The position numbers and the translations under genes were made by a program. 64,000 bases of DNA from an uncultured Pelagibacteraceae bacterium (GTDB lineage: Bacteria > Pseudomonadota > Alphaproteobacteria > Pelagibacterales > Pelagibacteraceae): assembly GCA_902625945.1 (NCBI GenBank), contig CACODG010000002.1, forward strand, positions 62,001 through 126,000, in the 5' to 3' direction. Shown piece by piece: positions 1 through 64,000 of the stretch; position 1 is the first letter of the stretch, and each line of letters begins with the position of its first letter. Below the pieces are notes generated by a model. That model did not search any database. It was not told the DNA's origin and saw only the letters and a program-made list of their open reading frames with translations.

Positions 1-2
1 CA

Positions 3-1778
3 AAAAAAGCTAAACAAGATTCAGGCTCAAAGGATCTATCTATGGAAGAAGCTATGCCTAAAGTATATAAAGAATTAGCAAATGTATTTTTAAAATTAGA
101 AAAATATTACAAAGATATGCAAGATATTGAATTTACAGTTGAGAATAATAAACTTTGGATGCTTCAAACGCGATCAGGAAAACGAACAGCAAAAGCTGCA
201 ATTAAAATTGCAGTTGATATGGTTAAAGAAAAATTAATTTCAAAAAAAGAGGCAATAAAAAGAATAGATCCAAATACATTAGACACTTTATTGCATCCAA
301 CATTAGATGATAAAGTTAAGAAAGAAGTAATAGCTTCAGGATTACCAGCTTCTCCAGGAGCTGCGAGTGGCAAAGTTGTTTTCACAGCTGATGAGGCAGA
401 AAAATTAAATGGAATGATGCAAGATACGATATTGGTTAGATTAGAAACTTCACCCGAAGATATTCATGGCATGCATGCTGCAAAAGGAATTCTTACTGCA
501 AGAGGAGGAATGACAAGCCATGCAGCTGTTGTTGCAAGAGGAATGGGGAGACCTTGCGTTTCAGGCTCTAGTGAAATTACAATAGATTATGAATTAAAAC
601 AATTTAAAGCAGGAGAAGAGATTATAAAAGAGGGAGATATAATAACTATAGATGGGGGAAGCGGAAAAGTAATGAAAGGTTTAGTTCCAACAGTCAAACC
701 AGAAATTTCAGGGTATTTTTCTACTATTATGAAATGGGCTGATGAATTTAGGAAATTAAAAGTAAGAACAAACGCTGAGACTGAAACAGATAGCAAAACA
801 GCTAGAGAATTTGGTGCAGAAGGGATAGGTTTATGTAGGACTGAGCACATGTTCTTTGACGAAGAAAGAATTCTATCTGTTAGACAAATGATTTTATCTA
901 AGTCAAAAGAAGATAGAAACAGTGCACTAGAAAAACTTCTACCTTATCAAAAAGAAGACTTTAAAAAAATATTTAAAGTTATGTCAGGCTTACCTGTAAC
1001 AGTGAGATTATTAGATCCTCCGCTTCATGAATTTTTACCAAAGGCAGATAAAGATATAGACGAAGTAGCAAGATCTTTAAATCTATCAGCAAAAGAAGTT
1101 AAAGATAGAATAGCAGAGCTTCATGAAGAAAACCCTATGTTAGGCCATAGAGGCTGTAGACTTGGTATTTCTTTTCCAGAAATTTATGAGATGCAATGTA
1201 GGGCAATTTTTGAAGCAATAGTTCAACTTAAGAAAGAAAAAATAAAATCAGCTTTTGTAGAAATAATGATACCTTTGGTATCTACTGACTCTGAATTAAA
1301 AATTTTAAGATCTTTAGTTAATAAAATTGCTAAAGAAATAGAAACAGAAAACAAAATTAAATTAGAATATATGGTAGGTACTATGATAGAATTACCACGA
1401 GCCGCTTTACAAGCGAAGTCTATTTCGAAACATGCTGATTTCTTTAGCTTTGGAACCAACGATTTAACTCAAACGACTTTAGGAATAAGCCGAGACGACT
1501 CAGGAAAATTTTTAAATGATTATATTGATAATAAAATTTTTGATGTAGACCCATTTGTCAGTATTGATAGAGATGGAGTAGGTGAGCTAGTGGAAATAGC
1601 ATCTTCAAGAGGAAGAAAGACGAATAAAAATATTAAGTTAGGTATATGTGGCGAGCATGGCGGCGATCCAAAGAGCATTGAATTTTGCTCTAGAACAGGT
1701 CTTAACTATGTTTCTTGCTCCCCGTTCAGAGTGCCAGTAGCAAGATTAGCTGCCGCACAGGCGGAAATTTCAAAATAA
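3..1778 (+). CDS. ppdK: Pyruvate, phosphate dikinase (C-terminal part, 5' end outside window)
   Basis: Interconverts pyruvate, ATP and phosphate with phosphoenolpyruvate, AMP and pyrophosphate in the cytoplasm. The reading frame is open to the left edge, so the N-terminal ATP-grasp region is missing; the ATG at 42 is internal. About 590 of the roughly 880 residues usual for the family are present. Visible are the end of the nucleotide-binding domain (WMLQTRSGKR), the swivelling phosphohistidine domain with GGMTSHAAVVARGMG (catalytic His codon 519-521), and the C-terminal PEP/pyruvate barrel ending with GICGEHGGDP (catalytic Cys codon 1647-1649). Both catalytic residues are intact. The gene converges on nadC with about 6 bp between them. 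Confidence 0.95.
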   Translation, partial: KKAKQDSGSKDLSMEEAMPKVYKELANVFLKLEKYYKDMQDIEFTVENNKLWMLQTRSGKRTAKAAIKIAVDMVKEKLISKKEAIKRIDPNTLDTLLHPTLDDKVKKEVIASGLPASPGAASGKVVFTADEAEKLNGMMQDTILVRLETSPEDIHGMHAAKGILTARGGMTSHAAVVARGMGRPCVSGSSEITIDYELKQFKAGEEIIKEGDIITIDGGSGKVMKGLVPTVKPEISGYFSTIMKWADEFRKLKVRTNAETETDSKTAREFGAEGIGLCRTEHMFFDEERILSVRQMILSKSKEDRNSALEKLLPYQKEDFKKIFKVMSGLPVTVRLLDPPLHEFLPKADKDIDEVARSLNLSAKEVKDRIAELHEENPMLGHRGCRLGISFPEIYEMQCRAIFEAIVQLKKEKIKSAFVEIMIPLVSTDSELKILRSLVNKIAKEIETENKIKLEYMVGTMIELPRAALQAKSISKHADFFSFGTNDLTQTTLGISRDDSGKFLNDYIDNKIFDVDPFVSIDRDGVGELVEIASSRGRKTNKNIKLGICGEHGGDPKSIEFCSRTGLNYVSCSPFRVPVARLAAAQAEISK

Positions 1779-1784
1779 AAGTTC

Positions 1785-2615
1785 TTAAAGTATTAATAAG
1801 CTACTATCAAAAGATTTAGCACTGTGCGTAATTGCGCCTACTGAAATTCTATTTATCCCTGTTTTCGATATTTGTTTGATATTTTTTAAAGTAGCATTGC
1901 CAGAATATTCTGTTTGATATTTGTTTTTACAAAGTTTTAAACATTTTTTTAATTGCGAAGAGTTCATATTATCAAAAAGTATTCTTTTAAATTTAAAACT
2001 TAAAACCTGTTTGAGCTGGTTGATATTCTCTATTTCAACAGTAATAATTTTTTTTGATTTTATAGCTTTTTTAATCAAACCTTTAAGACTACTAGATGCG
2101 CTAATATGATTATCTTTAATAAGAATTTCATCGCTTAAATTGTATCTATGATTATAGCCACCTCCTTTCTTTACAGCATATTTCTCAAGTGTTCTTAAAT
2201 TCGGTGTTGTTTTTCTAGTACAGCAGATCTTAGTTTTTTTACTAATTTTTTTTACGAATTTATTTGTAATTGTGGCAATACCTGAGGCATGATTCAGAAA
2301 ATTTAAAGCAGTTCTTTCAGCTGTTAAAATTGTCTTTGTCTTAGCTTTTATTTCAGCAATCACTTTATTCTTTTTAATCTTTTTTCCATCAGAGACTTTT
2401 TTAATAAAGACTGTTTCTCTTCCAATTGATTTAAATGCCGCTTTGCAAAATTCTAATCCAGCAATTACTCCATCTTGTTTAGCTATTATCCTAGCTTTAA
2501 TCATTTCGTCTTTTGATTTTATGAGCTTAGTAGTTATGTCACCTCTAGGATTTAAGTCTTCTTCTAAAGCCTTCTTTACAACTGATTTTATATAAAATTT
2601 ATTTAATTTTTGCAC
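1785..2615 (-). CDS. nadC: Nicotinate-nucleotide pyrophosphorylase (quinolinate phosphoribosyltransferase)
   Basis: Converts quinolinate and PRPP into nicotinate mononucleotide, the step after NadA in de novo NAD synthesis. Family signatures seen are EEDLNPRGDITT near the N-terminus, LTAERTALNFLNHASGIAT, CCTRKTTPNLRTLEKYAVKKGG, and a C-terminal ILFDNM / ISVGAITHS barrel segment. The frame is open to a TTG at 2630 that overlaps the end of nadA. I prefer the GTG at 2615, just after the nadA stop, because it leaves about 15 residues before the conserved ALEEDL segment. It lies directly downstream of nadA, so the two are probably co-transcribed. No nadB is visible in the window. Confidence 0.93.
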   Translation of the reverse strand: MQKLNKFYIKSVVKKALEEDLNPRGDITTKLIKSKDEMIKARIIAKQDGVIAGLEFCKAAFKSIGRETVFIKKVSDGKKIKKNKVIAEIKAKTKTILTAERTALNFLNHASGIATITNKFVKKISKKTKICCTRKTTPNLRTLEKYAVKKGGGYNHRYNLSDEILIKDNHISASSSLKGLIKKAIKSKKIITVEIENINQLKQVLSFKFKRILFDNMNSSQLKKCLKLCKNKYQTEYSGNATLKNIKQISKTGINRISVGAITHSAKSFDSSLLIL

Positions 2616-2619
2616 TGAT

Positions 2620-3609
2620 CTAACGACCAATTTCAGTCATTCTTTGAACAGATTTTCTCGCTGCTTTAGCCATTTTTTCTTCAATGAAAATTTCATTCTT
2701 TTCGTATTCTAAACAATCAAGAATTTTTTGTAAGGTAATTTTTTTCATGTAAGGGCAAAGATTGCAGGGCTTAATGAATTCAACATTAGGATTATCTGCT
2801 TGTACATTGTCACTCATTGAACACTCAGTGACTAGCATAACCTTTTTTGGTTGATTTTTTTTAACATAATCAATCATGCCACCAGTCGAACCAGCGAAAT
2901 CACACGCATCTAAAACATCACTTGGGCATTCAGGATGTCCTATAACTTTAATACCAGGATTTGCTTTTCTAATGTCTTGAATTTCCTTTGGAGAAAACTG
3001 CTCGTGCACAATACAGGAACCTTTCCAAGAAATTATTTTTACCTTAGTTTGTTTTGCTACGTAATTTGCTAAATGTTGATCAGGTAAGAATATTACCTTA
3101 TCAGTATTTAATGATTCCACTACTTTAACTGCATTAGCAGAGGTACAACACACATCAGTTTCTGCCTTCACGTCTGCTGAAGTATTGACATAGGAAACAA
3201 CTGGAACACCTGGATATTTTTTTTTTAATAATCTTACATCTTCACCAGATAATGAAGCAGCAAGTGAACATCCTGCGCTCATATCAGGAATTAAAACTTT
3301 TTTTTCTGGACTCATTAATTTTGCTGTTTCAGCCATAAAATGAACTCCACAAAGGACTATTATATCAGCAGAAGTTTTTGCAGCTTCAACTGCAAGAGCT
3401 AGCGAGTCAGCTGCGATGTCAGAAACTCCATGGTATATTTCTGGAGTTTGATAATTGTGAGCAAGAATCACAGCATTCTTCTCTTTTTTTAATTTATTAA
3501 TTTTTTCTATTAGAGGCGCATGCACTTTCCACTCTATTTCAGGGACGTGTTTAGAGATCTTTTTATAAATCTCAGAAGAGCTCTTATTAAACTGTTCTTG
3601 TGCAGACAT
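2620..3609 (-). CDS. nadA: Quinolinate synthase
   Basis: Condenses iminoaspartate with dihydroxyacetone phosphate to quinolinate using a [4Fe-4S] cluster. At 329 residues it has normal length. The AVILAHNYQTPEI segment and the three expected cluster cysteines are seen in DVCCTSANA, HPECPSD and PCNLCPYM. The ATG at 3609 gives a typical N-terminus. It leads a two-gene nadA-nadC unit transcribed away from the tRNA gene. The source of iminoaspartate (NadB or aspartate dehydrogenase) must be elsewhere. Confidence 0.95.
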   Translation of the reverse strand: MSAQEQFNKSSSEIYKKISKHVPEIEWKVHAPLIEKINKLKKEKNAVILAHNYQTPEIYHGVSDIAADSLALAVEAAKTSADIIVLCGVHFMAETAKLMSPEKKVLIPDMSAGCSLAASLSGEDVRLLKKKYPGVPVVSYVNTSADVKAETDVCCTSANAVKVVESLNTDKVIFLPDQHLANYVAKQTKVKIISWKGSCIVHEQFSPKEIQDIRKANPGIKVIGHPECPSDVLDACDFAGSTGGMIDYVKKNQPKKVMLVTECSMSDNVQADNPNVEFIKPCNLCPYMKKITLQKILDCLEYEKNEIFIEEKMAKAARKSVQRMTEIGR

Positions 3610-3670
3610 ACTTATTCTAATCTATCAACTTGAACTAATATTGTCATTCATTTATTGTCGCATTATTTAT

Positions 3671-3754
3671 GCGGTCGTGCTGAAATTGGTAGACAGGCAC
3701 GCTTGAGGGGCGTGTGGGTTTCCCGTGAGAGTTCGAGTCTCTCCGACCGCACCA
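3671..3754 (+). tRNA. tRNA-Leu (anticodon GAG)
   Basis: A class II tRNA fold can be drawn by eye. The acceptor stem is GCGGTCG (3671-3677) with CGACCGC (3744-3750), followed by discriminator A and an encoded CCA (3752-3754). The anticodon stem CACGC/GCGTG encloses the loop TTGAGGG with anticodon GAG at 3705-3707. There is a long variable arm, and the T-arm GAGAG-TTCGAGT-CTCTC is present. It reads CUU/CUC leucine codons. CCA is genome-encoded. Confidence 0.97.
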
Positions 3755-3766
3755 AAAGGATGAATT

Positions 3767-3886
3767 ATGATCGAATATTTGAGAAAACACAAAAAAATTG
3801 TTCTTATAATTTTAGTAATAGCTTTTATTGAATTAAGTGGATATGGAATTCTAGCTTCATTATCCAGACTACTTAACGTTTTATAA
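3767..3886 (+). CDS. Small single-pass membrane peptide (39 aa), unknown function
   Basis: A 39-residue frame starts 12 nt behind the tRNA-Leu CCA end. A good Shine-Dalgarno-like AAAGGA (3755-3760) lies 6 nt before the ATG. The peptide has a basic N-terminus (EYLRKHKKI) followed by one hydrophobic stretch (VLIILVIAFIELSGYGILA) and no other motif. Its last 6 nt overlap the 3' end of the convergent ygfZ gene. It could be co-transcribed with the tRNA and released by tRNA 3' processing. I do not recognise a family; the ribosome-binding site and membrane-like composition are the only support. Confidence 0.5.
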   Translation: MIEYLRKHKKIVLIILVIAFIELSGYGILASLSRLLNVL

Positions 3887-4753
3887 AATTTTACACTCTT
3901 TATTATTTGCCAGCAATTTCTTATTTTTAAACTCTTCAAGATCAGGGTCGATTATCTTAATTAATCCGAAAGGATAAGGTGTATCTATAAGTATTCTTCC
4001 TATTTTAATATCATTATAAACAACCTCATCACCAATATTCAATTTTTCATTTGATGATATAGGTAGCAATCTTCTTCTTAACTTATTTTTCAATTTCATT
4101 CTTGCAGTATTTTCTTGTCCTATGTAACATCCTTTTTTAAAATCAATAGCTTGAAGTTTTTCAAAGTTTGCCTCTAAACCAAATAATTGATCTTTTAAAT
4201 TGACCTGACCTTTTTCAGGCACTCCTAATTCATGAGCAAGAGAATAATATTCTGATCCATTTACTATTTTGAGGTTTAATTTTTTTATTGTTAGGTAAAG
4301 TTTCTCTAAATTTGAAAAAATTCTGGCTCCTAATTTTTTATTTCTCGAATCAGAAAAAATAGGTGTATCTCTATAATAAATAGTATTTAAATCTGACCCG
4401 ACCACTTTTTGCAACTCTTTAAATTTTTTAGGGTTTATAACTCCAATTACAAATTCTGAGGAAAGGTCTTCAATTTTAACATCAGATCTTAATTTGTATT
4501 TAGATAAATTTTTTATAAGTTCTTCAGTAGAATTTTCGTTACAATCCAACAAATACCCCTTATGATTTTTAACAATAAAAAAATCATTTAAATATTTTCC
4601 TTGAGGTGTCAATAAAGCTGCAAATATAGAATTTTCCTTTGAAACTTTTTTGATGTCATTTGTTATAATATTTTGGAGAAAGTCATCAGCGTCATTACCA
4701 CTTATTAAGATAGCACCTCTTTTCTCTAAAATAACTACTTGATCTTTTTTCAT
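3881..4753 (-). CDS. ygfZ: YgfZ/GcvT-domain folate-binding protein
   Basis: A folate-binding protein related to GcvT and to mitochondrial Iba57/CAF17, involved in maturation of iron-sulfur enzymes and in tRNA modification. The diagnostic KGCYIGQE motif is present around residues 207-214, with the functional Cys at 209. Length (290 aa) is in the usual range. An N-terminal GcvT-like barrel (GAILISGNDADDFLQNIITND) and a short C-terminal beta domain are visible. It starts at ATG 4753, divergent from the dihydroorotase with only 36 nt between the start codons. Confidence 0.88.
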   Translation of the reverse strand: MKKDQVVILEKRGAILISGNDADDFLQNIITNDIKKVSKENSIFAALLTPQGKYLNDFFIVKNHKGYLLDCNENSTEELIKNLSKYKLRSDVKIEDLSSEFVIGVINPKKFKELQKVVGSDLNTIYYRDTPIFSDSRNKKLGARIFSNLEKLYLTIKKLNLKIVNGSEYYSLAHELGVPEKGQVNLKDQLFGLEANFEKLQAIDFKKGCYIGQENTARMKLKNKLRRRLLPISSNEKLNIGDEVVYNDIKIGRILIDTPYPFGLIKIIDPDLEEFKNKKLLANNKECKIL

Positions 4754-4776
4754 AATTGTTACTTATACATTATAAT
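4747..4776 (+). promoter_or_regulatory. Candidate promoter of the dihydroorotase gene
   Basis: A consensus -10 TATAAT lies at 4771-4776. A possible -35 TTTTCA (4747-4752) sits 18 nt upstream, inside the start of the divergent ygfZ gene. Transcription would begin about 7 nt before the ATG at 4790, leaving almost no leader and no Shine-Dalgarno sequence. This is inferred by eye only. Confidence 0.35.
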
Positions 4777-4789
4777 ATAAATAAAAAAT

Positions 4790-6103
4790 ATGTCTGATAA
4801 TTATAGTCTCATTATTAAAAACGGTTCTTGTTATATTGATGGAAAATTAACAAAAACAAGCATTGGTTTATCAGGAAACAAAATAAAAAAAATAGGTAAT
4901 ATAGAACTTAATAGTGATAAAGTTTACGACGCTAGAGATAAAGTAGTTTTACCAGGTATAATTGATACACAAGTACATTTTAGGGAACCAGGTTCTACTG
5001 ATGCAGAAGATTTAGAAAGCGGTAGTAAAGCAGCTGTACTTGGTGGAGTCACCTCTTTATTTGAAATGCCTAATACAAACCCACCTACAGCAAATTTGAT
5101 TGAGTTTGAAAAGAAATTACAAGCAGCTAAAAATAGAATGCATAGTAATTATGCTTTTTATTTTGGAGCCACTCCTAATAATACTGATCAACTAGCTAAA
5201 TTAAAAAATGTCAAGGGATGTTGTGGTGTAAAACTTTTTGCAGGCTCTTCTACTGGAAATCTATTAGTTGATAAAGAATCTGATATTGAGAAAGTAATTT
5301 CTAGTAGCGATAGAATAGTTTCAATTCATTCTGAAGATGAAGACATAATTAGATTAAGAAAAAAATTTATTAAAAAAGGAGATGTTCACTCACATCCAAA
5401 ATGGAGGAATGTAGAATGTGCTATGTCATCAACACGAAGAGTAGTTAAAATTGCAGAAAGATATAATAAGAAAATTCATGTTTTGCATGTTACTACGAAA
5501 GAAGAGGTAGATTTTTTGGCGATGCATAAAAAAAATGTAACTTTTGAAACAACTCCTCAACATTTAACTTTATACGCACCTGACTGTTACAATAAATTAG
5601 GAACATATGCTCAAATGAACCCACCGCTAAGATCGAAAGAACATTACGATCGTTTATGGGTAGCTATAAAAAATAATATTGTTGATGTTCTTGGATCAGA
5701 TCATGCCCCACATTTAAAAGTAAATAAGGATAAGGTATACCCAGAAACTCCTTCTGGAATGCCTGGAGTTCAAACAATTTTTCCAGTTATGATCAATCAT
5801 GTTAACAATGGAAAACTTACTCTAAATCAACTAATAAATTTAATGTGTGAAAACCCATGTAGAATTTTTGGAATTAAAAATAAAGGGTTTATTAAAGAGG
5901 GTTTTGATGCAGATCTGACGATCGTAGATATGGAAAAAGAAGTAATTATTAAAAATGAGATGATTGCAAGTAAATGTGGCTGGACTCCTTTCCATAATTA
6001 TAAAGTTAAAGGATTCCCTGTAGGAACAATAGTTAATGGAATTCTAGTGATGGCCGACGGCAAAATTTTGGTCGAGTCTAAAGGGGAACCTTTAGAGTTT
6101 TAA
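4790..6103 (+). CDS. pyrC: Dihydroorotase-type amidohydrolase
   Basis: A cyclic amidohydrolase of the COG0044 dihydroorotase group, expected to interconvert carbamoyl-aspartate and dihydroorotate in pyrimidine synthesis. Seen are LPGIIDTQVHFREPG (56-68), the probable carboxylated lysine K148 in GVKLFAG, H180 (SIHSEDE), H233 (VLHVTT), and D304/H305 in GSDHAPH. The first His of the usual HxH metal motif is Gln (Q61), a variant I recall in alphaproteobacterial homologues. An allantoinase or other hydrolase role cannot be excluded. It converges with prpE, overlapping by 12 nt. Confidence 0.85.
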   Translation: MSDNYSLIIKNGSCYIDGKLTKTSIGLSGNKIKKIGNIELNSDKVYDARDKVVLPGIIDTQVHFREPGSTDAEDLESGSKAAVLGGVTSLFEMPNTNPPTANLIEFEKKLQAAKNRMHSNYAFYFGATPNNTDQLAKLKNVKGCCGVKLFAGSSTGNLLVDKESDIEKVISSSDRIVSIHSEDEDIIRLRKKFIKKGDVHSHPKWRNVECAMSSTRRVVKIAERYNKKIHVLHVTTKEEVDFLAMHKKNVTFETTPQHLTLYAPDCYNKLGTYAQMNPPLRSKEHYDRLWVAIKNNIVDVLGSDHAPHLKVNKDKVYPETPSGMPGVQTIFPVMINHVNNGKLTLNQLINLMCENPCRIFGIKNKGFIKEGFDADLTIVDMEKEVIIKNEMIASKCGWTPFHNYKVKGFPVGTIVNGILVMADGKILVESKGEPLEF

Positions 6104-7990
6104 TATTTTATTTTCAATAAGATCTGCTTTAATTTCGTCTAAAATAGCAGGATCATCAATAGTTGCAGGCATCTTATAAGGTTCATTGTCGGCAATTTTT
6201 CTAACTGTGCCTCTTAATACTTTACCAGACCTTGTTTTTGGCAATCTTTTTACTACAATCGCTATTTTGAAAGCTGCAACTGGACCAACTTTTTCTCTTA
6301 CCATTTTAATACATTCTTCAATTATTTCTTTTTTGTCTTTTGTTACACCTGCTTTGAGAGCTAATAATCCAATAGGCAACTGCCCCTTAAGTTTGTCTGC
6401 AATTCCAATAACTGCACACTCTGCAACGTTAGGGTGTTCTGCCAAAACTTCCTCAATTGCACCAGTGGAAAGTCTGTGCCCAGCAACATTGATAATATCG
6501 TCTGTTCTTGACATTATCCAAACATAACCATCTTCATCAATGTGACCAGCGTCATAAGTTTGATAGTATCCTGGGTAAGTTGTCATATAATTTTCTTTAT
6601 ATCTTTTATCAGCACCCCATAAAGTTGGAAAAGTTCCAGGCGGTAATGGAAGTTTAACTACAATGTCTCCCATTTTCCCAGCCCCAACTTCCTTTCCATC
6701 TGAATTTAAAACTTTTAAATCATAACCTGGTACTGGCTTAAAAGCTGAACCATATTTTACAGGAAATGACTCTATCCCAGTACAGTCAGAGGTAATAGCC
6801 CAACTGGTTTCAGTTTGCCACCAATGATCAATCACAGGAGAACCTGATAGTTTTTCGAACCACTTTATTGTATCAGGATCTGCTCTTTCCCCTGCAAGAA
6901 AAAGTTTATCAAACTTACTAAGATCATATTTTTTAAAAAATTCACCATTTGGATCTTCTTTTTTAATAGCTCTTATAGCTGTTGGTGCTGTAAAAAGAGA
7001 TTTAACATTATGTTCAGAAATTATTCTCCAAAAAGCGCCAGCGTCTGGTGTGCCTACTGGTTTTCCTTCAAACAATACTGTAGTACATCCATAAAATAAT
7101 GGCGCATATACAATATAAGAATGGCCCACAATCCACCCTATATCGCTTGCTGACCACCAAACATCATCAGGTTCAATATTATAAATATTTTTCATCGTCC
7201 ATTTTAATGCAACGATATGACCGCCTATGTCTCTTACAATACCTTTTGGAAGACCTGTAGTTCCTGAAGTATAAAGTATGTATGCATAATCATTGGATTT
7301 CATTTTTTCACATTCTGTTGGTTTTGCATCTTTGAGTGCTTCTTCCCAAGTAATATCAATTTTAGGATTAAGTTCAGCTTTATCTTTTTCTCTTTGAAAA
7401 ATGATACATTTATCTGGTTTATGAGTTGCAAGTTCTAAAGCTTTGTTCACCAAGGGCTTATAATAAACTGTTCTTCCTGGTTCATAACCGCAGGATGCGG
7501 TAACAATAATTTTTGCTTTAGAGTCATCGATCCTACTTGCTAATTCGTTGGCAGCAAAACCTCCAAACACAACAGAGTGTACCGCACCAATTCTTCCACA
7601 CGCCAACATTGCTATCACTGCTTCAGGTATCATTGGCATATAAATGATTACTCTGTCACCTTTATTTATACCTTGTTTTTTCAGAGCTCCCGCAAATAAA
7701 GAAACTCTTTCTTTTAACTCATTGTAAGAAATATTTTTCTTAGTTCCTGTTATAGGACTATCGTAGATTATTGCTAATTTTTTACCTTTACCATTATCTA
7801 TGTGAAGATCTAAAGCATTGTAGCAAGTGTTAGTGACTCCATCTTCGAACCATTTATAAAAAGGAGGATTTTCTGAATTTAAAATTTTTGATGGTTTTTT
7901 ATACCAAAAGATCTCCTCAGAGATGCCTTTCCAAAAATTTTCTCTATCTTTTATTGATTTTTGATAAATTTCGCTATATTTTCGACTCAA
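6092..7990 (-). CDS. prpE: Propionyl/acetyl-CoA synthetase (PrpE-like)
   Basis: An AMP-forming acyl-CoA synthetase that activates short-chain acids, most like propionyl-CoA synthetase. It has the adenylate motif YTSGTTGLPKG followed by RDIGGHIVALKWT, which is typical of the PrpE branch, the WWQTETSW segment, and the C-terminal acetylatable lysine motif KTRSGKVLRG. The frame is open to ATG 8044. I place the start at TTG 7990 (SRKYSEIYQKS) because GAGGGGG lies 5 nt upstream at 7996-8002, giving about 632 residues. It is divergent from proteorhodopsin across a 228-nt spacer. Acetate or acrylate as substrate remains possible. Confidence 0.87.
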   Translation of the reverse strand: MSRKYSEIYQKSIKDRENFWKGISEEIFWYKKPSKILNSENPPFYKWFEDGVTNTCYNALDLHIDNGKGKKLAIIYDSPITGTKKNISYNELKERVSLFAGALKKQGINKGDRVIIYMPMIPEAVIAMLACGRIGAVHSVVFGGFAANELASRIDDSKAKIIVTASCGYEPGRTVYYKPLVNKALELATHKPDKCIIFQREKDKAELNPKIDITWEEALKDAKPTECEKMKSNDYAYILYTSGTTGLPKGIVRDIGGHIVALKWTMKNIYNIEPDDVWWSASDIGWIVGHSYIVYAPLFYGCTTVLFEGKPVGTPDAGAFWRIISEHNVKSLFTAPTAIRAIKKEDPNGEFFKKYDLSKFDKLFLAGERADPDTIKWFEKLSGSPVIDHWWQTETSWAITSDCTGIESFPVKYGSAFKPVPGYDLKVLNSDGKEVGAGKMGDIVVKLPLPPGTFPTLWGADKRYKENYMTTYPGYYQTYDAGHIDEDGYVWIMSRTDDIINVAGHRLSTGAIEEVLAEHPNVAECAVIGIADKLKGQLPIGLLALKAGVTKDKKEIIEECIKMVREKVGPVAAFKIAIVVKRLPKTRSGKVLRGTVRKIADNEPYKMPATIDDPAILDEIKADLIENKILKL

Positions 7991-8205
7991 CGCATCCCCC
8001 TCAAAATTCCTTAATTTTAGAGAGTATTTCACAAATATCCCCAAAAAAAAATAAAAAAACCCTTAAAAATGGCCTTTTTTGACGAAAAAAACACTTCACT
8101 GTAACTTTTTTTTTTACTATGGTTCCCGACAAGTTATTCGGTAGTGGGTAAAGTTTCCATTTGTCCGGATAGTTTATATATAAACTAAACGAAAACTAAA
8201 CAAAC
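7991..8205. promoter_or_regulatory. Divergent regulatory region between prpE and proteorhodopsin
   Basis: The longest gap in the window. It contains homopolymer A and T runs (8043-8051 and 8106-8115), a GC-richer patch (8122-8170) with small inverted segments such as CCGA/TCGG at 8127-8142, and the proteorhodopsin promoter region. No coding frame of interest was found. Both flanking genes start here, so promoters on each strand are expected. Confidence 0.6.
8154..8186 (+). promoter_or_regulatory. Candidate proteorhodopsin promoter with 16-bp palindrome
   Basis: A possible -35 TTTCCA (8154-8159) and -10 TATATA (8177-8182) are separated by 17 nt. The -10 lies within a perfect 16-bp palindrome, AGTTTATATATAAACT, at 8171-8186. 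The placement would suit a dimeric repressor or a strongly melting -10. Both are read by eye; no start site is known here. Confidence 0.4.
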
Positions 8206-8218
8206 GAGGGAGGTTTTC

Positions 8219-8989
8219 ATGAGAAAATTAGGTCTTTTTGCTTTAGCAGCTGTTGCCTTTTTAGGTATAACAAGCTCAGCTAACGCAGCGACTGCATTGT
8301 TACAAACAAATGATTTCGTAGGAATTTCATTCTGGCTTGTTTCAATGGGAATGATCGCAACAACTGTGTTTTTCTTTGCTGAAAGAGGAACTGTTGCTGC
8401 ATCATGGAGAACATCTTTAACAGTAGCTGGACTTGTAACTGGTGTTGCATTTGTTCACTACATGTACATGAGAGAAGTTTGGGTGAGTACAGGTGACTCT
8501 CCAACGGTATACAGATATATCGATTGGTTAATCACAGTGCCGCTTCAAATGATAGAATTCTATCTAATCTTGGCAGCTGTTAGAAAGGTGCCAACTTCTA
8601 TATTCTGGAAGCTATTAATTGGTTCATTAGTAATGTTAATCGGCGGATATCTAGGTGAAGCTGGTTATATACAACCATTTGTAGGTTTCGTAATTGGAAT
8701 GGCTGGATGGATTTACATCTTGTTTGAAATATTCTCAGGTGAAGCAGGAACGATGGCGGCAAAAGCTGGTAACAAAGCTATGTCTACAGCGTTCAGCGCA
8801 ATGAGAATAATCGTAACTATTGGTTGGGCGATATATCCTTTAGGATACATTTTCGGTTACCTAACTGGTGGTGTTGATGCAAATGCTTTAAACGTAATTT
8901 ACAATTTAGCTGACTTTGTTAACAAGATCGCTTTTGGTCTAGTTATCTGGGCAGCAGCAATGCAAAACACAAGATTATCATCTAGATAA
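8219..8989 (+). CDS. Proteorhodopsin, blue-tuned light-driven proton pump
   Basis: A retinal-binding seven-helix inner-membrane protein that pumps protons in light. Residues 1-23 form a signal peptide ending ANA. Key residues are H80, R99, proton acceptor D102, T106, proton donor E113 (the DTE proton-pump pattern) and the retinal Schiff-base lysine K236 (DFVNKIAFG). The spectral-tuning position is Gln (Q110 in ITVPLQMIEF), the residue of blue-absorbing variants. The strong Shine-Dalgarno GAGGGAGG (8206-8213) is unusual in this window and, with the tight terminator behind, suggests high expression. The length of 256 aa is normal. Retinal-synthesis genes are not in the window. Confidence 0.98.
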   Translation: MRKLGLFALAAVAFLGITSSANAATALLQTNDFVGISFWLVSMGMIATTVFFFAERGTVAASWRTSLTVAGLVTGVAFVHYMYMREVWVSTGDSPTVYRYIDWLITVPLQMIEFYLILAAVRKVPTSIFWKLLIGSLVMLIGGYLGEAGYIQPFVGFVIGMAGWIYILFEIFSGEAGTMAAKAGNKAMSTAFSAMRIIVTIGWAIYPLGYIFGYLTGGVDANALNVIYNLADFVNKIAFGLVIWAAAMQNTRLSSR

Positions 8990-9005
8990 TAGATAATTAA
9001 ATTGA

Positions 9006-9045
9006 AAAAGGGCGGGTATGTCTCACATACTTGCCCTTTTTTTTT
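9006..9045 (+). terminator. Rho-independent terminator after proteorhodopsin
   Basis: GGGC-GG-GTATGT (9010-9021) pairs with ACATAC-TT-GCCC (9025-9036) across a CTC loop, giving 12 pairs including two G-U. It is followed by nine T residues (9037-9045) and preceded by four A. This is the clearest terminator in the window. It would separate most proteorhodopsin transcripts from the ferredoxin genes unless there is read-through. Confidence 0.9.
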
Positions 9046-9060
9046 GATAATAATTGAATT

Positions 9061-9195
9061 ATGGAAATTTCAAAACCTTATAAAGGAAAAGGAAAAAGGA
9101 AGCTTAAGAAAATGCCCTTCACAGTTAAAGGGTACATTCTTTATTACGCCTTTTTTTGGATGATAATTATTTCAATATATTTAGCATATTATTAA
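9061..9195 (+). CDS. Small membrane peptide (44 aa) between proteorhodopsin and ferredoxin
   Basis: A 44-residue frame lies between the proteorhodopsin terminator and the ferredoxin gene, ending 3 nt before the ferredoxin ATG. The first half is strongly basic (KGKGKRKLKKMP) and the second half is one aromatic-rich hydrophobic segment (GYILYYAFFWMIIISIYLAYY). It would be a single-pass, N-in membrane peptide. There is no Shine-Dalgarno sequence. The organised charge and hydrophobic pattern and its tight spacing to ferredoxin support it. I recognise no family. Confidence 0.55.
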   Translation: MEISKPYKGKGKRKLKKMPFTVKGYILYYAFFWMIIISIYLAYY

Positions 9196-9198
9196 TTT

Positions 9199-9519
9199 AT
9201 GCCAAAAATTATTTATAAAGACTATCAGGGTAATTCAAAGAGTATTGAAGTTGAAAACGGTTTATCAGTAATGGAAGGTGCAATTCAAAACGAAATACCA
9301 GGAATTGATGCTGATTGTGGAGGATCAATGGCTTGTGCTACATGTCATGTTTATGTTGATGATAAATGGTTTGAAAAAATTCCAAAAGCAGAAGATGCAG
9401 AAGCTGACATGATTGATATGGCATTCGAACCCAAAAAGAATAGTAGATTAAGCTGTCAAATAATAGTTGATAATGAATTAGATGGTCTAGAAGTAACAAC
9501 ACCAGAAAAACAAACTTAA
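9199..9519 (+). CDS. [2Fe-2S] ferredoxin, adrenodoxin type
   Basis: A small soluble electron carrier. The cluster ligands are C40, C46, C49 and C86 (DADCGGSMACATCHVYV and LSCQIIV), spacing C-x5-C-x2-C-x36-C as in adrenodoxin/putidaredoxin-type ferredoxins. The 106-aa length is normal. Its stop codon shares a base with the start of the reductase gene, so the two are translationally coupled and probably partners. Likely clients are P450s, oxygenases or Fe-S assembly; the sequence does not say which. Not the iscA-linked fdx by context. Confidence 0.93.
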   Translation: MPKIIYKDYQGNSKSIEVENGLSVMEGAIQNEIPGIDADCGGSMACATCHVYVDDKWFEKIPKAEDAEADMIDMAFEPKKNSRLSCQIIVDNELDGLEVTTPEKQT

Positions 9520-10532
9520 TGAAAAAAACTGATGTAATAATAATTGGCGCTGGTCCCGTAGGGCTTTTTGCAGTTCATCAATTAGGCATTAAAGGTATTA
9601 AAGCTGTAGTAATTGATAATCTTGATAAAGCAGGAGGACAATGTATTGAACTTTATCCAGATAAACCTATTTATGACATACCTGCAGTACCAGAGTGCAC
9701 CGGAGAACAATTAACTACAAGATTGCTTGAACAAATTAAACCATTTAAAACCGAGATATATTTAAATGAAAGAGTTGATGAAGTCTTACAAGAAAGAGAT
9801 AATTGGATTGTAAAAACAAATAATAAAAAAGAATTTATAGCGCCAAATATTATAATTGCAGGCGGGGTTGGCTCTTTTGAACCTAGAAAGATATCTTTAA
9901 AAGAGGCAGAAAAACTTGAAGGCCAATCTGTATTTTACTCAGTAAGAAATAAAGAAAAGTTTAAAAATAAAAAAATCGCAATTTTTGGAGGAGGAGACTC
10001 AGCTCTAGATTGGGCCTTAGAACTTTCAAAATATTCTAAAATTACATTAATACATAGGAGAAATGAATTTAGAGGCGCACAACATACTCTTTCAGAATTA
10101 AGAAAATTAGAAAAAAAGGGAAAAGTTATGATTAGAACGCCTTGTCAAATAATATCTTTAGATAATGAGAAAGAATTAAAGTCTATTACCATTCAGTTTG
10201 ATGATGGTAAGACGGAAATAATTCCAACTGATATAATGCTAGGTTTTTTCGGTTTAATAATGAAATTAGGACCAATTGCCGAATGGGGATTGAATATGGA
10301 TAAAAAAACTATTGAGGTAAATCCAGAAAATTTTGAGACTAATAAAAAAGGTATATTTGCGGCCGGTGACATATGCTCTTATCCAGGAAAACTTAAACTG
10401 ATCCTTTCAGGATTTCATGAGGTAGCACTTGCTTCTGTAGAGTGTTTCAAAAGAGCAAGACCTAATGAAAAATACAGATTTGAATTTACGACTTCCTCGA
10501 AAACTATTCAAGATAGATTAGGCAAAAAATGA
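9519..10532 (+). CDS. Ferredoxin--NADP reductase (thioredoxin-reductase-like, type 2)
   Basis: A two-dinucleotide-domain flavoprotein expected to transfer electrons from NADPH to the upstream ferredoxin. Seen are the N-terminal FAD motif IIIGAGPVGLFA, the segment GGQCIELYPDKPIYDIPA, the NADPH motif IFGGGDSALDWA and the C-terminal FAD segment FAAGDICSYPGKLKLI. The CxxC redox pair of true thioredoxin reductases is absent, so the type 2 ferredoxin-NADP reductase assignment is better than TrxB, a name often given to this gene. It is 337 aa long. The ATG at 9519 overlaps the ferredoxin stop by one base, and the 3' end overlaps the GST gene by 4 nt. Confidence 0.9.
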   Translation: MKKTDVIIIGAGPVGLFAVHQLGIKGIKAVVIDNLDKAGGQCIELYPDKPIYDIPAVPECTGEQLTTRLLEQIKPFKTEIYLNERVDEVLQERDNWIVKTNNKKEFIAPNIIIAGGVGSFEPRKISLKEAEKLEGQSVFYSVRNKEKFKNKKIAIFGGGDSALDWALELSKYSKITLIHRRNEFRGAQHTLSELRKLEKKGKVMIRTPCQIISLDNEKELKSITIQFDDGKTEIIPTDIMLGFFGLIMKLGPIAEWGLNMDKKTIEVNPENFETNKKGIFAAGDICSYPGKLKLILSGFHEVALASVECFKRARPNEKYRFEFTTSSKTIQDRLGKK

Positions 10533-11155
10533 TAGAACTACTTACCGCGAATACACCTAACGGTAAGAAAATATCAATTATGCTTGAGGAAGTAGGTCTT
10601 CAGTATAAAGTCACTAAAATTAACATCAATAAAGAAGAACAATTTAAACCTGAATTTAAAAAAATAAGTCCTTTTAGTAAAATACCAGTTATTATTGATC
10701 ACGAAAATAATCAATCACTTTTTGAGTCAGGAGCTATATTAATTTACTTAGGCGAAAAAAGTGGAAAATTTTATGACAAAAATGATAGAACAATTATTAA
10801 TCAGTGGTTAATGGGACAAATGGCTTATGTTGGACCAATGCTTGGTCAACATCATCAGTTTCACCATTATAACCCGGGAAAAAGTAAATTTGGTGAAGAA
10901 AGATATTTTAAAATTTCTAAGAGAATTTATAAAGAGCTAGATGACAGACTCTCAGTTTCAGAATTTCTTGCTGGAGAGAATTATTCGATTGCAGATATTG
11001 CTACATTTCCTTGGATAGCAAGACACGATTGGCATGACATTGGTTTAAAAAAATTTCAAAATTTATCAAAATGGTATGAAAAGATATCTCAGAGAGACGC
11101 TGTTATAAAAGGTTATGATCTTTTAAAAAGAGGTGAAGCAATACCTAAGCCTTAA
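10529..11155 (+). CDS. Glutathione S-transferase family protein (YfcG/YghU-like)
   Basis: Thioredoxin-fold N-domain starting ELLTANTPNGKKISIMLEEVG, with the cis-proline segment SKIPVI and the glutathione gamma-glutamyl motif ESGAI, then an all-alpha C-domain (SIADIATFPWIARHDW). The TxNxxK start and 208-aa length resemble the nu-class YfcG/YghU disulfide reductases. It overlaps the reductase gene by 4 nt and closes the proteorhodopsin-linked cluster, then converges on dksA with 4 nt overlap. Substrate unknown; a role in redox or peroxide defence is inference. Confidence 0.88.
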   Translation: MIELLTANTPNGKKISIMLEEVGLQYKVTKININKEEQFKPEFKKISPFSKIPVIIDHENNQSLFESGAILIYLGEKSGKFYDKNDRTIINQWLMGQMAYVGPMLGQHHQFHHYNPGKSKFGEERYFKISKRIYKELDDRLSVSEFLAGENYSIADIATFPWIARHDWHDIGLKKFQNLSKWYEKISQRDAVIKGYDLLKRGEAIPKP

Positions 11156-11577
11156 TCATCTACAAATATTTTTTCGTCTCTTTCATGTCTTTCTTGTGCT
11201 TCAATAGAAAGAGTAGCAATTGGTCTAGCAATCAATCTTTTAAGCCCAATTGGTTCTCCAGTTTCTTCACAATAACCGTAAGTACCATCCTTCAATCGTT
11301 GCAAAGCTGAATTTATTTTAGATATTAGTTTTCTGCTTCTATTTAGCGCCTTCATTTCTACAGATTTATCAGTGTAAGAGGAGGCTTGATCGACTATATC
11401 TGCAGAAGAAACATTATCATCATTTGAGTTAAGAATATTACCTAGATTATTTGATTTAATTATTTCCTTTTTCCAACCTAAAAGTTCCTCTGTAAAAAAT
11501 TTTTTGTGTTTAGAACACATATATTTTTCTTTAGTGTTTGGAGTATATTTTTTTTTAATGGTTAGTTTTTTTGACAT
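11152..11577 (-). CDS. dksA: DksA/TraR-family transcription factor
   Basis: An RNA polymerase secondary-channel regulator that acts with ppGpp on rRNA and amino-acid promoters. It has the coiled-coil region (MKALNRSRKLISKINSAL) and the C-terminal signature DGTYGYCEETGEPIGLKRL followed by RPIATLSIEAQERHERDE. Only the first of the four zinc-finger cysteines remains; the others are Thr, Ser and Ala. I recall this pattern in alphaproteobacterial DksA proteins, so the protein is probably zinc-independent rather than broken. At 141 aa it has usual length. It is transcribed alone, with a 77-nt divergent spacer to the glycosyltransferase genes. Confidence 0.9.
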   Translation of the reverse strand: MSKKLTIKKKYTPNTKEKYMCSKHKKFFTEELLGWKKEIIKSNNLGNILNSNDDNVSSADIVDQASSYTDKSVEMKALNRSRKLISKINSALQRLKDGTYGYCEETGEPIGLKRLIARPIATLSIEAQERHERDEKIFVDD

Positions 11578-11654
11578 TTTATGAATTTGGGGAGTATATG
11601 TTTGATTTTTATCGTGTCAATAGCATATAAACTGTAATAATTTCTTAATTTAAT

Positions 11655-13028
11655 ATGATAAAAGAAAAAAATATAACAAAAATATTCTATTTATTTATTT
11701 TTTCACATTTAATTTTGTGGACATTGATCCCTTATTTTTCAAATGTTAATTTACCCCTAGATACTATCGAAGCTTTAGCTTGGGGGAGCAATCTAGACTG
11801 GGGCTACAGCAAACATCCTCCCTTAAGTGCATTTGTAGTTGAAATATTTTATCAATTATTTGGCAATCAGGATTGGGCTTTTTATTTATTAAGTCAAATA
11901 TTTGTACTAATAGCCTTTATAAGTATTTTTAAATTATCTGTTGATTTGTTTGATAATAAAACTTTAGCGCTCATATCAATTTTATTATTAGAGGGAATTT
12001 ACTTTTATAATTTTACTTCTCCAGAGTTCAATGTAAACATTAGTCAATTACCTTTTTGGGCTCTTAGTTTATATTTTAGCTGGAGATGTATTAAATTTAA
12101 TTTTACAAAAGATTTCATTTTTTTAGGTTTTTTTTTAGGACTTGGAATTTTATCAAAATATCTTTTTATTTATCTTCTGATAGGAATTGGATTATTATTT
12201 CTATATTTTTTAATTAAAGAAAAAAAAATAAAATTTATAAATATTTTTATTTCTAGTTTCATAATGTTGATTATTTTAACACCACATATTTATTGGCTAT
12301 TTGAAAATAACTTTACAACTATATCTTATGGAATGAAAAGAACTGGAGGAATTGGTAATTTTACAGATCACTTATTATATCCTGGTATATTTTTGATAAA
12401 ACAAATAGGAATTTTACTACCGTTGATATTGATGAGTTATTTTTTAGTACAAAAATCTAAAGTAAATTTGAGTCTCAAAAATAAAAAAGTTATTTTTCTT
12501 ATCTTTACAGTTTTAATTCCAATATTTTTAATTGTTATAACATCTTTTGCATTGGGAGTAAAAATAAGAACTATGTGGATGACACCTTTTTACTTAGGAA
12601 TAGGTATGGTGGTAATTGAAATATATAAAAAACAAATCGATATAAAAAAAATTAAAAATTTCCTGATGATTTTTTCATTTTTTTTTATAATTTCACCATT
12701 AATCTATTTAAGCGTGTCTATATTAGATGATACGAAAAGAACTGACTATCCTGGAAAAGAAATATCTAGATTAGTGCAAAATAAATGGGATGATAATTTT
12801 TCAAATCAAATTAAAATTGTGATTGGAGATGAGTGGTTTGCAGGAAACTTATCTTATCATTTATATTCAAGACCGGTTTGGTTCAATGAATTGAATATTA
12901 ATAATTTTGATATTAAAGATGATCAAGGAGTAATATATACTGGTAATCCTAAAATTTTAAAAAAAATATGTCCTGGAGTATTCGGAACAATTAGACCTGT
13001 AGGATATTGCATGATTGGCAGAAGATGA
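11655..13028 (+). CDS. GT39-type membrane glycosyltransferase (PMT_2/ArnT-like)
   Basis: A multi-pass inner-membrane protein with about ten hydrophobic segments. The N-terminal segment LDTIEALAWG...KHPPLSAF resembles the first periplasmic loop of the dolichyl-phosphate-mannose/ArnT family, which carries acidic catalytic residues. It probably transfers a sugar from a polyprenyl-phosphate carrier to lipid A, glycan or protein. The 457-aa length suits this family. The neighbouring GT2 gene, whose start overlaps by 4 nt, likely makes the polyprenyl-phosphate sugar donor. The acceptor cannot be told from sequence. Confidence 0.8.
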   Translation: MIKEKNITKIFYLFIFSHLILWTLIPYFSNVNLPLDTIEALAWGSNLDWGYSKHPPLSAFVVEIFYQLFGNQDWAFYLLSQIFVLIAFISIFKLSVDLFDNKTLALISILLLEGIYFYNFTSPEFNVNISQLPFWALSLYFSWRCIKFNFTKDFIFLGFFLGLGILSKYLFIYLLIGIGLLFLYFLIKEKKIKFINIFISSFIMLIILTPHIYWLFENNFTTISYGMKRTGGIGNFTDHLLYPGIFLIKQIGILLPLILMSYFLVQKSKVNLSLKNKKVIFLIFTVLIPIFLIVITSFALGVKIRTMWMTPFYLGIGMVVIEIYKKQIDIKKIKNFLMIFSFFFIISPLIYLSVSILDDTKRTDYPGKEISRLVQNKWDDNFSNQIKIVIGDEWFAGNLSYHLYSRPVWFNELNINNFDIKDDQGVIYTGNPKILKKICPGVFGTIRPVGYCMIGRR

Positions 13029-13900
13029 AAAAAATTATAATTTTGATACCTGTCTTTAATGACTGGGATTCCTTAAAGAAATTAATTTTTGAAATTGGTG
13101 AAACCATTAAGGAAATAAAAAAGGATGTTGTATTTGAATGTATAGTTATAAATGATGCGTCAACTATTAATCAACCACTTTTAAACAAACCTAACAATAT
13201 CAATTCTTTGAAAATTCTAAATATGAAAAAAAATAGAGGTCATGCTAGATGTAACGCATTTGGAATAAGATATGTCAATCATCATGAAAAATTTGATTAT
13301 TTAATTTTGATGGATGGTGATGGTGAAGATAGACCTATTGAAATTAAAGACCTAGTGAATGAGATGAAAAATAATCCTGAGAATTCAATTGTAGCAAAAA
13401 GAGTTAAAAGGTCTGAAGGACGATTTTTTCAATTCCTTTATTTTAGCCATAAAGTTCTTACTTACTTTTTTACTGGAAAAAAAGTAAATTTTGGAAATTA
13501 TAGTAGTTTAACTAAAAACGATGTAAAAATATTGTCGGATTGCCCAAGTTTGTGGAGTAGTTACTCAGGAACCGTAAAAAAAACCTTGAAGAATCTAAAG
13601 GAAATTAATTCCACTCGAGGAATTCGGTATTTTGGCCCATCAAAAATGTCTATATTAAAACTAATAATACACTCATTTTCTATAATCGCAGTATTTAAAT
13701 TCCAAGTATTTTTTAGATCAGGACTTTTAATATTAATCTTATTTTTTTTGAATAACTATTTTGGAGCAATCTCTGAGACTATTCAAATATTATTAATTAT
13801 TTTTAATATCACAATATTTTGTGTTTCATTAAGAGAAAAAAAAGAAGATTTAATTAACAGTTCAGAAAATTTGGCAAATATTAGAGAAATAAAACACTAA
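13025..13900 (+). CDS. GT2-family glycosyltransferase (polyprenyl-phosphate sugar transferase-like)
   Basis: A GT-A fold transferase with IILIPVFNDWDSLKK at the N-terminus, the VINDAS nucleotide-sugar motif and LMDGDGEDRP as the DxD metal site. A hydrophobic pair of helices near residues 210-270 anchors it in the membrane, as in DPM1/ArnC-type enzymes. I start it at ATG 13025, giving ATGA overlap with the GT39 stop, rather than at the in-frame ATG 13007 further upstream. It likely loads undecaprenyl phosphate with a sugar used by the GT39 partner. The specific sugar is unknown. Confidence 0.82.
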   Translation: MKKIIILIPVFNDWDSLKKLIFEIGETIKEIKKDVVFECIVINDASTINQPLLNKPNNINSLKILNMKKNRGHARCNAFGIRYVNHHEKFDYLILMDGDGEDRPIEIKDLVNEMKNNPENSIVAKRVKRSEGRFFQFLYFSHKVLTYFFTGKKVNFGNYSSLTKNDVKILSDCPSLWSSYSGTVKKTLKNLKEINSTRGIRYFGPSKMSILKLIIHSFSIIAVFKFQVFFRSGLLILILFFLNNYFGAISETIQILLIIFNITIFCVSLREKKEDLINSSENLANIREIKH

Positions 13901-14022
13901 TAAGTTGTAAAAAGAGTCTTAATTAGAATCAAAACAGAATCAAAAGGTGAACATTTTAATACATTTTGAGCTATTGTGGATATTACAAAACATAGGTACT
14001 TTAAACTTTTAATTATTTAATA

Positions 14023-14382
14023 ATGAAAAAACTCAAATGTCATTGCGGTTTAGTTGAGGCAGAAATTAAAATAAATAGCCTAAATAAGCTATTAAGATGT
14101 AATTGCTCAATTTGTAAAAGAAAAGGCGCAATAATGTCTATGGTTAAAAATGAGGACTTCAAAATAGTAAAAGGCAAGAGTCATCTAAAGCTTTATAAAT
14201 TTCACTCTAAACTTGCTAATCATTATTTCTGCACAAATTGCGGTATCTATACTCATCATAATCCGCGTATTAATCCATCTATGACAGGTTTTAATGTAGG
14301 TTGCATTGATGATATTGATACATTCAAGCTTAGCGATATTTTTGTTAATGACGGTCACAATCACCCGCTAGATAAAAAATAA
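14023..14382 (+). CDS. GFA/CENP-V family zinc protein
   Basis: A small (119 aa) protein of the glutathione-dependent formaldehyde-activating (GFA/CENP-V) fold. The zinc-binding cysteines are visible: C6 and C8 (KCHCG), C26, C28 and C31 (RCNCSIC), and C70 and C73 (FCTNCG), all in the family spacing. Most members are not shown to act on formaldehyde, so no reaction is assigned. It lies just upstream of the D-glycerate kinase gene with a 1-nt gap, suggesting one operon. The 122-nt gap before it holds a short imperfect repeat and nothing else I recognise. Confidence 0.88.
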   Translation: MKKLKCHCGLVEAEIKINSLNKLLRCNCSICKRKGAIMSMVKNEDFKIVKGKSHLKLYKFHSKLANHYFCTNCGIYTHHNPRINPSMTGFNVGCIDDIDTFKLSDIFVNDGHNHPLDKK

Positions 14383-14383
14383 A

Positions 14384-15301
14384 ATGCTTTTAGAAAAATC
14401 GGGTTACCAAAAAATTAAATTAAAATACCTTAAATACATAAAGTCCCAAGCAGTCTTGTCTGAGCCTTTTAGAGATAAAATTGGCCAACTAAATAAATTT
14501 TATTTACCAATTAGCGAAAAAATATATAAGAACCATCTTAAAATTAAAAAAACATTAGTTATAGGTTTAACTGGAGGGCAAGGTTCAGGCAAGTCAACAA
14601 TTTCAAATATATTAAAGATAATTCTTAAAGAAGGTTTTCGTTTAAATACTATAAATTTCTCAATTGATGATTTTTATAAAACACATAAAGAAAGAAAAAA
14701 AATGTCTCAAACTATAAGCCCGTTATTTTTGACAAGAGGAGTGCCAGGAACACATGATACAAAATTGCTATTAGATTGCTTGAAAAAACTAAAAAGAACA
14801 AATTTTAAAAAATATTTAATTCCAAAATTTGATAAATCTATAGACGATAGGTTGCCTAAAAAAAAGTGGCAAAGGATCATCAATAGACCTGATGTAGTAA
14901 TATTTGAAGGCTGGTGTGTAGGAGCGACACCACAAAAAAATAAAGATTTGAAGTTTCCAATAAATATATTAGAAAAAGAAAAGGATAAAAATAAAATTTG
15001 GAGAAATAGGGTAAACAAAGAATTAAAAACAAAATATAAAAATATATTTAAACTTATTGATAAATATATTTTTTTAAAAGTTCCAAGTTTTAAACATGTT
15101 TATAAATGGAGATCATTACAAGAAAAAAAACTGATCTTAACTGCAAAAGGAAAAAAAACTATGAGCAAGAGTCAAATTAAGAATTTTATAATGTTTTATG
15201 AGAGACTTACGAAACATATGCTTAAAAACTTTTCAAAAAAATCTGAATTTATTATAAATATTGATAATAAACATAGATTAAAATCTATTAAATGTAATTA
15301 A
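14384..15301 (+). CDS. D-glycerate 3-kinase
   Basis: Phosphorylates D-glycerate to 3-phosphoglycerate. It has the P-loop GGQGSGKST at residues 64-72, an SIDDFYKTHKER segment, the GVPGTHD motif and VIFEGWCVGA, all characteristic of the plant/yeast-type (phosphoribulokinase-fold) glycerate kinase rather than GarK or GckA types. Length 305 aa is usual. The product feeds glycolysis/gluconeogenesis, and D-glycerate could come from glyoxylate or serine metabolism. The next gene (tolC-like) follows directly after its stop. Confidence 0.88.
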   Translation: MLLEKSGYQKIKLKYLKYIKSQAVLSEPFRDKIGQLNKFYLPISEKIYKNHLKIKKTLVIGLTGGQGSGKSTISNILKIILKEGFRLNTINFSIDDFYKTHKERKKMSQTISPLFLTRGVPGTHDTKLLLDCLKKLKRTNFKKYLIPKFDKSIDDRLPKKKWQRIINRPDVVIFEGWCVGATPQKNKDLKFPINILEKEKDKNKIWRNRVNKELKTKYKNIFKLIDKYIFLKVPSFKHVYKWRSLQEKKLILTAKGKKTMSKSQIKNFIMFYERLTKHMLKNFSKKSEFIINIDNKHRLKSIKCN

Positions 15302-16594
15302 ATGAAAAAAAAAATAGCCATATTTTCTTTTTGTATATTTGTATTTTCTAATTTAAATGCTGAGGAAAATTTAAAATATTTTTTAGAAAAAGCGATTCAA
15401 AATAATTTACAACTCAACGCTGAAAGAAAAAATTTAGAGTCTGCTAAACAAAATAAAAATATATCAAGAAGTGAATTTTTACCAAGCATTACTCTTTCAG
15501 GAGATCAAACAAGCACAACATCTACAAATAGAGTAAATCAAAGCGGATCAATGTTATCCGATAGTAATTTGGATACTGAAACTACTTCCATATCTTTAGA
15601 GCAAAAAATATTTTCGGGTTTTAAGGGTATTAATACGTTTAAAAAATCTGAACTTGAAACTCAAAAAGCAAAATTAGAGCTTAAAAAAGTTGAGCAACAA
15701 ACTATCTTAGACACTGCGTCAGCATTTTACGATTTTATATACAAGTCGGAAAATGAGAAATTTAACGTATTAAATGTTAATTTGTTTGAGAGACAAGTAG
15801 AATTCGATAACGCAAGATTGCAGAAGGGGCAAATAACTTTGACAGATTTAGCCCAATCAGAGTCCTCATTGGCCGGGGCTAATGCTAATCTTATAAAAGC
15901 AAAAACTGAACTTCTTTCCTCGATAACAAATTTCGAAAGAGTAACTAGAGAAAAAGTACCAAATTATGAAAAATTAAAGAAAAAATTAATTTTAGATTTA
16001 CCGAAATCTCTAAAATCATCTTTAGATTTTTCAAAAAAAAATAATATTAGTCTTCTAATTTCTAAAATAAATTATGAAATTTCTATTAAGGAATTAAGTA
16101 TTGAACGAGCAAGATTATCTCCTTCTGCATCAATTAAAGTCTCAAAATCTGAGAATAGGGATTTGAGTTCTTCGATTGATGAACAAGACGATGAAACTGT
16201 TAAAGCTACTATTACCTGGCCAATTATAAAAGGCGGTGAAAATATTTCCTCTATTAAAAAGTCATCTTTTGAAAAGCAACGTGCTAAACTTATTTTACAA
16301 GATACTAAAAACAAAATTTCTACTGAAATTTCAAATTCATGGTCTAATTATCAATCCTCAAAAAGTGTGCTTGAGGCTACAAAAGCTCAATTAAAAGCTG
16401 CTGAAATTGCTAATGAAGGTATCACACTTGAATATGACTCAGGTAATACAAGGACTACTTTAGATGTTATTCAATCGAGGAGTTTATTATTTAATGCTAG
16501 AATAGATCATGCGAAAGCTGAAAGAGATTTCATGATTTCACAATTTAAGTTAGCTCAACAAATAGGAACTTTGTCATTTAAATTGTTGAAATAA
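15302..16594 (+). CDS. tolC: TolC-family outer-membrane channel protein
   Basis: The outer-membrane component of type I secretion or RND efflux systems. An N-terminal signal peptide (KKKIAIFSFCIFVFSNLNA) is followed by two related halves rich in long coiled helices. Family features include the ITLSGDQTST beta-strand region, a GQITLTDLAQSESSLAGA repeat-one segment and the matching GNTRTTLDVIQSRSLLFNA repeat-two segment. Length 430 aa is typical. Its start follows the glycerate kinase stop directly, which looks like chance packing rather than shared function. No inner-membrane partner is adjacent. Confidence 0.9.
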   Translation: MKKKIAIFSFCIFVFSNLNAEENLKYFLEKAIQNNLQLNAERKNLESAKQNKNISRSEFLPSITLSGDQTSTTSTNRVNQSGSMLSDSNLDTETTSISLEQKIFSGFKGINTFKKSELETQKAKLELKKVEQQTILDTASAFYDFIYKSENEKFNVLNVNLFERQVEFDNARLQKGQITLTDLAQSESSLAGANANLIKAKTELLSSITNFERVTREKVPNYEKLKKKLILDLPKSLKSSLDFSKKNNISLLISKINYEISIKELSIERARLSPSASIKVSKSENRDLSSSIDEQDDETVKATITWPIIKGGENISSIKKSSFEKQRAKLILQDTKNKISTEISNSWSNYQSSKSVLEATKAQLKAAEIANEGITLEYDSGNTRTTLDVIQSRSLLFNARIDHAKAERDFMISQFKLAQQIGTLSFKLLK

Positions 16595-16622
16595 GCTATA
16601 TTTTAAGGGCTTTTTTAATTTC

Positions 16623-16650
16623 TTGATAAAAAGAACAAAATGTGTACATT
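16623..16650 (+). promoter_or_regulatory. Candidate recA promoter with SOS-box-like sequence
   Basis: TTGATA (16623-16628) and TACATT (16645-16650), 16 nt apart, could be -35 and -10. Between and overlapping them is GAAC-N7-GTAC (16633-16647), close to the alphaproteobacterial LexA box GAAC-N7-GAAC/GTTC-N7-GTTC. The second half deviates from consensus, so regulation by LexA is only a possibility. Confidence 0.35.
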
Positions 16651-16686
16651 TATTATAACGATTCGAACAAAAAAAAGGATAAAAAT

Positions 16687-17790
16687 ATGACAAAAAATAA
16701 CTTAAAAGTTGTTAAATCAGACAATAAGAAACAACAAGAATTAAAAGAAAAAAACAAGTCTTTAGAAGCTGCGATAAGCCAAATTGATCAAAATTTCGGT
16801 AAAGGTTCAGTGATGAGACTTGGTCAACAACAGGCCTTAGATGTTGAAGCTATATCTACAGGATCTTTAAGCTTGGATTTAGCTTTAGGGATAGGGGGTT
16901 TGCCAAAAGGTAGAATAATTGAAATTTACGGACCAGAGTCATCAGGTAAAACAACATTGGCTTTACAAGTTGTGGCTGAGGCACAAAAAGCTGGCGGCAT
17001 ATGTGCATTTGTTGATGCAGAACACGCAATGGATCCAGTTTATGCAAAAAAACTAGGTGTTAAAACAGAAGAATTACTAATTTCTCAGCCAGATACAGGC
17101 GAGCAAGCTTTAGAGATAACTGACACATTAATAAAATCGGGTTCAATTTCTGTTTTAGTAGTAGACTCAGTAGCTGCATTAACACCTAAGGCTGAATTAG
17201 ATGGTGAAATGGGCGATCACCACGTTGGACTACAATCAAGATTGATGAGCCAGGCTCTTAGAAAAATTACTGGCTCTGTATCGAAATCAAATACAATGGT
17301 AATATTCATAAATCAAATTAGAATGAAAATTGGCGTAATGTTTGGAAATCCAGAAACAACGTCAGGCGGTAATGCTCTAAAATTTTATTCGTCTGTAAGA
17401 ATGGATATTAGAAGAATAGGAGCCATTAAAGAGAAAGATCAGATAATTGGTAATTCAACTAGAGTAAAAGTAATTAAAAACAAAGTAGCACCTCCATTCA
17501 AAGTAGTTGAATTTGATTTAATGTACGGAAAAGGAATAAGTAAATTAGGTGAACTTATTGATTTGGGCACGAAGGCTGGTGTAGTTGAAAAATCTGGCGC
17601 GTGGTATGCTTATAAAGGAGAAAAAATAGGTCAAGGTAGAGAAAATGCAAAAATTTATCTGCAGAAAAACCCAAATATTGCTTCTGAAATAGAGAAAATT
17701 ATTAGAGATGAAGCCTCTGCAATAAGCAAAGAGCTTGAGGGTAACCCTTCAGCAAGCGAAAAAATTAGCGATAAAAAAGAAGAGGAATAA
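16687..17790 (+). CDS. recA: Recombinase A
   Basis: The DNA strand-exchange ATPase of homologous recombination. The core is highly conserved: GKGSVMRLG, Walker [24 protein letters not shown], Walker [11 protein letters not shown], loop L1/L2 region [18 protein letters not shown], and [18 protein letters not shown]. The frame is open upstream to ATG 16642, but the start at 16687 ([10 protein letters not shown]) fits better: an AAAAAAGGAT ribosome site precedes it and the product is then 367 aa, slightly longer than the usual 350. A lysine-rich N-terminal extension remains. A strong hairpin follows the stop. Confidence 0.97.
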
Positions 17791-17810
17791 ATTTCCTTTG
17801 CCATCATTTC

Positions 17811-17839
17811 AACGGGGAGTTTAATTTAAACTCCCCGTT
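17811..17839 (+). terminator. Terminator hairpin after recA
   Basis: Two 14-nt arms, AACGGGGAGTTTAA and TTAAACTCCCCGTT, are perfectly complementary around one base, so in practice a stem of about 12 pairs with a 5-nt loop forms 20 nt after the recA stop. The following T-run is short (GTTTCTC), so termination may be only moderate. Confidence 0.75.
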
Positions 17840-17967
17840 TCTCATGAAATCTCAACCTGAAATTGATAAAATCAATATTTTGTATCTCGTAAATTAGTGT
17901 CAAAATTAGATGTGTACAATCTAGTTCAGATTGGTTTTAATTAATAATAAAAAAAAAAGGGGGAAAC

Positions 17968-19521
17968 ATGAGTACACAACAAGCATCAAGCTCGAAAGTG
18001 TCTTCATCTTTAGATACCTCTCATTTGAAGGTTAAATTTCCATTTAAAGCTAAATATGGAAACTACATTAACGGAAAATTTGTAGAACCTAAATCTGGAA
18101 AGTATTTTGATAATACTACTCCTATCACTAATGAAGTTATCTGTAAGGTGCCACGATCGAACGAGAAAGACGTTGATTTTGCTCTAGACGCAGCTCACGC
18201 AGCGTTTCCAGCATGGGGAAAAACATCAATCACAGAGAGATCAAATATACTCTTAAAAATTGCAGATGTTATAGAGAAAAATTTAAACGTTTTAGCAACA
18301 GCAGAATGTTTAGACAATGGTAAGCCGATAAGAGAGTGCATGGCAGCAGATTTACCTTTGGTAATAGATCATTGGAGATATTTTGCTGGAGTAATAAGAG
18401 CAGAAGAGGGTTCAGTTGCTGAAATCAGCAACAGTGAATACTCTTACCACATACCTGAACCATTGGGTGTCGTTGGTCAGATTATTCCTTGGAACTTTCC
18501 ATTACTAATGGCTACATGGAAACTAGCTCCAGCATTGGCAGCAGGAAACTGTGTAGTATTAAAACCAGCTGAACAAACACCAGCATCAATTATGCTTTTA
18601 ATGGAGCTAATAGGAGATCTGTTACCAGCAGGTGTTGTTAACGTTGTAAGCGGATTTGGTCTTGAAGCAGGTAAACCTTTGGCTTCTTCAAAAAGAATCA
18701 AGAAGATAGCTTTTACAGGTGAGACTACTACTGGACGTTTGATTATGCAGTATGCATCTCAGAACTTAATACCAATTACTTTGGAATTAGGTGGTAAATC
18801 GCCAAACATTTTCTTTGAGGATGTAATGGCTAAAGATGACGACTTCTTTGACAAATGTTTAGAAGGTTTTGCCATGTTTACGCTTAACCAAGGAGAAGTT
18901 TGTACTTGTCCAAGCAGAGCTTTAATTCAAAAATCTATTTACGATAAATTTATGGAGAAAGCGATTGCTAGAACAAAAGCTGTAAAACAAGACAATCCTT
19001 TAAAAATGGAAACTATGATAGGAGCCCAAGCTTCATTAGAACAAATGGAAAAAATTAAGTCTTATTTAGACTTAGGTAAGAAAGAAGGTGCCAAAGTTCT
19101 ATGTGGTGGAAGTGCTGCTAAAATTAATAGTGGTCTAGAAAAAGGAAACTATATCCAACCAACAATTTTCGAAGGTAAAAACAATATGCGAATATTCCAA
19201 GAGGAAATCTTTGGACCAGTTGTTTCAGTGACAACTTTTAAAGATGAGAAAGAAGCATTAGAAATAGCTAATGATACTCTTTACGGACTTGGAGCAGGTG
19301 TTTGGACTAGAGATGGAAACATTGCATACAGAATGGGTAGAGGTATTGAAGCAGGAAGAGTTTGGACAAACTGTTATCATGCTTATCCGGCTCATGCTGC
19401 ATTTGGTGGATACAAACAATCTGGCATAGGAAGAGAAACTCACAAAATGATGTTAAATCATTATAGACAAGTTAAGAACTTACACGTGTCTTACAGTGAG
19501 AAAAAATTAGGCTTCTTTTAA
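17968..19521 (+). CDS. NAD-dependent aldehyde dehydrogenase, acetaldehyde type (AldB/ExaC-like)
   Basis: Oxidises an aldehyde, probably acetaldehyde or another short aldehyde, to the acid. Seen are [19 protein letters not shown], the FTGETTTG coenzyme segment, catalytic base E273 (LELGGKSPN) and nucleophile C312 in [12 protein letters not shown]. The CTCPSR variant is typical of the AldB/ExaC acetaldehyde dehydrogenase branch. Length 517 aa is close to the usual 506. A strong AAGGGGG ribosome site (17956-17962) precedes the ATG. The following DUF779 gene is the common companion of this branch, which supports the subfamily call. Confidence 0.92.
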
Positions 19522-19536
19522 CCAATAATATATAAT

Positions 19537-19561
19537 GGCCCATGATTCTAAATCATGGGCC
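19537..19561 (+). other. Perfect 11-bp hairpin between aldehyde dehydrogenase and DUF779 genes
   Basis: GGCCCATGATT (19537-19547) and AATCATGGGCC (19551-19561) are perfect complements around a CTA loop. No T-run follows, so it is not a standard terminator; it may be an RNA processing or stability element. It contains the in-frame ATG 19555, which argues that the next gene begins at 19573 instead. Confidence 0.7.
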
Positions 19562-19572
19562 GAAATATACAA

Positions 19573-19929
19573 ATGAAAGTATCGTTCACATTATCTGCAA
19601 AAAAACTACTCAGTGAAATTAAAGAAGTTCACGGCGATGATCTTTTATTTCATCAATCAGGCGGATGTTGTGACGGTAGTGCGCCTATGTGTTTTCCAGC
19701 CAAAGAGTATCAAGTAGGTAATAGCGATGTAAAATTGGGAGAAGTAGATGGTACTCCTTTTTATATGAATGAGGATCAGTACGAAAAGTGGAAACACACA
19801 GATTTAACGATTGACGCAGTTAAAGGGATCGGGGGAATGTTCTCTCTAGATAATGGTACAGGACAAAGATTTCTTACAAAATCTGAAATATGTGTCGTTG
19901 TAGATAACGATAAAAAACAGACTAATTAA
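19573..19929 (+). CDS. DUF779 domain protein
   Basis: A small cytoplasmic protein of the DUF779 family with LFHQSGGCCDGSAPMC near residue 30, a cysteine cluster suggesting a metal or redox role, then YQVGNSDVKLGEVDGTPFYM and a conserved C-terminal SLDNGTGQRFLTKSE. Members are very often next to acetaldehyde dehydrogenase genes, as here, but the biochemical role is unknown to me. An earlier in-frame ATG at 19555 lies inside a hairpin arm; ATG 19573 (KVSFTLSAKKLL) gives 118 residues and is preferred. Confidence 0.85.
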   Translation: MKVSFTLSAKKLLSEIKEVHGDDLLFHQSGGCCDGSAPMCFPAKEYQVGNSDVKLGEVDGTPFYMNEDQYEKWKHTDLTIDAVKGIGGMFSLDNGTGQRFLTKSEICVVVDNDKKQTN

Positions 19930-19972
19930 TCTCTTTATAGACAAGCCGAAAAATATCTGTATTTAATTAAGT

Positions 19973-22648
19973 ATGAGCAAAATTTTGCTTACACATGTAA
20001 GAAAAAAATTTTTAGACTATTTTAAAAAAAACAATCATCAAGTTGTTGACTCGAGCAATTTAGTGCCGAACAATGACCCTACACTAATGTTTACCAATTC
20101 AGGAATGGTTCAGTTTAAAAATGTTTTTACTGGCTTGGAAAAAAGACCATACAAAACTGCTACAACTTCACAAAAATGCGTAAGAGCAGGAGGAAAACAT
20201 AACGACTTAGAAAACGTTGGTTATACACCAAGACACCATACTTTTTTTGAAATGTTGGGAAATTTTTCATTTGGTGACTATTTTAAAGAGCAAGCTATTG
20301 AGCATGCATGGTATTTATTAACTAAAGATTTTGGCTTACCAAAAGATAAATTATTAGTAACAGTCTTTCACGAAGATGAAATTGCTTTTAATTTATGGAA
20401 AAAAATAGCGGGTTTAAGTGAAAAAAAAATAATAAAAATATCAACCTCTGATAATTTTTGGTCGATGGGAGATACAGGGCCATGTGGACCTTGCTCTGAA
20501 ATTTTTTATGATCATGGTGAAAAATTAAAAGGGGGCCCGCCCGGAAGCTCTGAAGAAGATGGTGATAGATTTATCGAAATTTGGAATCTTGTATTTATGC
20601 AATATGAGCAAATAACAAAAGATAAAAGAATTGATTTACCAAAACCCTCAGTTGATACAGGTATGGGGCTTGAGAGAATGACAGCGGTTCTTCAAGGTAC
20701 CCATGATAACTACGAAATCGATCACTTTCAAAAAATTATATCTGCATCATCTGATATCACAAAAACTTCTATAAATAATAAAACAATAGCTAGCCATAGA
20801 GTAATAGCTGATCACCTAAGGGCGAGTAGTTTTTTAGTAGCTGAAGGAATATTGCCTTCTAATGAAGGTCGAGGATACGTTTTAAGAAGAATTATGAGAA
20901 GAGGAATGAGACATGCGCATTCTTTAGGGAGTAAAGATCCTGTTTTTTATAAACTTTTTGAAGTTTTACTAAACGAAATGAAGAATAGTTATCCAGAGTT
21001 AATTCATGGTAAAGAACTGATAATTGAAACTATTAAAAATGAAGAAGAGAAATTTTCATCTCTTTTAGATCGTGGGATGAAAATACTTGATGAAAATTTA
21101 GACAAGGCTCAAAATAAAACTCTTCCAGGTTCTGTAGCTTTTAAATTATATGATACCTATGGCTTTCCCTTAGATCTAACTGCTGACATATTGAGAAATA
21201 AAGAAATTCAAGTTGATAGCGTTGGATTTGATAAAGAGATGGAAAAAAGCAAGGCTTTAGCAAGAGCTAACTGGAAAGGATCAGGAGACAAGTCAATAGA
21301 GGAAAGATGGTTTAAAGTTAGAGAGGAACTTAAACCAACTGAATTTTTAGGCTATGAATTTGAGAAAGCTGAAGGTGTGATAGTAAAAATTTCAAAAAAT
21401 GGTAAATTTGTTAACAACGCTAGTGATGGAGATGAAATAGAAGTTATAACAAATCAAACACCATTTTATGGTGAGTCGGGCGGTCAAGTAGGTGATCAAG
21501 GTTATATTTTCAACTCAGATTGTAAAATAAAAATAAATGATACTCAAAAAAAAATGGGAGATTTATTTATTCATTATGGAAAAATAGAAAAAGGATCAAT
21601 ATCAATTGGACAAAATGTGAGTCTAGAAATAGATATTATAAAAAGAAATAATTCTAAAGCCAATCATTCAGCCACTCATTTATTGCATGAATCATTAAGA
21701 AGAACCTTAGGGAAACATGTGACTCAAAAAGGATCGTTAGTTTCTCCTGAAAGGCTGAGATTTGATTTTAGCCATAATAAACCTATAGAAAAAAAGGAAA
21801 TGATTAAAATAAATAATATTGTTAATGAAATTGTAGAAGGATCTTCTGACGTTCAAACAAGAGTAATGACCCCAAAAGAAGCAGTTAGTATGGGTGCTCT
21901 TGCGTTATTTGGGGAGAAGTATGGAGAGGAAGTTAGAGTGGTTTTTATGGGTAAGGAAAATAATGGTTTTTTCTCTACAGAATTATGTGGGGGTACACAT
22001 GTTAAGAATACTAGAGAAGTTGGAAAATTTAAAGTCATTAGTCAATCTTCAATTGCATCTGGAGTTAGAAGAGTTGAAGCCTTAAGAGATAAACAATTAG
22101 AAGAGTATGAAAAAGCTCAAAGTAAAGATAAGACTAAAAAAGAAACTAACCTAAAAAATGAAATAGAATTAGTCAAAAAAGAATTACAAAGTTTGAGGAT
22201 TAAACCTGATTACAAGGAAAATTTAGATTTATCTGAAAATTTAAAAAATTTAAATAAACAATTAAACATAGTAAAAATTGAAAGTATTAAGAACGATAAA
22301 AGCAAAAATATAATTAAAGATAAAAGAATTGGGAAAATATTAATTCGAGAGCAAATTTTAAAAGATTTTCCTCCAAAAGAATTAAGAGGAATTATTGATC
22401 AAGGAAAAAAAGATATTAAGTCAGGAATTGTAGTCAGCATTTCTACATTTGAAGATAAGGTCGGTGTAGCTGTGGGCATTTCTCAGGATTTGACCTCAAA
22501 ATATGACGCTGTTGATTTAGTAAAAGCTGCATCTAATGTTTTAGGTGGCAAAGGCGGCGGCGGTAGAAAAGACTTTGCTCAAGCAGGAGGTGTTGATAAA
22601 AATAAAATTGAGGAAGCTTTTAAAGAAATATCCAAAAAAATTAATTAA
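19973..22648 (+). CDS. alaS: Alanyl-tRNA synthetase
   Basis: Charges tRNA-Ala. The catalytic domain ([33 protein letters not shown]), the tRNA-recognition region, the editing domain with [12 protein letters not shown] and CGGTHVKNT zinc/editing motifs, and the C-terminal C-Ala domain ending [15 protein letters not shown] are all in order. The length of 891 aa is usual. Transcribed alone between DUF779 and the convergent icd, whose 3' end it overlaps by 8 nt. No feature looks altered. Confidence 0.98.
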
Positions 22649-23855
22649 GCTTTTTCTTTAAATTTCCATCTATAGCCTCTAGGAATTGGTTTGTAGTTAG
22701 GTACTTATTTGATTTATCAATTAGAATTGCCAAATCTTTTGTCATTGAACCGCTTTCAACTGTCTTAATGCATACTTCTTCGACATTATTTGAAAATTTA
22801 ATTAACTCTTCATTCCCATCAAGTTTTCCTCTATGAGCTAAACCTCTTGTCCATGCAAATATCGAAGCTATGGGGTTTGTAGAAGTTTCTTTTCCTTGTT
22901 GATGCATTCTAAAATGTCTAGTAACAGTTCCATGAGCAGCTTCAGACTCCACTGTTTTACCATCAGGAGTCATCAAAACGCTTGTCATTAATCCTAAGGA
23001 ACCAAATCCTTGTGCTACAGTATCAGATTGAACATCTCCATCATAATTTTTACATGCCCAAATATATCCACCATTCCATTTCATAGCACACGCAACCATG
23101 TCATCAATTAATCTATGTTCATAAGTAATGTTTTCTTTTTTAAACTTATCGGAAAATTCCTCTTCAAAAACTTCTTGAAAAAGATCTTTAAATCTACCAT
23201 CGTAAGCTTTAAGGATTGTATTCTTCGTCGATAAATATACAGGCCATTTTCTTCCAAGCCCATAATTCATACATGCTCTAGCAAAATTTTTTATTGACTC
23301 GTCCAAATTATACATTGTCAGTGCAGTTCCAGATCCAGGGAAATCGAACACTTTAAATTCTTTTTTGTTTTTTCCATCTTTAGAAGTCCATTTAACTTCT
23401 AAATTACCTTCTCCAGGTATTAAAAAATCTGTAGCTCTATATTGATCACCAAAAGCATGTCTTCCAATCACAATCGGTAAAGTCCAACCTGGAACAAGTT
23501 TTGGTACATTTTTGCAAATTATTGGCTCTCTAAAAACTGTGCCTCCCAAAATATTTCTGATAGTTCCATTAGGAGATCTCCACATTTTTTTTAACTTAAA
23601 CTCCTCTACTCGGGCTTCGTCAGGAGTAATAGTTGCACATTTCACCCCTACACCGAACTGTTTGATGGCATTTGCCGCATCCACCGTGATTTGGTCATTC
23701 GTTTTATCTCGGCTCTCCATCCCTAGGTCATAATATTTAAGATTAATCTCAAGATAAGGCTTAATTAACTTATCTTTAATGAATGACCATATAATTCTGG
23801 TCATTTCGTCGCCATCTAACTCTACAACTGGATTTTTAACTTTTAATTTTGCCAT
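22641..23855 (-). CDS. icd: NADP-dependent isocitrate dehydrogenase (eukaryote-like type)
   Basis: Oxidative decarboxylation of isocitrate to 2-oxoglutarate in the TCA cycle. The 404-aa protein starts [19 protein letters not shown] and carries [34 protein letters not shown] and [16 protein letters not shown], which mark the homodimeric, eukaryote-like NADP subfamily common in alphaproteobacteria. This differs from the enterobacterial Icd type. It is divergent from psd across 64 nt, a region that should hold both promoters. Confidence 0.96.
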
Positions 23856-23919
23856 AAAATATTGATTGATAAACTTTGATTTTTATACATATTAAGAAAA
23901 ATTTAGCAAACTTAAAATT

Positions 23920-24570
23920 ATGTTTAATACAATATTCCCGAAAATTCACAAAGAAGGCTATAAATTCTTAGCAATATCAATCTTAGCAACTTTCATAGTC
24001 TTATTTTTCTCTAAGTTATTAGGATTAATTTTTATATTAATAACTGTATGGGTATATTATTTTTTTCGTGATCCAGAACGATACTCTATAAATGATCTAT
24101 CTTACTTAATCAGTCCAGCTGATGGTTTAATTACAGATATATCTGAAAGATCTGGGCCTGAAGAATTAAGATTAGAAAACACGACTTACACAAGAATAAG
24201 TGTATTTATGAATATATTTAATTGTCACGTTAATAGAACTCCAACAGCAGGTAAAGTTGAAGAAATTTACTATAAACCTGGAAAATTTTTAAATGCTTCT
24301 TTGGACAAAGCCAGTGAGGAAAATGAAAGAAATTATTATAAGATAAAATCAAGTAAAAATAATGAAGAAATAATTATAGTTCAGATAGCTGGATTAATTG
24401 CTAGAAGAATAGTTTGTGAAGTAGAACAAGGCCAAGAATTGAAACAAGGCGATAGGATTGGAATGATTAGATTTGGAAGTAGAGTAGATATATATTTCAA
24501 GAATAAAAAAGTATTAGCTAAATTAGGTCAAAATGTAATTGCTGGAGAAAGTTTAATAGCTTCGGAGTAA
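23920..24570 (+). CDS. psd: Phosphatidylserine decarboxylase proenzyme (short form)
   Basis: Makes phosphatidylethanolamine from phosphatidylserine at the inner membrane. It is the short (about 216 aa) archaeal/alphaproteobacterial type: two hydrophobic N-terminal segments, YFFRDPER, SPADGLITDI, FMNIFNCHVNRTP with the catalytic His, and the self-cleavage site RFGSRVDIY where S187 becomes the pyruvoyl group. Its stop overlaps the pssA start by one base, so synthesis of its substrate and product steps is coupled. Confidence 0.96.
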   Translation: MFNTIFPKIHKEGYKFLAISILATFIVLFFSKLLGLIFILITVWVYYFFRDPERYSINDLSYLISPADGLITDISERSGPEELRLENTTYTRISVFMNIFNCHVNRTPTAGKVEEIYYKPGKFLNASLDKASEENERNYYKIKSSKNNEEIIIVQIAGLIARRIVCEVEQGQELKQGDRIGMIRFGSRVDIYFKNKKVLAKLGQNVIAGESLIASE

Positions 24571-25361
24571 TGGAACAAAATAAAAAATTTAAATTAGTAT
24601 CATCAAAAAAAACAAGACATCTTCTTCCAAACATTATTACTTTAGGCGGAGTGTGTCTTGGAATAAGTTCAATAAAATTCTCTATAGATGGAAATTTTAA
24701 CCTTGCAGTTACTTTAATTTTACTTGCAGCAATTTTGGATGCTCTAGACGGTAGAGTAGCTAGATTAATTAAAGGAACTTCCGAATTTGGAAAAGAATTA
24801 GACTCATTAACTGACTTTGTAAGTTTTGGGATTGCTCCAGTTTTAATTTTATACTTTTGGGAACTAAATAAATATGGAAAACTTGGTTGGGCTATCTCAT
24901 TAATTTATTCTGTCTGTTGTGTTTTAAGACTTGCAAGATTTAATTTAACAAAGATCGATGATCAACAATCATGGAAAAGTAATTTTTTTGAAGGCGTGCC
25001 CGCGCCAGCTGGCGGTATATTAATCTTGACACCATTAATTTATGAATTAACTGACTTAAATCTAAATTTAAATGTAAAAATCGCAACGCCGCTATTAACA
25101 GTTCTAATTGCATTACTTCTAGTAAGCAAAATCCCAACACTTTCATTAAAAAAAATATCGATTTCACCAAAAACGACAATTTTCTTATTATTATTAATCG
25201 GAATAATTTTTATATCTTTATTGTCTTACACTTTTGAAACCCTATTAATTTTTAGTATTTTCTATTTAATATCAATTCCGATTAGTTTCTTAATTTATAA
25301 AAAACAACAAAAAAGATATGATACAAAAATATCCGACGAAGACCATGAAGATATTTTGTAA
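24570..25361 (+). CDS. pssA: CDP-diacylglycerol--serine O-phosphatidyltransferase
   Basis: Makes phosphatidylserine, the substrate of the upstream decarboxylase. The CDP-alcohol phosphotransferase motif D-G-x2-A-R-x8-G-x3-D-x3-D is visible as LDGRVARLIKGTSEFGKELD followed by SLTD. About eight hydrophobic segments place it in the inner membrane. The N-terminus TRHLLPNIITLGGVCLGISS is typical of the integral-membrane PssA type. Length 263 aa. It overlaps psd and rlmE by one base at each end. Confidence 0.95.
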   Translation: MEQNKKFKLVSSKKTRHLLPNIITLGGVCLGISSIKFSIDGNFNLAVTLILLAAILDALDGRVARLIKGTSEFGKELDSLTDFVSFGIAPVLILYFWELNKYGKLGWAISLIYSVCCVLRLARFNLTKIDDQQSWKSNFFEGVPAPAGGILILTPLIYELTDLNLNLNVKIATPLLTVLIALLLVSKIPTLSLKKISISPKTTIFLLLLIGIIFISLLSYTFETLLIFSIFYLISIPISFLIYKKQQKRYDTKISDEDHEDIL

Positions 25362-25984
25362 TGAAAAAATCTAAAAGAGTAAAAAAAAGTAATTCTTGGA
25401 AAATTAAACAACATAGGGATCAATTTTTTAAAAAGTCTAAGACTTTAGGTTACAGATCCAGGGCTTCATTCAAGTTACTTGAATTAAATAATAAGTTTAA
25501 ATTTTTAAAAAAAAATACAAATTTATTAGATTTAGGCTCATATCCAGGAGGTTGGTCTCAAGTTGCTAGCAAAATAATTGATAAAGGAAAGATTTTATCA
25601 ATTGATCTTAAAGAGATGGATCCTATTAAAAAAGTGAGATTTTTAAAATGTGATATTTATGACTTGGACACGAAAGAAATTTCCAATTATTTCAAAGGAA
25701 ATTTGGATGTTATAATCTCTGATATGGCTGCTGATACTACAGGAAACAAATCACTAGACTCAATAAGAACCAATCAACTTTGTACCGAGGTGATAAATTT
25801 TTCTAAAAAGAATCTAGCCAAAAATGGAGTGCTTATTTCAAAGCTATTTATGGGTGAAGACTTCATTGAGGTTAAAAATTTAGCTAAATCAGTATTTAAA
25901 ACTGTTAATTTTTTTAAGCCTGAGTCTAGTAGAAATGAGTCAAAAGAAACTTATTTACATTGTAAGATTTTAAATACTTTATAA
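25361..25984 (+). CDS. rlmE: 23S rRNA (uridine-2552) 2'-O-methyltransferase
   Basis: The FtsJ/RrmJ methyltransferase that modifies U2552 late in 50S assembly. Seen are SRASFKLLELNNKF, the SAM-binding motif LLDLGSYPGGWSQVA, the acidic DMAADTTGNKSLD segment, a SKLFMGED catalytic-lysine segment, and SSRNESKETYLHC at the C-terminus. The basic N-terminus (KKSKRVKKSNSW) suits RNA binding. At 207 aa it is normal. Translation is coupled to pssA by a one-base overlap. Confidence 0.95.
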   Translation: MKKSKRVKKSNSWKIKQHRDQFFKKSKTLGYRSRASFKLLELNNKFKFLKKNTNLLDLGSYPGGWSQVASKIIDKGKILSIDLKEMDPIKKVRFLKCDIYDLDTKEISNYFKGNLDVIISDMAADTTGNKSLDSIRTNQLCTEVINFSKKNLAKNGVLISKLFMGEDFIEVKNLAKSVFKTVNFFKPESSRNESKETYLHCKILNTL

Positions 25985-26010
25985 AATTTAAAAATTGTAT
26001 ATAAGTTTAT

Positions 26011-27090
26011 ATGGTATCAATTAAAGAATCTTTAACCTTTGACGATGTTTTGTTACTTCCAAGATACTCAGATGTACTACCATCTGAAACAAATGTTTCT
26101 GTAAATTTGACAAAAAAAATCCACTTAAAGGTCCCTTTTTTATCTTCTGCAATGGATACAGTCACAGAGGCTAAAATGGCAATAGCGATCGCTAAAGCTG
26201 GGGGAATAGGAATAATTCATAGAAACCTAAATATAATCAAACAAACAAAAGAAATAATTAAAGTTAAGAAAAAAAAATTATTTGTTGGAGCGGCCGTAGG
26301 AACCAACAAGGAGGATATTGATCGAGCCAAGTCTCTTTTAAATAATGGATGTGATTTAATTGTAATCGATACTGCGCATGGGCATAGTGAAAAAGTCTTA
26401 AAAACTTTATCAAACTTAAAAAAATTTGAAAAAAAAATTCCTATTTGCGTAGGAAATATTGCTACTGGTGAAGCTGCAAAAAAATTATATAATTCTGGAG
26501 CAGATATCATCAAAGTTGGAATTGGACCAGGATCAATTTGCACAACTAGAATGGTAGCAGGTATAGGTGTTCCACAAATTTCAGCTATTATGGAAGTTAA
26601 AAAAGCTCTTAGGAAAAAAAATATTAAAATAATTTCAGACGGCGGAATTAAATTTTCTGGAGATATCGCTAAAGCATTAGCTGCTGGAGCAGATGCGATA
26701 ATGATGGGGTCAATTTTCGCAGGCACAGATGAAAGCCCAGGTAAAAAATTTATAGTAAAAGGCAAAATATTTAAACAGTATAGAGGCATGGGATCTATTG
26801 GGGCAATGTCTTCCGGTTCGGCTAATAGGTATTTTCAAAAAAATTTCAAAGATAAATCAAAATTTATTCCAGAAGGTGTCGAAGGTAGAGTAGAATATAA
26901 AGGAAATGTTGCAAAAATAATTTATCAATTAAAAGGAGGATTAAAGTCCTCAATGGGTTATATTGGAGCAAAAGATCTAGATCAAATAAAAAAGAATGCT
27001 AAATTTATTAAAATTACAAAAGCCGGATTTTATGAAAGCATGGTACACAGTGTAGAAATGACTCAAAAAAATATTAATTATAAACTATGA
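26011..27090 (+). CDS. guaB: IMP dehydrogenase lacking the CBS (Bateman) domains
   Basis: Oxidises IMP to XMP, the committed step of GMP synthesis. The catalytic barrel is complete: LTFDDVLLLPRYSDVLPS, FLSSAMDTVTEA, GIGIIHRNL, VDTAHGHS-like VIDTAHGHS, catalytic loop GPGSICTTRMVAG with C177, flap GMGSIGAMSSGSANRYF and EGVEGRVEYKG. It has only 359 residues against about 490. The two CBS repeats that normally follow the IHRN helix are missing, with EIIKVKKKKLFVGAAVG running straight across (residues 81-97). The NTP-sensing module is thus absent. It overlaps the TPR gene by 4 nt and is part of a psd-to-bamB gene run. Confidence 0.95.
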   Translation: MVSIKESLTFDDVLLLPRYSDVLPSETNVSVNLTKKIHLKVPFLSSAMDTVTEAKMAIAIAKAGGIGIIHRNLNIIKQTKEIIKVKKKKLFVGAAVGTNKEDIDRAKSLLNNGCDLIVIDTAHGHSEKVLKTLSNLKKFEKKIPICVGNIATGEAAKKLYNSGADIIKVGIGPGSICTTRMVAGIGVPQISAIMEVKKALRKKNIKIISDGGIKFSGDIAKALAAGADAIMMGSIFAGTDESPGKKFIVKGKIFKQYRGMGSIGAMSSGSANRYFQKNFKDKSKFIPEGVEGRVEYKGNVAKIIYQLKGGLKSSMGYIGAKDLDQIKKNAKFIKITKAGFYESMVHSVEMTQKNINYKL

Positions 27091-27509
27091 TTTTTCGATT
27101 ATTTCAATTATTGACGTTATTTTTCCTTTTACCAAATTTTTTATTTGCTAACACGCAATTTTTTCAAGAAGGCCTAAGTTTATTTAATAATAAAAAATTT
27201 AATGAGGCAAAATTTAAGTTTGAACAAGATTTAATATTTAATCCAAAAAGTGAAATGTCATATTTGTATTTATCCAAAATATTCAATAATTTAAAAAAAA
27301 AGGACTTAGAGGAACAAAATTTGAATACAGTAATTTTATTAAATCCCAATAATGAGGAAGCATTATATAATTTAGCAAAACTTAAATTAACGGACTCAGA
27401 TTATAATAAAAGTAAAGAACTTAATGAGAGATTGGCAAAACTATGTAATAAATTTTGTAATAAAAGTAAAACTTTGAAAATAGAAATTGAAAATTTATTA
27501 AAAAAATAA
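27087..27509 (+). CDS. Exported TPR-repeat protein (140 aa)
   Basis: A short protein with a signal-peptide-like start (FRLFQLLTLFFLLPNFLFA) followed by about three tetratricopeptide-like helical hairpins (FQEGLSLFNNKKFNEAKFKFEQDL, SYLYLSKIFNN, EALYNLAKLKL). It is probably periplasmic and binds a partner protein, but I recognise no specific family. It sits between guaB and guaA with an ATGA overlap upstream and no gap downstream, so it is co-translated with purine genes, whose relation to it is unclear. Confidence 0.75.
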   Translation: MIFRLFQLLTLFFLLPNFLFANTQFFQEGLSLFNNKKFNEAKFKFEQDLIFNPKSEMSYLYLSKIFNNLKKKDLEEQNLNTVILLNPNNEEALYNLAKLKLTDSDYNKSKELNERLAKLCNKFCNKSKTLKIEIENLLKK

Positions 27510-29069
27510 ATGCAATTTCAAAAGATAGAAGAAAAGATTATAATTGTCGATTTTGGTTCACAAATAACGAAATTAATTGCCCGAAGAGTTAGAGAATTAG
27601 GAGTTTATTCAGAAATATTTACTCCAAAAGAAATTAGAAAAATAGATGATTTTTCTAAAGTAAAAGGCATAATTCTTTCAGGAGGGCCATCGACTGTTAC
27701 AAAGAAAAATTTTCAAAGTATACCAAAAAATATTTTCTCGAAAAAAATTCCTATTCTCGGAATTTGCTACGGTTTACAATTAATAGCTAGACTTTATGGA
27801 GGAAAAATTAAGTCATCAAGAAAAAGAAGAGAATTTGGAAGAGCATATATTTTTAAAAAAAAGAGATCTCTTTTAACTAAAAATTTTTTTAAAAAGAAAA
27901 GCGCAGTTTGGATGAGCCACGAGGATGCTGTAGTTAGATTACCAAAAAAATTTAGAACTGTTGCTTATACAAAAGATTCAAAGCTCACTATAATTGAAAA
28001 TACCAAAGAAAATATTTATGGAGTACAATTTCATCCCGAGGTAACACATACTGATAAAGGAATGCAAATTTTTAAAAATTTTTTATTTTTGATATGTAGG
28101 GTGAAAAAAAAATGGAATGTAATATCTCAAAAAAGAAAATTAATCGAGGATGTAAAAACGGAAGTAAAAAAAGATAAAGTTCTGTGTGCATTATCCGGAG
28201 GTGTAGACAGCAGTGTCGTTGCTTTGTTAATTAATAAAGCAATACAAAAAAACTTAGTTTGTATAATGGTAGACACTGGATTAATGAGAAAAGATGAGTT
28301 CAAGCAAACATATAAGATATTTAAAAATAAATATAAGCTTAACGTAAAGCTAATAAATGCCTCAAAATTCTTTTTAAAAAATTTAAAAAATATTTCAGAC
28401 CCTGAAAAAAAAAGAAAGATTATTGGAAAAATATTTATTGAAATATTTGAAAAAGAAGCAAAAAAAATTAAAAAGGTCAAGTTTCTTGCCCAGGGAACGC
28501 TTTATCCAGATATAATTGAAAGCAGGTCATTCTCTGGTAGTAAGACCTCAAAAATTAAATCTCATCACAATGTAGGTGGACTGCCAAAAAAAATGAATCT
28601 AAAACTAATAGAACCTCTTAAAGAATTATTTAAAGATGAAGTAAGAGTTTTAGGTGCATCATTAGGTCTATCAAGAAGTATAAATTTTAGACATCCTTTT
28701 CCAGGGCCAGGTTTAGGTATTAGGATAATCGGAAGTTTAACTAAAGAAAAAATTAAAATACTTCAAGAAGCTGATCATATTTATATTAATGAATTAGTAA
28801 AAAATAATCTTTACAATAAAATTTGGCAAGCATATGCTGCTTTACTACCAGTAAAAACAGTAGGTGTAATGGGCGATTCAAGAACTTTTGAATATACTTG
28901 CTTATTAAGAGCTGTTATTTCTGAAGATGGGATGACAGCAGACTATTTTAATTTTCCTAAAAATTTTTTAGATAATATTTCTAATAAAATAATAAACAAT
29001 GTAAAGGGAATTAATAGAGTCGTATATGATATAACATCTAAACCACCAAGTACAATTGAGCTAGAATAA
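27510..29069 (+). CDS. guaA: GMP synthase (glutamine-hydrolysing)
   Basis: Converts XMP to GMP using ATP and glutamine. The N-terminal class I amidotransferase has [10 protein letters not shown] (nucleophile Cys) and the His/Glu pair in QFHPEVTH. The ATP-pyrophosphatase domain has [14 protein letters not shown], and the dimerisation domain has [15 protein letters not shown] and the terminal [13 protein letters not shown]. Length 519 aa is standard. With guaB two genes upstream, both GMP-specific steps lie in the same operon. Confidence 0.97.
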
Positions 29070-29078
29070 AAAACTGGA

Positions 29079-29879
29079 ATGAATAAAAAGATAAAAAAAA
29101 TATTAAACAAAAAAAATAAATCTAAAATTGTAAGTCTTACTGCATATTCTAAAAATATTGCTAAAATTTTAGATAAATACTGTGATATCGTTTTAGTAGG
29201 AGACTCAGTAGCAAACGTTTTATACTCATTTAAAAATACTCACGAAATTAAATTAGAAAATATAATTCAACATACTCAAAGTGTAAGAAAAGGTATAAAA
29301 AAATCTTTATTAATTGTTGATATGCCTAAGGGTACATATAAAAATAAGAAGTTAGCAAAAAAAAATGCTAAGCTCATTATGAAACTCACTGGATGTGATG
29401 GGGTAAAAATAGAAAGTAATAAGAGGAATTCTAATATAATTAAAGAATTAGTTAAAGAAAAAATTCCTGTTATGGGGCATATTGGCTTTACTCCTCAATT
29501 TAAAAAAAATTTTATGATAGAGGGAACAACACAAAGTGGAGGAAAAAAATTATTAAATGAAGCTTTTCAAATTGAAAAAGCCGGCGCATTTTCTATTGTT
29601 TTAGAATGTATAGCGCCGAATAGCTCTCGTTTAATTACTAAAAAACTCAAAATTCCAACTATTGGCATAGGCGCATCTTCTTATTGTGATGGTCAAATAC
29701 TGGTAACTGATGATATGCTGGGCTTAAGCGGTTTTTATCCAAAATTTGTAAAAAAATATGTTTCTCTAGACAGAGTAATTGAAAAAGCTGTAAAAAAATA
29801 TACTAAAGAGGTAAAACTAAAAAAATTTCCCAAAAAAATAAATTTTTTAAATGGATCAAAACATAGAAAAAAAAATTGA
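29079..29879 (+). CDS. panB: 3-methyl-2-oxobutanoate hydroxymethyltransferase
   Basis: Makes ketopantoate from 2-oxoisovalerate and methylene-tetrahydrofolate, the first committed pantothenate step. Conserved segments seen are DIVLVGDSVAN, LIVDMPKGTY, CDGVKIES, PVMGHIGFTPQ, IVLECIAP and CDGQILVTDDMLGL, covering the metal- and substrate-binding residues. Length 266 aa is typical. panC is not adjacent. Its 3' end overlaps the next gene by 29 nt. The assignment is firm from the motifs even though the protein is very lysine-rich. Confidence 0.93.
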   Translation: MNKKIKKILNKKNKSKIVSLTAYSKNIAKILDKYCDIVLVGDSVANVLYSFKNTHEIKLENIIQHTQSVRKGIKKSLLIVDMPKGTYKNKKLAKKNAKLIMKLTGCDGVKIESNKRNSNIIKELVKEKIPVMGHIGFTPQFKKNFMIEGTTQSGGKKLLNEAFQIEKAGAFSIVLECIAPNSSRLITKKLKIPTIGIGASSYCDGQILVTDDMLGLSGFYPKFVKKYVSLDRVIEKAVKKYTKEVKLKKFPKKINFLNGSKHRKKN

Positions 29880-30360
29880 TATAAGAGAAAAGATAGCTTC
29901 TTTTGTTGAAAAAAATAAGATAAAATTAATTTTTCTTACATTTATATTGGTTACAACATTTATAGCGCTAGTTTATTTTAAAATTAGTACAGAGACTAAA
30001 AATGAGATTATTTCAGAGAAATATATTCAAGCTGGTTTATATTTATCTAAAGATAAAAAAGAAGAGTCAAATAAAATTTACGCAGAAATTATTGAGAGTA
30101 AAAATGAAATATATTCTATATTAGCACTAAATGTTATTTTAGAAAAAAAACTTGAGAATGATAAAGAAAAAATTGAAAAATATTTTTCAATGGTTGAAAA
30201 AAGCATAAAGTCAAAAGATCAAAAAGATTTGCTAATTATTAAAAAAAGTTTGTTCTTAATTAAAAACTCTAATATCAGCGAGGGCAGAGATTTGCTAAAA
30301 AAAATTATTGACTCAAATTCAAAATATAGTGAAATAGCAAAAGAAATTATTTCAGAATAA
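29851..30360 (+). CDS. Membrane-anchored YfgM-like helical-repeat protein
   Basis: A 169-aa protein with a short cytoplasmic start, one transmembrane segment (KLIFLTFILVTTFIALVYF, about residues 24-42), and a periplasmic helical part with weak TPR character (LSKDKKEESNKIYAEIIESKNEIYS). Position just before a BamB-like lipoprotein and the overall plan match the YfgM/TPR_21 proteins found next to bamB in many proteobacteria. These assist SecYEG or periplasmic folding. Similarity is mostly architectural, so the family name is tentative. Confidence 0.65.
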   Translation: MDQNIEKKIDIREKIASFVEKNKIKLIFLTFILVTTFIALVYFKISTETKNEIISEKYIQAGLYLSKDKKEESNKIYAEIIESKNEIYSILALNVILEKKLENDKEKIEKYFSMVEKSIKSKDQKDLLIIKKSLFLIKNSNISEGRDLLKKIIDSNSKYSEIAKEIISE

Positions 30361-30372
30361 AAACATAAAAAA

Positions 30373-31701
30373 GTGATTAAATTCTTTTTCATTATCTTAG
30401 CTTTTATATTTGTAAATAGCTGCTCTTTTGACGATAAGTCTGGAATATGGAAAAATGAAAAAATTATATCAAAAAATGAAAGTGATCCATTTAAAAAATT
30501 TGAAGACTTAAGCGTTGCCAACAAGCCTTTTAATCAAATAATTAAATTTAAAGGAAATTTTCAATTCAAAAAATCAAAAAAAATAATAAATTCAAAATGG
30601 AAAGATATATTTTACAGTGAGTCAAATAACTTAGAAAATTTTACTTATAAAAATACTAATAAGCTTACTTTTAAGAGCAAAAAAATTACAAGACATCAAT
30701 TAAACGATTTTATCCTATTTGATAATGATAAAATTATTTCAAGTGATAATAAAGGTAATATTTTAATTTTTTCAATAGAAGAAAAAAAATTTTTAAAAAA
30801 ATTCAATTTTTATAAAAATAAGTATAAAAATATAAATAAACACCTAAATTTAATCCTAGATAATAATAAGATATTTGTTTCTGATAATCTTGGATATTTA
30901 TATGCAATCAATTTAGTTAATAATGAAGTTTTATGGGCAAAAAACTACAAAGTCCCATTCCGATCTAATATCAAGATTTCTGACGAAAAATTAATTTTAT
31001 CAAATCAGAATAATTTTTTATTTTTCTTTGATAAAAATACAGGTAATTTGTTAAGAGAAATTCCCACAGAAGAAACAGTTTTAAAAAATGAATTTCAAAA
31101 CAACTTATCATTAAACCAAGAAAAATTATTTTTTTTAAATACCTACGGTTCGTTATACGCTATTAATTTAACGAATATGAAAATATTATGGTTTTTAAAT
31201 TTAAACCAATCAGTTGATATAAATCCAAGTAGTTTGTTTAAAGGCAATCAAGTTATAAATTATAAAAATAATGTAATAGTTTCATCAAATCAGTCATTAT
31301 ATATTTTAGATACTAATACAGGAAGAATATTATTTAAGAAAAATTTTACGTCTCAATTAAAACCGTTGATTTACAATGATGTACTTTTCCTTATTTCTAA
31401 AAATGATTTATTAATATCTATGAATTTAATTACAGGTGAAATCTTATATTCTTATAATATTAATCAACTAATCGCAGATTTTCTGAATCTTAAAAAAAAG
31501 AAAGCTCAATTTAAAAGTTTAATGATTGCAAACGATAAAATTTTTATTTTTTTAAATAATTCTTTTTTACTAAAATTTAAAATAAATGGAGATCTCGAGG
31601 AAATAAGTAAACTCCCGTCTAAAATTAATACTCAGCCAATATTTATCAATAGTTCAATGTTGTACTTAGATAAGAAAAATAAAATTTCAATAATTGATTA
31701 A
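30373..31701 (+). CDS. bamB: BamB-like outer-membrane assembly lipoprotein
   Basis: A beta-propeller lipoprotein of the outer-membrane protein assembly (BAM) complex. It begins with GTG at 30373, a hydrophobic leader and lipobox FVNSC with C17 as the lipidated residue. The body has PQQ-type propeller repeats, for example NLGYLYAINLVNNEVLWAKN, YGSLYAINLTNMKILWFLN and NQSLYILDTNTGRILFKKN. The 442-aa length suits eight blades. It follows the YfgM-like gene, as in other proteobacteria, but no der (engA) gene follows. It converges with purF, overlapping by 4 nt. Confidence 0.88.
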   Translation: MIKFFFIILAFIFVNSCSFDDKSGIWKNEKIISKNESDPFKKFEDLSVANKPFNQIIKFKGNFQFKKSKKIINSKWKDIFYSESNNLENFTYKNTNKLTFKSKKITRHQLNDFILFDNDKIISSDNKGNILIFSIEEKKFLKKFNFYKNKYKNINKHLNLILDNNKIFVSDNLGYLYAINLVNNEVLWAKNYKVPFRSNIKISDEKLILSNQNNFLFFFDKNTGNLLREIPTEETVLKNEFQNNLSLNQEKLFFLNTYGSLYAINLTNMKILWFLNLNQSVDINPSSLFKGNQVINYKNNVIVSSNQSLYILDTNTGRILFKKNFTSQLKPLIYNDVLFLISKNDLLISMNLITGEILYSYNINQLIADFLNLKKKKAQFKSLMIANDKIFIFLNNSFLLKFKINGDLEEISKLPSKINTQPIFINSSMLYLDKKNKISIID

Positions 31702-33149
31702 TTATTTGACTTGCCACTAAGTAAAGATAGTTGTTTAATTTTGAGACCCTGTAAGCTGTCTTCTGGCTTGATTGGATAATCACCAGTAAAATAATGATCA
31801 CTAAATTGCGGGTAATTAGAATTCCTGCTTTTTCCTGTCAGTGCTTTGTAGAGTCCGTCTAAAGATAAAAATCTTAAACTTGCCGCTTGAATATGCTTAC
31901 ACATTGACGAAATACTTTTATCGTTGGCAAGCAACTCTTCTTTCGTGGGCATATCAACTCCATAATAATCTGGAAATTTTATTTCTGGGCAAGCAATTCT
32001 AACATGTACTTCTTTTGCTCCATTTTCGTAAAGCATTTTTACAATTTTATTACAGGTTGTTCCCCTTACTAAAGAGTCATCTATTAAAATAATCGATTTA
32101 TTTTTAATAATTGACTTTGTAGAACTGAGTTTAAGTTTTACTCCTAAGCTTCTGATGTTTTGGGATGGTTCTATAAAAGTTCTACCAACATAATGATTTC
32201 TGATTAGACCTAATTCGAATTTTTTCTTTGATTGCTCCGCATATCCCAGTGCTGCTGGAACACCAGAGTCTGGAACAGGTACAACTAAATCAGCTTCTAA
32301 ATCCGTTTCTTTAGCCAGCTCAACACCTAGTTCTTTTCTATATTCGTAAGCACATTTTCCAGCAATTAAACTATCAGGTCTTGCAAAATATATATATTCA
32401 AAGACACACGGTCTTGATTTTTGTTTTGGAAATGGTTTTAAACTTGTTAGTTTACTGTTTTCGATAACTACAATTTCTCCATTTTCTACCTCTCTTACAA
32501 ATGAAGCTCCTACAATATCAAGTGCACAAGTTTCAGATGCAAAAATATATGAATTTTTTAATTTACCAATTATTAAAGGTCTAATTCCAAACGGATCTCT
32601 CACTCCAACAAGTTTTTTGTTAGTCATAAGCACTAATGCGTAACCTCCCTTAATTTGAAAAATTGCATCAATTAGTTTATCTATAAATTTTTGCCTCTTT
32701 GATTTTGCAATTAACTGAACAATCGTTTCAGTATCACTAGTAGTCCTGAAAATTGCACCGTCCTTTACGAGAGACTCTCTTAACAATAGTGCATTAGTAA
32801 GGTTTCCATTATGAGCTATACTTAGTCCTCCCATATGTAAATCTGCAAAAAATGGTTGTATATTTCTTAAGGACGTCTCACCAGTAGTTGAGTATCTATT
32901 ATGACCAATTGCAAATGTTCCAGGTAATTTTTTTAAAGTTTCTGCTTCAGTAAAATGATCTCCAACTAAACCCTGTCTTTTCTCTGAGTGAAAATTTTTT
33001 CCATCAAATGACACTATACCACATCCTTCTTGACCTCTATGTTGTAAAGCGTGAAGTCCTAAAGCAACTAATGCAGAAGCATCTTCATGACTCGATATTC
33101 CGAAAACACCACATTCTTCTCTTAAATAATCTTTTTTAGATTTTTTCAA
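31698..33149 (-). CDS. purF: Amidophosphoribosyltransferase
   Basis: First step of purine synthesis, forming phosphoribosylamine from PRPP and glutamine. The Ntn-type glutaminase begins at C13 after a 12-residue propeptide (REECGVFGI), with ALQHRGQEGCGI, GHNRYSTTG and SIAHNGNL. The phosphoribosyltransferase part carries the PRPP loop IILIDDSLVRGTT. Cysteines resembling the family Fe-S ligands are visible around the C-terminal CPEI segment. Length 483 aa. Its start overlaps cvpA by 14 nt, as in many proteobacteria. Confidence 0.97.
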   Translation of the reverse strand: MKKSKKDYLREECGVFGISSHEDASALVALGLHALQHRGQEGCGIVSFDGKNFHSEKRQGLVGDHFTEAETLKKLPGTFAIGHNRYSTTGETSLRNIQPFFADLHMGGLSIAHNGNLTNALLLRESLVKDGAIFRTTSDTETIVQLIAKSKRQKFIDKLIDAIFQIKGGYALVLMTNKKLVGVRDPFGIRPLIIGKLKNSYIFASETCALDIVGASFVREVENGEIVVIENSKLTSLKPFPKQKSRPCVFEYIYFARPDSLIAGKCAYEYRKELGVELAKETDLEADLVVPVPDSGVPAALGYAEQSKKKFELGLIRNHYVGRTFIEPSQNIRSLGVKLKLSSTKSIIKNKSIILIDDSLVRGTTCNKIVKMLYENGAKEVHVRIACPEIKFPDYYGVDMPTKEELLANDKSISSMCKHIQAASLRFLSLDGLYKALTGKSRNSNYPQFSDHYFTGDYPIKPEDSLQGLKIKQLSLLSGKSNN

Positions 33150-33684
33150 TTTTTTCCTTTGTATCTATGAAATCCTCACTTGATGGAAACTCCTCGACTA
33201 ATATTTCACTTCCTTTTTTTATCAAATTAAAAGAAAGCGCATCTTCTGCAGATATACCCCAATTCTTATAAGGATAAAACCAATTTAATACAGAAAATAT
33301 ACACACAGAAACAATATAACCTTTGAAGACTCCGAAAAATAAACCAAAAGTTTTATCAATTGAACCAACTCCTGTCCAAGTCACGGCTTTACTAAGAGTT
33401 TTACCTATAACTATTGTTAAAAAAAGAGTAAAAATAAAAATTAATATACCCAGGCCAATATTATTAATAAATTCGGATTCTATATATTCACTAACCGTGG
33501 GTTGAAATTTTGGAACTAGTATTATTGTTACAATTAAAGATACCACCCATTTCATAAAAGAGATTAAACTTAAAGAAAAACCCTTCAAAAAACATTGAAT
33601 AACAAAATAAATTAAAATTATAGCAACTGTAGTATCAAAAAAATTTATATTATCTATTAAACCTTTGAAGTTATCCAAAATCAT
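33136..33684 (-). CDS. cvpA: CvpA-family inner-membrane protein
   Basis: A 182-aa protein with four hydrophobic segments (TTVAIILIYFVIQCFLKGF, VVSLIVTIILV, LGILIFIFTLFLTIVIG, FGVFKGYIVSVCIFSVL) and the family DTTVAIIL...KGF start plus GSIDKTFGLFFGVFKGY. CvpA-family proteins are linked to colicin V production and peroxide/envelope homeostasis; exact function is unclear. Placement just before purF is a conserved arrangement. It lies 1 nt behind the RND gene. Confidence 0.9.
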   Translation of the reverse strand: MILDNFKGLIDNINFFDTTVAIILIYFVIQCFLKGFSLSLISFMKWVVSLIVTIILVPKFQPTVSEYIESEFINNIGLGILIFIFTLFLTIVIGKTLSKAVTWTGVGSIDKTFGLFFGVFKGYIVSVCIFSVLNWFYPYKNWGISAEDALSFNLIKKGSEILVEEFPSSEDFIDTKEKIEKI

Positions 33685-33685
33685 A

Positions 33686-36160
33686 TTAGATATTTTTTAT
33701 TTCTTCACCAAAGGGTTTATAAATAAGTAGCAATTTAGGAAGTAAAGTTAACACTGATATCATAGCAAGAAGCATCGCTATACCTGTAAAAACACCAAAA
33801 TATATTGTTGGTATAAAATTTGATAAAATTAAAATTGAAAAACCAAAAACAATAGTTATTGAAGTATTTAAAATCGCTATTCCGACTGTATTGTGACATC
33901 TGTCCAAAGTTTTGCTATAGACTCTAATTTTTTTAAATTCTTCTCTAAATCTGTATATATAATGAATACTATTATCTACTGCTATTCCAATTGTTATAGC
34001 AGCTATAGTGATTGTCATCATATCTAAAGGTATTTCCATCAGGCCAATTATTCCAAGAATAAAAAAAGCAGCGATAAAATTCGGAACAACACCAATTAAA
34101 GATAAAGTAATATTTCTAAACAATATCATAAACATTAAAAAAATACCTAATATCACAATTCCTAAAGTCAAAATTTGAGACTTAAATAAGCTTTGTAATA
34201 AATTATTGAATAATATCAAAACGCCAGCTAATTTATATTCACTCTTATCAAAACCTAATTTAGTATTTAGATCGGTATTAATTTTGTTGATTAAGTCATT
34301 TCGTCTTAAATTTTCTAAAGAATCTTTAATTCTTACTGTAATTCTAGCTTCATCTTTATCAACTGATATATAAGGAGAAACTATTTCTTTTTTTATTTCC
34401 TCGGGAATTTTACTGTACAAAACAGCTATTTCTAAACTTTGTAATTCTTTATTGTTTAAATCTTCAGCAACTCTTAAAATTGATCCAAACGAGAGCACTT
34501 TTCCTATTTCAGGCAAAGAGTCCAGGTAATCATGAATTTTTAAAATTTTATCCATTTTATCTCTTGTAAACCAATATTTTGACTTATCCTCCTCAGTGTC
34601 AGTATCCTCGTCCCATTCAGAAAATTCATCCTTATCTTTTTGGCCAGATTGATTTACAGGAAATTTTAATATTACATCTAGTGGCGTAGTCCCCCCAAGG
34701 TCATCATCAATTATTTTCATTCCTTTATAAATTTCTGTTTCTTTATCAAAATAATTTATAAAACTATTTTCTACTTCTAGCTTAAATATACCAATAACAC
34801 TTAAAGTAATAATTATGAAAGTGGGTACAAATATAAAATAACGATTTTTTTTTGCAGCCGAACTAAGAAAAGAAGTAACAAAAGATTTTTTATTTTCTTT
34901 AACGTTTATTTCATTATCCGAAGAAAAAATATTTAGTAAAGATGGCAAAAGTAGAAAAGTAACAAATAAAGAAATAATTAATCCTAAAGTCATCATCCAG
35001 CCAAAATCAATTATAGGTTTTATACCGCTAAATATTAAAGATAAAAAAGCACAAATAGTTGTTAACACAGTGTAAAGAATAGGTAATATCATTTTTTTAC
35101 TAGCTTCAAATACAGCTTCTTTATTTGAAAGATTTTGACTCTCTTGTTTGAGTTGTAAAAATCTAACTGTTAAATGAATATTCATTGCCATATTTAATAT
35201 CAACATCAGAGCAATGAAATTTGATGAAATTACTGTAACCTTCCATCCCACCAAGCCTAAAAGTCCAGTCATCATAATCACTGATGTTGCACAACCAAGC
35301 AATGGCATGATTACCCATTTTATGTTTCTAAATATGTACCATAGCGTTAAGATAATAAATACAAAAACACCAAACCCAAAAACAATAATATCATTTTTAA
35401 TAAACGTCATCATGTCATCAGCGATCATAGGAATCCCACCTAAATGAATTTTAGCATTTTCACCATACTTGTTAATAACATCTCTTATCTCGCTAATATT
35501 TTGATGATTTCTAATATTGTATAAATTTTTGTAATTTTCATACTCTTTTAGAAAGTTTTTATAATTAGTTTTTTCCTCTTTAGTTAAACTATTTTCACTA
35601 TACTGATTAAAAAATTTTTCTTTTACCTTGACGTATTCATCTAATCGTTTGTCTTTTTTAAGATACACCACTATACCCGATGTCTTTCCATCTTTACTAA
35701 TTACATAATCTTTATATATTGGGCTATTAACAATTTCTTCAAATCCCCTTTCTCTATCAATTTCAGGATAAGCTAAGGTTTTATAGTTTTTTAACCTATC
35801 CATTAAGCTCTCATTAGTGCTTTTCAAAAGCGGAACATCTATTATAGTAATTACACTGTCCACCCAATTTAATTTTTCAATTTTAGATTTAAGAAGCTGA
35901 AGGTTAAGAATAGTTTCTTTTTCTTTAAAACTTGATACTGGGGAATAAGTAAGAACTAAAAATTCCTTAGAACCGTATCTTTCATTTATTTCTCTGAGAA
36001 ATTTTAGATCTTTATCCCCCTCGAGCAACAAAGCATCAGAAGAAGCATCTAAATTGAAATTTTTTGCATTATAAAATGAAAAACCAATTAATATAGCTAA
36101 AAGAAATAATGTTAATTTAGGATAATCAATTACAAATTTTTTATAAACAAATGAGAACAT
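33686..36160 (-). CDS. RND-superfamily (MMPL-type) transporter
   Basis: An 824-aa inner-membrane transporter with the duplicated RND plan: one N-terminal helix, a large periplasmic loop (about 40-230), a six-helix bundle containing an SSD-like region, a second periplasmic loop, then a second helix bundle with GIAVDNSIHYIYRFREE, typical of the MMPL/'predicted exporter' group. A low-complexity acidic stretch (EWDEDTDTEEDKSKYW) sits in the second loop. It may export a lipid or hopanoid-like molecule; substrate is unknown. It lies between dnaB and cvpA, where other alphaproteobacteria often have alr and radA. Confidence 0.85.
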   Translation of the reverse strand: MFSFVYKKFVIDYPKLTLFLLAILIGFSFYNAKNFNLDASSDALLLEGDKDLKFLREINERYGSKEFLVLTYSPVSSFKEKETILNLQLLKSKIEKLNWVDSVITIIDVPLLKSTNESLMDRLKNYKTLAYPEIDRERGFEEIVNSPIYKDYVISKDGKTSGIVVYLKKDKRLDEYVKVKEKFFNQYSENSLTKEEKTNYKNFLKEYENYKNLYNIRNHQNISEIRDVINKYGENAKIHLGGIPMIADDMMTFIKNDIIVFGFGVFVFIILTLWYIFRNIKWVIMPLLGCATSVIMMTGLLGLVGWKVTVISSNFIALMLILNMAMNIHLTVRFLQLKQESQNLSNKEAVFEASKKMILPILYTVLTTICAFLSLIFSGIKPIIDFGWMMTLGLIISLFVTFLLLPSLLNIFSSDNEINVKENKKSFVTSFLSSAAKKNRYFIFVPTFIIITLSVIGIFKLEVENSFINYFDKETEIYKGMKIIDDDLGGTTPLDVILKFPVNQSGQKDKDEFSEWDEDTDTEEDKSKYWFTRDKMDKILKIHDYLDSLPEIGKVLSFGSILRVAEDLNNKELQSLEIAVLYSKIPEEIKKEIVSPYISVDKDEARITVRIKDSLENLRRNDLINKINTDLNTKLGFDKSEYKLAGVLILFNNLLQSLFKSQILTLGIVILGIFLMFMILFRNITLSLIGVVPNFIAAFFILGIIGLMEIPLDMMTITIAAITIGIAVDNSIHYIYRFREEFKKIRVYSKTLDRCHNTVGIAILNTSITIVFGFSILILSNFIPTIYFGVFTGIAMLLAMISVLTLLPKLLLIYKPFGEEIKNI

Positions 36161-36213
36161 TTAAATAATTCAGATATATCTTAATTATTTTATAACTAAA
36201 GAAAAAATTAAGA

Positions 36214-37641
36214 TTAATTTCTATTTAAATCTTTGAATTTTGTATAAATTCCCTCAAATTCCACTTTTATTGTGCCTGTGGGTCCGTGTCTTTGTTTTCC
36301 AAGTATAATATCAGCCAAACCATTAACATCATTCATTTTGGATTGCCATTCAGCATGTTCTATTGATCCTAATTTAGGTTGTTTTCTCTCTAAATAATAA
36401 GCCTCTCGATACACAAACATTACGACATCCGCATCTTGTTCAATAGAACCTGATTCTCGCAAATCTGCTAATTGAGGCTGCTTATCATCTCTTTGTTCTA
36501 CGGCTCTGGATAATTGTGATAAAGCCAAAACAGGAACAGAAAGTTCCTTTGCTAATGCTTTAAGACCTTGAGTAATTTCTGAAATCTCTTGAACTCTACC
36601 TTCATTTCTATTCGAACCAGATCTCATTAACTGAATGTAATCGACCACAATCAAGCTAAGACCAAACAATCTTTTTATTCTTCTAGATCTATTACTTAAT
36701 GCTGCAATAGTTATAGCTGGCGTTTCATCAATATAGAGCGGAAGATTATAAATATTTCTAGATGTCTCAATGTATCTATTTATTTCTTCCTCAGAAACTT
36801 TTCCTCGTCTTATATCATCAGACTTAATTCTAGCTTGCTCAGATAGAATTCTTGTCGATAGCTGTTCAGAGGACATTTCTAAAGAAAAAAAGGCAACTGA
36901 AGATTTTTCTTCCCTTTTTAAAATATTCTGTGCAGCATTATAAGCAATATTAGTAGCTAAAGCTGTTTTACCCATTGAAGGTCTACCAGCTAAAATAATC
37001 AAGTCAGATTTATGTAAACCTCCAAGTTTTTCATCTAAATCTGTTAGACCAGTTGGAACTCCAACTATTCCCTGATCACTTTGCATAGCCATTGTTGCCA
37101 TTTGTATTGTTTGATCCAAAGCTTGTTTGAATGGCAAAAATGATTGAGAAAAAGATCCTCTTTCAGCTAAATCAAATAAAGATTTTTCAGTACTCTCAAT
37201 AATATTTTCTGCGTTTTTTTCTTGATCATTTGCACTTAAAGTATCAGAGGATAATTTATCTGAAATCAGAACTAACTCTCTTCTCAAATACATTTCATGA
37301 ATAATTTTTGAGTAATCTATCGCTTGTTTTGTTGAGCTTGAAAATCTTGTTAATTTAACTAAATACTCAGTTCCTCCTACTTCACTCAACATATTATCTT
37401 TTTCAAAATAGTTTTTTAAAGTAATTGGATTTGCAATCATCCCTTTATTGTTTAAATTTTCAATAACCTCATAAATCTTTATGTGCGCGGGATCATAAAA
37501 TATTGATGGGTTTATAATTGAAGCAATCTCATCTATTATATCATTATTAACAAGTACTGATCCTAATAAAGCTTGCTCAGCTTCAATATTACATGGCTGT
37601 TTATTATTGATATTATTTTGTAAGGGTTTTATTTCTTTCAC
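36214..37641 (-). CDS. dnaB: Replicative DNA helicase
   Basis: Hexameric 5'-3' helicase of the replication fork. The N-terminal collar domain starts with CNIEAEQALLGSVLVNNDII. The RecA-like motor has Walker A LAGRPSMGKTALA, FFSLEMSSEQL, Walker B LIVVDYIQLM and QLSRAVEQRDDKQPQLADLR with the arginine finger region. Length 475 aa is usual and no intein is present. It lies downstream of rplI, a widely conserved order. Confidence 0.97.
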   Translation of the reverse strand: MKEIKPLQNNINNKQPCNIEAEQALLGSVLVNNDIIDEIASIINPSIFYDPAHIKIYEVIENLNNKGMIANPITLKNYFEKDNMLSEVGGTEYLVKLTRFSSSTKQAIDYSKIIHEMYLRRELVLISDKLSSDTLSANDQEKNAENIIESTEKSLFDLAERGSFSQSFLPFKQALDQTIQMATMAMQSDQGIVGVPTGLTDLDEKLGGLHKSDLIILAGRPSMGKTALATNIAYNAAQNILKREEKSSVAFFSLEMSSEQLSTRILSEQARIKSDDIRRGKVSEEEINRYIETSRNIYNLPLYIDETPAITIAALSNRSRRIKRLFGLSLIVVDYIQLMRSGSNRNEGRVQEISEITQGLKALAKELSVPVLALSQLSRAVEQRDDKQPQLADLRESGSIEQDADVVMFVYREAYYLERKQPKLGSIEHAEWQSKMNDVNGLADIILGKQRHGPTGTIKVEFEGIYTKFKDLNRN

Positions 37642-37715
37642 TAAATGATAATAATTTATAGTTTCGTTTGATAAAGAAAAAAGTTACACACTATTTTTCT
37701 CAGACTGTGGAAAAG

Positions 37716-38171
37716 TTATTTAGATTGTATTTTTTCTATTATTATTGAAATGATTGCTTTTACTTCTGAATGAAAGTTTATGTCTACTTTATATTCACCT
37801 AATTTATTAAGCTCATTTTTTAGTATAATTTGAGAAGGTACTACGTCTGCATTAGTTTTTTCTTTTATTAAATTAGCTACTTCTTTGGGTTTGATTGACC
37901 CATATAATTCTCCATTTTCTTTACTTTCTTTATTGAATTTGAAAACTTTTTTATTAACTAATTTAGCTATTTCTTTGAACTTATTTTTTAGTTCAATATT
38001 CTTCTTATTTAATTCATCTTTTTTTTTATTAACATATTCTTGATTTTCGTTATTAAATCTAAGGGCTTTGCCTTTTTTTAGTAAAAAGTTACGACCATAA
38101 CCATTCTTCACCTTAACTTTATCCCCTATATTTCCTAGGTTTAGAATATTCTCTAAAAGTATTAATTCCAT
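37716..38171 (-). CDS. rplI: 50S ribosomal protein L9
   Basis: The 23S rRNA-binding L9 protein with the N-terminal signature ILLENILNLGNIGDKVKVKN and GYGRNFLLKKGKA, the long connecting helix (VNKKKDELNKKNIELKNKF) and the C-terminal domain. Length 151 aa is standard. It follows rpsR by one base and precedes dnaB by about 74 nt. Confidence 0.96.
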   Translation of the reverse strand: MELILLENILNLGNIGDKVKVKNGYGRNFLLKKGKALRFNNENQEYVNKKKDELNKKNIELKNKFKEIAKLVNKKVFKFNKESKENGELYGSIKPKEVANLIKEKTNADVVPSQIILKNELNKLGEYKVDINFHSEVKAIISIIIEKIQSK

Positions 38172-38172
38172 A

Positions 38173-38445
38173 TTACACCAACCCTAAAACTTTAGCTTTT
38201 TTAATTTCCCTAGTCAGTTTTTTTTGCTTATTAAATGATACTGAAGTAATCTTTGATGAGATAATCTTTCCATTATCAGACATATATTTTTTTAATAAAG
38301 AAATATTTTTATAATCAATAATTGGAGCATTTTTTGTGGAAAGAGGGCACCTTTTTGAAAATTTTCCATCAGATTTTTGAAATAAACTAAGTTTACTTAA
38401 AGAGTTAACATTTTTTCTTTGGAATTTCTTATTTTTTCTTTTCAT
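38173..38445 (-). CDS. rpsR: 30S ribosomal protein S18
   Basis: Small-subunit protein that pairs with S6 on the platform. The C-terminal two-thirds has IDYKNISLLKKYMSDNGKIISSKIT and KQKKLTREIKKAKVLGLV, matching the S18 core (the usual RRxT segment is LTREIKKA). The basic N-terminal tail is longer than average for a 90-aa S18. Located between rpsF and rplI, the normal order. Confidence 0.95.
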   Translation of the reverse strand: MKRKNKKFQRKNVNSLSKLSLFQKSDGKFSKRCPLSTKNAPIIDYKNISLLKKYMSDNGKIISSKITSVSFNKQKKLTREIKKAKVLGLV

Positions 38446-38454
38446 TTTTATAGC

Positions 38455-38778
38455 TTATTTATCTTTTCTAAAAAATTCATTTTTTGTATCTAGTTTTTTG
38501 TATCTAACGGTCAAGTATCTAATTATAGAGTTATCAACCTTCATTTTTTTATCAATTTCGCTTAGTGTATTTTTATTTCCTTCAAATTTATAGTGTATAT
38601 AAAAACCTTTTTTGTAACTTTTAATCTTATTAGCAAGATTTAAAAGACCCCATTCTTCAATTTTTAGAACTTTACCGGATGACGAATTAATTAATTCGTT
38701 ATATTTATCTTTTATTGTTTTTAATTCTTTTTCAGCTAAATCTTGTTTAGCAACAATTGTATTCTCGTAAAATCCCAT
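38455..38778 (-). CDS. rpsF: 30S ribosomal protein S6
   Basis: Ferredoxin-like small-subunit protein with YENTIVAKQDLAEKELKTI, EWGLLNLANKIKSYKKGFYIHYKFEG and DNSIIRYLTVRYKK, all typical of S6. Length 107 aa. It is the first gene of the rpsF-rpsR-rplI-dnaB unit and diverges from fabD across 101 nt, where an AT-rich perfect inverted repeat (38794-38810) and both promoters should lie. Confidence 0.95.
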   Translation of the reverse strand: MGFYENTIVAKQDLAEKELKTIKDKYNELINSSSGKVLKIEEWGLLNLANKIKSYKKGFYIHYKFEGNKNTLSEIDKKMKVDNSIIRYLTVRYKKLDTKNEFFRKDK

Positions 38779-38879
38779 AATTTTCGCCTAAGTAAATAAT
38801 TTAATTATTTATAAACAGTGGGTTATACTATAATGAAGAATTATAGCAATACTAATATTTATCGATTAAACTTAATTAA

Positions 38880-39821
38880 ATGAGCGCATTATTATTTCCA
38901 GGCCAAGGTTCTCAATTAGTAGGTATGGGATTAGAATTCTATAATAATTTTAGTCTTGTAAAAAACATATTTAAAAGCGCTGACGAGAAGTTAAATTTTA
39001 AATTATCAAAAATAATTTTAGAGGGGCCAGCAGAAGAACTTCAACTTACAAAAAATACTCAACCTGCAATTTTAACTGTAAGTTATGCAATTTTTCAAGT
39101 TTTGAAAAAAGAGTTTAATTTAGATTTTAGTAATTTCAAATTTTTTGCAGGTCATTCACTAGGTGAATATAGTGCTTTAGTATGTTCAGAGTCTCTAAAT
39201 TTCGAAGATGCGGCTTATTTAGTTTATGAGAGAGGTAAAGCGATGCAGGAAGCTGTTCCAATTGGGAAAGGAAAAATGATAGCAGTTCTTGGAGCAAAGC
39301 TAGATGACATTCAAAGTTTTATTAATACTTTAAATTTAAATAAAGGTGTTTGTGAAATTGCAAATGATAACGCGGAAGGACAAGCAATTATCAGCGGCGA
39401 TAAGGAAACAGTGGATTCTTTCTCAATATTACTTAAAGAAAAAAAAATAAAAACGATTCCATTAAAAGTAAGTGCTCCATTTCATTGTTCATTAATGAAG
39501 AATGCCGCAAGTATTATGAGTAAGAAAATAAATATTATAAATTTTAAACTGCCAAAATTTAAAATTATTAGTAATGTGACTGCTAATTATATCGATAAAA
39601 CGGAAAATATAAAAAAACTTCTTATTGAGCAAATTTACTCTAGTGTTAAATGGAGAGAAAGTATAATCAATATGTCAAACAATGGTGTAATTAACTTTAT
39701 TGAAATTGGCCCAGGTAAAGTTTTAACAGGCATGGTAAAACGAACAATAAAAGGCGCAAATTGCTTTGCAATTAACTCAATAGCTGATATTAAAAATTTA
39801 AAAAATGAACTTAAAAAATAA
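38880..39821 (+). CDS. fabD: Malonyl-CoA:ACP transacylase
   Basis: Loads malonyl groups onto acyl carrier protein for fatty-acid synthesis. Seen are LFPGQGSQLVGMG, the active-site GHSLGEYSALV serine motif near residue 91, the KVSAPFHCSLM segment with the catalytic His, and NFIEIGPGKVLTGMVKR at the end. Length 313 aa is typical. It heads the plus-strand fabD-fabG-acpP cluster and overlaps fabG by 17 nt. Confidence 0.97.
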   Translation: MSALLFPGQGSQLVGMGLEFYNNFSLVKNIFKSADEKLNFKLSKIILEGPAEELQLTKNTQPAILTVSYAIFQVLKKEFNLDFSNFKFFAGHSLGEYSALVCSESLNFEDAAYLVYERGKAMQEAVPIGKGKMIAVLGAKLDDIQSFINTLNLNKGVCEIANDNAEGQAIISGDKETVDSFSILLKEKKIKTIPLKVSAPFHCSLMKNAASIMSKKINIINFKLPKFKIISNVTANYIDKTENIKKLLIEQIYSSVKWRESIINMSNNGVINFIEIGPGKVLTGMVKRTIKGANCFAINSIADIKNLKNELKK

Positions 39822-40536
39822 AAAAGTATTAATAACAGGTTCTACTGGAGGTATTGGTAATTCACTTGTAGAAAAGTTTTATAATTATGAGTCAAACATT
39901 GCTGTGACTGGTACAAATGAGACAAAACTAGCAAATTTAAAAAAAAAATTTCCAAAGGTAAACGTTGAAAAGTTTAATTTAGAACAACATGATAAAATTA
40001 GTGAATTTGTCGAAAAAATTGAGTCTAAATTAGGAGGAATTGATATTCTTATTAATAATGCTGGTATAACTTTAGATAATTTATCAATCAGATTAACAGA
40101 GGAAAATTGGAAAAAAGTTTTAGATATTAATTTAACCTCAACATTTTTAATGTGCAAATTCGCTATAAAAAAAATGCTTAAAAGAAAGAGCGGAAAAATA
40201 ATTAATATAACTTCAATTGTAGGACACACCGGAAATCTTGGCCAAGCAAATTATTCCGCCTCCAAAGCAGGAATAGTAGCTTTTTCAAAAAGTTTAGCTA
40301 TAGAATACGCAAGAAAAAATATAAATATAAATTGTGTGTCTCCTGGTTTTATAAAAACAGAGATGACTGAAAAAATAAATGAGGAATTTAAGAATAATCT
40401 GATTAACAAAATACCATCAGGTAATCTTGGAACAGGGGAAGATGTTTCAAATTGTGTAGCTTTTTTAGCTTCAGATATGGCAAATTATATTAATGGAGAA
40501 ACGATACATGTTAATGGCGGAATGTATATGGCTTGA
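39805..40536 (+). CDS. fabG: 3-oxoacyl-ACP reductase
   Basis: NADPH-dependent short-chain dehydrogenase that reduces beta-ketoacyl-ACP. It shows the glycine-rich VLITGSTGGIGNSL, the DILINNAGIT motif, the Ser of NITSIVGHTGNLGQ with catalytic YSASKAG, and the C-terminal INGETIHVNGGMYMA typical of FabG. Length 243 aa. Between fabD and acpP, which makes the specific assignment safe. Confidence 0.97.
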   Translation: MNLKNKKVLITGSTGGIGNSLVEKFYNYESNIAVTGTNETKLANLKKKFPKVNVEKFNLEQHDKISEFVEKIESKLGGIDILINNAGITLDNLSIRLTEENWKKVLDINLTSTFLMCKFAIKKMLKRKSGKIINITSIVGHTGNLGQANYSASKAGIVAFSKSLAIEYARKNININCVSPGFIKTEMTEKINEEFKNNLINKIPSGNLGTGEDVSNCVAFLASDMANYINGETIHVNGGMYMA

Positions 40537-40586
40537 CAATCTCAATTAATAATCTAATAAGAAAATAAACAAATAGAAAGGAATTC

Positions 40587-40826
40587 ATGTCAGACGATAT
40601 TAAAAGTAAAATTAAAAAAATAGTTGCAGATCATTTAGGTATAGAAGAAGAAAAAGTGACAGAGGAAGCTAGCTTCATCGATGATCTGGGTGCAGATAGC
40701 TTAGATACTGTTGAATTGGTCATGGCTTTTGAAGAAGAATTTGGATCTGAAATCTCAGATAGCGAAGCAGAAAAAATTCTAACGGTGGGTGACGCTATTA
40801 AATTTATCGAGAGTAAATCAAGTTAA
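40587..40826 (+). CDS. acpP: Acyl carrier protein
   Basis: A small acidic carrier for growing acyl chains. The phosphopantetheine site is S38 in [19 protein letters not shown]. Length 79 aa is typical. An AGAAAGGAA-like ribosome site lies just upstream of ATG 40587. In many alphaproteobacteria fabF and mltG follow; here gmk starts 14 nt after the stop. Confidence 0.97.
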
Positions 40827-40840
40827 GATCAATTTTTTTT

Positions 40841-41428
40841 ATGTCGGGCAGTGGTGAAAATATCATGGTTATATTATCATCCCCTTCTGGCGTAGGAAAA
40901 ACCACACTTACAAAAAAAATTCAGCAAAAATATAAATCTTTTAAGATTTCAGTTTCTCATACAACAAGATCACCAAGATCAAATGAAATTCACGGTATAG
41001 ATTATTTTTTTATATCAAATAAAAAATTTGAAGAACTCATTGAGAAAAAAAAATTTTATGAATATGCAAAAATTTTTGAAAATTATTATGGAACTTTAAA
41101 AAAGAATGTAGATGAAAGTATAATTACTAACGATTTAATCTTTGATATTGATTGGCAGGGGACTAAACAATTATCAAATTATAAAAATCTAAAATTAATT
41201 AAGATATTCTTGATAACAGATAATAAAAATGAGCTTAAAAAAAGGTTAATTAATAGAAATCAAAATACTGATGCTGAAATAGATAGAAGATTTAAATCTT
41301 TCGATGAGGATATTAAACATTGGAATGATTATGATTACATAATTATTAATAAGAATCTTGAGGTATGTTTCAAACAAATCGAAAATATTATACTGTCAAA
41401 TAAAAAAAATAATTACTTATCTTCATAA
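40841..41428 (+). CDS. gmk: Guanylate kinase
   Basis: Phosphorylates GMP to GDP. It has the P-loop SSPSGVGKTTLTKKI, HTTRSPRSNEIHGIDYFFIS for GMP binding, and DIDWQGTKQLSNY. Length 195 aa is usual. ATG 40841 was chosen; an in-frame ATG at 40865 would also leave an intact P-loop. The usual neighbour yicC is absent. It converges on rsmA with a 16-nt overlap. Confidence 0.95.
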   Translation: MSGSGENIMVILSSPSGVGKTTLTKKIQQKYKSFKISVSHTTRSPRSNEIHGIDYFFISNKKFEELIEKKKFYEYAKIFENYYGTLKKNVDESIITNDLIFDIDWQGTKQLSNYKNLKLIKIFLITDNKNELKKRLINRNQNTDAEIDRRFKSFDEDIKHWNDYDYIIINKNLEVCFKQIENIILSNKKNNYLSS

Positions 41429-42198
41429 ATTTTGGCTATTTTATAATAAGTTTCAGGTGTAATTTCAGAAGGTCTTAAATTCAATCTTAATTCTCCAATT
41501 TTCTTTATATCGTTTGTATTAAGTATTTTTTTTAAATTTTTATTTATCATTTTTCTTTTATTTGAAAATAAAATATTAGTTACTTTTTCTAAACTTTCTA
41601 AATTTTTTAATTTAAATAATTTTTCTTTTTTTGGCTGAAAATGTATTACGAGTGAATTTACTTTTGGTTTAGGAACAAAACAATTAGGAGAGACTAAAAA
41701 TTTATTTAAACTTTTTAATCTATAATTAGATATAATTGAAAGTCTACCATAGTTTGTTGAAGAAAATTTACCGAGAATTTTATCACCAAGTTCTTTTTGA
41801 AACATAAAAATCAAATCAGTAAAATTAGGCAACCATTTTTTAAACTTCAAAATTTTGATCAAAATTTGAGAAGAGATATTATATGGTAAATTTCCAAAAA
41901 TAACTGACTCACTATCTATAATTTTTTCTAGATTAAATTTTAGGATATCTGAATTATAAATTACAATAATTTTATTTTTAGAGTATTTTTTTTGAAGTTC
42001 CTTAAATAAATTCTCATCTTTTTCTATTATGATTAAAGATTTAGGTTTTCTTTTCAATATTTCTTCAGTGAGCTCACCTCTACCCGGGCCTATTTCTACA
42101 ACATTTTTCTTTTCAATCTCTGTTAAGTTTATTATCTTTTTTATTACATTTTTATCTATTAAAAAATTTTGACCTAAGGATTTTTTGGCTGAAATCAT
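41413..42198 (-). CDS. rsmA: 16S rRNA dimethyladenosine transferase
   Basis: KsgA, which dimethylates A1518/A1519 of 16S rRNA. Seen are SLGQNFLIDKNVIKKI, SAM motif VVEIGPGRGELTEEIL, the catalytic NLPYNISSQIL, FMFQKELGDKIL and FVPKPKVNSLVIHF. Length 261 aa. Its start overlaps the pdxA stop by 4 nt, in the conserved lptD-surA-pdxA-rsmA order. Confidence 0.96.
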   Translation of the reverse strand: MISAKKSLGQNFLIDKNVIKKIINLTEIEKKNVVEIGPGRGELTEEILKRKPKSLIIIEKDENLFKELQKKYSKNKIIVIYNSDILKFNLEKIIDSESVIFGNLPYNISSQILIKILKFKKWLPNFTDLIFMFQKELGDKILGKFSSTNYGRLSIISNYRLKSLNKFLVSPNCFVPKPKVNSLVIHFQPKKEKLFKLKNLESLEKVTNILFSNKRKMINKNLKKILNTNDIKKIGELRLNLRPSEITPETYYKIAKIYEDK

Positions 42199-43160
42199 TT
42201 TCCAAATTTATTAATAAAATTTATACATTTAATTAAACTTATTGGATTTCCTTTTTTCTTTTTTATTAAGTTTTTTGCTACACCATGATCAGGAGAAACC
42301 CTAAGATATTTAAGACCTAAAGTTATATTTATTGCATCAAATTTAAATAATGTTTTAAATGGAGTGAGCACTTGATCGTGAAACATACCTATTATTATGT
42401 CATATTTTTTGTATTCATTAATAAATACTGTATCGGAAACTAAGGGACCATTAATTCTTATACCTTTTTTTTTTAGTTTAAATATTGAAGGAATGATTAC
42501 TTTCTTTTCTTCTGAATATTTTCTCAACTCTGCATTGTGAGGGTTCAATCCTAGCATAGCTATTCTTGGCTTTTTTTTGAATATTTTTTTAAACCATTTA
42601 TCCGCTGTAATTACCTTATTGACTATAGTTTTTGAGTTCAATTTTTTTGAAACGTCTTTTAAATCTACATGGGTTGTTATTGGACTAACAGATAATTTCT
42701 TATTATAAATCAGCATAACTTCAGAGTTATTTTTTACATTAGATTTTAAAGCGAGATACTCAGTAACGCCAAATTTATTTTTACCTAAAAGATTTTTATC
42801 TATTGCACAATTTATTATACCTTTAACATTGTCATACAATCCAAGTTTATGACCTAAATTTAATGACTTTTTAATGTATTTAGAACTTTGATTTTTATTT
42901 GAATTAAATGGATCTATATATTTAAGATCAACATTGATTACATTTAATATATTTTTTTTATTTTTTTGGTTAATATTTTTTACTTTTTGAATTGGAATTG
43001 AATACTTTAATTTCTTAAATTGCTCTTTTATTAAATTATAGTTAGCAATTAAGTAAATTTTATTCTTCAAAGATTTATTAATTTTTTTCCAACTTTTGTA
43101 AATTAATTCAGAGTTAATGCTATTTGGATCTCCACCAATAATAATTATTTTTTTATTCAT
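42195..43160 (-). CDS. pdxA: 4-hydroxythreonine-4-phosphate dehydrogenase
   Basis: Oxidises 4-phosphohydroxythreonine in DXP-dependent pyridoxal phosphate synthesis. Metal-ligand histidines are visible in ITTHVDLKDV, GMFHDQVLTPFK and RVSPDHGVAKNL; the substrate segment INGPLVSDTVF is also present. Length 321 aa is normal though the sequence is strongly lysine-biased. It overlaps surA by a single base and rsmA by 4 nt. Pathway completeness cannot be judged from this window. Confidence 0.92.
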   Translation of the reverse strand: MNKKIIIIGGDPNSINSELIYKSWKKINKSLKNKIYLIANYNLIKEQFKKLKYSIPIQKVKNINQKNKKNILNVINVDLKYIDPFNSNKNQSSKYIKKSLNLGHKLGLYDNVKGIINCAIDKNLLGKNKFGVTEYLALKSNVKNNSEVMLIYNKKLSVSPITTHVDLKDVSKKLNSKTIVNKVITADKWFKKIFKKKPRIAMLGLNPHNAELRKYSEEKKVIIPSIFKLKKKGIRINGPLVSDTVFINEYKKYDIIIGMFHDQVLTPFKTLFKFDAINITLGLKYLRVSPDHGVAKNLIKKKKGNPISLIKCINFINKFGK

Positions 43161-44086
43161 TAATACTCAATTAATGCATTATTTCTAATTTTTGACAAAT
43201 GACTTCTTGAATATAAATTATACATTTCGTTTTTCTTTTGAGTTATTAAACTTTCTTTTAACTGTTTCTCATTAATTTGATTTGGTGCAGAAAACCTTTT
43301 ATCTGATAGTTTTAAAAACAAAATAGTATCGTTTTTAATAAACGGCTTTGAAATTTCGCCAATTTTCATTTTTTTTAATACATCATATATTGATAGTGAT
43401 AAAGCTTTTGAATTGACCCAACCCAAATCACCTTTATTTATAGATGAAGTTGAAATACTAAATTTAAAGGCTGTTTCCTCAAAACCAATTTTATCGATTT
43501 GTTCATTTATAAAACTTATATTTTCTTTGTTTTTGATTTTTTCTGAGCTATTTATTTCAATTTCAGATATTTTAAACTCTTCAATTTCAGTTTTGTTCAT
43601 TTTCAAAGCTTTGATTTCATTTTCAATTTCTTTCTCATCAATATTTACTTTATTGTTATACCTTAGAAAAATAAGCTTTTGCCATGCATTTTGAATTTTA
43701 ATCTCCTCCAAAAAAATATCAAAATCAAGGTTATTTTTTTTAAAATCAGCTTTAAAAGTTTCTAAGTTATTTGATGTTATTTTCTTCAACTGTTCATTCA
43801 CTTTTTTTAAATCTGGTTCAATTTTATATTTTTCTATTTCTATCTTTTTTAATTTCAAATTAATTAAAGAAATTAAAGATTGATTTTTAGATCTATTAAC
43901 ATTTTCTTGATTTACTTCTTGATTTGACAGAATTAGCGAAGTTCTAATTTTATTCTTTAATTGAAAAGAAGTTATGATTTCATTTTCCACTCTCACTAGT
44001 ATTTTGTTTTCTTGTGAATGTACTGGAAAAAAAAATAAAGTTAATAAGTTAGAGAGAAGAAATATTCTAAAAAATATATTTTTCAT
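43160..44086 (-). CDS. surA: SurA-like periplasmic chaperone/peptidyl-prolyl isomerase
   Basis: A periplasmic chaperone for outer-membrane proteins. A signal peptide (NIFFRIFLLSNLLTLFFF...) precedes the N-terminal chaperone domain (ENEIITSFQLKNKI typical of SurA_N). One parvulin domain follows with FSISTSSINKGDLGWVNSKALS and IGEISKPFIKNDTILFLKL. With 308 aa it is shorter than the enterobacterial form, which has two parvulin domains. Position between lptD and pdxA supports the call. It overlaps lptD by 4 nt. Confidence 0.9.
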   Translation of the reverse strand: MKNIFFRIFLLSNLLTLFFFPVHSQENKILVRVENEIITSFQLKNKIRTSLILSNQEVNQENVNRSKNQSLISLINLKLKKIEIEKYKIEPDLKKVNEQLKKITSNNLETFKADFKKNNLDFDIFLEEIKIQNAWQKLIFLRYNNKVNIDEKEIENEIKALKMNKTEIEEFKISEIEINSSEKIKNKENISFINEQIDKIGFEETAFKFSISTSSINKGDLGWVNSKALSLSIYDVLKKMKIGEISKPFIKNDTILFLKLSDKRFSAPNQINEKQLKESLITQKKNEMYNLYSRSHLSKIRNNALIEY

Positions 44087-46485
44087 TGGCTTATTGATGG
44101 AGAATTTATGTCACCAAATGGTATCAAAGTTATTTTGAACATTAATGAATTTTCCGGCTCTAGTTCAGAGTCATTATAAAACTCTCTTCTATATACTAAA
44201 CCAGCTCTTAAACAATCATTCAAATACTCATAACTTAAATTATAAAACTCTGCTGAATTAGTAATTAGATTTCTTTTAGTTTCGAATGAAAATTTTCCGT
44301 TTTGACTTTGAGTAAAGTCAATTTTAGTTTTGAAGTATTCTTGATTTCCAATATGTTTTTTTTCCTCTAGATATCCAAAATCAAACTTTACTAAATCTGT
44401 GTTAATAAAAGTACTTATCTCATTGAAATTTGTTTCATCGAAATTTTGATCAATTGAAAAATCATAATTTATTCCAAAGTTCTCCTTAATTTTAAAATTT
44501 ACAGCTCCAACAAAATCTGAAAGTTTTTCATTTAAACTTGTTATATCTGGCATATCTTTATTTTCTTTTTCGCTAATAATTTGACCTCCTGAGAAGTTTA
44601 ATTCTTTATCATCAGAAATGAAGTTATAGTCGAATCCAATCGTTGCACTTAAACCATTTTCAAAATTATTAATATTACTTAATCTATCTAAACTAAATAT
44701 ACTGTCTGGTTTAAGTCTCGAACCCTCTAATTCTCTTCTCATTTGCCCAGGTGCGTATCTTAGTAACATTTTGGGTTTAAGAAAATGAAGTAATCCGTCT
44801 TTATCCCCTTTTTGTAAATTTATTTCAGATAGATAACCAACAGCTCCGTACAATTCATTAGTTGTTTCACTTTTCAAGTTTTCGATATTTTTTGCACTAT
44901 AGTTAACATTTTTAATTTTACCTAACAATTTACTCTGTATACCAGAATCAAAGTTATAAGATCTAAAATTCCAATCGAAATCATTCACCAGAAATTTTGT
45001 TGTTTTATTTGTATCATAATTATGAATTTTAAAATTAGACTGTAAATCGATATTTCCTAAAAAGTTATTACTTAATAAATTTCTGTCAAAAGTAATTTCA
45101 GGTAAAATATATTCATACTTATCATTATAATTTTCTTTTAAAGTCTCATATACACTAGTATCTAATCCTAAAAAGTAGTTAGAACTTTCATGCGAAAAAC
45201 TTAGAGAGTTTTCTATATTGTTTTGATTGTAGTCTACAATATCTGATTTTATTCTATAAAGTTTAAGATACTTATCATCCGAAACGTTCTGAGTTTTAAT
45301 CTTCAGATTAGTATCTGATTTGTTATTGTTAGAAAATATTTTTGTAAATTCTCCAAAGAAATGGGATTTGCCTCCACTATTTTTTGTTGCTGATGTTTCT
45401 TTATAGCCTTGAGTATAACCAAAATCAAACACAGCGTTAGATTGTTCAAAAGCTTGACGGTACTCACCCATAAATAAATGGTTTTCATTTAAAAATAATT
45501 TACTAGTTATAGTAAAATCTTTATCTTTATTCATTGCCCAAAAATATGGGACAGATATTGATGACCCTAAATTTTGTGTATCACTAAATGATGGGGGTAA
45601 AAAACCAGACCTTCGGTCTACAGTTGGATCCGGATGTGATAATTTAGGTAAATAAAAAATTGGTATATCATAAACTTTAATAACTGCATTTTCATGAAAT
45701 ATTGTTTTTGTTTTTTTATCATGAAGCATTTCTGTTGACTGAATAGTCCAAGGAGGACATTTATTATTTTTTCTATAATCGCAAAGTGTAAATATACTTT
45801 TATTGAAGATATTTTTTTCTTTATTCACTCTCATAGTATTAGCAAAAATACGAGGTTTGTTTTTTTTATTGATTTTAAAATCTTCTTGATTAACAAAAGC
45901 TTTTATATCAGTTCCTAAGATTTCTTTTTTTTTAGTATCTATATAAATTTGAGAAAATTCAGATTTATTCTTTTCATTATCTTCGATTTCTATAAAACCT
46001 ATTGATTTAAATATATTGTTTTTTGTCAGATATTCAAAGTTATCCAAGGAGATTTTATTATTATCTGTATCTTTTATTTCAGTTTTTTTGTTTGAATTTA
46101 TGACACCTAGTTTATTATCAAAAAAAATATCTTCACCGTTTATTACGTAATTTTCCGAGGTTGTAATTTTTGTAAATCCTTTACTTTTAAATATCTTATT
46201 TAACTCGTTATACTCAGCAAAACTTGTCTCAATAATATTATTTTTGTTATCGAAAGCGATTACATTATTTTTGAATATTATAATCCCTTTTTTCTTATCA
46301 TATTCAGCGTAATCACTTTTAATTGTATTGTCATTTTCTGTTTTTGCAAAAACATCATCCTCGAAAATAGAGACCTCTCTTTCTTTATCTATTGATATTT
46401 TTTTTGACTGAATAAATAAGTTTTCTGCATACGCAATGTCAAATAAACAAATCAAAAAAAAAGTTATAAAAATACTATTTTTCAT
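44083..46485 (-). CDS. lptD: LPS-assembly protein LptD
   Basis: The outer-membrane barrel that inserts lipopolysaccharide. A signal peptide (KNSIFITFFLICLFDIAYA) is followed by an OstA-like beta-jellyroll (about 25-200), then the barrel with FYLPKLSHPDPTVDRRSGFLPPS typical of LptD. Cysteine pairs in CDYRKNNKCPPW and a C-terminal YLNDCLRAGLVYRREFY could form the domain-linking disulfide. I start it at 46485 so that the signal peptide is clean; an in-frame start at 46506 overlaps lptG further. About 800 aa is the normal length. Confidence 0.94.
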   Translation of the reverse strand: MKNSIFITFFLICLFDIAYAENLFIQSKKISIDKEREVSIFEDDVFAKTENDNTIKSDYAEYDKKKGIIIFKNNVIAFDNKNNIIETSFAEYNELNKIFKSKGFTKITTSENYVINGEDIFFDNKLGVINSNKKTEIKDTDNNKISLDNFEYLTKNNIFKSIGFIEIEDNEKNKSEFSQIYIDTKKKEILGTDIKAFVNQEDFKINKKNKPRIFANTMRVNKEKNIFNKSIFTLCDYRKNNKCPPWTIQSTEMLHDKKTKTIFHENAVIKVYDIPIFYLPKLSHPDPTVDRRSGFLPPSFSDTQNLGSSISVPYFWAMNKDKDFTITSKLFLNENHLFMGEYRQAFEQSNAVFDFGYTQGYKETSATKNSGGKSHFFGEFTKIFSNNNKSDTNLKIKTQNVSDDKYLKLYRIKSDIVDYNQNNIENSLSFSHESSNYFLGLDTSVYETLKENYNDKYEYILPEITFDRNLLSNNFLGNIDLQSNFKIHNYDTNKTTKFLVNDFDWNFRSYNFDSGIQSKLLGKIKNVNYSAKNIENLKSETTNELYGAVGYLSEINLQKGDKDGLLHFLKPKMLLRYAPGQMRRELEGSRLKPDSIFSLDRLSNINNFENGLSATIGFDYNFISDDKELNFSGGQIISEKENKDMPDITSLNEKLSDFVGAVNFKIKENFGINYDFSIDQNFDETNFNEISTFINTDLVKFDFGYLEEKKHIGNQEYFKTKIDFTQSQNGKFSFETKRNLITNSAEFYNLSYEYLNDCLRAGLVYRREFYNDSELEPENSLMFKITLIPFGDINSPSISQ

Positions 46486-47563
46486 TAATTTGAAGTACTC
46501 CAACAAATGTAAATAAGCTTAATGCTAATACAGGTGCCCATATAGATAAAATTAATGGGATACGATCCGTTTGGCCTAGAGCTAAAGATAAATCTTTAAA
46601 ATAAAAAATTAATACAGAACAAATTAATCCAATTATAATGAATTTAAAATTGTCAGATTTTTTTAGAGTATTTAAAGTTAATATTGAGGCTAAAGCAGTC
46701 ATCAACAATAAAAAGAAAGGTAAAGATAATAAAGTGTGTAAACTCTGGTTTAAAAACATCTTATTATAACCGCTATTAAGTAAGTTATTATAATTTAAGG
46801 TAATATCTAAAAAGGACATGGTATCAAAATTCTTGAACAAACTATTGATTTTTTCATAATCGTATAATGATACAATTTTTTTAACTTTTAATTTCTCAGC
46901 TACTAAAATCCCATTAGATGGCTTAAAAACTGTAACATCATTAAGCACCCATTCTTTCTCACTAATATCAGCCTTTTTAGAAATAATTTTTTCGATCAAA
47001 ACTGACTCATTATTTAAGTGAAAAATTGTTACATCAATTAAATTTTTACCCTCTGGCTTTAAAGCCGATATTATTCTTTGTCTCTCGCTTAAATTTTCTT
47101 TTATCCAAAGTCCATTTTTATTAAATGTAACTAAATGGTCAATGTCACGAGAGTAGTTAGATTTTGTTTGCTCATAATATTTAGACATAGACGAAGTAAT
47201 TGGATTAAAAACTAAAAGAATTACCCAACCAAGAAAAAAAGAGGTAAAAGCAAGAATAAAAAAAATCTTTAAATTCGAATATCCAAAGACTTTTAAAGTT
47301 AATAGATCTCTATTATTTCTTATACTTAACATAAACCACATGCTAGAAATAAAAATTATAAATGGTAAAATTTTAATTAGTAATCCAGGAATATAAATAC
47401 TAGTTAAAATCAAAGGAGTTATAATACTTACATTTATATTCTTAAAGAATTCAACTTCCTCAAATAAATTTAAAATAATTCCAAAGCTATAAAAAATCGC
47501 TAAAACTATAAGAAAAGTTTTTAAAAAGTTTTTAAGTAAATAATTAAGAATAATTTTATTCAT
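46475..47563 (-). CDS. lptG: LPS export permease LptG
   Basis: One of the two inner-membrane permeases of the LptB2FG extractor. It has the YjgP/YjgQ plan: two to three N-terminal helices, a periplasmic jellyroll (about 130-260), then three C-terminal helices. NYLLKNFLKTFLIVLAIFYSFG and RNNRDLLTLKVFGYS are family-like. Length 362 aa. It overlaps lptD and lptF by a few bases, so the LPS transport genes form one unit; lptB is not in the window. Confidence 0.9.
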   Translation of the reverse strand: MNKIILNYLLKNFLKTFLIVLAIFYSFGIILNLFEEVEFFKNINVSIITPLILTSIYIPGLLIKILPFIIFISSMWFMLSIRNNRDLLTLKVFGYSNLKIFFILAFTSFFLGWVILLVFNPITSSMSKYYEQTKSNYSRDIDHLVTFNKNGLWIKENLSERQRIISALKPEGKNLIDVTIFHLNNESVLIEKIISKKADISEKEWVLNDVTVFKPSNGILVAEKLKVKKIVSLYDYEKINSLFKNFDTMSFLDITLNYNNLLNSGYNKMFLNQSLHTLLSLPFFLLLMTALASILTLNTLKKSDNFKFIIIGLICSVLIFYFKDLSLALGQTDRIPLILSIWAPVLALSLFTFVGVLQINEK

Positions 47564-48690
47564 GTAGATTTATATTCTTTCGAAAATTTATAAATTAAAA
47601 AAAAGTATAAAATTGTAATTACAGATATTGGAAAAAGAGTAAAAAAGGATCTAATTAAAGTATTTATTCCTGTATATCTGACAACTAGTTCAGTAAAAAC
47701 TAATATAGAAAAACCGTATAGAAAAATAAGATACTTATTATAATAATGTTTATTTGACTTTATTAATAGTAAAGAGCAAATTAATGCAATTATGGGAATG
47801 TAAAAAGGTAAAACTATTCGTCTATTAAGTGACGAGATAATTTCATTATTAGAGTCAGAGTCTCGTTTACAAATTTCATTATTTTCAATTTTATTTATGA
47901 AGCAACTCATAAGTTTAAGCGTTGAAGTTTCTTGGAGTTTAGGCTGCTTAATCGTTGCAGTATCAAAATTATTTAAATCTATATTAAGTTGTTCGAATTT
48001 AATAACTTCATTTTGAGTATTATCTTTCTTTGATGAAATAATTTGACCGTTGAATAAAAACATTCTTTTTTTATCTACAAATCCGCTTTTAGCAAGTATT
48101 GTTGTACTGCTTACGTCTTTTACATTTGAGGATAAGTTCTTCAAATTATTTCCTTTATCATGTAAAAAAATATTTTTTATTTCGTTTTCTACTTTTTTCT
48201 CAACAACAAAAGTAAATCCTTTAAAAGAGTCGCTAAATTGATGCGTTCTTATCGTCGGCAAAAATGAATTTAAATCTTCCTTACTCAATAATTGTCTAGA
48301 TTTATTTAATGCAATCGGTGTTAGAAAAGTTGACAAAATTAAATAGAAAATAAAAATTAAAATTGACGTGAAAAAAAGCAAATTTACAACGTGAATTTTC
48401 TTAACTCCAGATGTCCATAAAATGACGAATTCACTGTCCTGAAGGTGTTTTAAAACAAAGATTGTCACTGCTATAAGAAATGAAAATGGAATGAATTTTG
48501 TAGCTATTCCAAACAAGTTAAGTAAAGAATACTTAAAATAAATATCTACAGGATAACCATTATCAACTATTAAGTCTAAAAAATTTACAGCTCTAACAGT
48601 TAATGCGACAATTGATAAACCAAATAATATTATTAAAAATGTTTTAATTATCTCTAATAAAAAATTTAAATAAATTTTGTTTTGAAGCAT
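47560..48690 (-). CDS. lptF: LPS export permease LptF
   Basis: The partner permease of LptG, with the same fold: helices at both ends and a periplasmic domain in the middle. Family features include YLNFLLEIIKTFLIILFGLSIVA, FVILWTSGVKKIHVV and FTPIALNKSRQL-like FLTPIALNKSRQLLSKE. I start it at ATG 48690 (LQNKIYLNF), since the upstream in-frame start at 48735 only adds an unusual tail. This gives 376 aa. It is the first gene of the minus-strand lptF-lptG-lptD-surA-pdxA-rsmA run. Confidence 0.88.
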   Translation of the reverse strand: MLQNKIYLNFLLEIIKTFLIILFGLSIVALTVRAVNFLDLIVDNGYPVDIYFKYSLLNLFGIATKFIPFSFLIAVTIFVLKHLQDSEFVILWTSGVKKIHVVNLLFFTSILIFIFYLILSTFLTPIALNKSRQLLSKEDLNSFLPTIRTHQFSDSFKGFTFVVEKKVENEIKNIFLHDKGNNLKNLSSNVKDVSSTTILAKSGFVDKKRMFLFNGQIISSKKDNTQNEVIKFEQLNIDLNNFDTATIKQPKLQETSTLKLMSCFINKIENNEICKRDSDSNNEIISSLNRRIVLPFYIPIIALICSLLLIKSNKHYYNKYLIFLYGFSILVFTELVVRYTGINTLIRSFFTLFPISVITILYFFLIYKFSKEYKST

Positions 48691-48823
48691 ATGAATATAT
48701 TGTATATAAATAATGCATCCATAAAATAAATTCAACCAATGGTTTAACTATGATTAAATTTCCATTGAAAACTGATGTATTTGGACTTATATCACTGTCA
48801 CGATTAGGTTTTATTTAAAAATT

Positions 48824-50281
48824 ATGTCTATAAAAATTAATTATTCATCAAAGAAAATTAGTAAGCCTTTGGCTAATATAATTTTATTTTCAAACGAAAA
48901 TTTCAAGCTTGATAATTTAAAGCAACATCTTTTGGAATCTGAATTTTCTTACATTAAAGATTTATTGAAAACGAGTGATTTAAAGAAAAATTTATTTATT
49001 TTTGAAGTAAACTCTAAAAAAAAAATTGTATTAATATCTATTAAAAATGATTTAAAAGTTTCAGATGTTGAAAATTTAGGAGCAGAATTTTATAGAAGAA
49101 TTAATAACGGAAAAAATAGTGAATATTTCTTAATCTCGGACAGTGTTAAAAGTAAGATACAGAATTTTTTAGGTCATTTTTTACATGGCTTAAAGTTGAA
49201 ATCTTATGAATTTAAAAAATATAAGACAAAAAAAGAAACAAGAGTTATCTCAATAAATATAACTGGAAATAGAAATCAACCATCTCTTAAAGATAAATTA
49301 AAATTTAAAGCTTTAGAGGAAGGAACTTTTTTTGCTAGAGACTTAGTTTCAGAACCGGGAAACGTATTACATCCAGATGAGTATGCAAAGCGATTAAATT
49401 TATTAAAGAGAGACGGTTTAAAGGTAAATATCTATGATAAGAAAAAATTAAAAAAACTTGGTATGCACGCTTTATTAGGTGTTGGACAAGGAAGTGTGAG
49501 AGGATCATATCTTGTAACGCTGGAATGGAAAGGAGCAAAAAATAATTCTAAACCTCTAGCTTTTGTAGGAAAAGGAGTTTGTTTTGATACGGGTGGTTAT
49601 TCACTTAAACCCGCAAGATTTATGGAAGACATGACTTATGACATGGCTGGTTCTGCTACCGTAGTCGGTTTAATGAAAAATTTAGCACTAAGAAAAGCAA
49701 AAATAAATGCAGTCGGTGTTGTAGGGCTAGTAGAAAATATGGTAAGCGGAAATGCTCAAAGACCAGGTGATATTGTGAAGTCATATAGCGGTAAGACTAT
49801 TGAAATATTAAATACAGATGCAGAAGGTCGATTGGTTTTAGCTGACGCTTTGACTTTTACTGAAGAAAAATTCAAACCAAAATTTATCGTTGATCTAGCC
49901 ACATTGACAGGAGCTATAATAGTTTGCCTAGGATCTGAATACGCTGGCTTGTTTTCAAATGACGATAATTTGTCAAAAAAAATTTTTAATGCTGGAGAAA
50001 AAGTTGGGGAGAAAGTTTGGAGAATGCCTTTACATAAAAATTACGATAAACTGATGAATTCAAAGAATGCTGACGTGCAAAATATAAATTATATAGGTGG
50101 AGCAGGGTCGACAACAGCTGCTCAATTTTTACAAAGATTTATTGTGAATAAAACCCCGTGGGCTCATTTAGATATTGCTGGAATGGCTTTCTCAAAATAT
50201 GGAGGCGCATTAAACTCAAGCGGAGCAACTGGATTTGGTGTTAGGCTTTTGAATAAATTAGTTGAAGATAACTATGAGTAA
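48824..50281 (+). CDS. pepA: Leucyl aminopeptidase (M17)
   Basis: A hexameric two-metal aminopeptidase. The metal and catalytic motifs are present: VGKGVCFDTGGYSLKP, MTYDMAGSATV, and NTDAEGRLVLADAL. The less conserved N-domain covers about 1-160. Length 485 aa is standard. PepA can also bind DNA in enterobacteria; nothing here shows that. It is divergent from lptF and overlaps ndk by 8 nt; holC, often next to it in proteobacteria, is missing. Confidence 0.95.
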   Translation: MSIKINYSSKKISKPLANIILFSNENFKLDNLKQHLLESEFSYIKDLLKTSDLKKNLFIFEVNSKKKIVLISIKNDLKVSDVENLGAEFYRRINNGKNSEYFLISDSVKSKIQNFLGHFLHGLKLKSYEFKKYKTKKETRVISINITGNRNQPSLKDKLKFKALEEGTFFARDLVSEPGNVLHPDEYAKRLNLLKRDGLKVNIYDKKKLKKLGMHALLGVGQGSVRGSYLVTLEWKGAKNNSKPLAFVGKGVCFDTGGYSLKPARFMEDMTYDMAGSATVVGLMKNLALRKAKINAVGVVGLVENMVSGNAQRPGDIVKSYSGKTIEILNTDAEGRLVLADALTFTEEKFKPKFIVDLATLTGAIIVCLGSEYAGLFSNDDNLSKKIFNAGEKVGEKVWRMPLHKNYDKLMNSKNADVQNINYIGGAGSTTAAQFLQRFIVNKTPWAHLDIAGMAFSKYGGALNSSGATGFGVRLLNKLVEDNYE

Positions 50282-50684
50282 GATAGAGCAAACCTTATCA
50301 ATTATTAAGCCCGACGCTGTGGAAAGAAATCTAATAGATCAAATAAAAGATATTTTTAAAAAAAATAATTTAAGCATCAAAGACAGTAAAAAATTACAAA
50401 TTACTAAAGATGAAGCTTCTGAATTTTACAAAGTCCACCAATCTAAACCTTTTTATAATGATCTTTGTGCCTATCTCTCATCTGGACCAATATTTGTTAT
50501 GATTTTGGAAGGTGAAAATGCCATCTTAAAAAATAGAGAATTAATGGGAGCTACAGATCCAAAAAAAGCAGACGAGAATACTATAAGAAAATTATTCGGA
50601 ATCTCTATTGATAAAAATTCTGTACATGGGTCTGACTCTCTAGAAAATGCTATAAAAGAAATTAATTTTTTCTTTAAAAACTAA
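50274..50684 (+). CDS. ndk: Nucleoside diphosphate kinase
   Basis: Balances nucleoside triphosphate pools by phosphotransfer through a His. EQTLSIIKPDAVERN starts the fold and H118 in NSVHGSDS is the catalytic residue. I start it at ATG 50274 (SKIEQTLSI), 136 aa, instead of the frame start at 50262. The start overlaps the end of pepA by 8 nt. It converges with purN over 4 nt. Confidence 0.97.
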   Translation: MSKIEQTLSIIKPDAVERNLIDQIKDIFKKNNLSIKDSKKLQITKDEASEFYKVHQSKPFYNDLCAYLSSGPIFVMILEGENAILKNRELMGATDPKKADENTIRKLFGISIDKNSVHGSDSLENAIKEINFFFKN

Positions 50685-51244
50685 AAATTTCTATAAATTT
50701 TTATAATTGCTTCTGGAAAAGCCTTATATTCCAACCTTTGAGTTTTTAATTTGATTGTATTCTCATTATCACTGGAGTCGATGAAGAAGTTTTTTTGTAT
50801 AATTATTTTTCCATTATCTATTTTTTCATTTACATAATGCACTGTACATCCGGTCTTAATTTCATTATTTTTTAATATTTTTGAATAAGTGTTAAGTCCT
50901 TTAAATTTTGGTAATAAAGAAGGGTGAATATTTATGATTTTTTTATTGAACTTGCTTAAAAAGTTTTTTGAAATAATTTTCATATACCCTGCTAGGCAAA
51001 TTAAATTAATCTTATTTTTTTTCAAGGATTTAAGAATTAGATACTCAAAATTTCTCAATTTCGTATTTACAATCAAATAGGGAATTGAATTTTTTTTGGC
51101 ATGGAAAATTCCATAAGCATTTTTATTGTTACTGATCACTAATTTAATTTTTATGGGAAAATTATAATCTCTTGATTTTAAGATTAAATTTTTTAAATTT
51201 GACCCTTTTCCAGATATGAAAATACATGCATTTTTTTTTACCAT
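50681..51244 (-). CDS. purN: Phosphoribosylglycinamide formyltransferase
   Basis: Transfers the formyl group from 10-formyl-THF to GAR. Seen are FISGKGSNLKNLI for phosphate binding, LAGYMKIIS, the catalytic INIHPSLLPKFKGLNTY and TVHYVNEKIDNGKII. Length 187 aa. It overlaps purM by 7 nt, in the common purM-purN order. Confidence 0.95.
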   Translation of the reverse strand: MVKKNACIFISGKGSNLKNLILKSRDYNFPIKIKLVISNNKNAYGIFHAKKNSIPYLIVNTKLRNFEYLILKSLKKNKINLICLAGYMKIISKNFLSKFNKKIINIHPSLLPKFKGLNTYSKILKNNEIKTGCTVHYVNEKIDNGKIIIQKNFFIDSSDNENTIKLKTQRLEYKAFPEAIIKIYRNF

Positions 51245-52266
51245 TTTAATGAATTAACTAACTCTAAGTTTGCCCCTCTCTTTTTAACTATACCAATTTC
51301 ATATGGTTTATACTTTTTTGAGAAAACTTTTTGAATTTTTTTTAAATTTTTTTTTGGGGCTATAATACAAAATCCAATACCGCAATTAAAAGTCTTTAAC
51401 ATTTCTTTTTCAGAAATATTATTATTTTTTATCCATCTAAAAATTTTACTTATTTTAATTTTCGATAGATCAATATTAATGGATAATTTTTTTGATACTG
51501 ATCTTATTAAATTTTCAAATAAACCTCCTCCAGTTATATGCGCTGCAGCATGAATTAGATTTTTTTCTGTAAGCTTTAAAATTTCTCTGGTATAAATTTT
51601 TGTAGGTTCTAATAATTTTTCTTTTAAACTCTTATCTAATTTTTTTTTCTTTAAAATTGCTCTTATCAGAGAGTATCCATTAGAATGTATTCCACTTGAA
51701 GGTACTGCGATTATTATATCTCCTTTCTTGACTTTATCTTTACTCAAAATCTTTTTCTTAGAAACTAAACCAACACAAAATCCTGCTAAATCAAATTTAT
51801 CTTTTAAATATATTCCAGGCATCTCAGCAGTTTCACCCCCAACTAATTTACAATCTGATAAAGCACAACCTTTCAAAATTCCTTTTAAAATTTTTTTGGA
51901 TATAGATAAATTTAATTTCCCTATTGCGAAATAATCTAAAAAAAATAAAGGTTTCGCTCCTTGGACTATTAGATCATTTACACACATCGCAACTAAGTCT
52001 ATTCCGATAGTGTCATATTTTCGAAATTTAATTGCTAAATCAAGTTTGGTGCCAACCCCATCTGTGCAAGAAACAATAACAGGGTCTTTAATTTTAGATT
52101 TACTTATATCGTATAAAGACCCAAATCCCCCGATTATTTCATTATTCGAAGATTTATTCCCTTTTTTGACATTTTTATTTGTTACTGAAGCAATATGATT
52201 TACGAATTTATTTGCCAATGAAATATTTACGCCACTTTTTTTGTAACTATTATGTGTTTTTTTCAT
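51238..52266 (-). CDS. purM: Phosphoribosylformylglycinamidine cyclo-ligase
   Basis: ATP-dependent closure of the imidazole ring to form AIR. Typical segments are IGGFGSLYDIS, CTDGVGTKLDLA, IGIDLVAMCVNDLIVQGA, LVGGETAEMPG and IHSNGYSLIRA. I use ATG 52266; a TTG codon directly before it is also in frame. Length 342 aa. The divergent DUF2066 gene begins only about 23 nt away, so its promoter must overlap that coding region. Confidence 0.96.
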   Translation of the reverse strand: MKKTHNSYKKSGVNISLANKFVNHIASVTNKNVKKGNKSSNNEIIGGFGSLYDISKSKIKDPVIVSCTDGVGTKLDLAIKFRKYDTIGIDLVAMCVNDLIVQGAKPLFFLDYFAIGKLNLSISKKILKGILKGCALSDCKLVGGETAEMPGIYLKDKFDLAGFCVGLVSKKKILSKDKVKKGDIIIAVPSSGIHSNGYSLIRAILKKKKLDKSLKEKLLEPTKIYTREILKLTEKNLIHAAAHITGGGLFENLIRSVSKKLSINIDLSKIKISKIFRWIKNNNISEKEMLKTFNCGIGFCIIAPKKNLKKIQKVFSKKYKPYEIGIVKKRGANLELVNSLKW

Positions 52267-52289
52267 CAATAAAAATGATAATTAGTTTT

Positions 52290-53336
52290 ATGAACAGTTA
52301 TAAATCAATATTAATTATTTTAGTTGTTTTTTTAAAAACTGGAAATGTTTTTTCAGAAGTAAACATATTTAATGTTAATAATATAGAGTTAACTAAAAAA
52401 GAGAACACTTCATATCAGAAAATGGCCAATATCGCCATGCAAAAAGGCTTTAATGAATTAATTAATAAAATTTTACTGGATCAAGATGTTAAAAAAATAT
52501 CTAAAATAGATAAAGCTCAAATCAAATCTTTAGTTTCTTACTACCAAGTAATAAATAAAAATAGCAATAATGAGAATGAGGATAAATTTATTTTTAATAT
52601 TTTTTTTGATAAAGATAAAATTCATAATTTATTTTTTAACAAAGAAATTTTTTATTCTGAGATAGAAAAGAAGGAATTATATATATTGCCTATACTAAAA
52701 GTTGAAGATCAAGTTTATATTTATAATAAAAATTTTTTTTATGAAAAATGGAATGAAATTAATAATTTAAAATTATTAGAATTCATTCTTCCTCTTGAAA
52801 ATATTGAAATAATTCAAAAAATTAACTCCAATAAAAACAACTTATTAAATATAGATTTAAAAGATATTTTCAAAGAATATTCTAATAATAATTTAGCATT
52901 TGTTATTGTGGATAATCCCTTAAAAAAAGACGAAAAAATTTATTTAAAAACAAAAATTTTAGGAAAAAATATTGATAAAAATATTCTTATAAAAAAACAA
53001 AATTTAGATAAAAAGCAATATTATGAAGAAATCATTAACGAAATAAGTAACGAAATTACTAATATAGTAAAATCTCAAAATTTAATAGATATTAGAACTC
53101 CTTCATTTTTAAATACAAAGCTAATAATGAGTAAAAAAAATAATCTTGTTGAATTAAATAAACGATTAGAAAAAATTGATTTAATTGATAATATTAATGT
53201 ACAAGAATTTAACAATGAATATGTTTTAATTAAATTAAGGTATCTAGGTAAATTAAACAAGATAATTAAGCAATTAGAAGATGAAAAAATTCTTTTGAAA
53301 TTGGACGGAGATGAGTGGAGCTTAAATATAATTTAG
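52290..53336 (+). CDS. Exported DUF2066-type protein
   Basis: A 348-aa protein with a signal peptide (NSYKSILIILVVFLKTGNVFS) and a lysine/asparagine-rich body. Repeated secondary-structure patterns, such as YQKMANIAMQKGFNELINKILLD followed by KAQIKSLVSYYQVINKN, resemble the DUF2066 family often encoded between purM and hda in proteobacteria. Sequence similarity alone is weak, so the call rests on context and architecture. In-frame ATGs at 52275 and 52179 exist; 52290 gives the cleanest signal peptide. Its function is unknown. The downstream gene begins immediately after the stop. Confidence 0.7.
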   Translation: MNSYKSILIILVVFLKTGNVFSEVNIFNVNNIELTKKENTSYQKMANIAMQKGFNELINKILLDQDVKKISKIDKAQIKSLVSYYQVINKNSNNENEDKFIFNIFFDKDKIHNLFFNKEIFYSEIEKKELYILPILKVEDQVYIYNKNFFYEKWNEINNLKLLEFILPLENIEIIQKINSNKNNLLNIDLKDIFKEYSNNNLAFVIVDNPLKKDEKIYLKTKILGKNIDKNILIKKQNLDKKQYYEEIINEISNEITNIVKSQNLIDIRTPSFLNTKLIMSKKNNLVELNKRLEKIDLIDNINVQEFNNEYVLIKLRYLGKLNKIIKQLEDEKILLKLDGDEWSLNII

Positions 53337-53993
53337 ATGAGTCAATTAGTTTTTAAATTTCCGTTCAAAATTAAATATGACGAACATGATTTTTACGTTT
53401 CAAGTAATAATTTTAAGGCCTATAAATTAATTGAAAGCTGGCCTAATTGGCCTGGAAAATCATTAAATGTTTTTGGCGATAAAGGATCAGGTAAAACTCA
53501 TTTGTCAAAGATTCTTGAAAAAAAAATAAAAAAAGTTAAGATTATTGAGGCACAAAAAATTAATGATCAGATAATTTCAAAATTAAACGATCTAGACTGT
53601 CTCATTATCGATAATTTTAACAATGATATTAATGAAAAATTGTTATATTCAATTATTAACCAATCTAAACAATTAGAAAATTACCTTGTAATTAATAGCT
53701 TAGAACCAATCAAAAAAACTAGTTTTAATCTAAAAGATTTACAATCTAGGATAAATAGTTTAATTGACATTGGAATTGAGCTTCCCACAGATGATCTGTT
53801 AAAAGTGATAATATCAAAATCATTTTCTGATAAACAAGTAAATATTAATCCAAAAATATCTGAATATATTATAAAAAATGTTGACCGATCTTATGAAAAA
53901 ATATTTAAATTCATTAAGGATGTTGATGATTTATCTTTATCTTCTGGAAAATCGATTAATATTAATCTAATAAAAAAGGTATTAAATCAGTGA
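53337..53993 (+). CDS. hda: DnaA-related Hda/HdaA regulatory ATPase
   Basis: A 218-aa DnaA-like AAA+ protein without the DnaA DNA-binding domain. It starts QLVFKFPFKIKYDEHDFYVSSN, has Walker A NVFGDKGSGKTHLSKI, Walker B CLIIDNF and a sensor region with DLQSRINSLIDIGIELPTDDLL, all matching the Hda/HdaA family. In other bacteria it stimulates ATP hydrolysis by DnaA with the sliding clamp to stop re-initiation. The clamp-binding N-terminal motif QLVFKF is visible. It overlaps aspS by 4 nt. Confidence 0.9.
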   Translation: MSQLVFKFPFKIKYDEHDFYVSSNNFKAYKLIESWPNWPGKSLNVFGDKGSGKTHLSKILEKKIKKVKIIEAQKINDQIISKLNDLDCLIIDNFNNDINEKLLYSIINQSKQLENYLVINSLEPIKKTSFNLKDLQSRINSLIDIGIELPTDDLLKVIISKSFSDKQVNINPKISEYIIKNVDRSYEKIFKFIKDVDDLSLSSGKSININLIKKVLNQ

Positions 53994-55777
53994 ATAAATA
54001 TAGAACTCATAATTGTTCAGAACTAAATGAAAATCTAATTGATAAAGAAGTTTATTTATCTGGATGGCTTCATAGAAAAAGAGACCATGGTAATTTACTT
54101 TTTATTGATTTAAGAGATCATTACGGCATCACTCAATGTGTTTTAGAAAATAATAACAAGTTCTTTAATATTTTAGAAAGAACAAGACCAGAGTCGGTTT
54201 TAAAGGTTTTCGGTAGAGTTGTAAAAAGAGCGAAAGGTACAGAAAATCAAGACTTAACAACTGGTAAAATAGAAGTTGCCATAATATCTATTGAAATTTT
54301 GTCTGATGCAAAAGAGTTGCCTATTCCAGTATTTGGAGAACAGGATTATCCAGAAGATATTAGATTGAAATACAGGTTTTTAGACTTAAGAAGAGAAGAG
54401 ATGCACCGCAATATAGTACTTAGATCAGAAGTAATTTCTTTTATAAGATCTGAAATGATAAAATTAGGTTTTTTGGAATATCAAACACCAATATTAACTT
54501 CTTCAAGTCCTGAGGGAGCTAGAGATTTTTTAGTCCCAAGTCGACTAAATCCTGGAAAATTTTATGCATTACCTCAAGCTCCTCAACAATTTAAACAATT
54601 AATAATGGTATCCGGTTTCGATAAATATTTTCAAATAGCACCTTGTTTTAGAGACGAAGATGCTAGATCTGATAGAAGTCCAGGAGAATTTTATCAGTTA
54701 GATTTAGAAATGTCTTTTGTAGAACAAGAGGATGTATTTAAAGTTGTAGAGAAATTAATGGTAAATCTTTTTAAAAAATTTTCTGCGAAAAAGATTTTAT
54801 ACGATAAATTTCCAAGAATAACATTTAAAGAAGCTATGCTTAAGTATGGAACTGACAAACCTGATTTAAGAAATTCTTTGGTGATAGATGATATTACAAA
54901 AGTATTTAACAGGGATGATGTAAAATTTGATATTTTTAAGAAGTTAGTTAAGTCAGGCGCGATAGTAAGGGCTATTAAAACAAAAAATACCAAAGATAAG
55001 CCTAGAAGTTTCTTTGATAATATTGATAAATGGGCAAAGCAGCAAGGAGCTTCTGGTTTAGCTTATTTCACAATTAAAAAAAATCAATCAATTGAAGCCA
55101 CAGGACCAATAGGAAAATTTTTTGGTGAAGGATCATTAGAGGAAATAATGAAAATTTGCAGTGCTGAGATAGGCGATAGCATTTTTTTAGCATGCGGGAA
55201 GGAAAGTGAAATAAATAGAATTTTATCAATTGCAAGAAATAAAATTGCTGAAGATCTAAATTTAATAAATAAAGATACTTTTGCTTTTTGTTGGATTGTA
55301 GATTACCCAATGTTTGAATTAGATGAAAAAACTAAAAAAATTATTTTTAGTCATAACCCTTTTTCAATGCCTCAAGGAGAAATAAAAAAATTAGATTTTA
55401 ATAAACCTTTAGATATCAAAGCTTATCAATACGATATTGTATGTAATGGGGTAGAGCTGTCCTCAGGTGCAATAAGAAATCATATTCCAGAACTAATGTA
55501 TAAATTATTCTCTGTAGCTGGCTACAATGAAAAAGAAGTTAATGAAAAATTTAGCGGAATGATTAACGCTTTAAGCTTTGGAGCCCCTCCTCATGGAGGT
55601 ATAGCACCAGGTATTGACAGAATAGTAATGCTGTTAGCTAACAAAAAAAATATCAGAGAGGTGACGCTATTCCCCATGAATCAGAATGCCCAAGATTTAA
55701 TGATGTCTGCTCCGTCTAATATAGACGATAGTCAGCTTAAAGAATTAGGTTTAAAGATTAATATTAAAAAAGATTAG
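53990..55777 (+). CDS. aspS: Aspartyl-tRNA synthetase
   Basis: Class II synthetase for tRNA-Asp (possibly also tRNA-Asn if non-discriminating). An OB-fold anticodon domain ([22 protein letters not shown]) is followed by motif 2 [21 protein letters not shown], a bacterial insertion domain and motif 3 [17 protein letters not shown]. Length 595 aa is normal. Translation begins at GTG 53990, overlapping the hda stop. It converges with the TSCPD gene over 4 nt. Confidence 0.97.
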
Positions 55778-56595
55778 TTTTTTGTTTTAAGATTTATCCT
55801 TACATCTGAAAGATCCACTAATTTTTCTTCTAAATTGCTCCTGACAAACCCTTTAGATGTAATATTCTTAACTATTTTTAAAAACTTATCGTCTTGATTT
55901 TCGTTTTGAAAATTTGATGAACTTGCTATTGCAGGAGTATGGGCTAGCTCCTCTTTTCCAAGATAAGAAATAGCTAATTCCCTAAAAACATAATCTAAAA
56001 TAGATGACGCACTTAAGATTCTATCATTTCCTAAAACATTTCCTGACGGTTCAAATTTAGTATCAATAAAGGCATCAACATATTCCTCTAAAGGCACCCC
56101 GTATTGTAATCCTAGTGAAATAGCAATGGCAAAATTATTCATCATTGCTTTAACTAATTCTCCCTCTTTATTGGTATCAATAAATATTTCTCCAATTTTT
56201 CCATCATCATATTCTCCAGTATGAAGGTAAACTTTGTGGTCACCTATTTGAGCTTTTTGAATATAGCCTTTTCGTCTATCAGGCATTTTAAATCTCGCTT
56301 TGTTATTTGTTTTTGAGTTCTTGTAATTATCAAATTTATCTTTTGTAATGTCAGAGGATATTTTCTCTTTTATTTCTTTAGTGACGGGGTCTTTTGCTTT
56401 TAGAGTTTTAGATTTATCTTTACTAAATTCCCCTATTTTTTTTGTTTTACGATTGTTTAATTTCACATCTATTACTTCTACCTCTCCATCACTTCGAGTA
56501 TCAATTTTTGATAGTTCTTTATCATTTAAATCAGTAAGAGTATGAACGGTTTTAAAGGTACAAGTATAGTAAGTTTCTACAATAAATTTTTTCAT
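55774..56595 (-). CDS. Stand-alone TSCPD-domain protein (class II ribonucleotide reductase C-terminal-like)
   Basis: A 273-aa protein whose residues of about 105-220 match the C-terminal part of adenosylcobalamin-dependent ribonucleotide reductase Nrd[57 protein letters not shown] and [20 protein letters not shown]. The catalytic barrel is absent. Its N-terminus ([17 protein letters not shown]) is not that of NrdJ. It may be a small subunit like NrdJb of split enzymes, or have another role. It is a lone minus-strand gene with its own 5' region shared with NDUFA12. Confidence 0.82.
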
Positions 56596-56627
56596 ATCTA
56601 TGGAATCTGTTATACTAAAGATATATA

Positions 56628-56656
56628 TTAATTTTTATTAGTGTCTATCGTATAAT
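56628..56656 (+). promoter_or_regulatory. Candidate promoter of the NDUFA12 gene
   Basis: A consensus -10 TATAAT is at 56651-56656. The segment 17 nt upstream (TTAATT, 56628-56633) is a weak -35. It would give a leader of about 28 nt before ATG 56691. Identified by eye only. Confidence 0.35.
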
Positions 56657-56690
56657 AATACAATTAGTAATTGTGTGGATTTAAAATTTT

Positions 56691-57047
56691 ATGATTTTTA
56701 AAATAATTTTTACTTGGTGGAACAAACAAACTTTTGGAACTTTTCTCAAAACTTTATTTACAGGGATTTATGTTGGTAAAGATGAATTGGGAAATAAATA
56801 TTATAAAAACAAAAATAATCAAAGATGGGTTATATATTCAAAAAATATTGAGGCCACTAAGATAACTTCAGACTGGTATCTATGGATGCATCATACTATT
56901 GACAAAATTCCTGATAAAATGGACTTAAACAAAAAATATTCCTGGCAAAAAAGACATTCAGAAAATAAAACAGGAACAGCTGAAAGTTACAAGCCAGTAA
57001 AGATTAAGAAAGATGATAATAAAAAAAAATATAAAACGTGGAAATAA
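56691..57047 (+). CDS. NDUFA12-family complex I accessory protein
   Basis: A 118-aa protein of the NDUFA12/B17.2 family, a supernumerary subunit of NADH:ubiquinone oxidoreductase shared by alphaproteobacteria and mitochondria. Signature pattern: WWNKQTFGTFLKTLFTGIYV, KDELGNKYYKNK, and RWVIYSKNIEATKITSDWYLWMHHT. The basic C-tail is lineage-specific. It helps support the alphaproteobacterial placement of the window. Its 3' end overlaps the DUF2155 gene by 35 nt. Confidence 0.93.
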   Translation: MIFKIIFTWWNKQTFGTFLKTLFTGIYVGKDELGNKYYKNKNNQRWVIYSKNIEATKITSDWYLWMHHTIDKIPDKMDLNKKYSWQKRHSENKTGTAESYKPVKIKKDDNKKKYKTWK

Positions 57048-57540
57048 TTTTAAGTATTTTCTAGTTTCAATATTTCTATTTTTTTCAAGTAATTTAATAG
57101 CTGATGAAAAAATAAGGTCTACACCTTTAATAAATTTAGAAAAAATTAAACCAAGTTTTGAGGAGTCCGAGGAAAAAATAGATAATATTAATGATAATAA
57201 AAATTTATTAAAAAAAAAGAAGATAAAACAAACTCCCAAATTTTCGCACGCAGTTTTAATTGGATTAGATAAAATTACTGCAAAGTCATCAGAAATAATA
57301 ATAAACTTAGATGAGAAAAAAAATTTTGGGCCTTTAGAAATTAAAATTTTAAAATGCGGAAAAGTTAAAGTTAATAATGAAATAAATGATATAGCTTACA
57401 TGCAAGTAAAAGATTTATCTAAAACTGAAAATGAGAAAGTTTTTATATTTAATGGATGGACTTTTTCTTCAGACCCAAATTTAACTCCATTTGATCACGC
57501 TATATATGATTTACAATTAATCAACTGTTATAAAGCTTAA
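57013..57540 (+). CDS. Exported DUF2155 protein
   Basis: A 175-aa protein with a basic start and a hydrophobic signal segment (FKYFLVSIFLFFSSNLIAD). The C-terminal half (HAVLIGLDKITAKSSEIIINL, GPLEIKILKCGKV, FNGWTFSSDPNLTPFDHAIYDLQLINC) matches the DUF2155 family, which in alphaproteobacteria is regularly encoded next to NDUFA12. It is likely periplasmic. The function is unknown. Two cysteines flank the domain and may form a disulfide. Confidence 0.85.
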   Translation: MIIKKNIKRGNNFKYFLVSIFLFFSSNLIADEKIRSTPLINLEKIKPSFEESEEKIDNINDNKNLLKKKKIKQTPKFSHAVLIGLDKITAKSSEIIINLDEKKNFGPLEIKILKCGKVKVNNEINDIAYMQVKDLSKTENEKVFIFNGWTFSSDPNLTPFDHAIYDLQLINCYKA

Positions 57541-58874
57541 AAAAATTTTTCCTTACCGAGCCAGTTTGTATCAAAATCAGAACTTAAAAATTTTTTATGG
57601 TTTAAAATCTTTTTGTGCAAATCTATTGTTGTTGTTATTCCTTCAAGAACAAATTCATCTAGTGATCTTAATGTTCTCTGTATGGCCTCGGTTCTATTTC
57701 TACCCTTGCAAATAATTTTAGCTATTAAACTGTCGTAGTAAGGAGTAATTTTACAACCTTGAAATATTGATCCATCAACTCTGGTTCTAAATCCTGATGG
57801 TTGATGACAAACACTAATGATACCCGGACTAGGTTGAAAATCTAAAGCTGGATTTTCTGCATTTATTCTACATTCAATGGTGTGACCTCTTGGATTAATG
57901 TCACTTTGTTTTAAAGCTGTGTCACCTGTGAAAGCAATCCATATTTGCTCTTTGACAATATCAATTCCAGTTTGTACCTCAGTCACAGGATGTTCAACTT
58001 GAACTCTAGTATTCATCTCTAAAAAATAAAATTTTCCATTTTCATAAATAAATTCTACAGTACCAGCACCTTCGTAATTAATTTGTTCAACCATTTTAAC
58101 TGTTTTTTCCAAAAGGTCTTTTCTTTGTTCATTAGTTAATACGGGACTAGGCGTCTCCTCAATTAATTTTTGATGTCTTCGTTGTACTGTGCAATCTCTT
58201 TCTCCAAGGTGAACAGTTTTATTTTTCCCAGACATTATTTGGACTTCTATATGTCTTGGATTTTTAAAATATTTTTCAATATATAATTCATCATTGTTGA
58301 AAAATTTCTTAGCTTCAGATTTAGCTGTAAGAAATAAATTTTCTAGCTTATTTTCCTCCTCAACTACTTTCATTCCTTTTCCACCTCCTCCTCCTGCAGC
58401 TTTTATCAAAACTGGATATCCAATATCTTTACATATTGATTTAGCTTCACTTAAAGACTTTACACCTCCTTCGGATCCTTCAATTACTGGTAACCCATAC
58501 TTTTTTGCAATTCTTTTAGCCTCAATCTTATCCCCCATTTGTGAAATTATTTTTGCGTTAGGACCGATAAACTTAATTCCATGTTTATTTACTATTTCAG
58601 AGAATTTTGCATTTTCAGATAAAAACCCATAACCAGGATGAATTGCTTCAGCACCGGTTAAATCTACTGCCGACATAATCGATGAAATATTCAAATAACT
58701 ATTCTGTGGTTGGTGCGAGCCTATGCAAACACTCTCATCAGCAAGTCTTACGTGCATCGCATCAGAATCTACATCTGAGTGTACAGCTACTGTCTTAATT
58801 CCCCACTCTTTACAAGCTCTGATTACTCTTACAGCTATTTCACCTCTGTTGGCAATTAATACTTTTTTGAACAT
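57537..58874 (-). CDS. accC: Biotin carboxylase subunit of acetyl-CoA carboxylase
   Basis: Carboxylates biotin on AccB using ATP and bicarbonate. ATP-grasp landmarks: KVLIANRGEIAVRVIRAC, HPGYGFLSEN, the glycine-rich KAAGGGGGKGMKVV, ERDCTVQRRHQKLIEE and FLEMNTRVQVEHPVTE. Length 445 aa is standard. It lies 7 nt behind accB. accA/accD are elsewhere. Confidence 0.97.
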   Translation of the reverse strand: MFKKVLIANRGEIAVRVIRACKEWGIKTVAVHSDVDSDAMHVRLADESVCIGSHQPQNSYLNISSIMSAVDLTGAEAIHPGYGFLSENAKFSEIVNKHGIKFIGPNAKIISQMGDKIEAKRIAKKYGLPVIEGSEGGVKSLSEAKSICKDIGYPVLIKAAGGGGGKGMKVVEEENKLENLFLTAKSEAKKFFNNDELYIEKYFKNPRHIEVQIMSGKNKTVHLGERDCTVQRRHQKLIEETPSPVLTNEQRKDLLEKTVKMVEQINYEGAGTVEFIYENGKFYFLEMNTRVQVEHPVTEVQTGIDIVKEQIWIAFTGDTALKQSDINPRGHTIECRINAENPALDFQPSPGIISVCHQPSGFRTRVDGSIFQGCKITPYYDSLIAKIICKGRNRTEAIQRTLRSLDEFVLEGITTTIDLHKKILNHKKFLSSDFDTNWLGKEKFF

Positions 58875-58881
58875 TTTAAAT

Positions 58882-59304
58882 TTATTTTAGAAGAACTAAA
58901 GTTTGACCGAATTCCACTGGTTGACCATCCTCAATTAATATTTTTTTTACCTCACCGTCAGCAGTCGATGGCACATGATTCATGGTTTTCATCGCTTCCA
59001 CAATCATAACAGTTTGTCCTTTTTTAATTTTATCTCCAACTTCTACGAATTTCTTTGCTCCAGGTTCTGGTGCTAAATAAGCTGTTCCGATTATTGGAGA
59101 TTTAACTCTAACACCTTCTCCATCATCGGCAGATTTAAGAACGGCTTTATTAGGTGAAACTACAGCACTTGTTTTTAATTGATCAACTTTAGATCCTTTT
59201 GCAACTTTAATTTTTGTTTGACCTTCTTGATATTCCAATTCAGTAAGGTCGAATTCTTTTAAATTATCTACAAGTTCTTTTATTAATTTTTTGTCAATTT
59301 TCAT
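58882..59304 (-). CDS. accB: Biotin carboxyl carrier protein
   Basis: Carries biotin between the carboxylase and transferase of acetyl-CoA carboxylase. A short N-terminal helix domain and flexible linker precede the biotinyl domain, with K106 in IVEAMKTMNHV as the biotinylated lysine. VKSPIIGTAYLAPEPGA is the usual thumb-region segment. Length 140 aa. Overlaps aroQ by 4 nt, in the aroQ-accB-accC order common in alphaproteobacteria. Confidence 0.96.
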   Translation of the reverse strand: MKIDKKLIKELVDNLKEFDLTELEYQEGQTKIKVAKGSKVDQLKTSAVVSPNKAVLKSADDGEGVRVKSPIIGTAYLAPEPGAKKFVEVGDKIKKGQTVMIVEAMKTMNHVPSTADGEVKKILIEDGQPVEFGQTLVLLK

Positions 59305-59738
59305 CTTTCTAAAAATTTAATCATTGCTTTTAATGACATTATATACCCATCTGTTCCAAAACCACAAATAACTCCTTTAGCGACTTTACTAATCAAAGAT
59401 TTATGTCTGAAATCCTCTCTATTATAAATATTACTTATATGCAATTCAATTATCGGAATCTTCAATATTTTCAAGGCATCATGAATTGCTACTGATGTAT
59501 GAGTGTATCCTCCTGCATTGATGATTAAACCGTCATTCGTAGTCCTTGAATTTTGTATTTCTGTGACTAATTCACCCTCAATATTTGACTGAAACAAGGA
59601 GAGCTTAATATTATTTTTACTCGCAAATTCCTTACAATTTTTTTCTATATCCTTTAAAGATACATTTCCATATTGATTTTTTTCTCTTTCACCTAAAAGG
59701 TTGAGGTTTGGTCCATTAAGAATTATAATTTTATTCAT
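59301..59738 (-). CDS. aroQ: 3-dehydroquinate dehydratase, type II
   Basis: Third step of the shikimate pathway. Type II signatures: ILNGPNLNLLGEREKNQYGN, SNIEGELVTEIQ, INAGGYTHTSVAIHDAL and HISNIYNREDFRHKS. Length 145 aa is typical. First gene of aroQ-accB-accC. Its start and that of thiS are only 27 nt apart on opposite strands. Confidence 0.96.
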   Translation of the reverse strand: MNKIIILNGPNLNLLGEREKNQYGNVSLKDIEKNCKEFASKNNIKLSLFQSNIEGELVTEIQNSRTTNDGLIINAGGYTHTSVAIHDALKILKIPIIELHISNIYNREDFRHKSLISKVAKGVICGFGTDGYIMSLKAMIKFLER

Positions 59739-59765
59739 AAATTTCTCGTATTGAATAACTTAATT

Positions 59766-59969
59766 ATGGCAAAAATACAATTAAATGGAAAAAAAGTGAT
59801 TATTAAATCTAACTTTTCGATATCAGACCTTTTGAAGAAGTATAATTTAGATAACAAAAAAATTGCGATAGAGCATAATGGAATTATTATTCAAAGAGCC
59901 AATTATAGAAAAAAATATTTAAAGGAAAATGATAAAGTTGAAATAGTACATTTTATAGGTGGTGGCTAA
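59766..59969 (+). CDS. thiS: Sulfur carrier protein ThiS
   Basis: Ubiquitin-like sulfur carrier for thiazole synthesis. The chain ends in the required di-glycine tail (VHFIGGG), which is adenylated and thiocarboxylated. ATG 59766 (AKIQLNGKK) is chosen; a TTG at 59751 is also in frame. Length 67 aa. Directly coupled to thiG. No TPP riboswitch fits in the 27-nt space upstream. Confidence 0.94.
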
Positions 59970-59970
59970 A

Positions 59971-60744
59971 TTGAAAAAAGATATTTTAAAAGTCGCAGGC
60001 AAATCTCTAAAGTCAAGACTTATAGTCGGGACCGGAAAATATAAAAGCTTTACTGAAACCGCAAAAGCTATTGAAGCTGCTGGAGCTGATATGGTTACTG
60101 TAGCAGTAAGACGGGTAAATATCTTAGATAAAAAAAAACCAATTTTAACTGACTATCTCGATCCAAAAAAAATAATTTTTTTACCTAACACTGCAGGTTG
60201 TTATAACTCTAAAGAAGCACTAAGAACTTTGAGATTAGCTAGAGAAATGGGAGGATGGAAGTTAGTAAAACTCGAAGTATTGGGAGATAAAAAAACTCTT
60301 TATCCAAACATGATCGAAACTATCGAGTCGACCAAAACACTTGTTAAAGAGGGTTTTAAAGTAATGGTATATTGCACAGACGATCCTTTATTAGCAAAAA
60401 AATTAGAAGACAATGGTGCTTCTGCAATTATGCCTCTAGCTTCTCCAATAGGTTCAGGATTAGGATTACAAAATAAAGTTAATATATCGTTAATAATCAA
60501 ACAATCAAAAGTTCCAGTGATAGTAGATGCTGGAATAGGAACAGCCTCTGATGCAACAATCGCTATGGAAATGGGTTGTGACGGTGTATTAATTAATAGC
60601 GCAATCGCGAATGCTAAAAAACCTGTTTTGATGGCAAAGGCTTTTAAAGATGCAGTTATTTCAGGACGAAATTCTTTTTTAGCAGGGAGAATGGAAAAAA
60701 ACTTTTATGGATTACCTAGCACACCTTTTAAAGGAAAAATCTAA
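59971..60744 (+). CDS. thiG: Thiazole synthase
   Basis: Forms the thiazole phosphate of thiamine from DXP, the ThiS thiocarboxylate and an imine. The barrel motifs are [52 protein letters not shown] and [32 protein letters not shown] place the start at TTG 59971, just after the thiS stop with GGTGG upstream; GTG 59962 or 59959, overlapping thiS, is possible. About 257 aa. It converges on the RNase gene with 4 nt overlap. Confidence 0.94.
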
Positions 60745-62552
60745 TTTTTCTTTTTTCTTCTTACCCATAAAGTTCTTAATTTTTTTTTAGTTTTTAATTT
60801 TTTAACATCTTTTTTTAATTTTTTAGTCTCTTTTTTAGGTTTTTTTTCCTCATATGATCTTTTATTTGATTCAATAAAGTTTATATTTTCAACTATATTT
60901 AAAATTTTTTTTGATTTATTAATCAATTCAATTTTATACTCAGGAATTATCAATTTTTTATCAGGTATTAACTCAATTTTAAAAGAGTATTTTTTTTGAA
61001 AGTATTTTAGCTCTTCTAAAAGATTTTTTTCAATAAAAAGGATAACTTTTTCAGGTACATAAGCCTTAATCACCTTAACCTTTTCTGTGAAAGCCAAATG
61101 ATGAATTTTTTTTAAAACCTTTTGTGAAAAAGAACCCAAAGAAAGTTGCGTTTCCCATTTTATTGAGCCTCCTCTTAATCTTTGCCTTGTCATTTCTAAC
61201 AAGCCAAAATTACTAATTTTACCTATTTGAATCCTCGCTCTATCTTTTCTAATACTTTCTCTCATTTTTTTTTCTACAGTGCGTCTATTATAAAAATTCA
61301 TCATATCTATAAAATCAATTACAATTAAACCAGATAAATCTCTTAACTTTATCTGACGCGCAATCTCCTCGGCAGCTTCTAAGTTAGTGTTTAATGCAGT
61401 TTTTTCTATATTAGTTTGCTTTGTTGATTGACCTGAATTTATATCTATTGATACCAGTGCCTCTGTTGGATTAATGACTAAATATCCTCCAGATCTTAAT
61501 TTTACTGTTGGTTCAAAAATATTGTTTAATTCTTTCTCAATATTTGCATCATGAAATAGAGGAATTTTACCACGATACTTTTTAATATTTTTTACATTTT
61601 TGGGCATTAGTTCTTTCATAAATCTTTTTGCCTTTTGATAAGCTTCATTTCCTTCAATATAAATATTTTTGGTTTCATTATCGTAAGTATCTCTCAAAGT
61701 TCTTTTAATAATATCTCCTTCCTCATAAACCAAAGAAGGAGCATTTGATTTCAAAGCATTATCTCTTATTTCATCCCAGGTTCCCAAAGTGTTATTGAAA
61801 TCTTTTTCAATTTCATTTCTTGTTTTATTTGCACCTGCAGTTCTAACGATTACTCCCATGCTACTTGGAATATCTATTTCATTTAAAATTTTCCTTATTT
61901 TCAAACGGTCAGAGGAATTAAAAATTTTTCTGGATATTCCTCCTCCTTTAGGGGTGTTTGGCATTAAAACCATGTATTTACCTGCTAAAGATATAAAGGT
62001 CGTTAAAGCAGCACCTTTTTGTCCTCTCTCTTCTTTTATCACTTGAATTAAAATTACTTGTCCTGGCTTTATAACTTCTTGTATTTTGTAACGTTTGATA
62101 CCGAATGAAGATTTTACCTCTTCTCTAAATTCTTTTTTGTCAACTTCGTTAGTTTTAACATCTTGATTTTGATTTTTTTCACTTTCCCCATTTAAGCTAG
62201 AACCAGATTCCTCTTGAGAATTTTCTTGCGGAATTTCTAAATTTTTATTTTTAAGATCTTCTCTAATTTTTTCTTCTGCAATTTTTATTTTCTCTTTATC
62301 TTCAGATGGTATTTGATAGTAATCGGACTGAATATCATTAAAAGCTAAAAAACCATGTTTTTCCCTTCCAAAATTTACGAACGCGGCTTGTAGGGAAGGC
62401 TCAACACGACTTATTGTTCCTAGATAAATATTGTTTTTAAAATTTAAATTATTTTTATCTTCAAATTCGTATTCTTCAATTGAGTTATCTGATTTAAGAA
62501 CAATACGTGTTTCATTTGGATGCGAAGCATCAATATATAAATTTTTTTCCAT
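60741..62552 (-). CDS. rne: Ribonuclease E/G family endoribonuclease
   Basis: An mRNA decay and rRNA processing nuclease. Present are the N-terminal strand and S1-like domain ([22 protein letters not shown]...HGFLAF), interrupted by an acidic low-complexity insert (about 75-145), then [27 protein letters not shown], and the catalytic Asp segments [11 protein letters not shown] and LIVIDFIDM. The zinc-link CPxC motif expected after [12 protein letters not shown] is missing. The C-tail is a short lysine-rich stretch rather than a long degradosome scaffold. Its 603 aa lie between RNase G (about 490) and RNase E (about 900-1000). Confidence 0.92.
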
Positions 62553-62695
62553 TTTAATTGAAATCCTTTAATTGTTTTGAATTCTGTTGATATTTTTGTA
62601 ATCATATTACTGTTTTACACGATTTTAGATATAAATACACATATTTAAATTTATATGCCCAAAGAAAGTCAAATTTATTCTTAATAAGAGGATTA

Positions 62696-64000
62696 ATGCT
62701 TAAATTTATTAATTTTTCTGCAAAATTCATAATTATATTTTTCATAATTTTGTTGTTTTTTGGGTTTTCAACATTATGGTATTTTTCAATTGGACTCCCA
62801 GATTATAAAAAACTTTCTGATTATCAACCTCCTATTTCAAGCAGAGTTTACTCAGAAGATGGCAAACTAATAGCAGAATACGCATTACAGAAAAGATTAT
62901 TCGTACCTTATGACTCGATTCCAGACGTAGTAATAAATAGTTTTCTGTCTGCTGAGGATAAAAATTTTTTTGAGCATCCGGGAGTTGATGCAAAAGGTAT
63001 TTTAAGAGCAGTTATAAATAACATGAAAAATATATATCAAGATAAAAGGCTAGAAGGTGCATCAACCATTACACAACAAGTGGCAAAAAATTTTCTCTTA
63101 ACTAATGAAGTTTCTTTTAAAAGGAAAATAAAAGAGGCAATATTAGCCTTTAGAATCGAGAGGGCATATTCTAAACAAAGAATTTTAGAACTTTATTTAA
63201 ACCAAATATATTTGGGCCAGGGTACCTATGGAATAGCTGCAGCCAGTCTAGAATATTTTGACAAATCAATAAAAGAACTGAATTATCAAGATGCTGCACT
63301 ACTAGCGGCTTTACCTAAAGCGCCTAGTAAATATAATCCATATAAATATCCAAAAATTGGAAAATATAGAAGAAATTTAGTTCTTGAAAATTTAAGAGAT
63401 AATAACTTTATTTCAAAAAAACAACTTGATGAACTTAAAAATTCAAAACTAAATTTAAAAAAAAGAAAAATAGAAATAGTTAATGAGGCAAATTCATATA
63501 CTGAAGAGGTTAGAAGGGCTGTAAAAGACAATTATGGGTTTGAAAAGTTATACTCTCAGGGATTAAGCATTAGAACACCTCTGAATATAAATTACCAAAT
63601 AGAAGCAATTAATTCTTTAAGAAAGGGAATTGAACAATATGATAGAAGGCATGGATGGAGAGGGCCAATAACAAATAGCATTAGTAATAAAAATTGGAAA
63701 AATAAAATTGATAAAATTAAACTTGACCCAACATTAAATTGGGAAATTGCTGAAATAGTAAATCTTGATGAGTCAAAAATACAATTTAGAATTATAAATA
63801 AAAAAGAAAGTGATATTAAAGAAGAAATAAATCTCAGTAATCTTAAGTGGTCACTTACAAAAAAAAAATCAATTCAGGAAAGATTTAAAATTGGAGATAT
63901 AATATTTGTAAAAAAAGAAAATAATTTTTGGAATTTAAAACAGTACCCAAAAGTAAATGGAGGAATAGTAGTTCTTGATCCTTACAGTGGAAATGTGAAA
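62696..64000 (+). CDS. mrcA: Class A penicillin-binding protein 1A (3' end outside window)
   Basis: A bifunctional peptidoglycan glycosyltransferase/transpeptidase. ATG 62696 follows an AAGAGG ribosome site. One N-terminal membrane helix is followed by the GT51 domain with LSAEDKNFFEHPGVD (catalytic Glu), GASTITQQVAKNFLL, KRKIKEAILAFRIER and LYLNQIYLGQGTYGI. The outer PBP1A-type insertion (about residues 290 onwards) is reached, and the frame is still open at the window edge with VVLDPYSGNVK. The transpeptidase active-site motifs lie beyond. It is divergent from the RNase gene across 143 nt. Confidence 0.95.
   Translation, partial: MLKFINFSAKFIIIFFIILLFFGFSTLWYFSIGLPDYKKLSDYQPPISSRVYSEDGKLIAEYALQKRLFVPYDSIPDVVINSFLSAEDKNFFEHPGVDAKGILRAVINNMKNIYQDKRLEGASTITQQVAKNFLLTNEVSFKRKIKEAILAFRIERAYSKQRILELYLNQIYLGQGTYGIAAASLEYFDKSIKELNYQDAALLAALPKAPSKYNPYKYPKIGKYRRNLVLENLRDNNFISKKQLDELKNSKLNLKKRKIEIVNEANSYTEEVRRAVKDNYGFEKLYSQGLSIRTPLNINYQIEAINSLRKGIEQYDRRHGWRGPITNSISNKNWKNKIDKIKLDPTLNWEIAEIVNLDESKIQFRIINKKESDIKEEINLSNLKWSLTKKKSIQERFKIGDIIFVKKENNFWNLKQYPKVNGGIVVLDPYSGNVK

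Follow-up and report, generated by a model that had tools for sequence, protein, structure and literature searches.

The zinc-link has been described as a conserved organiser of RNase E, required in E. coli for the tetramer and for full activity. The stretch of DNA analysed here, 64,000 nucleotides from an uncultured Pelagibacteraceae bacterium (the window; contig CACODG010000002.1, positions 62,001 to 126,000), carries an RNase E/G gene that a first-pass annotation had read as lacking the cysteines of this link. The question that this locus raises is whether an RNase E can function without zinc and, if so, what holds it together.

The RNase E gene and its zinc-link

The 603-residue product is an alphaproteobacterial-type RNase E. 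It matches the Pfam RNase_E_G profile (PF10150) with an E-value of 3.4e-98 and 328.8 bits against a cut-off of 25.5, and TIGR00757 with 470.8 bits against a cut-off of 325.95; neither profile requires the zinc-link, and the CPxCxGxG pattern of the link was not encountered in the protein. By sequence, the nearest PDB entries are chains of E. coli RNase E, of which 2bx2 was aligned, and Caulobacter crescentus RNase E (4oxp) aligns to residues 1–280 with an E-value of 6.2e-74. The assembly to which the window belongs, 71% complete, yielded this RNase E/G copy and no other. A convergent ORF at 59959–60744, thiazole synthase-like by inspection, shares 4 bases with the end of the RNase E gene (window 60741–60744).

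Table 1. Features of the RNase E/G gene and its product, in window coordinates
Feature	Position	Strand	Basis
RNase E/G gene, 603 aa, cysteine-free	60741..62552	-	ATG-start ORF, profile matches
Variable S1-domain insert, residues 86-150	62103..62297	-	alignment A3; site of Caulobacter S1 insert
5'-sensor R237-T238	61839..61844	-	invariant in 40 aligned proteins; 2bx2 alignment, VRTAG stretch
Catalytic Asp D370	61443..61445	-	invariant in 40 aligned proteins; 2bx2 alignment
Catalytic Asp D413	61314..61316	-	invariant in 40 aligned proteins; 2bx2 alignment
Zinc-link place, residues 449-475	61128..61208	-	alignments A3, A4
W466, Pelagibacterales-invariant Trp	61155..61157	-	142/142 loci
L470, Pelagibacterales-invariant Leu	61143..61145	-	142/142 loci
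Small domain (RNase_E_G_Thio), residues 474-542	60927..61133	-	PF20833 E 1.2e-6; model helices and strands
T594-L595-W596, candidate PNPase-binding motif	60765..60773	-	invariant in 46 aligned sequences

The reading of the first-pass annotation holds for the zinc-link cysteines. The stretch is as it was described and the protein contains no cysteine at all, which leaves no room for a shifted CxxC elsewhere, and none was found when we looked for one. Eleven residues are missing after T468 (alignment A3) or Q469 (alignment A4), and each of the 10 Pelagibacterales rows in A3 shows the identical 11-column gap, which corresponds to the CPxCxGxGxV hairpin. No CxxC occurs anywhere in the protein at any of 142 Pelagibacterales loci (127 distinct proteins, eight coded genera); the loss is neither a sequencing error nor confined to one genome. 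These loci comprise 80 kept out of 175 relatives (79 Pelagibacteraceae and one assigned to Pelagibacterales only, 74–87% identical to the window protein) and 62 from 92 coded matched genomes, the latter spanning families f1 and f2 and eight genera. All 49 genomes of the order sample with a completeness of at least 90% gave a match to the gene itself, although in G192 the match consists only of two pieces lying at or close to contig ends; among the less complete genomes, G215 and G218 show stops or broken frames in it.

Outside the order, we read 135 RNase E/G proteins of other alphaproteobacteria, drawn from 130 genomes and 119 coded families, and in 133 of them CxxC stands precisely 22 positions after the F of the FGL anchor (+22). 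The class sample behind this control included 131 of 139 matched non-Pelagibacterales genomes, leaving out G055, G080, G117, G172, G174, G177, G180 and G182. One of the two exceptions, L265 (genome G168), is an RNase G-like second copy that is also without CxxC (EPIYGDGRARV), and the other, L253, belongs to the order discussed below. In the phylum sample CxxC was found in 30 of 30 loci, the best-scoring of 157 matched genomes, at +19 or +22 in 28 of them; most of these loci have frames near 500 residues and carry little information on RNase E outside the class. The anchor pattern missed L248, which has CKHC, and the two remaining phylum loci, L289 and L293, which have CPRC and CPTC. Loss of the zinc-link in Pelagibacterales RNase E is thus order-wide, a clean variant of a known enzyme.

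A second lineage without the cysteine pair was met in coded order f23, whose genomes measure 0.6–1.1 Mb. Six genomes were searched, and the cysteine pair is gone in five of the five genes found (L253 and L423–L426). Like SAR11 (the Pelagibacterales), this order combines small genomes with a zinc-link that has no CxxC; unlike SAR11, it retains the length of the hairpin, the pair being substituted in place (for example DGIISGIRCTIRS), and has no tryptophan at +17. The Pelagibacterales fall on one side of a branch with SH-aLRT values of 74 in an 83-row tree and 88 in a 57-row tree. The free 57-row tree places f23 beside L249, which has CxxC, and a constraint joining four of the five f23 proteins to the Pelagibacterales was not rejected (p-AU 0.929, 57-row tree). 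The trees are compatible both with one loss and with two.

The CxxC is described as well conserved across alphaproteobacteria in passages of PMC12510024, and to this conservation the Pelagibacterales are a clear exception. According to the same passages, the Caulobacter CxxC is oxidised by and sensitive to copper and helps condensates form, and a Caulobacter RNase E fragment comprising residues 451–898 bound no zinc in vitro; the role of the CxxC may therefore already be different in alphaproteobacteria. In Caulobacter RNase E the pair reads CEHC, and a long, charged domain at the C-terminus serves as the scaffold of BR-bodies (passages of PMC12510024); the SAR11 protein has neither. In the accessible parts of the literature on the RNase E zinc-link and on SAR11, with subscription papers out of scope, we found no description of the missing link.

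Catalytic core and the residues beside the gap

The catalytic aspartates, which the annotation had said remain, are indeed kept: D370 and D413, which we take to be E. coli D303 and D346, show no variation in our alignment, and neither do R237 and T238 of the 5'-sensor, presumably E. coli R169 and T170. The window protein resembles E. coli RNase E in that the catalytic and sensor stretches align and the DNase I and small domains match our model. It differs in the absence of the CPRC zinc-link, where it is 11 residues shorter, in its S1 insert, and in the short tail that replaces the noncatalytic half (residues 530–1061). With the Caulobacter enzyme it shares a matching stretch over residues 1–280 as well as the S1 insert, which in Caulobacter is placed at 97–145 by passages of PMC4245959.

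An AlphaFold2 model of residues 335–548 (me77129c47f3e), whose input alignment included four more distant rows from viral_contigs, reached a pLDDT of 83.1; a full-length model built from 46 close sequences had a mean pLDDT of 39.2 and was set aside. In the model of residues 335–548, the DNase I domain superimposes on that of V. cholerae with a Z-score of 19.7 and an rmsd of 1.0 Å over 109 residues. The modelled C-terminal half compares with E. coli RNase E at Z 20.2 over 199 residues with an rmsd of 15.0 Å across the two domains, at which value their relative orientation is not fixed. The small domain is modelled with good confidence, and its profile, PF20833, was recognised in 24 of 31 Pelagibacterales proteins and not in the other seven.

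W466 and L470, both invariant across the order, stand at +17 and +21 from the F of FGL, and the residue at +17 in 128 other alphaproteobacterial proteins is mostly T, A, S or G. When the aligned core of 29 Pelagibacterales proteins (all 29 with W466 and L470) was compared with that of the 128 others, only nine positions showed a fixed difference, defined as one residue in at least 90% of Pelagibacterales and at most 10% of the other proteins. Five of these are conservative (G45, S48, K192, K243 and K402, being G/A, S/T and three K/R exchanges). The non-conservative ones are W466, L470 and K478, which adjoin the gap, and K329, which lies elsewhere. This gathering of non-conservative changes beside the gap suggests a structural replacement for the hairpin. 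The manner in which W466 might pack is a guess, since the linker at 461–468, which holds W466 and surrounds the old zinc-link, has a pLDDT below 50 in the model.

The tail, its C-terminal motif and PNPase

The absence of a long scaffold tail had also been claimed and is borne out, as the distance from the FGLL anchor to the C-terminus is 155 residues in the window protein versus a median of 355.5 in the 128 other alphaproteobacterial proteins, a lower bound given that the stretches used reach 1500 bases past the match and some tails or C-termini are cut. Eight of the 128 have a tail as short as the longest in Pelagibacterales. The tail counts leave out the incomplete L106, L152 and L154 and, as does the scan for fixed differences, L253, L255 and second copies. 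Past residue 545 the window protein has 58 residues, 25 of them Lys or Arg and 6 Asp or Glu, and these are mostly variable. The short tail of this group is already in print: Rickettsiales and Pelagibacterales RNase E proteins are called remarkably short (at most 720 residues) in passages of PMC5436854, a paper whose main text contains neither the word "zinc" nor the word "cysteine".

A changed assembly of the RNA-decay complex had been proposed too, and this is only half right: the tail is short, but a conserved T-L-W occupies the place of a PNPase-binding GWW. In Caulobacter the GWW binds PNPase and is strikingly conserved in alphaproteobacteria, according to passages of PMC3376730; we found G[WF]W within the last 30 residues read in 87 of 135 other alphaproteobacterial proteins. 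The sister Pelagibacterales family f2 has this motif in common with Caulobacter, ending in GWW plus two residues in 27 of 27 proteins, and it is at the GWW position of f2 that the T-L-W stands. Across the 142 Pelagibacterales proteins, 27 have GWW, 102 have LW[VIFT] with three basic residues after it (23 of 23 in genus g1 and 79 of 80 named loci) and 13 have neither. Among the 13, the proteins of L106 and L154 are truncated where their contigs stop; the 11 others, in g139, g5, g140 and g141, are not, so that by sequence the Trp motif is lost in other genera of the same family.

Of 78 genomes searched in the order, 71 have a PNPase over the cut-off; none was found in the incomplete assembly of the window itself. 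RNase Y exceeded its cut-off in none of 58 genomes, with 16 weak partial matches. A minimal RNase E-PNPase complex may persist by way of the C-terminal T-L-W motif. We aligned PNPase sequences from 30 other alphaproteobacteria, 19 members of the sister family, 3 members of the same genus and 27 of the motif-lost group (L309–L337 less L317, L328 and L333, plus L372). Five columns are conserved in the other alphaproteobacteria and the sister family and changed in the motif-lost group. In one of these five columns, reference position 259, the Ala has given way to Arg or Lys in 23 of the 27 motif-lost sequences and to Gly or Ser in 3 of 3 from the same genus. The docking pocket of PNPase may have been lost where RNase E lost its Trp motif, but in this comparison by sequence position 259 is no more than a hint, as the same-genus group differs there too.

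Assembly and function of a zinc-free RNase E

The first-pass annotation had assigned the zinc-link to the dimer of dimers. This is imprecise: in passages of PMC3997798, PMC2631609 and PMC4435900, the shared zinc bridges the protomers within the principal dimer, and the small domains link dimer to dimer. Passages of PMC2631609 describe the interfaces that DNase I domains and small domains form in the E. coli enzyme as hydrophobic and self-complementary. Because the active-site and 5'-sensor residues, the DNase I fold and the small domain remain, the most likely reading of sequence and model is an RNase E that is active without zinc and whose subunits are held together by protein contacts. The SAR11 enzyme likely functions without zinc, and a changed quaternary structure is plausible.

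Specifically, we propose that SAR11 RNase E is catalytically complete and zinc-free, is paired by protein interfaces and recruits PNPase via its C-terminal Trp motif, and we put the odds of this slightly better than even (roughly 0.55). The protomers would pair by way of their small domains and of the hydrophobic contact between DNase I domains; the shortened strand, which carries W466 and L470, would pack on or close to the former zinc site, and the enzyme would be zinc-free and probably a more labile dimer or tetramer. In the genus of the window, PNPase recruited by the Trp motif would give a minimal two-enzyme degradosome with no long scaffold. A more specific form of this proposal, which we advance tentatively and do not expect to hold in full, is that the zinc knuckle was excised in a single 11-residue step, with W466 and L470 forming a hydrophobic lock across the dimer and PNPase sitting on the C-terminal Trp motif of a metal-free RNase E. 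If true, metal-free SAR11 RNase E and PNPase would be among the smallest RNase E-PNPase degradosomes. A very abundant ocean order lives with an RNase E that is without the zinc-link and in which a single Trp and a single Leu are fixed at this position. Nature has in this way set up an experiment on whether quaternary structure and 5'-end sensing depend on a shared zinc, and the protein is small enough to suit structure work.

Several observations weaken our main reading. The TLW is not GWW, PF20833 goes unrecognised in 7 of 31 proteins, G215 and G218 show broken gene frames, RNase J could carry part of the load, and the short RNase E of Wolbachia failed to rescue E. coli lacking rne. The strongest rival, which we regard as unlikely, is that tetramers are no longer needed and the zinc-link was lost with them, leaving a loose dimer or monomer in which W466 caps the strand within one protomer. 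An E. coli RNase E fragment without the tetramer-forming region reportedly retains core activity (Caruthers, 2006), and the unaltered catalytic core in the alignment, the short tail and the predicted flexibility of the old zinc-link stretch in the model are all consistent with such a protein; a small domain still recognised in 24 of 31 proteins and the invariance of W466 and L470 speak against it.

An active, zinc-independent enzyme that pairs through protein contacts also has to be weighed against a division of labour, in which SAR11 RNase E would be RNase G-like, acting in processing, where the full activity that depends on the tetramer would be dispensable, and RNase J would start most mRNA decay. 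Of 58 genomes examined in the order, 55 have a match to RNase J (35 over the cut-off), and most Pelagibacterales genomes searched lack a further RNase E/G gene above the cut-off. The Wolbachia (Rickettsiales) enzyme is like that of SAR11 a short alphaproteobacterial type with S1 insert; in passages of PMC5436854 it has 591 residues and is said to be without GWW, and in E. coli it rescued loss of RNase G and not of RNase E, whereas Wolbachia RNase J rescued both. The genus of the window keeps the Trp motif and the sister family keeps GWW, which runs counter to this division, and we judge the division improbable.

Less probable still is that a zinc-poor surface ocean selected against a dispensable structural zinc in an abundant enzyme. 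The loss does span an oceanic order, and a second order of small genomes is also without the cysteine pair, but the Caulobacter fragment 451–898 bound no zinc in vitro (passages of PMC12510024), in which case the saving may be nil, and L31 is the one other zinc protein drawn upon. Ribosomal protein L31 is cysteine-free in 27 of 30 Pelagibacterales loci (L389–L418), the other three being unreadable by pattern, a count that covers Pelagibacterales only, without an alphaproteobacterial control, and is uninformative alone. Escape from redox or copper sensitivity, by which an enzyme without CxxC and long charged tail would form no condensates, we consider very improbable: the tail is short and 82 of the 142 Pelagibacterales proteins have no cysteine, but AT-rich base composition could also reduce cysteine content, and the other 60 have cysteines elsewhere (one in 38, two in 19, three in 2 and five in 1), so that cysteine as such is not excluded from these proteins.
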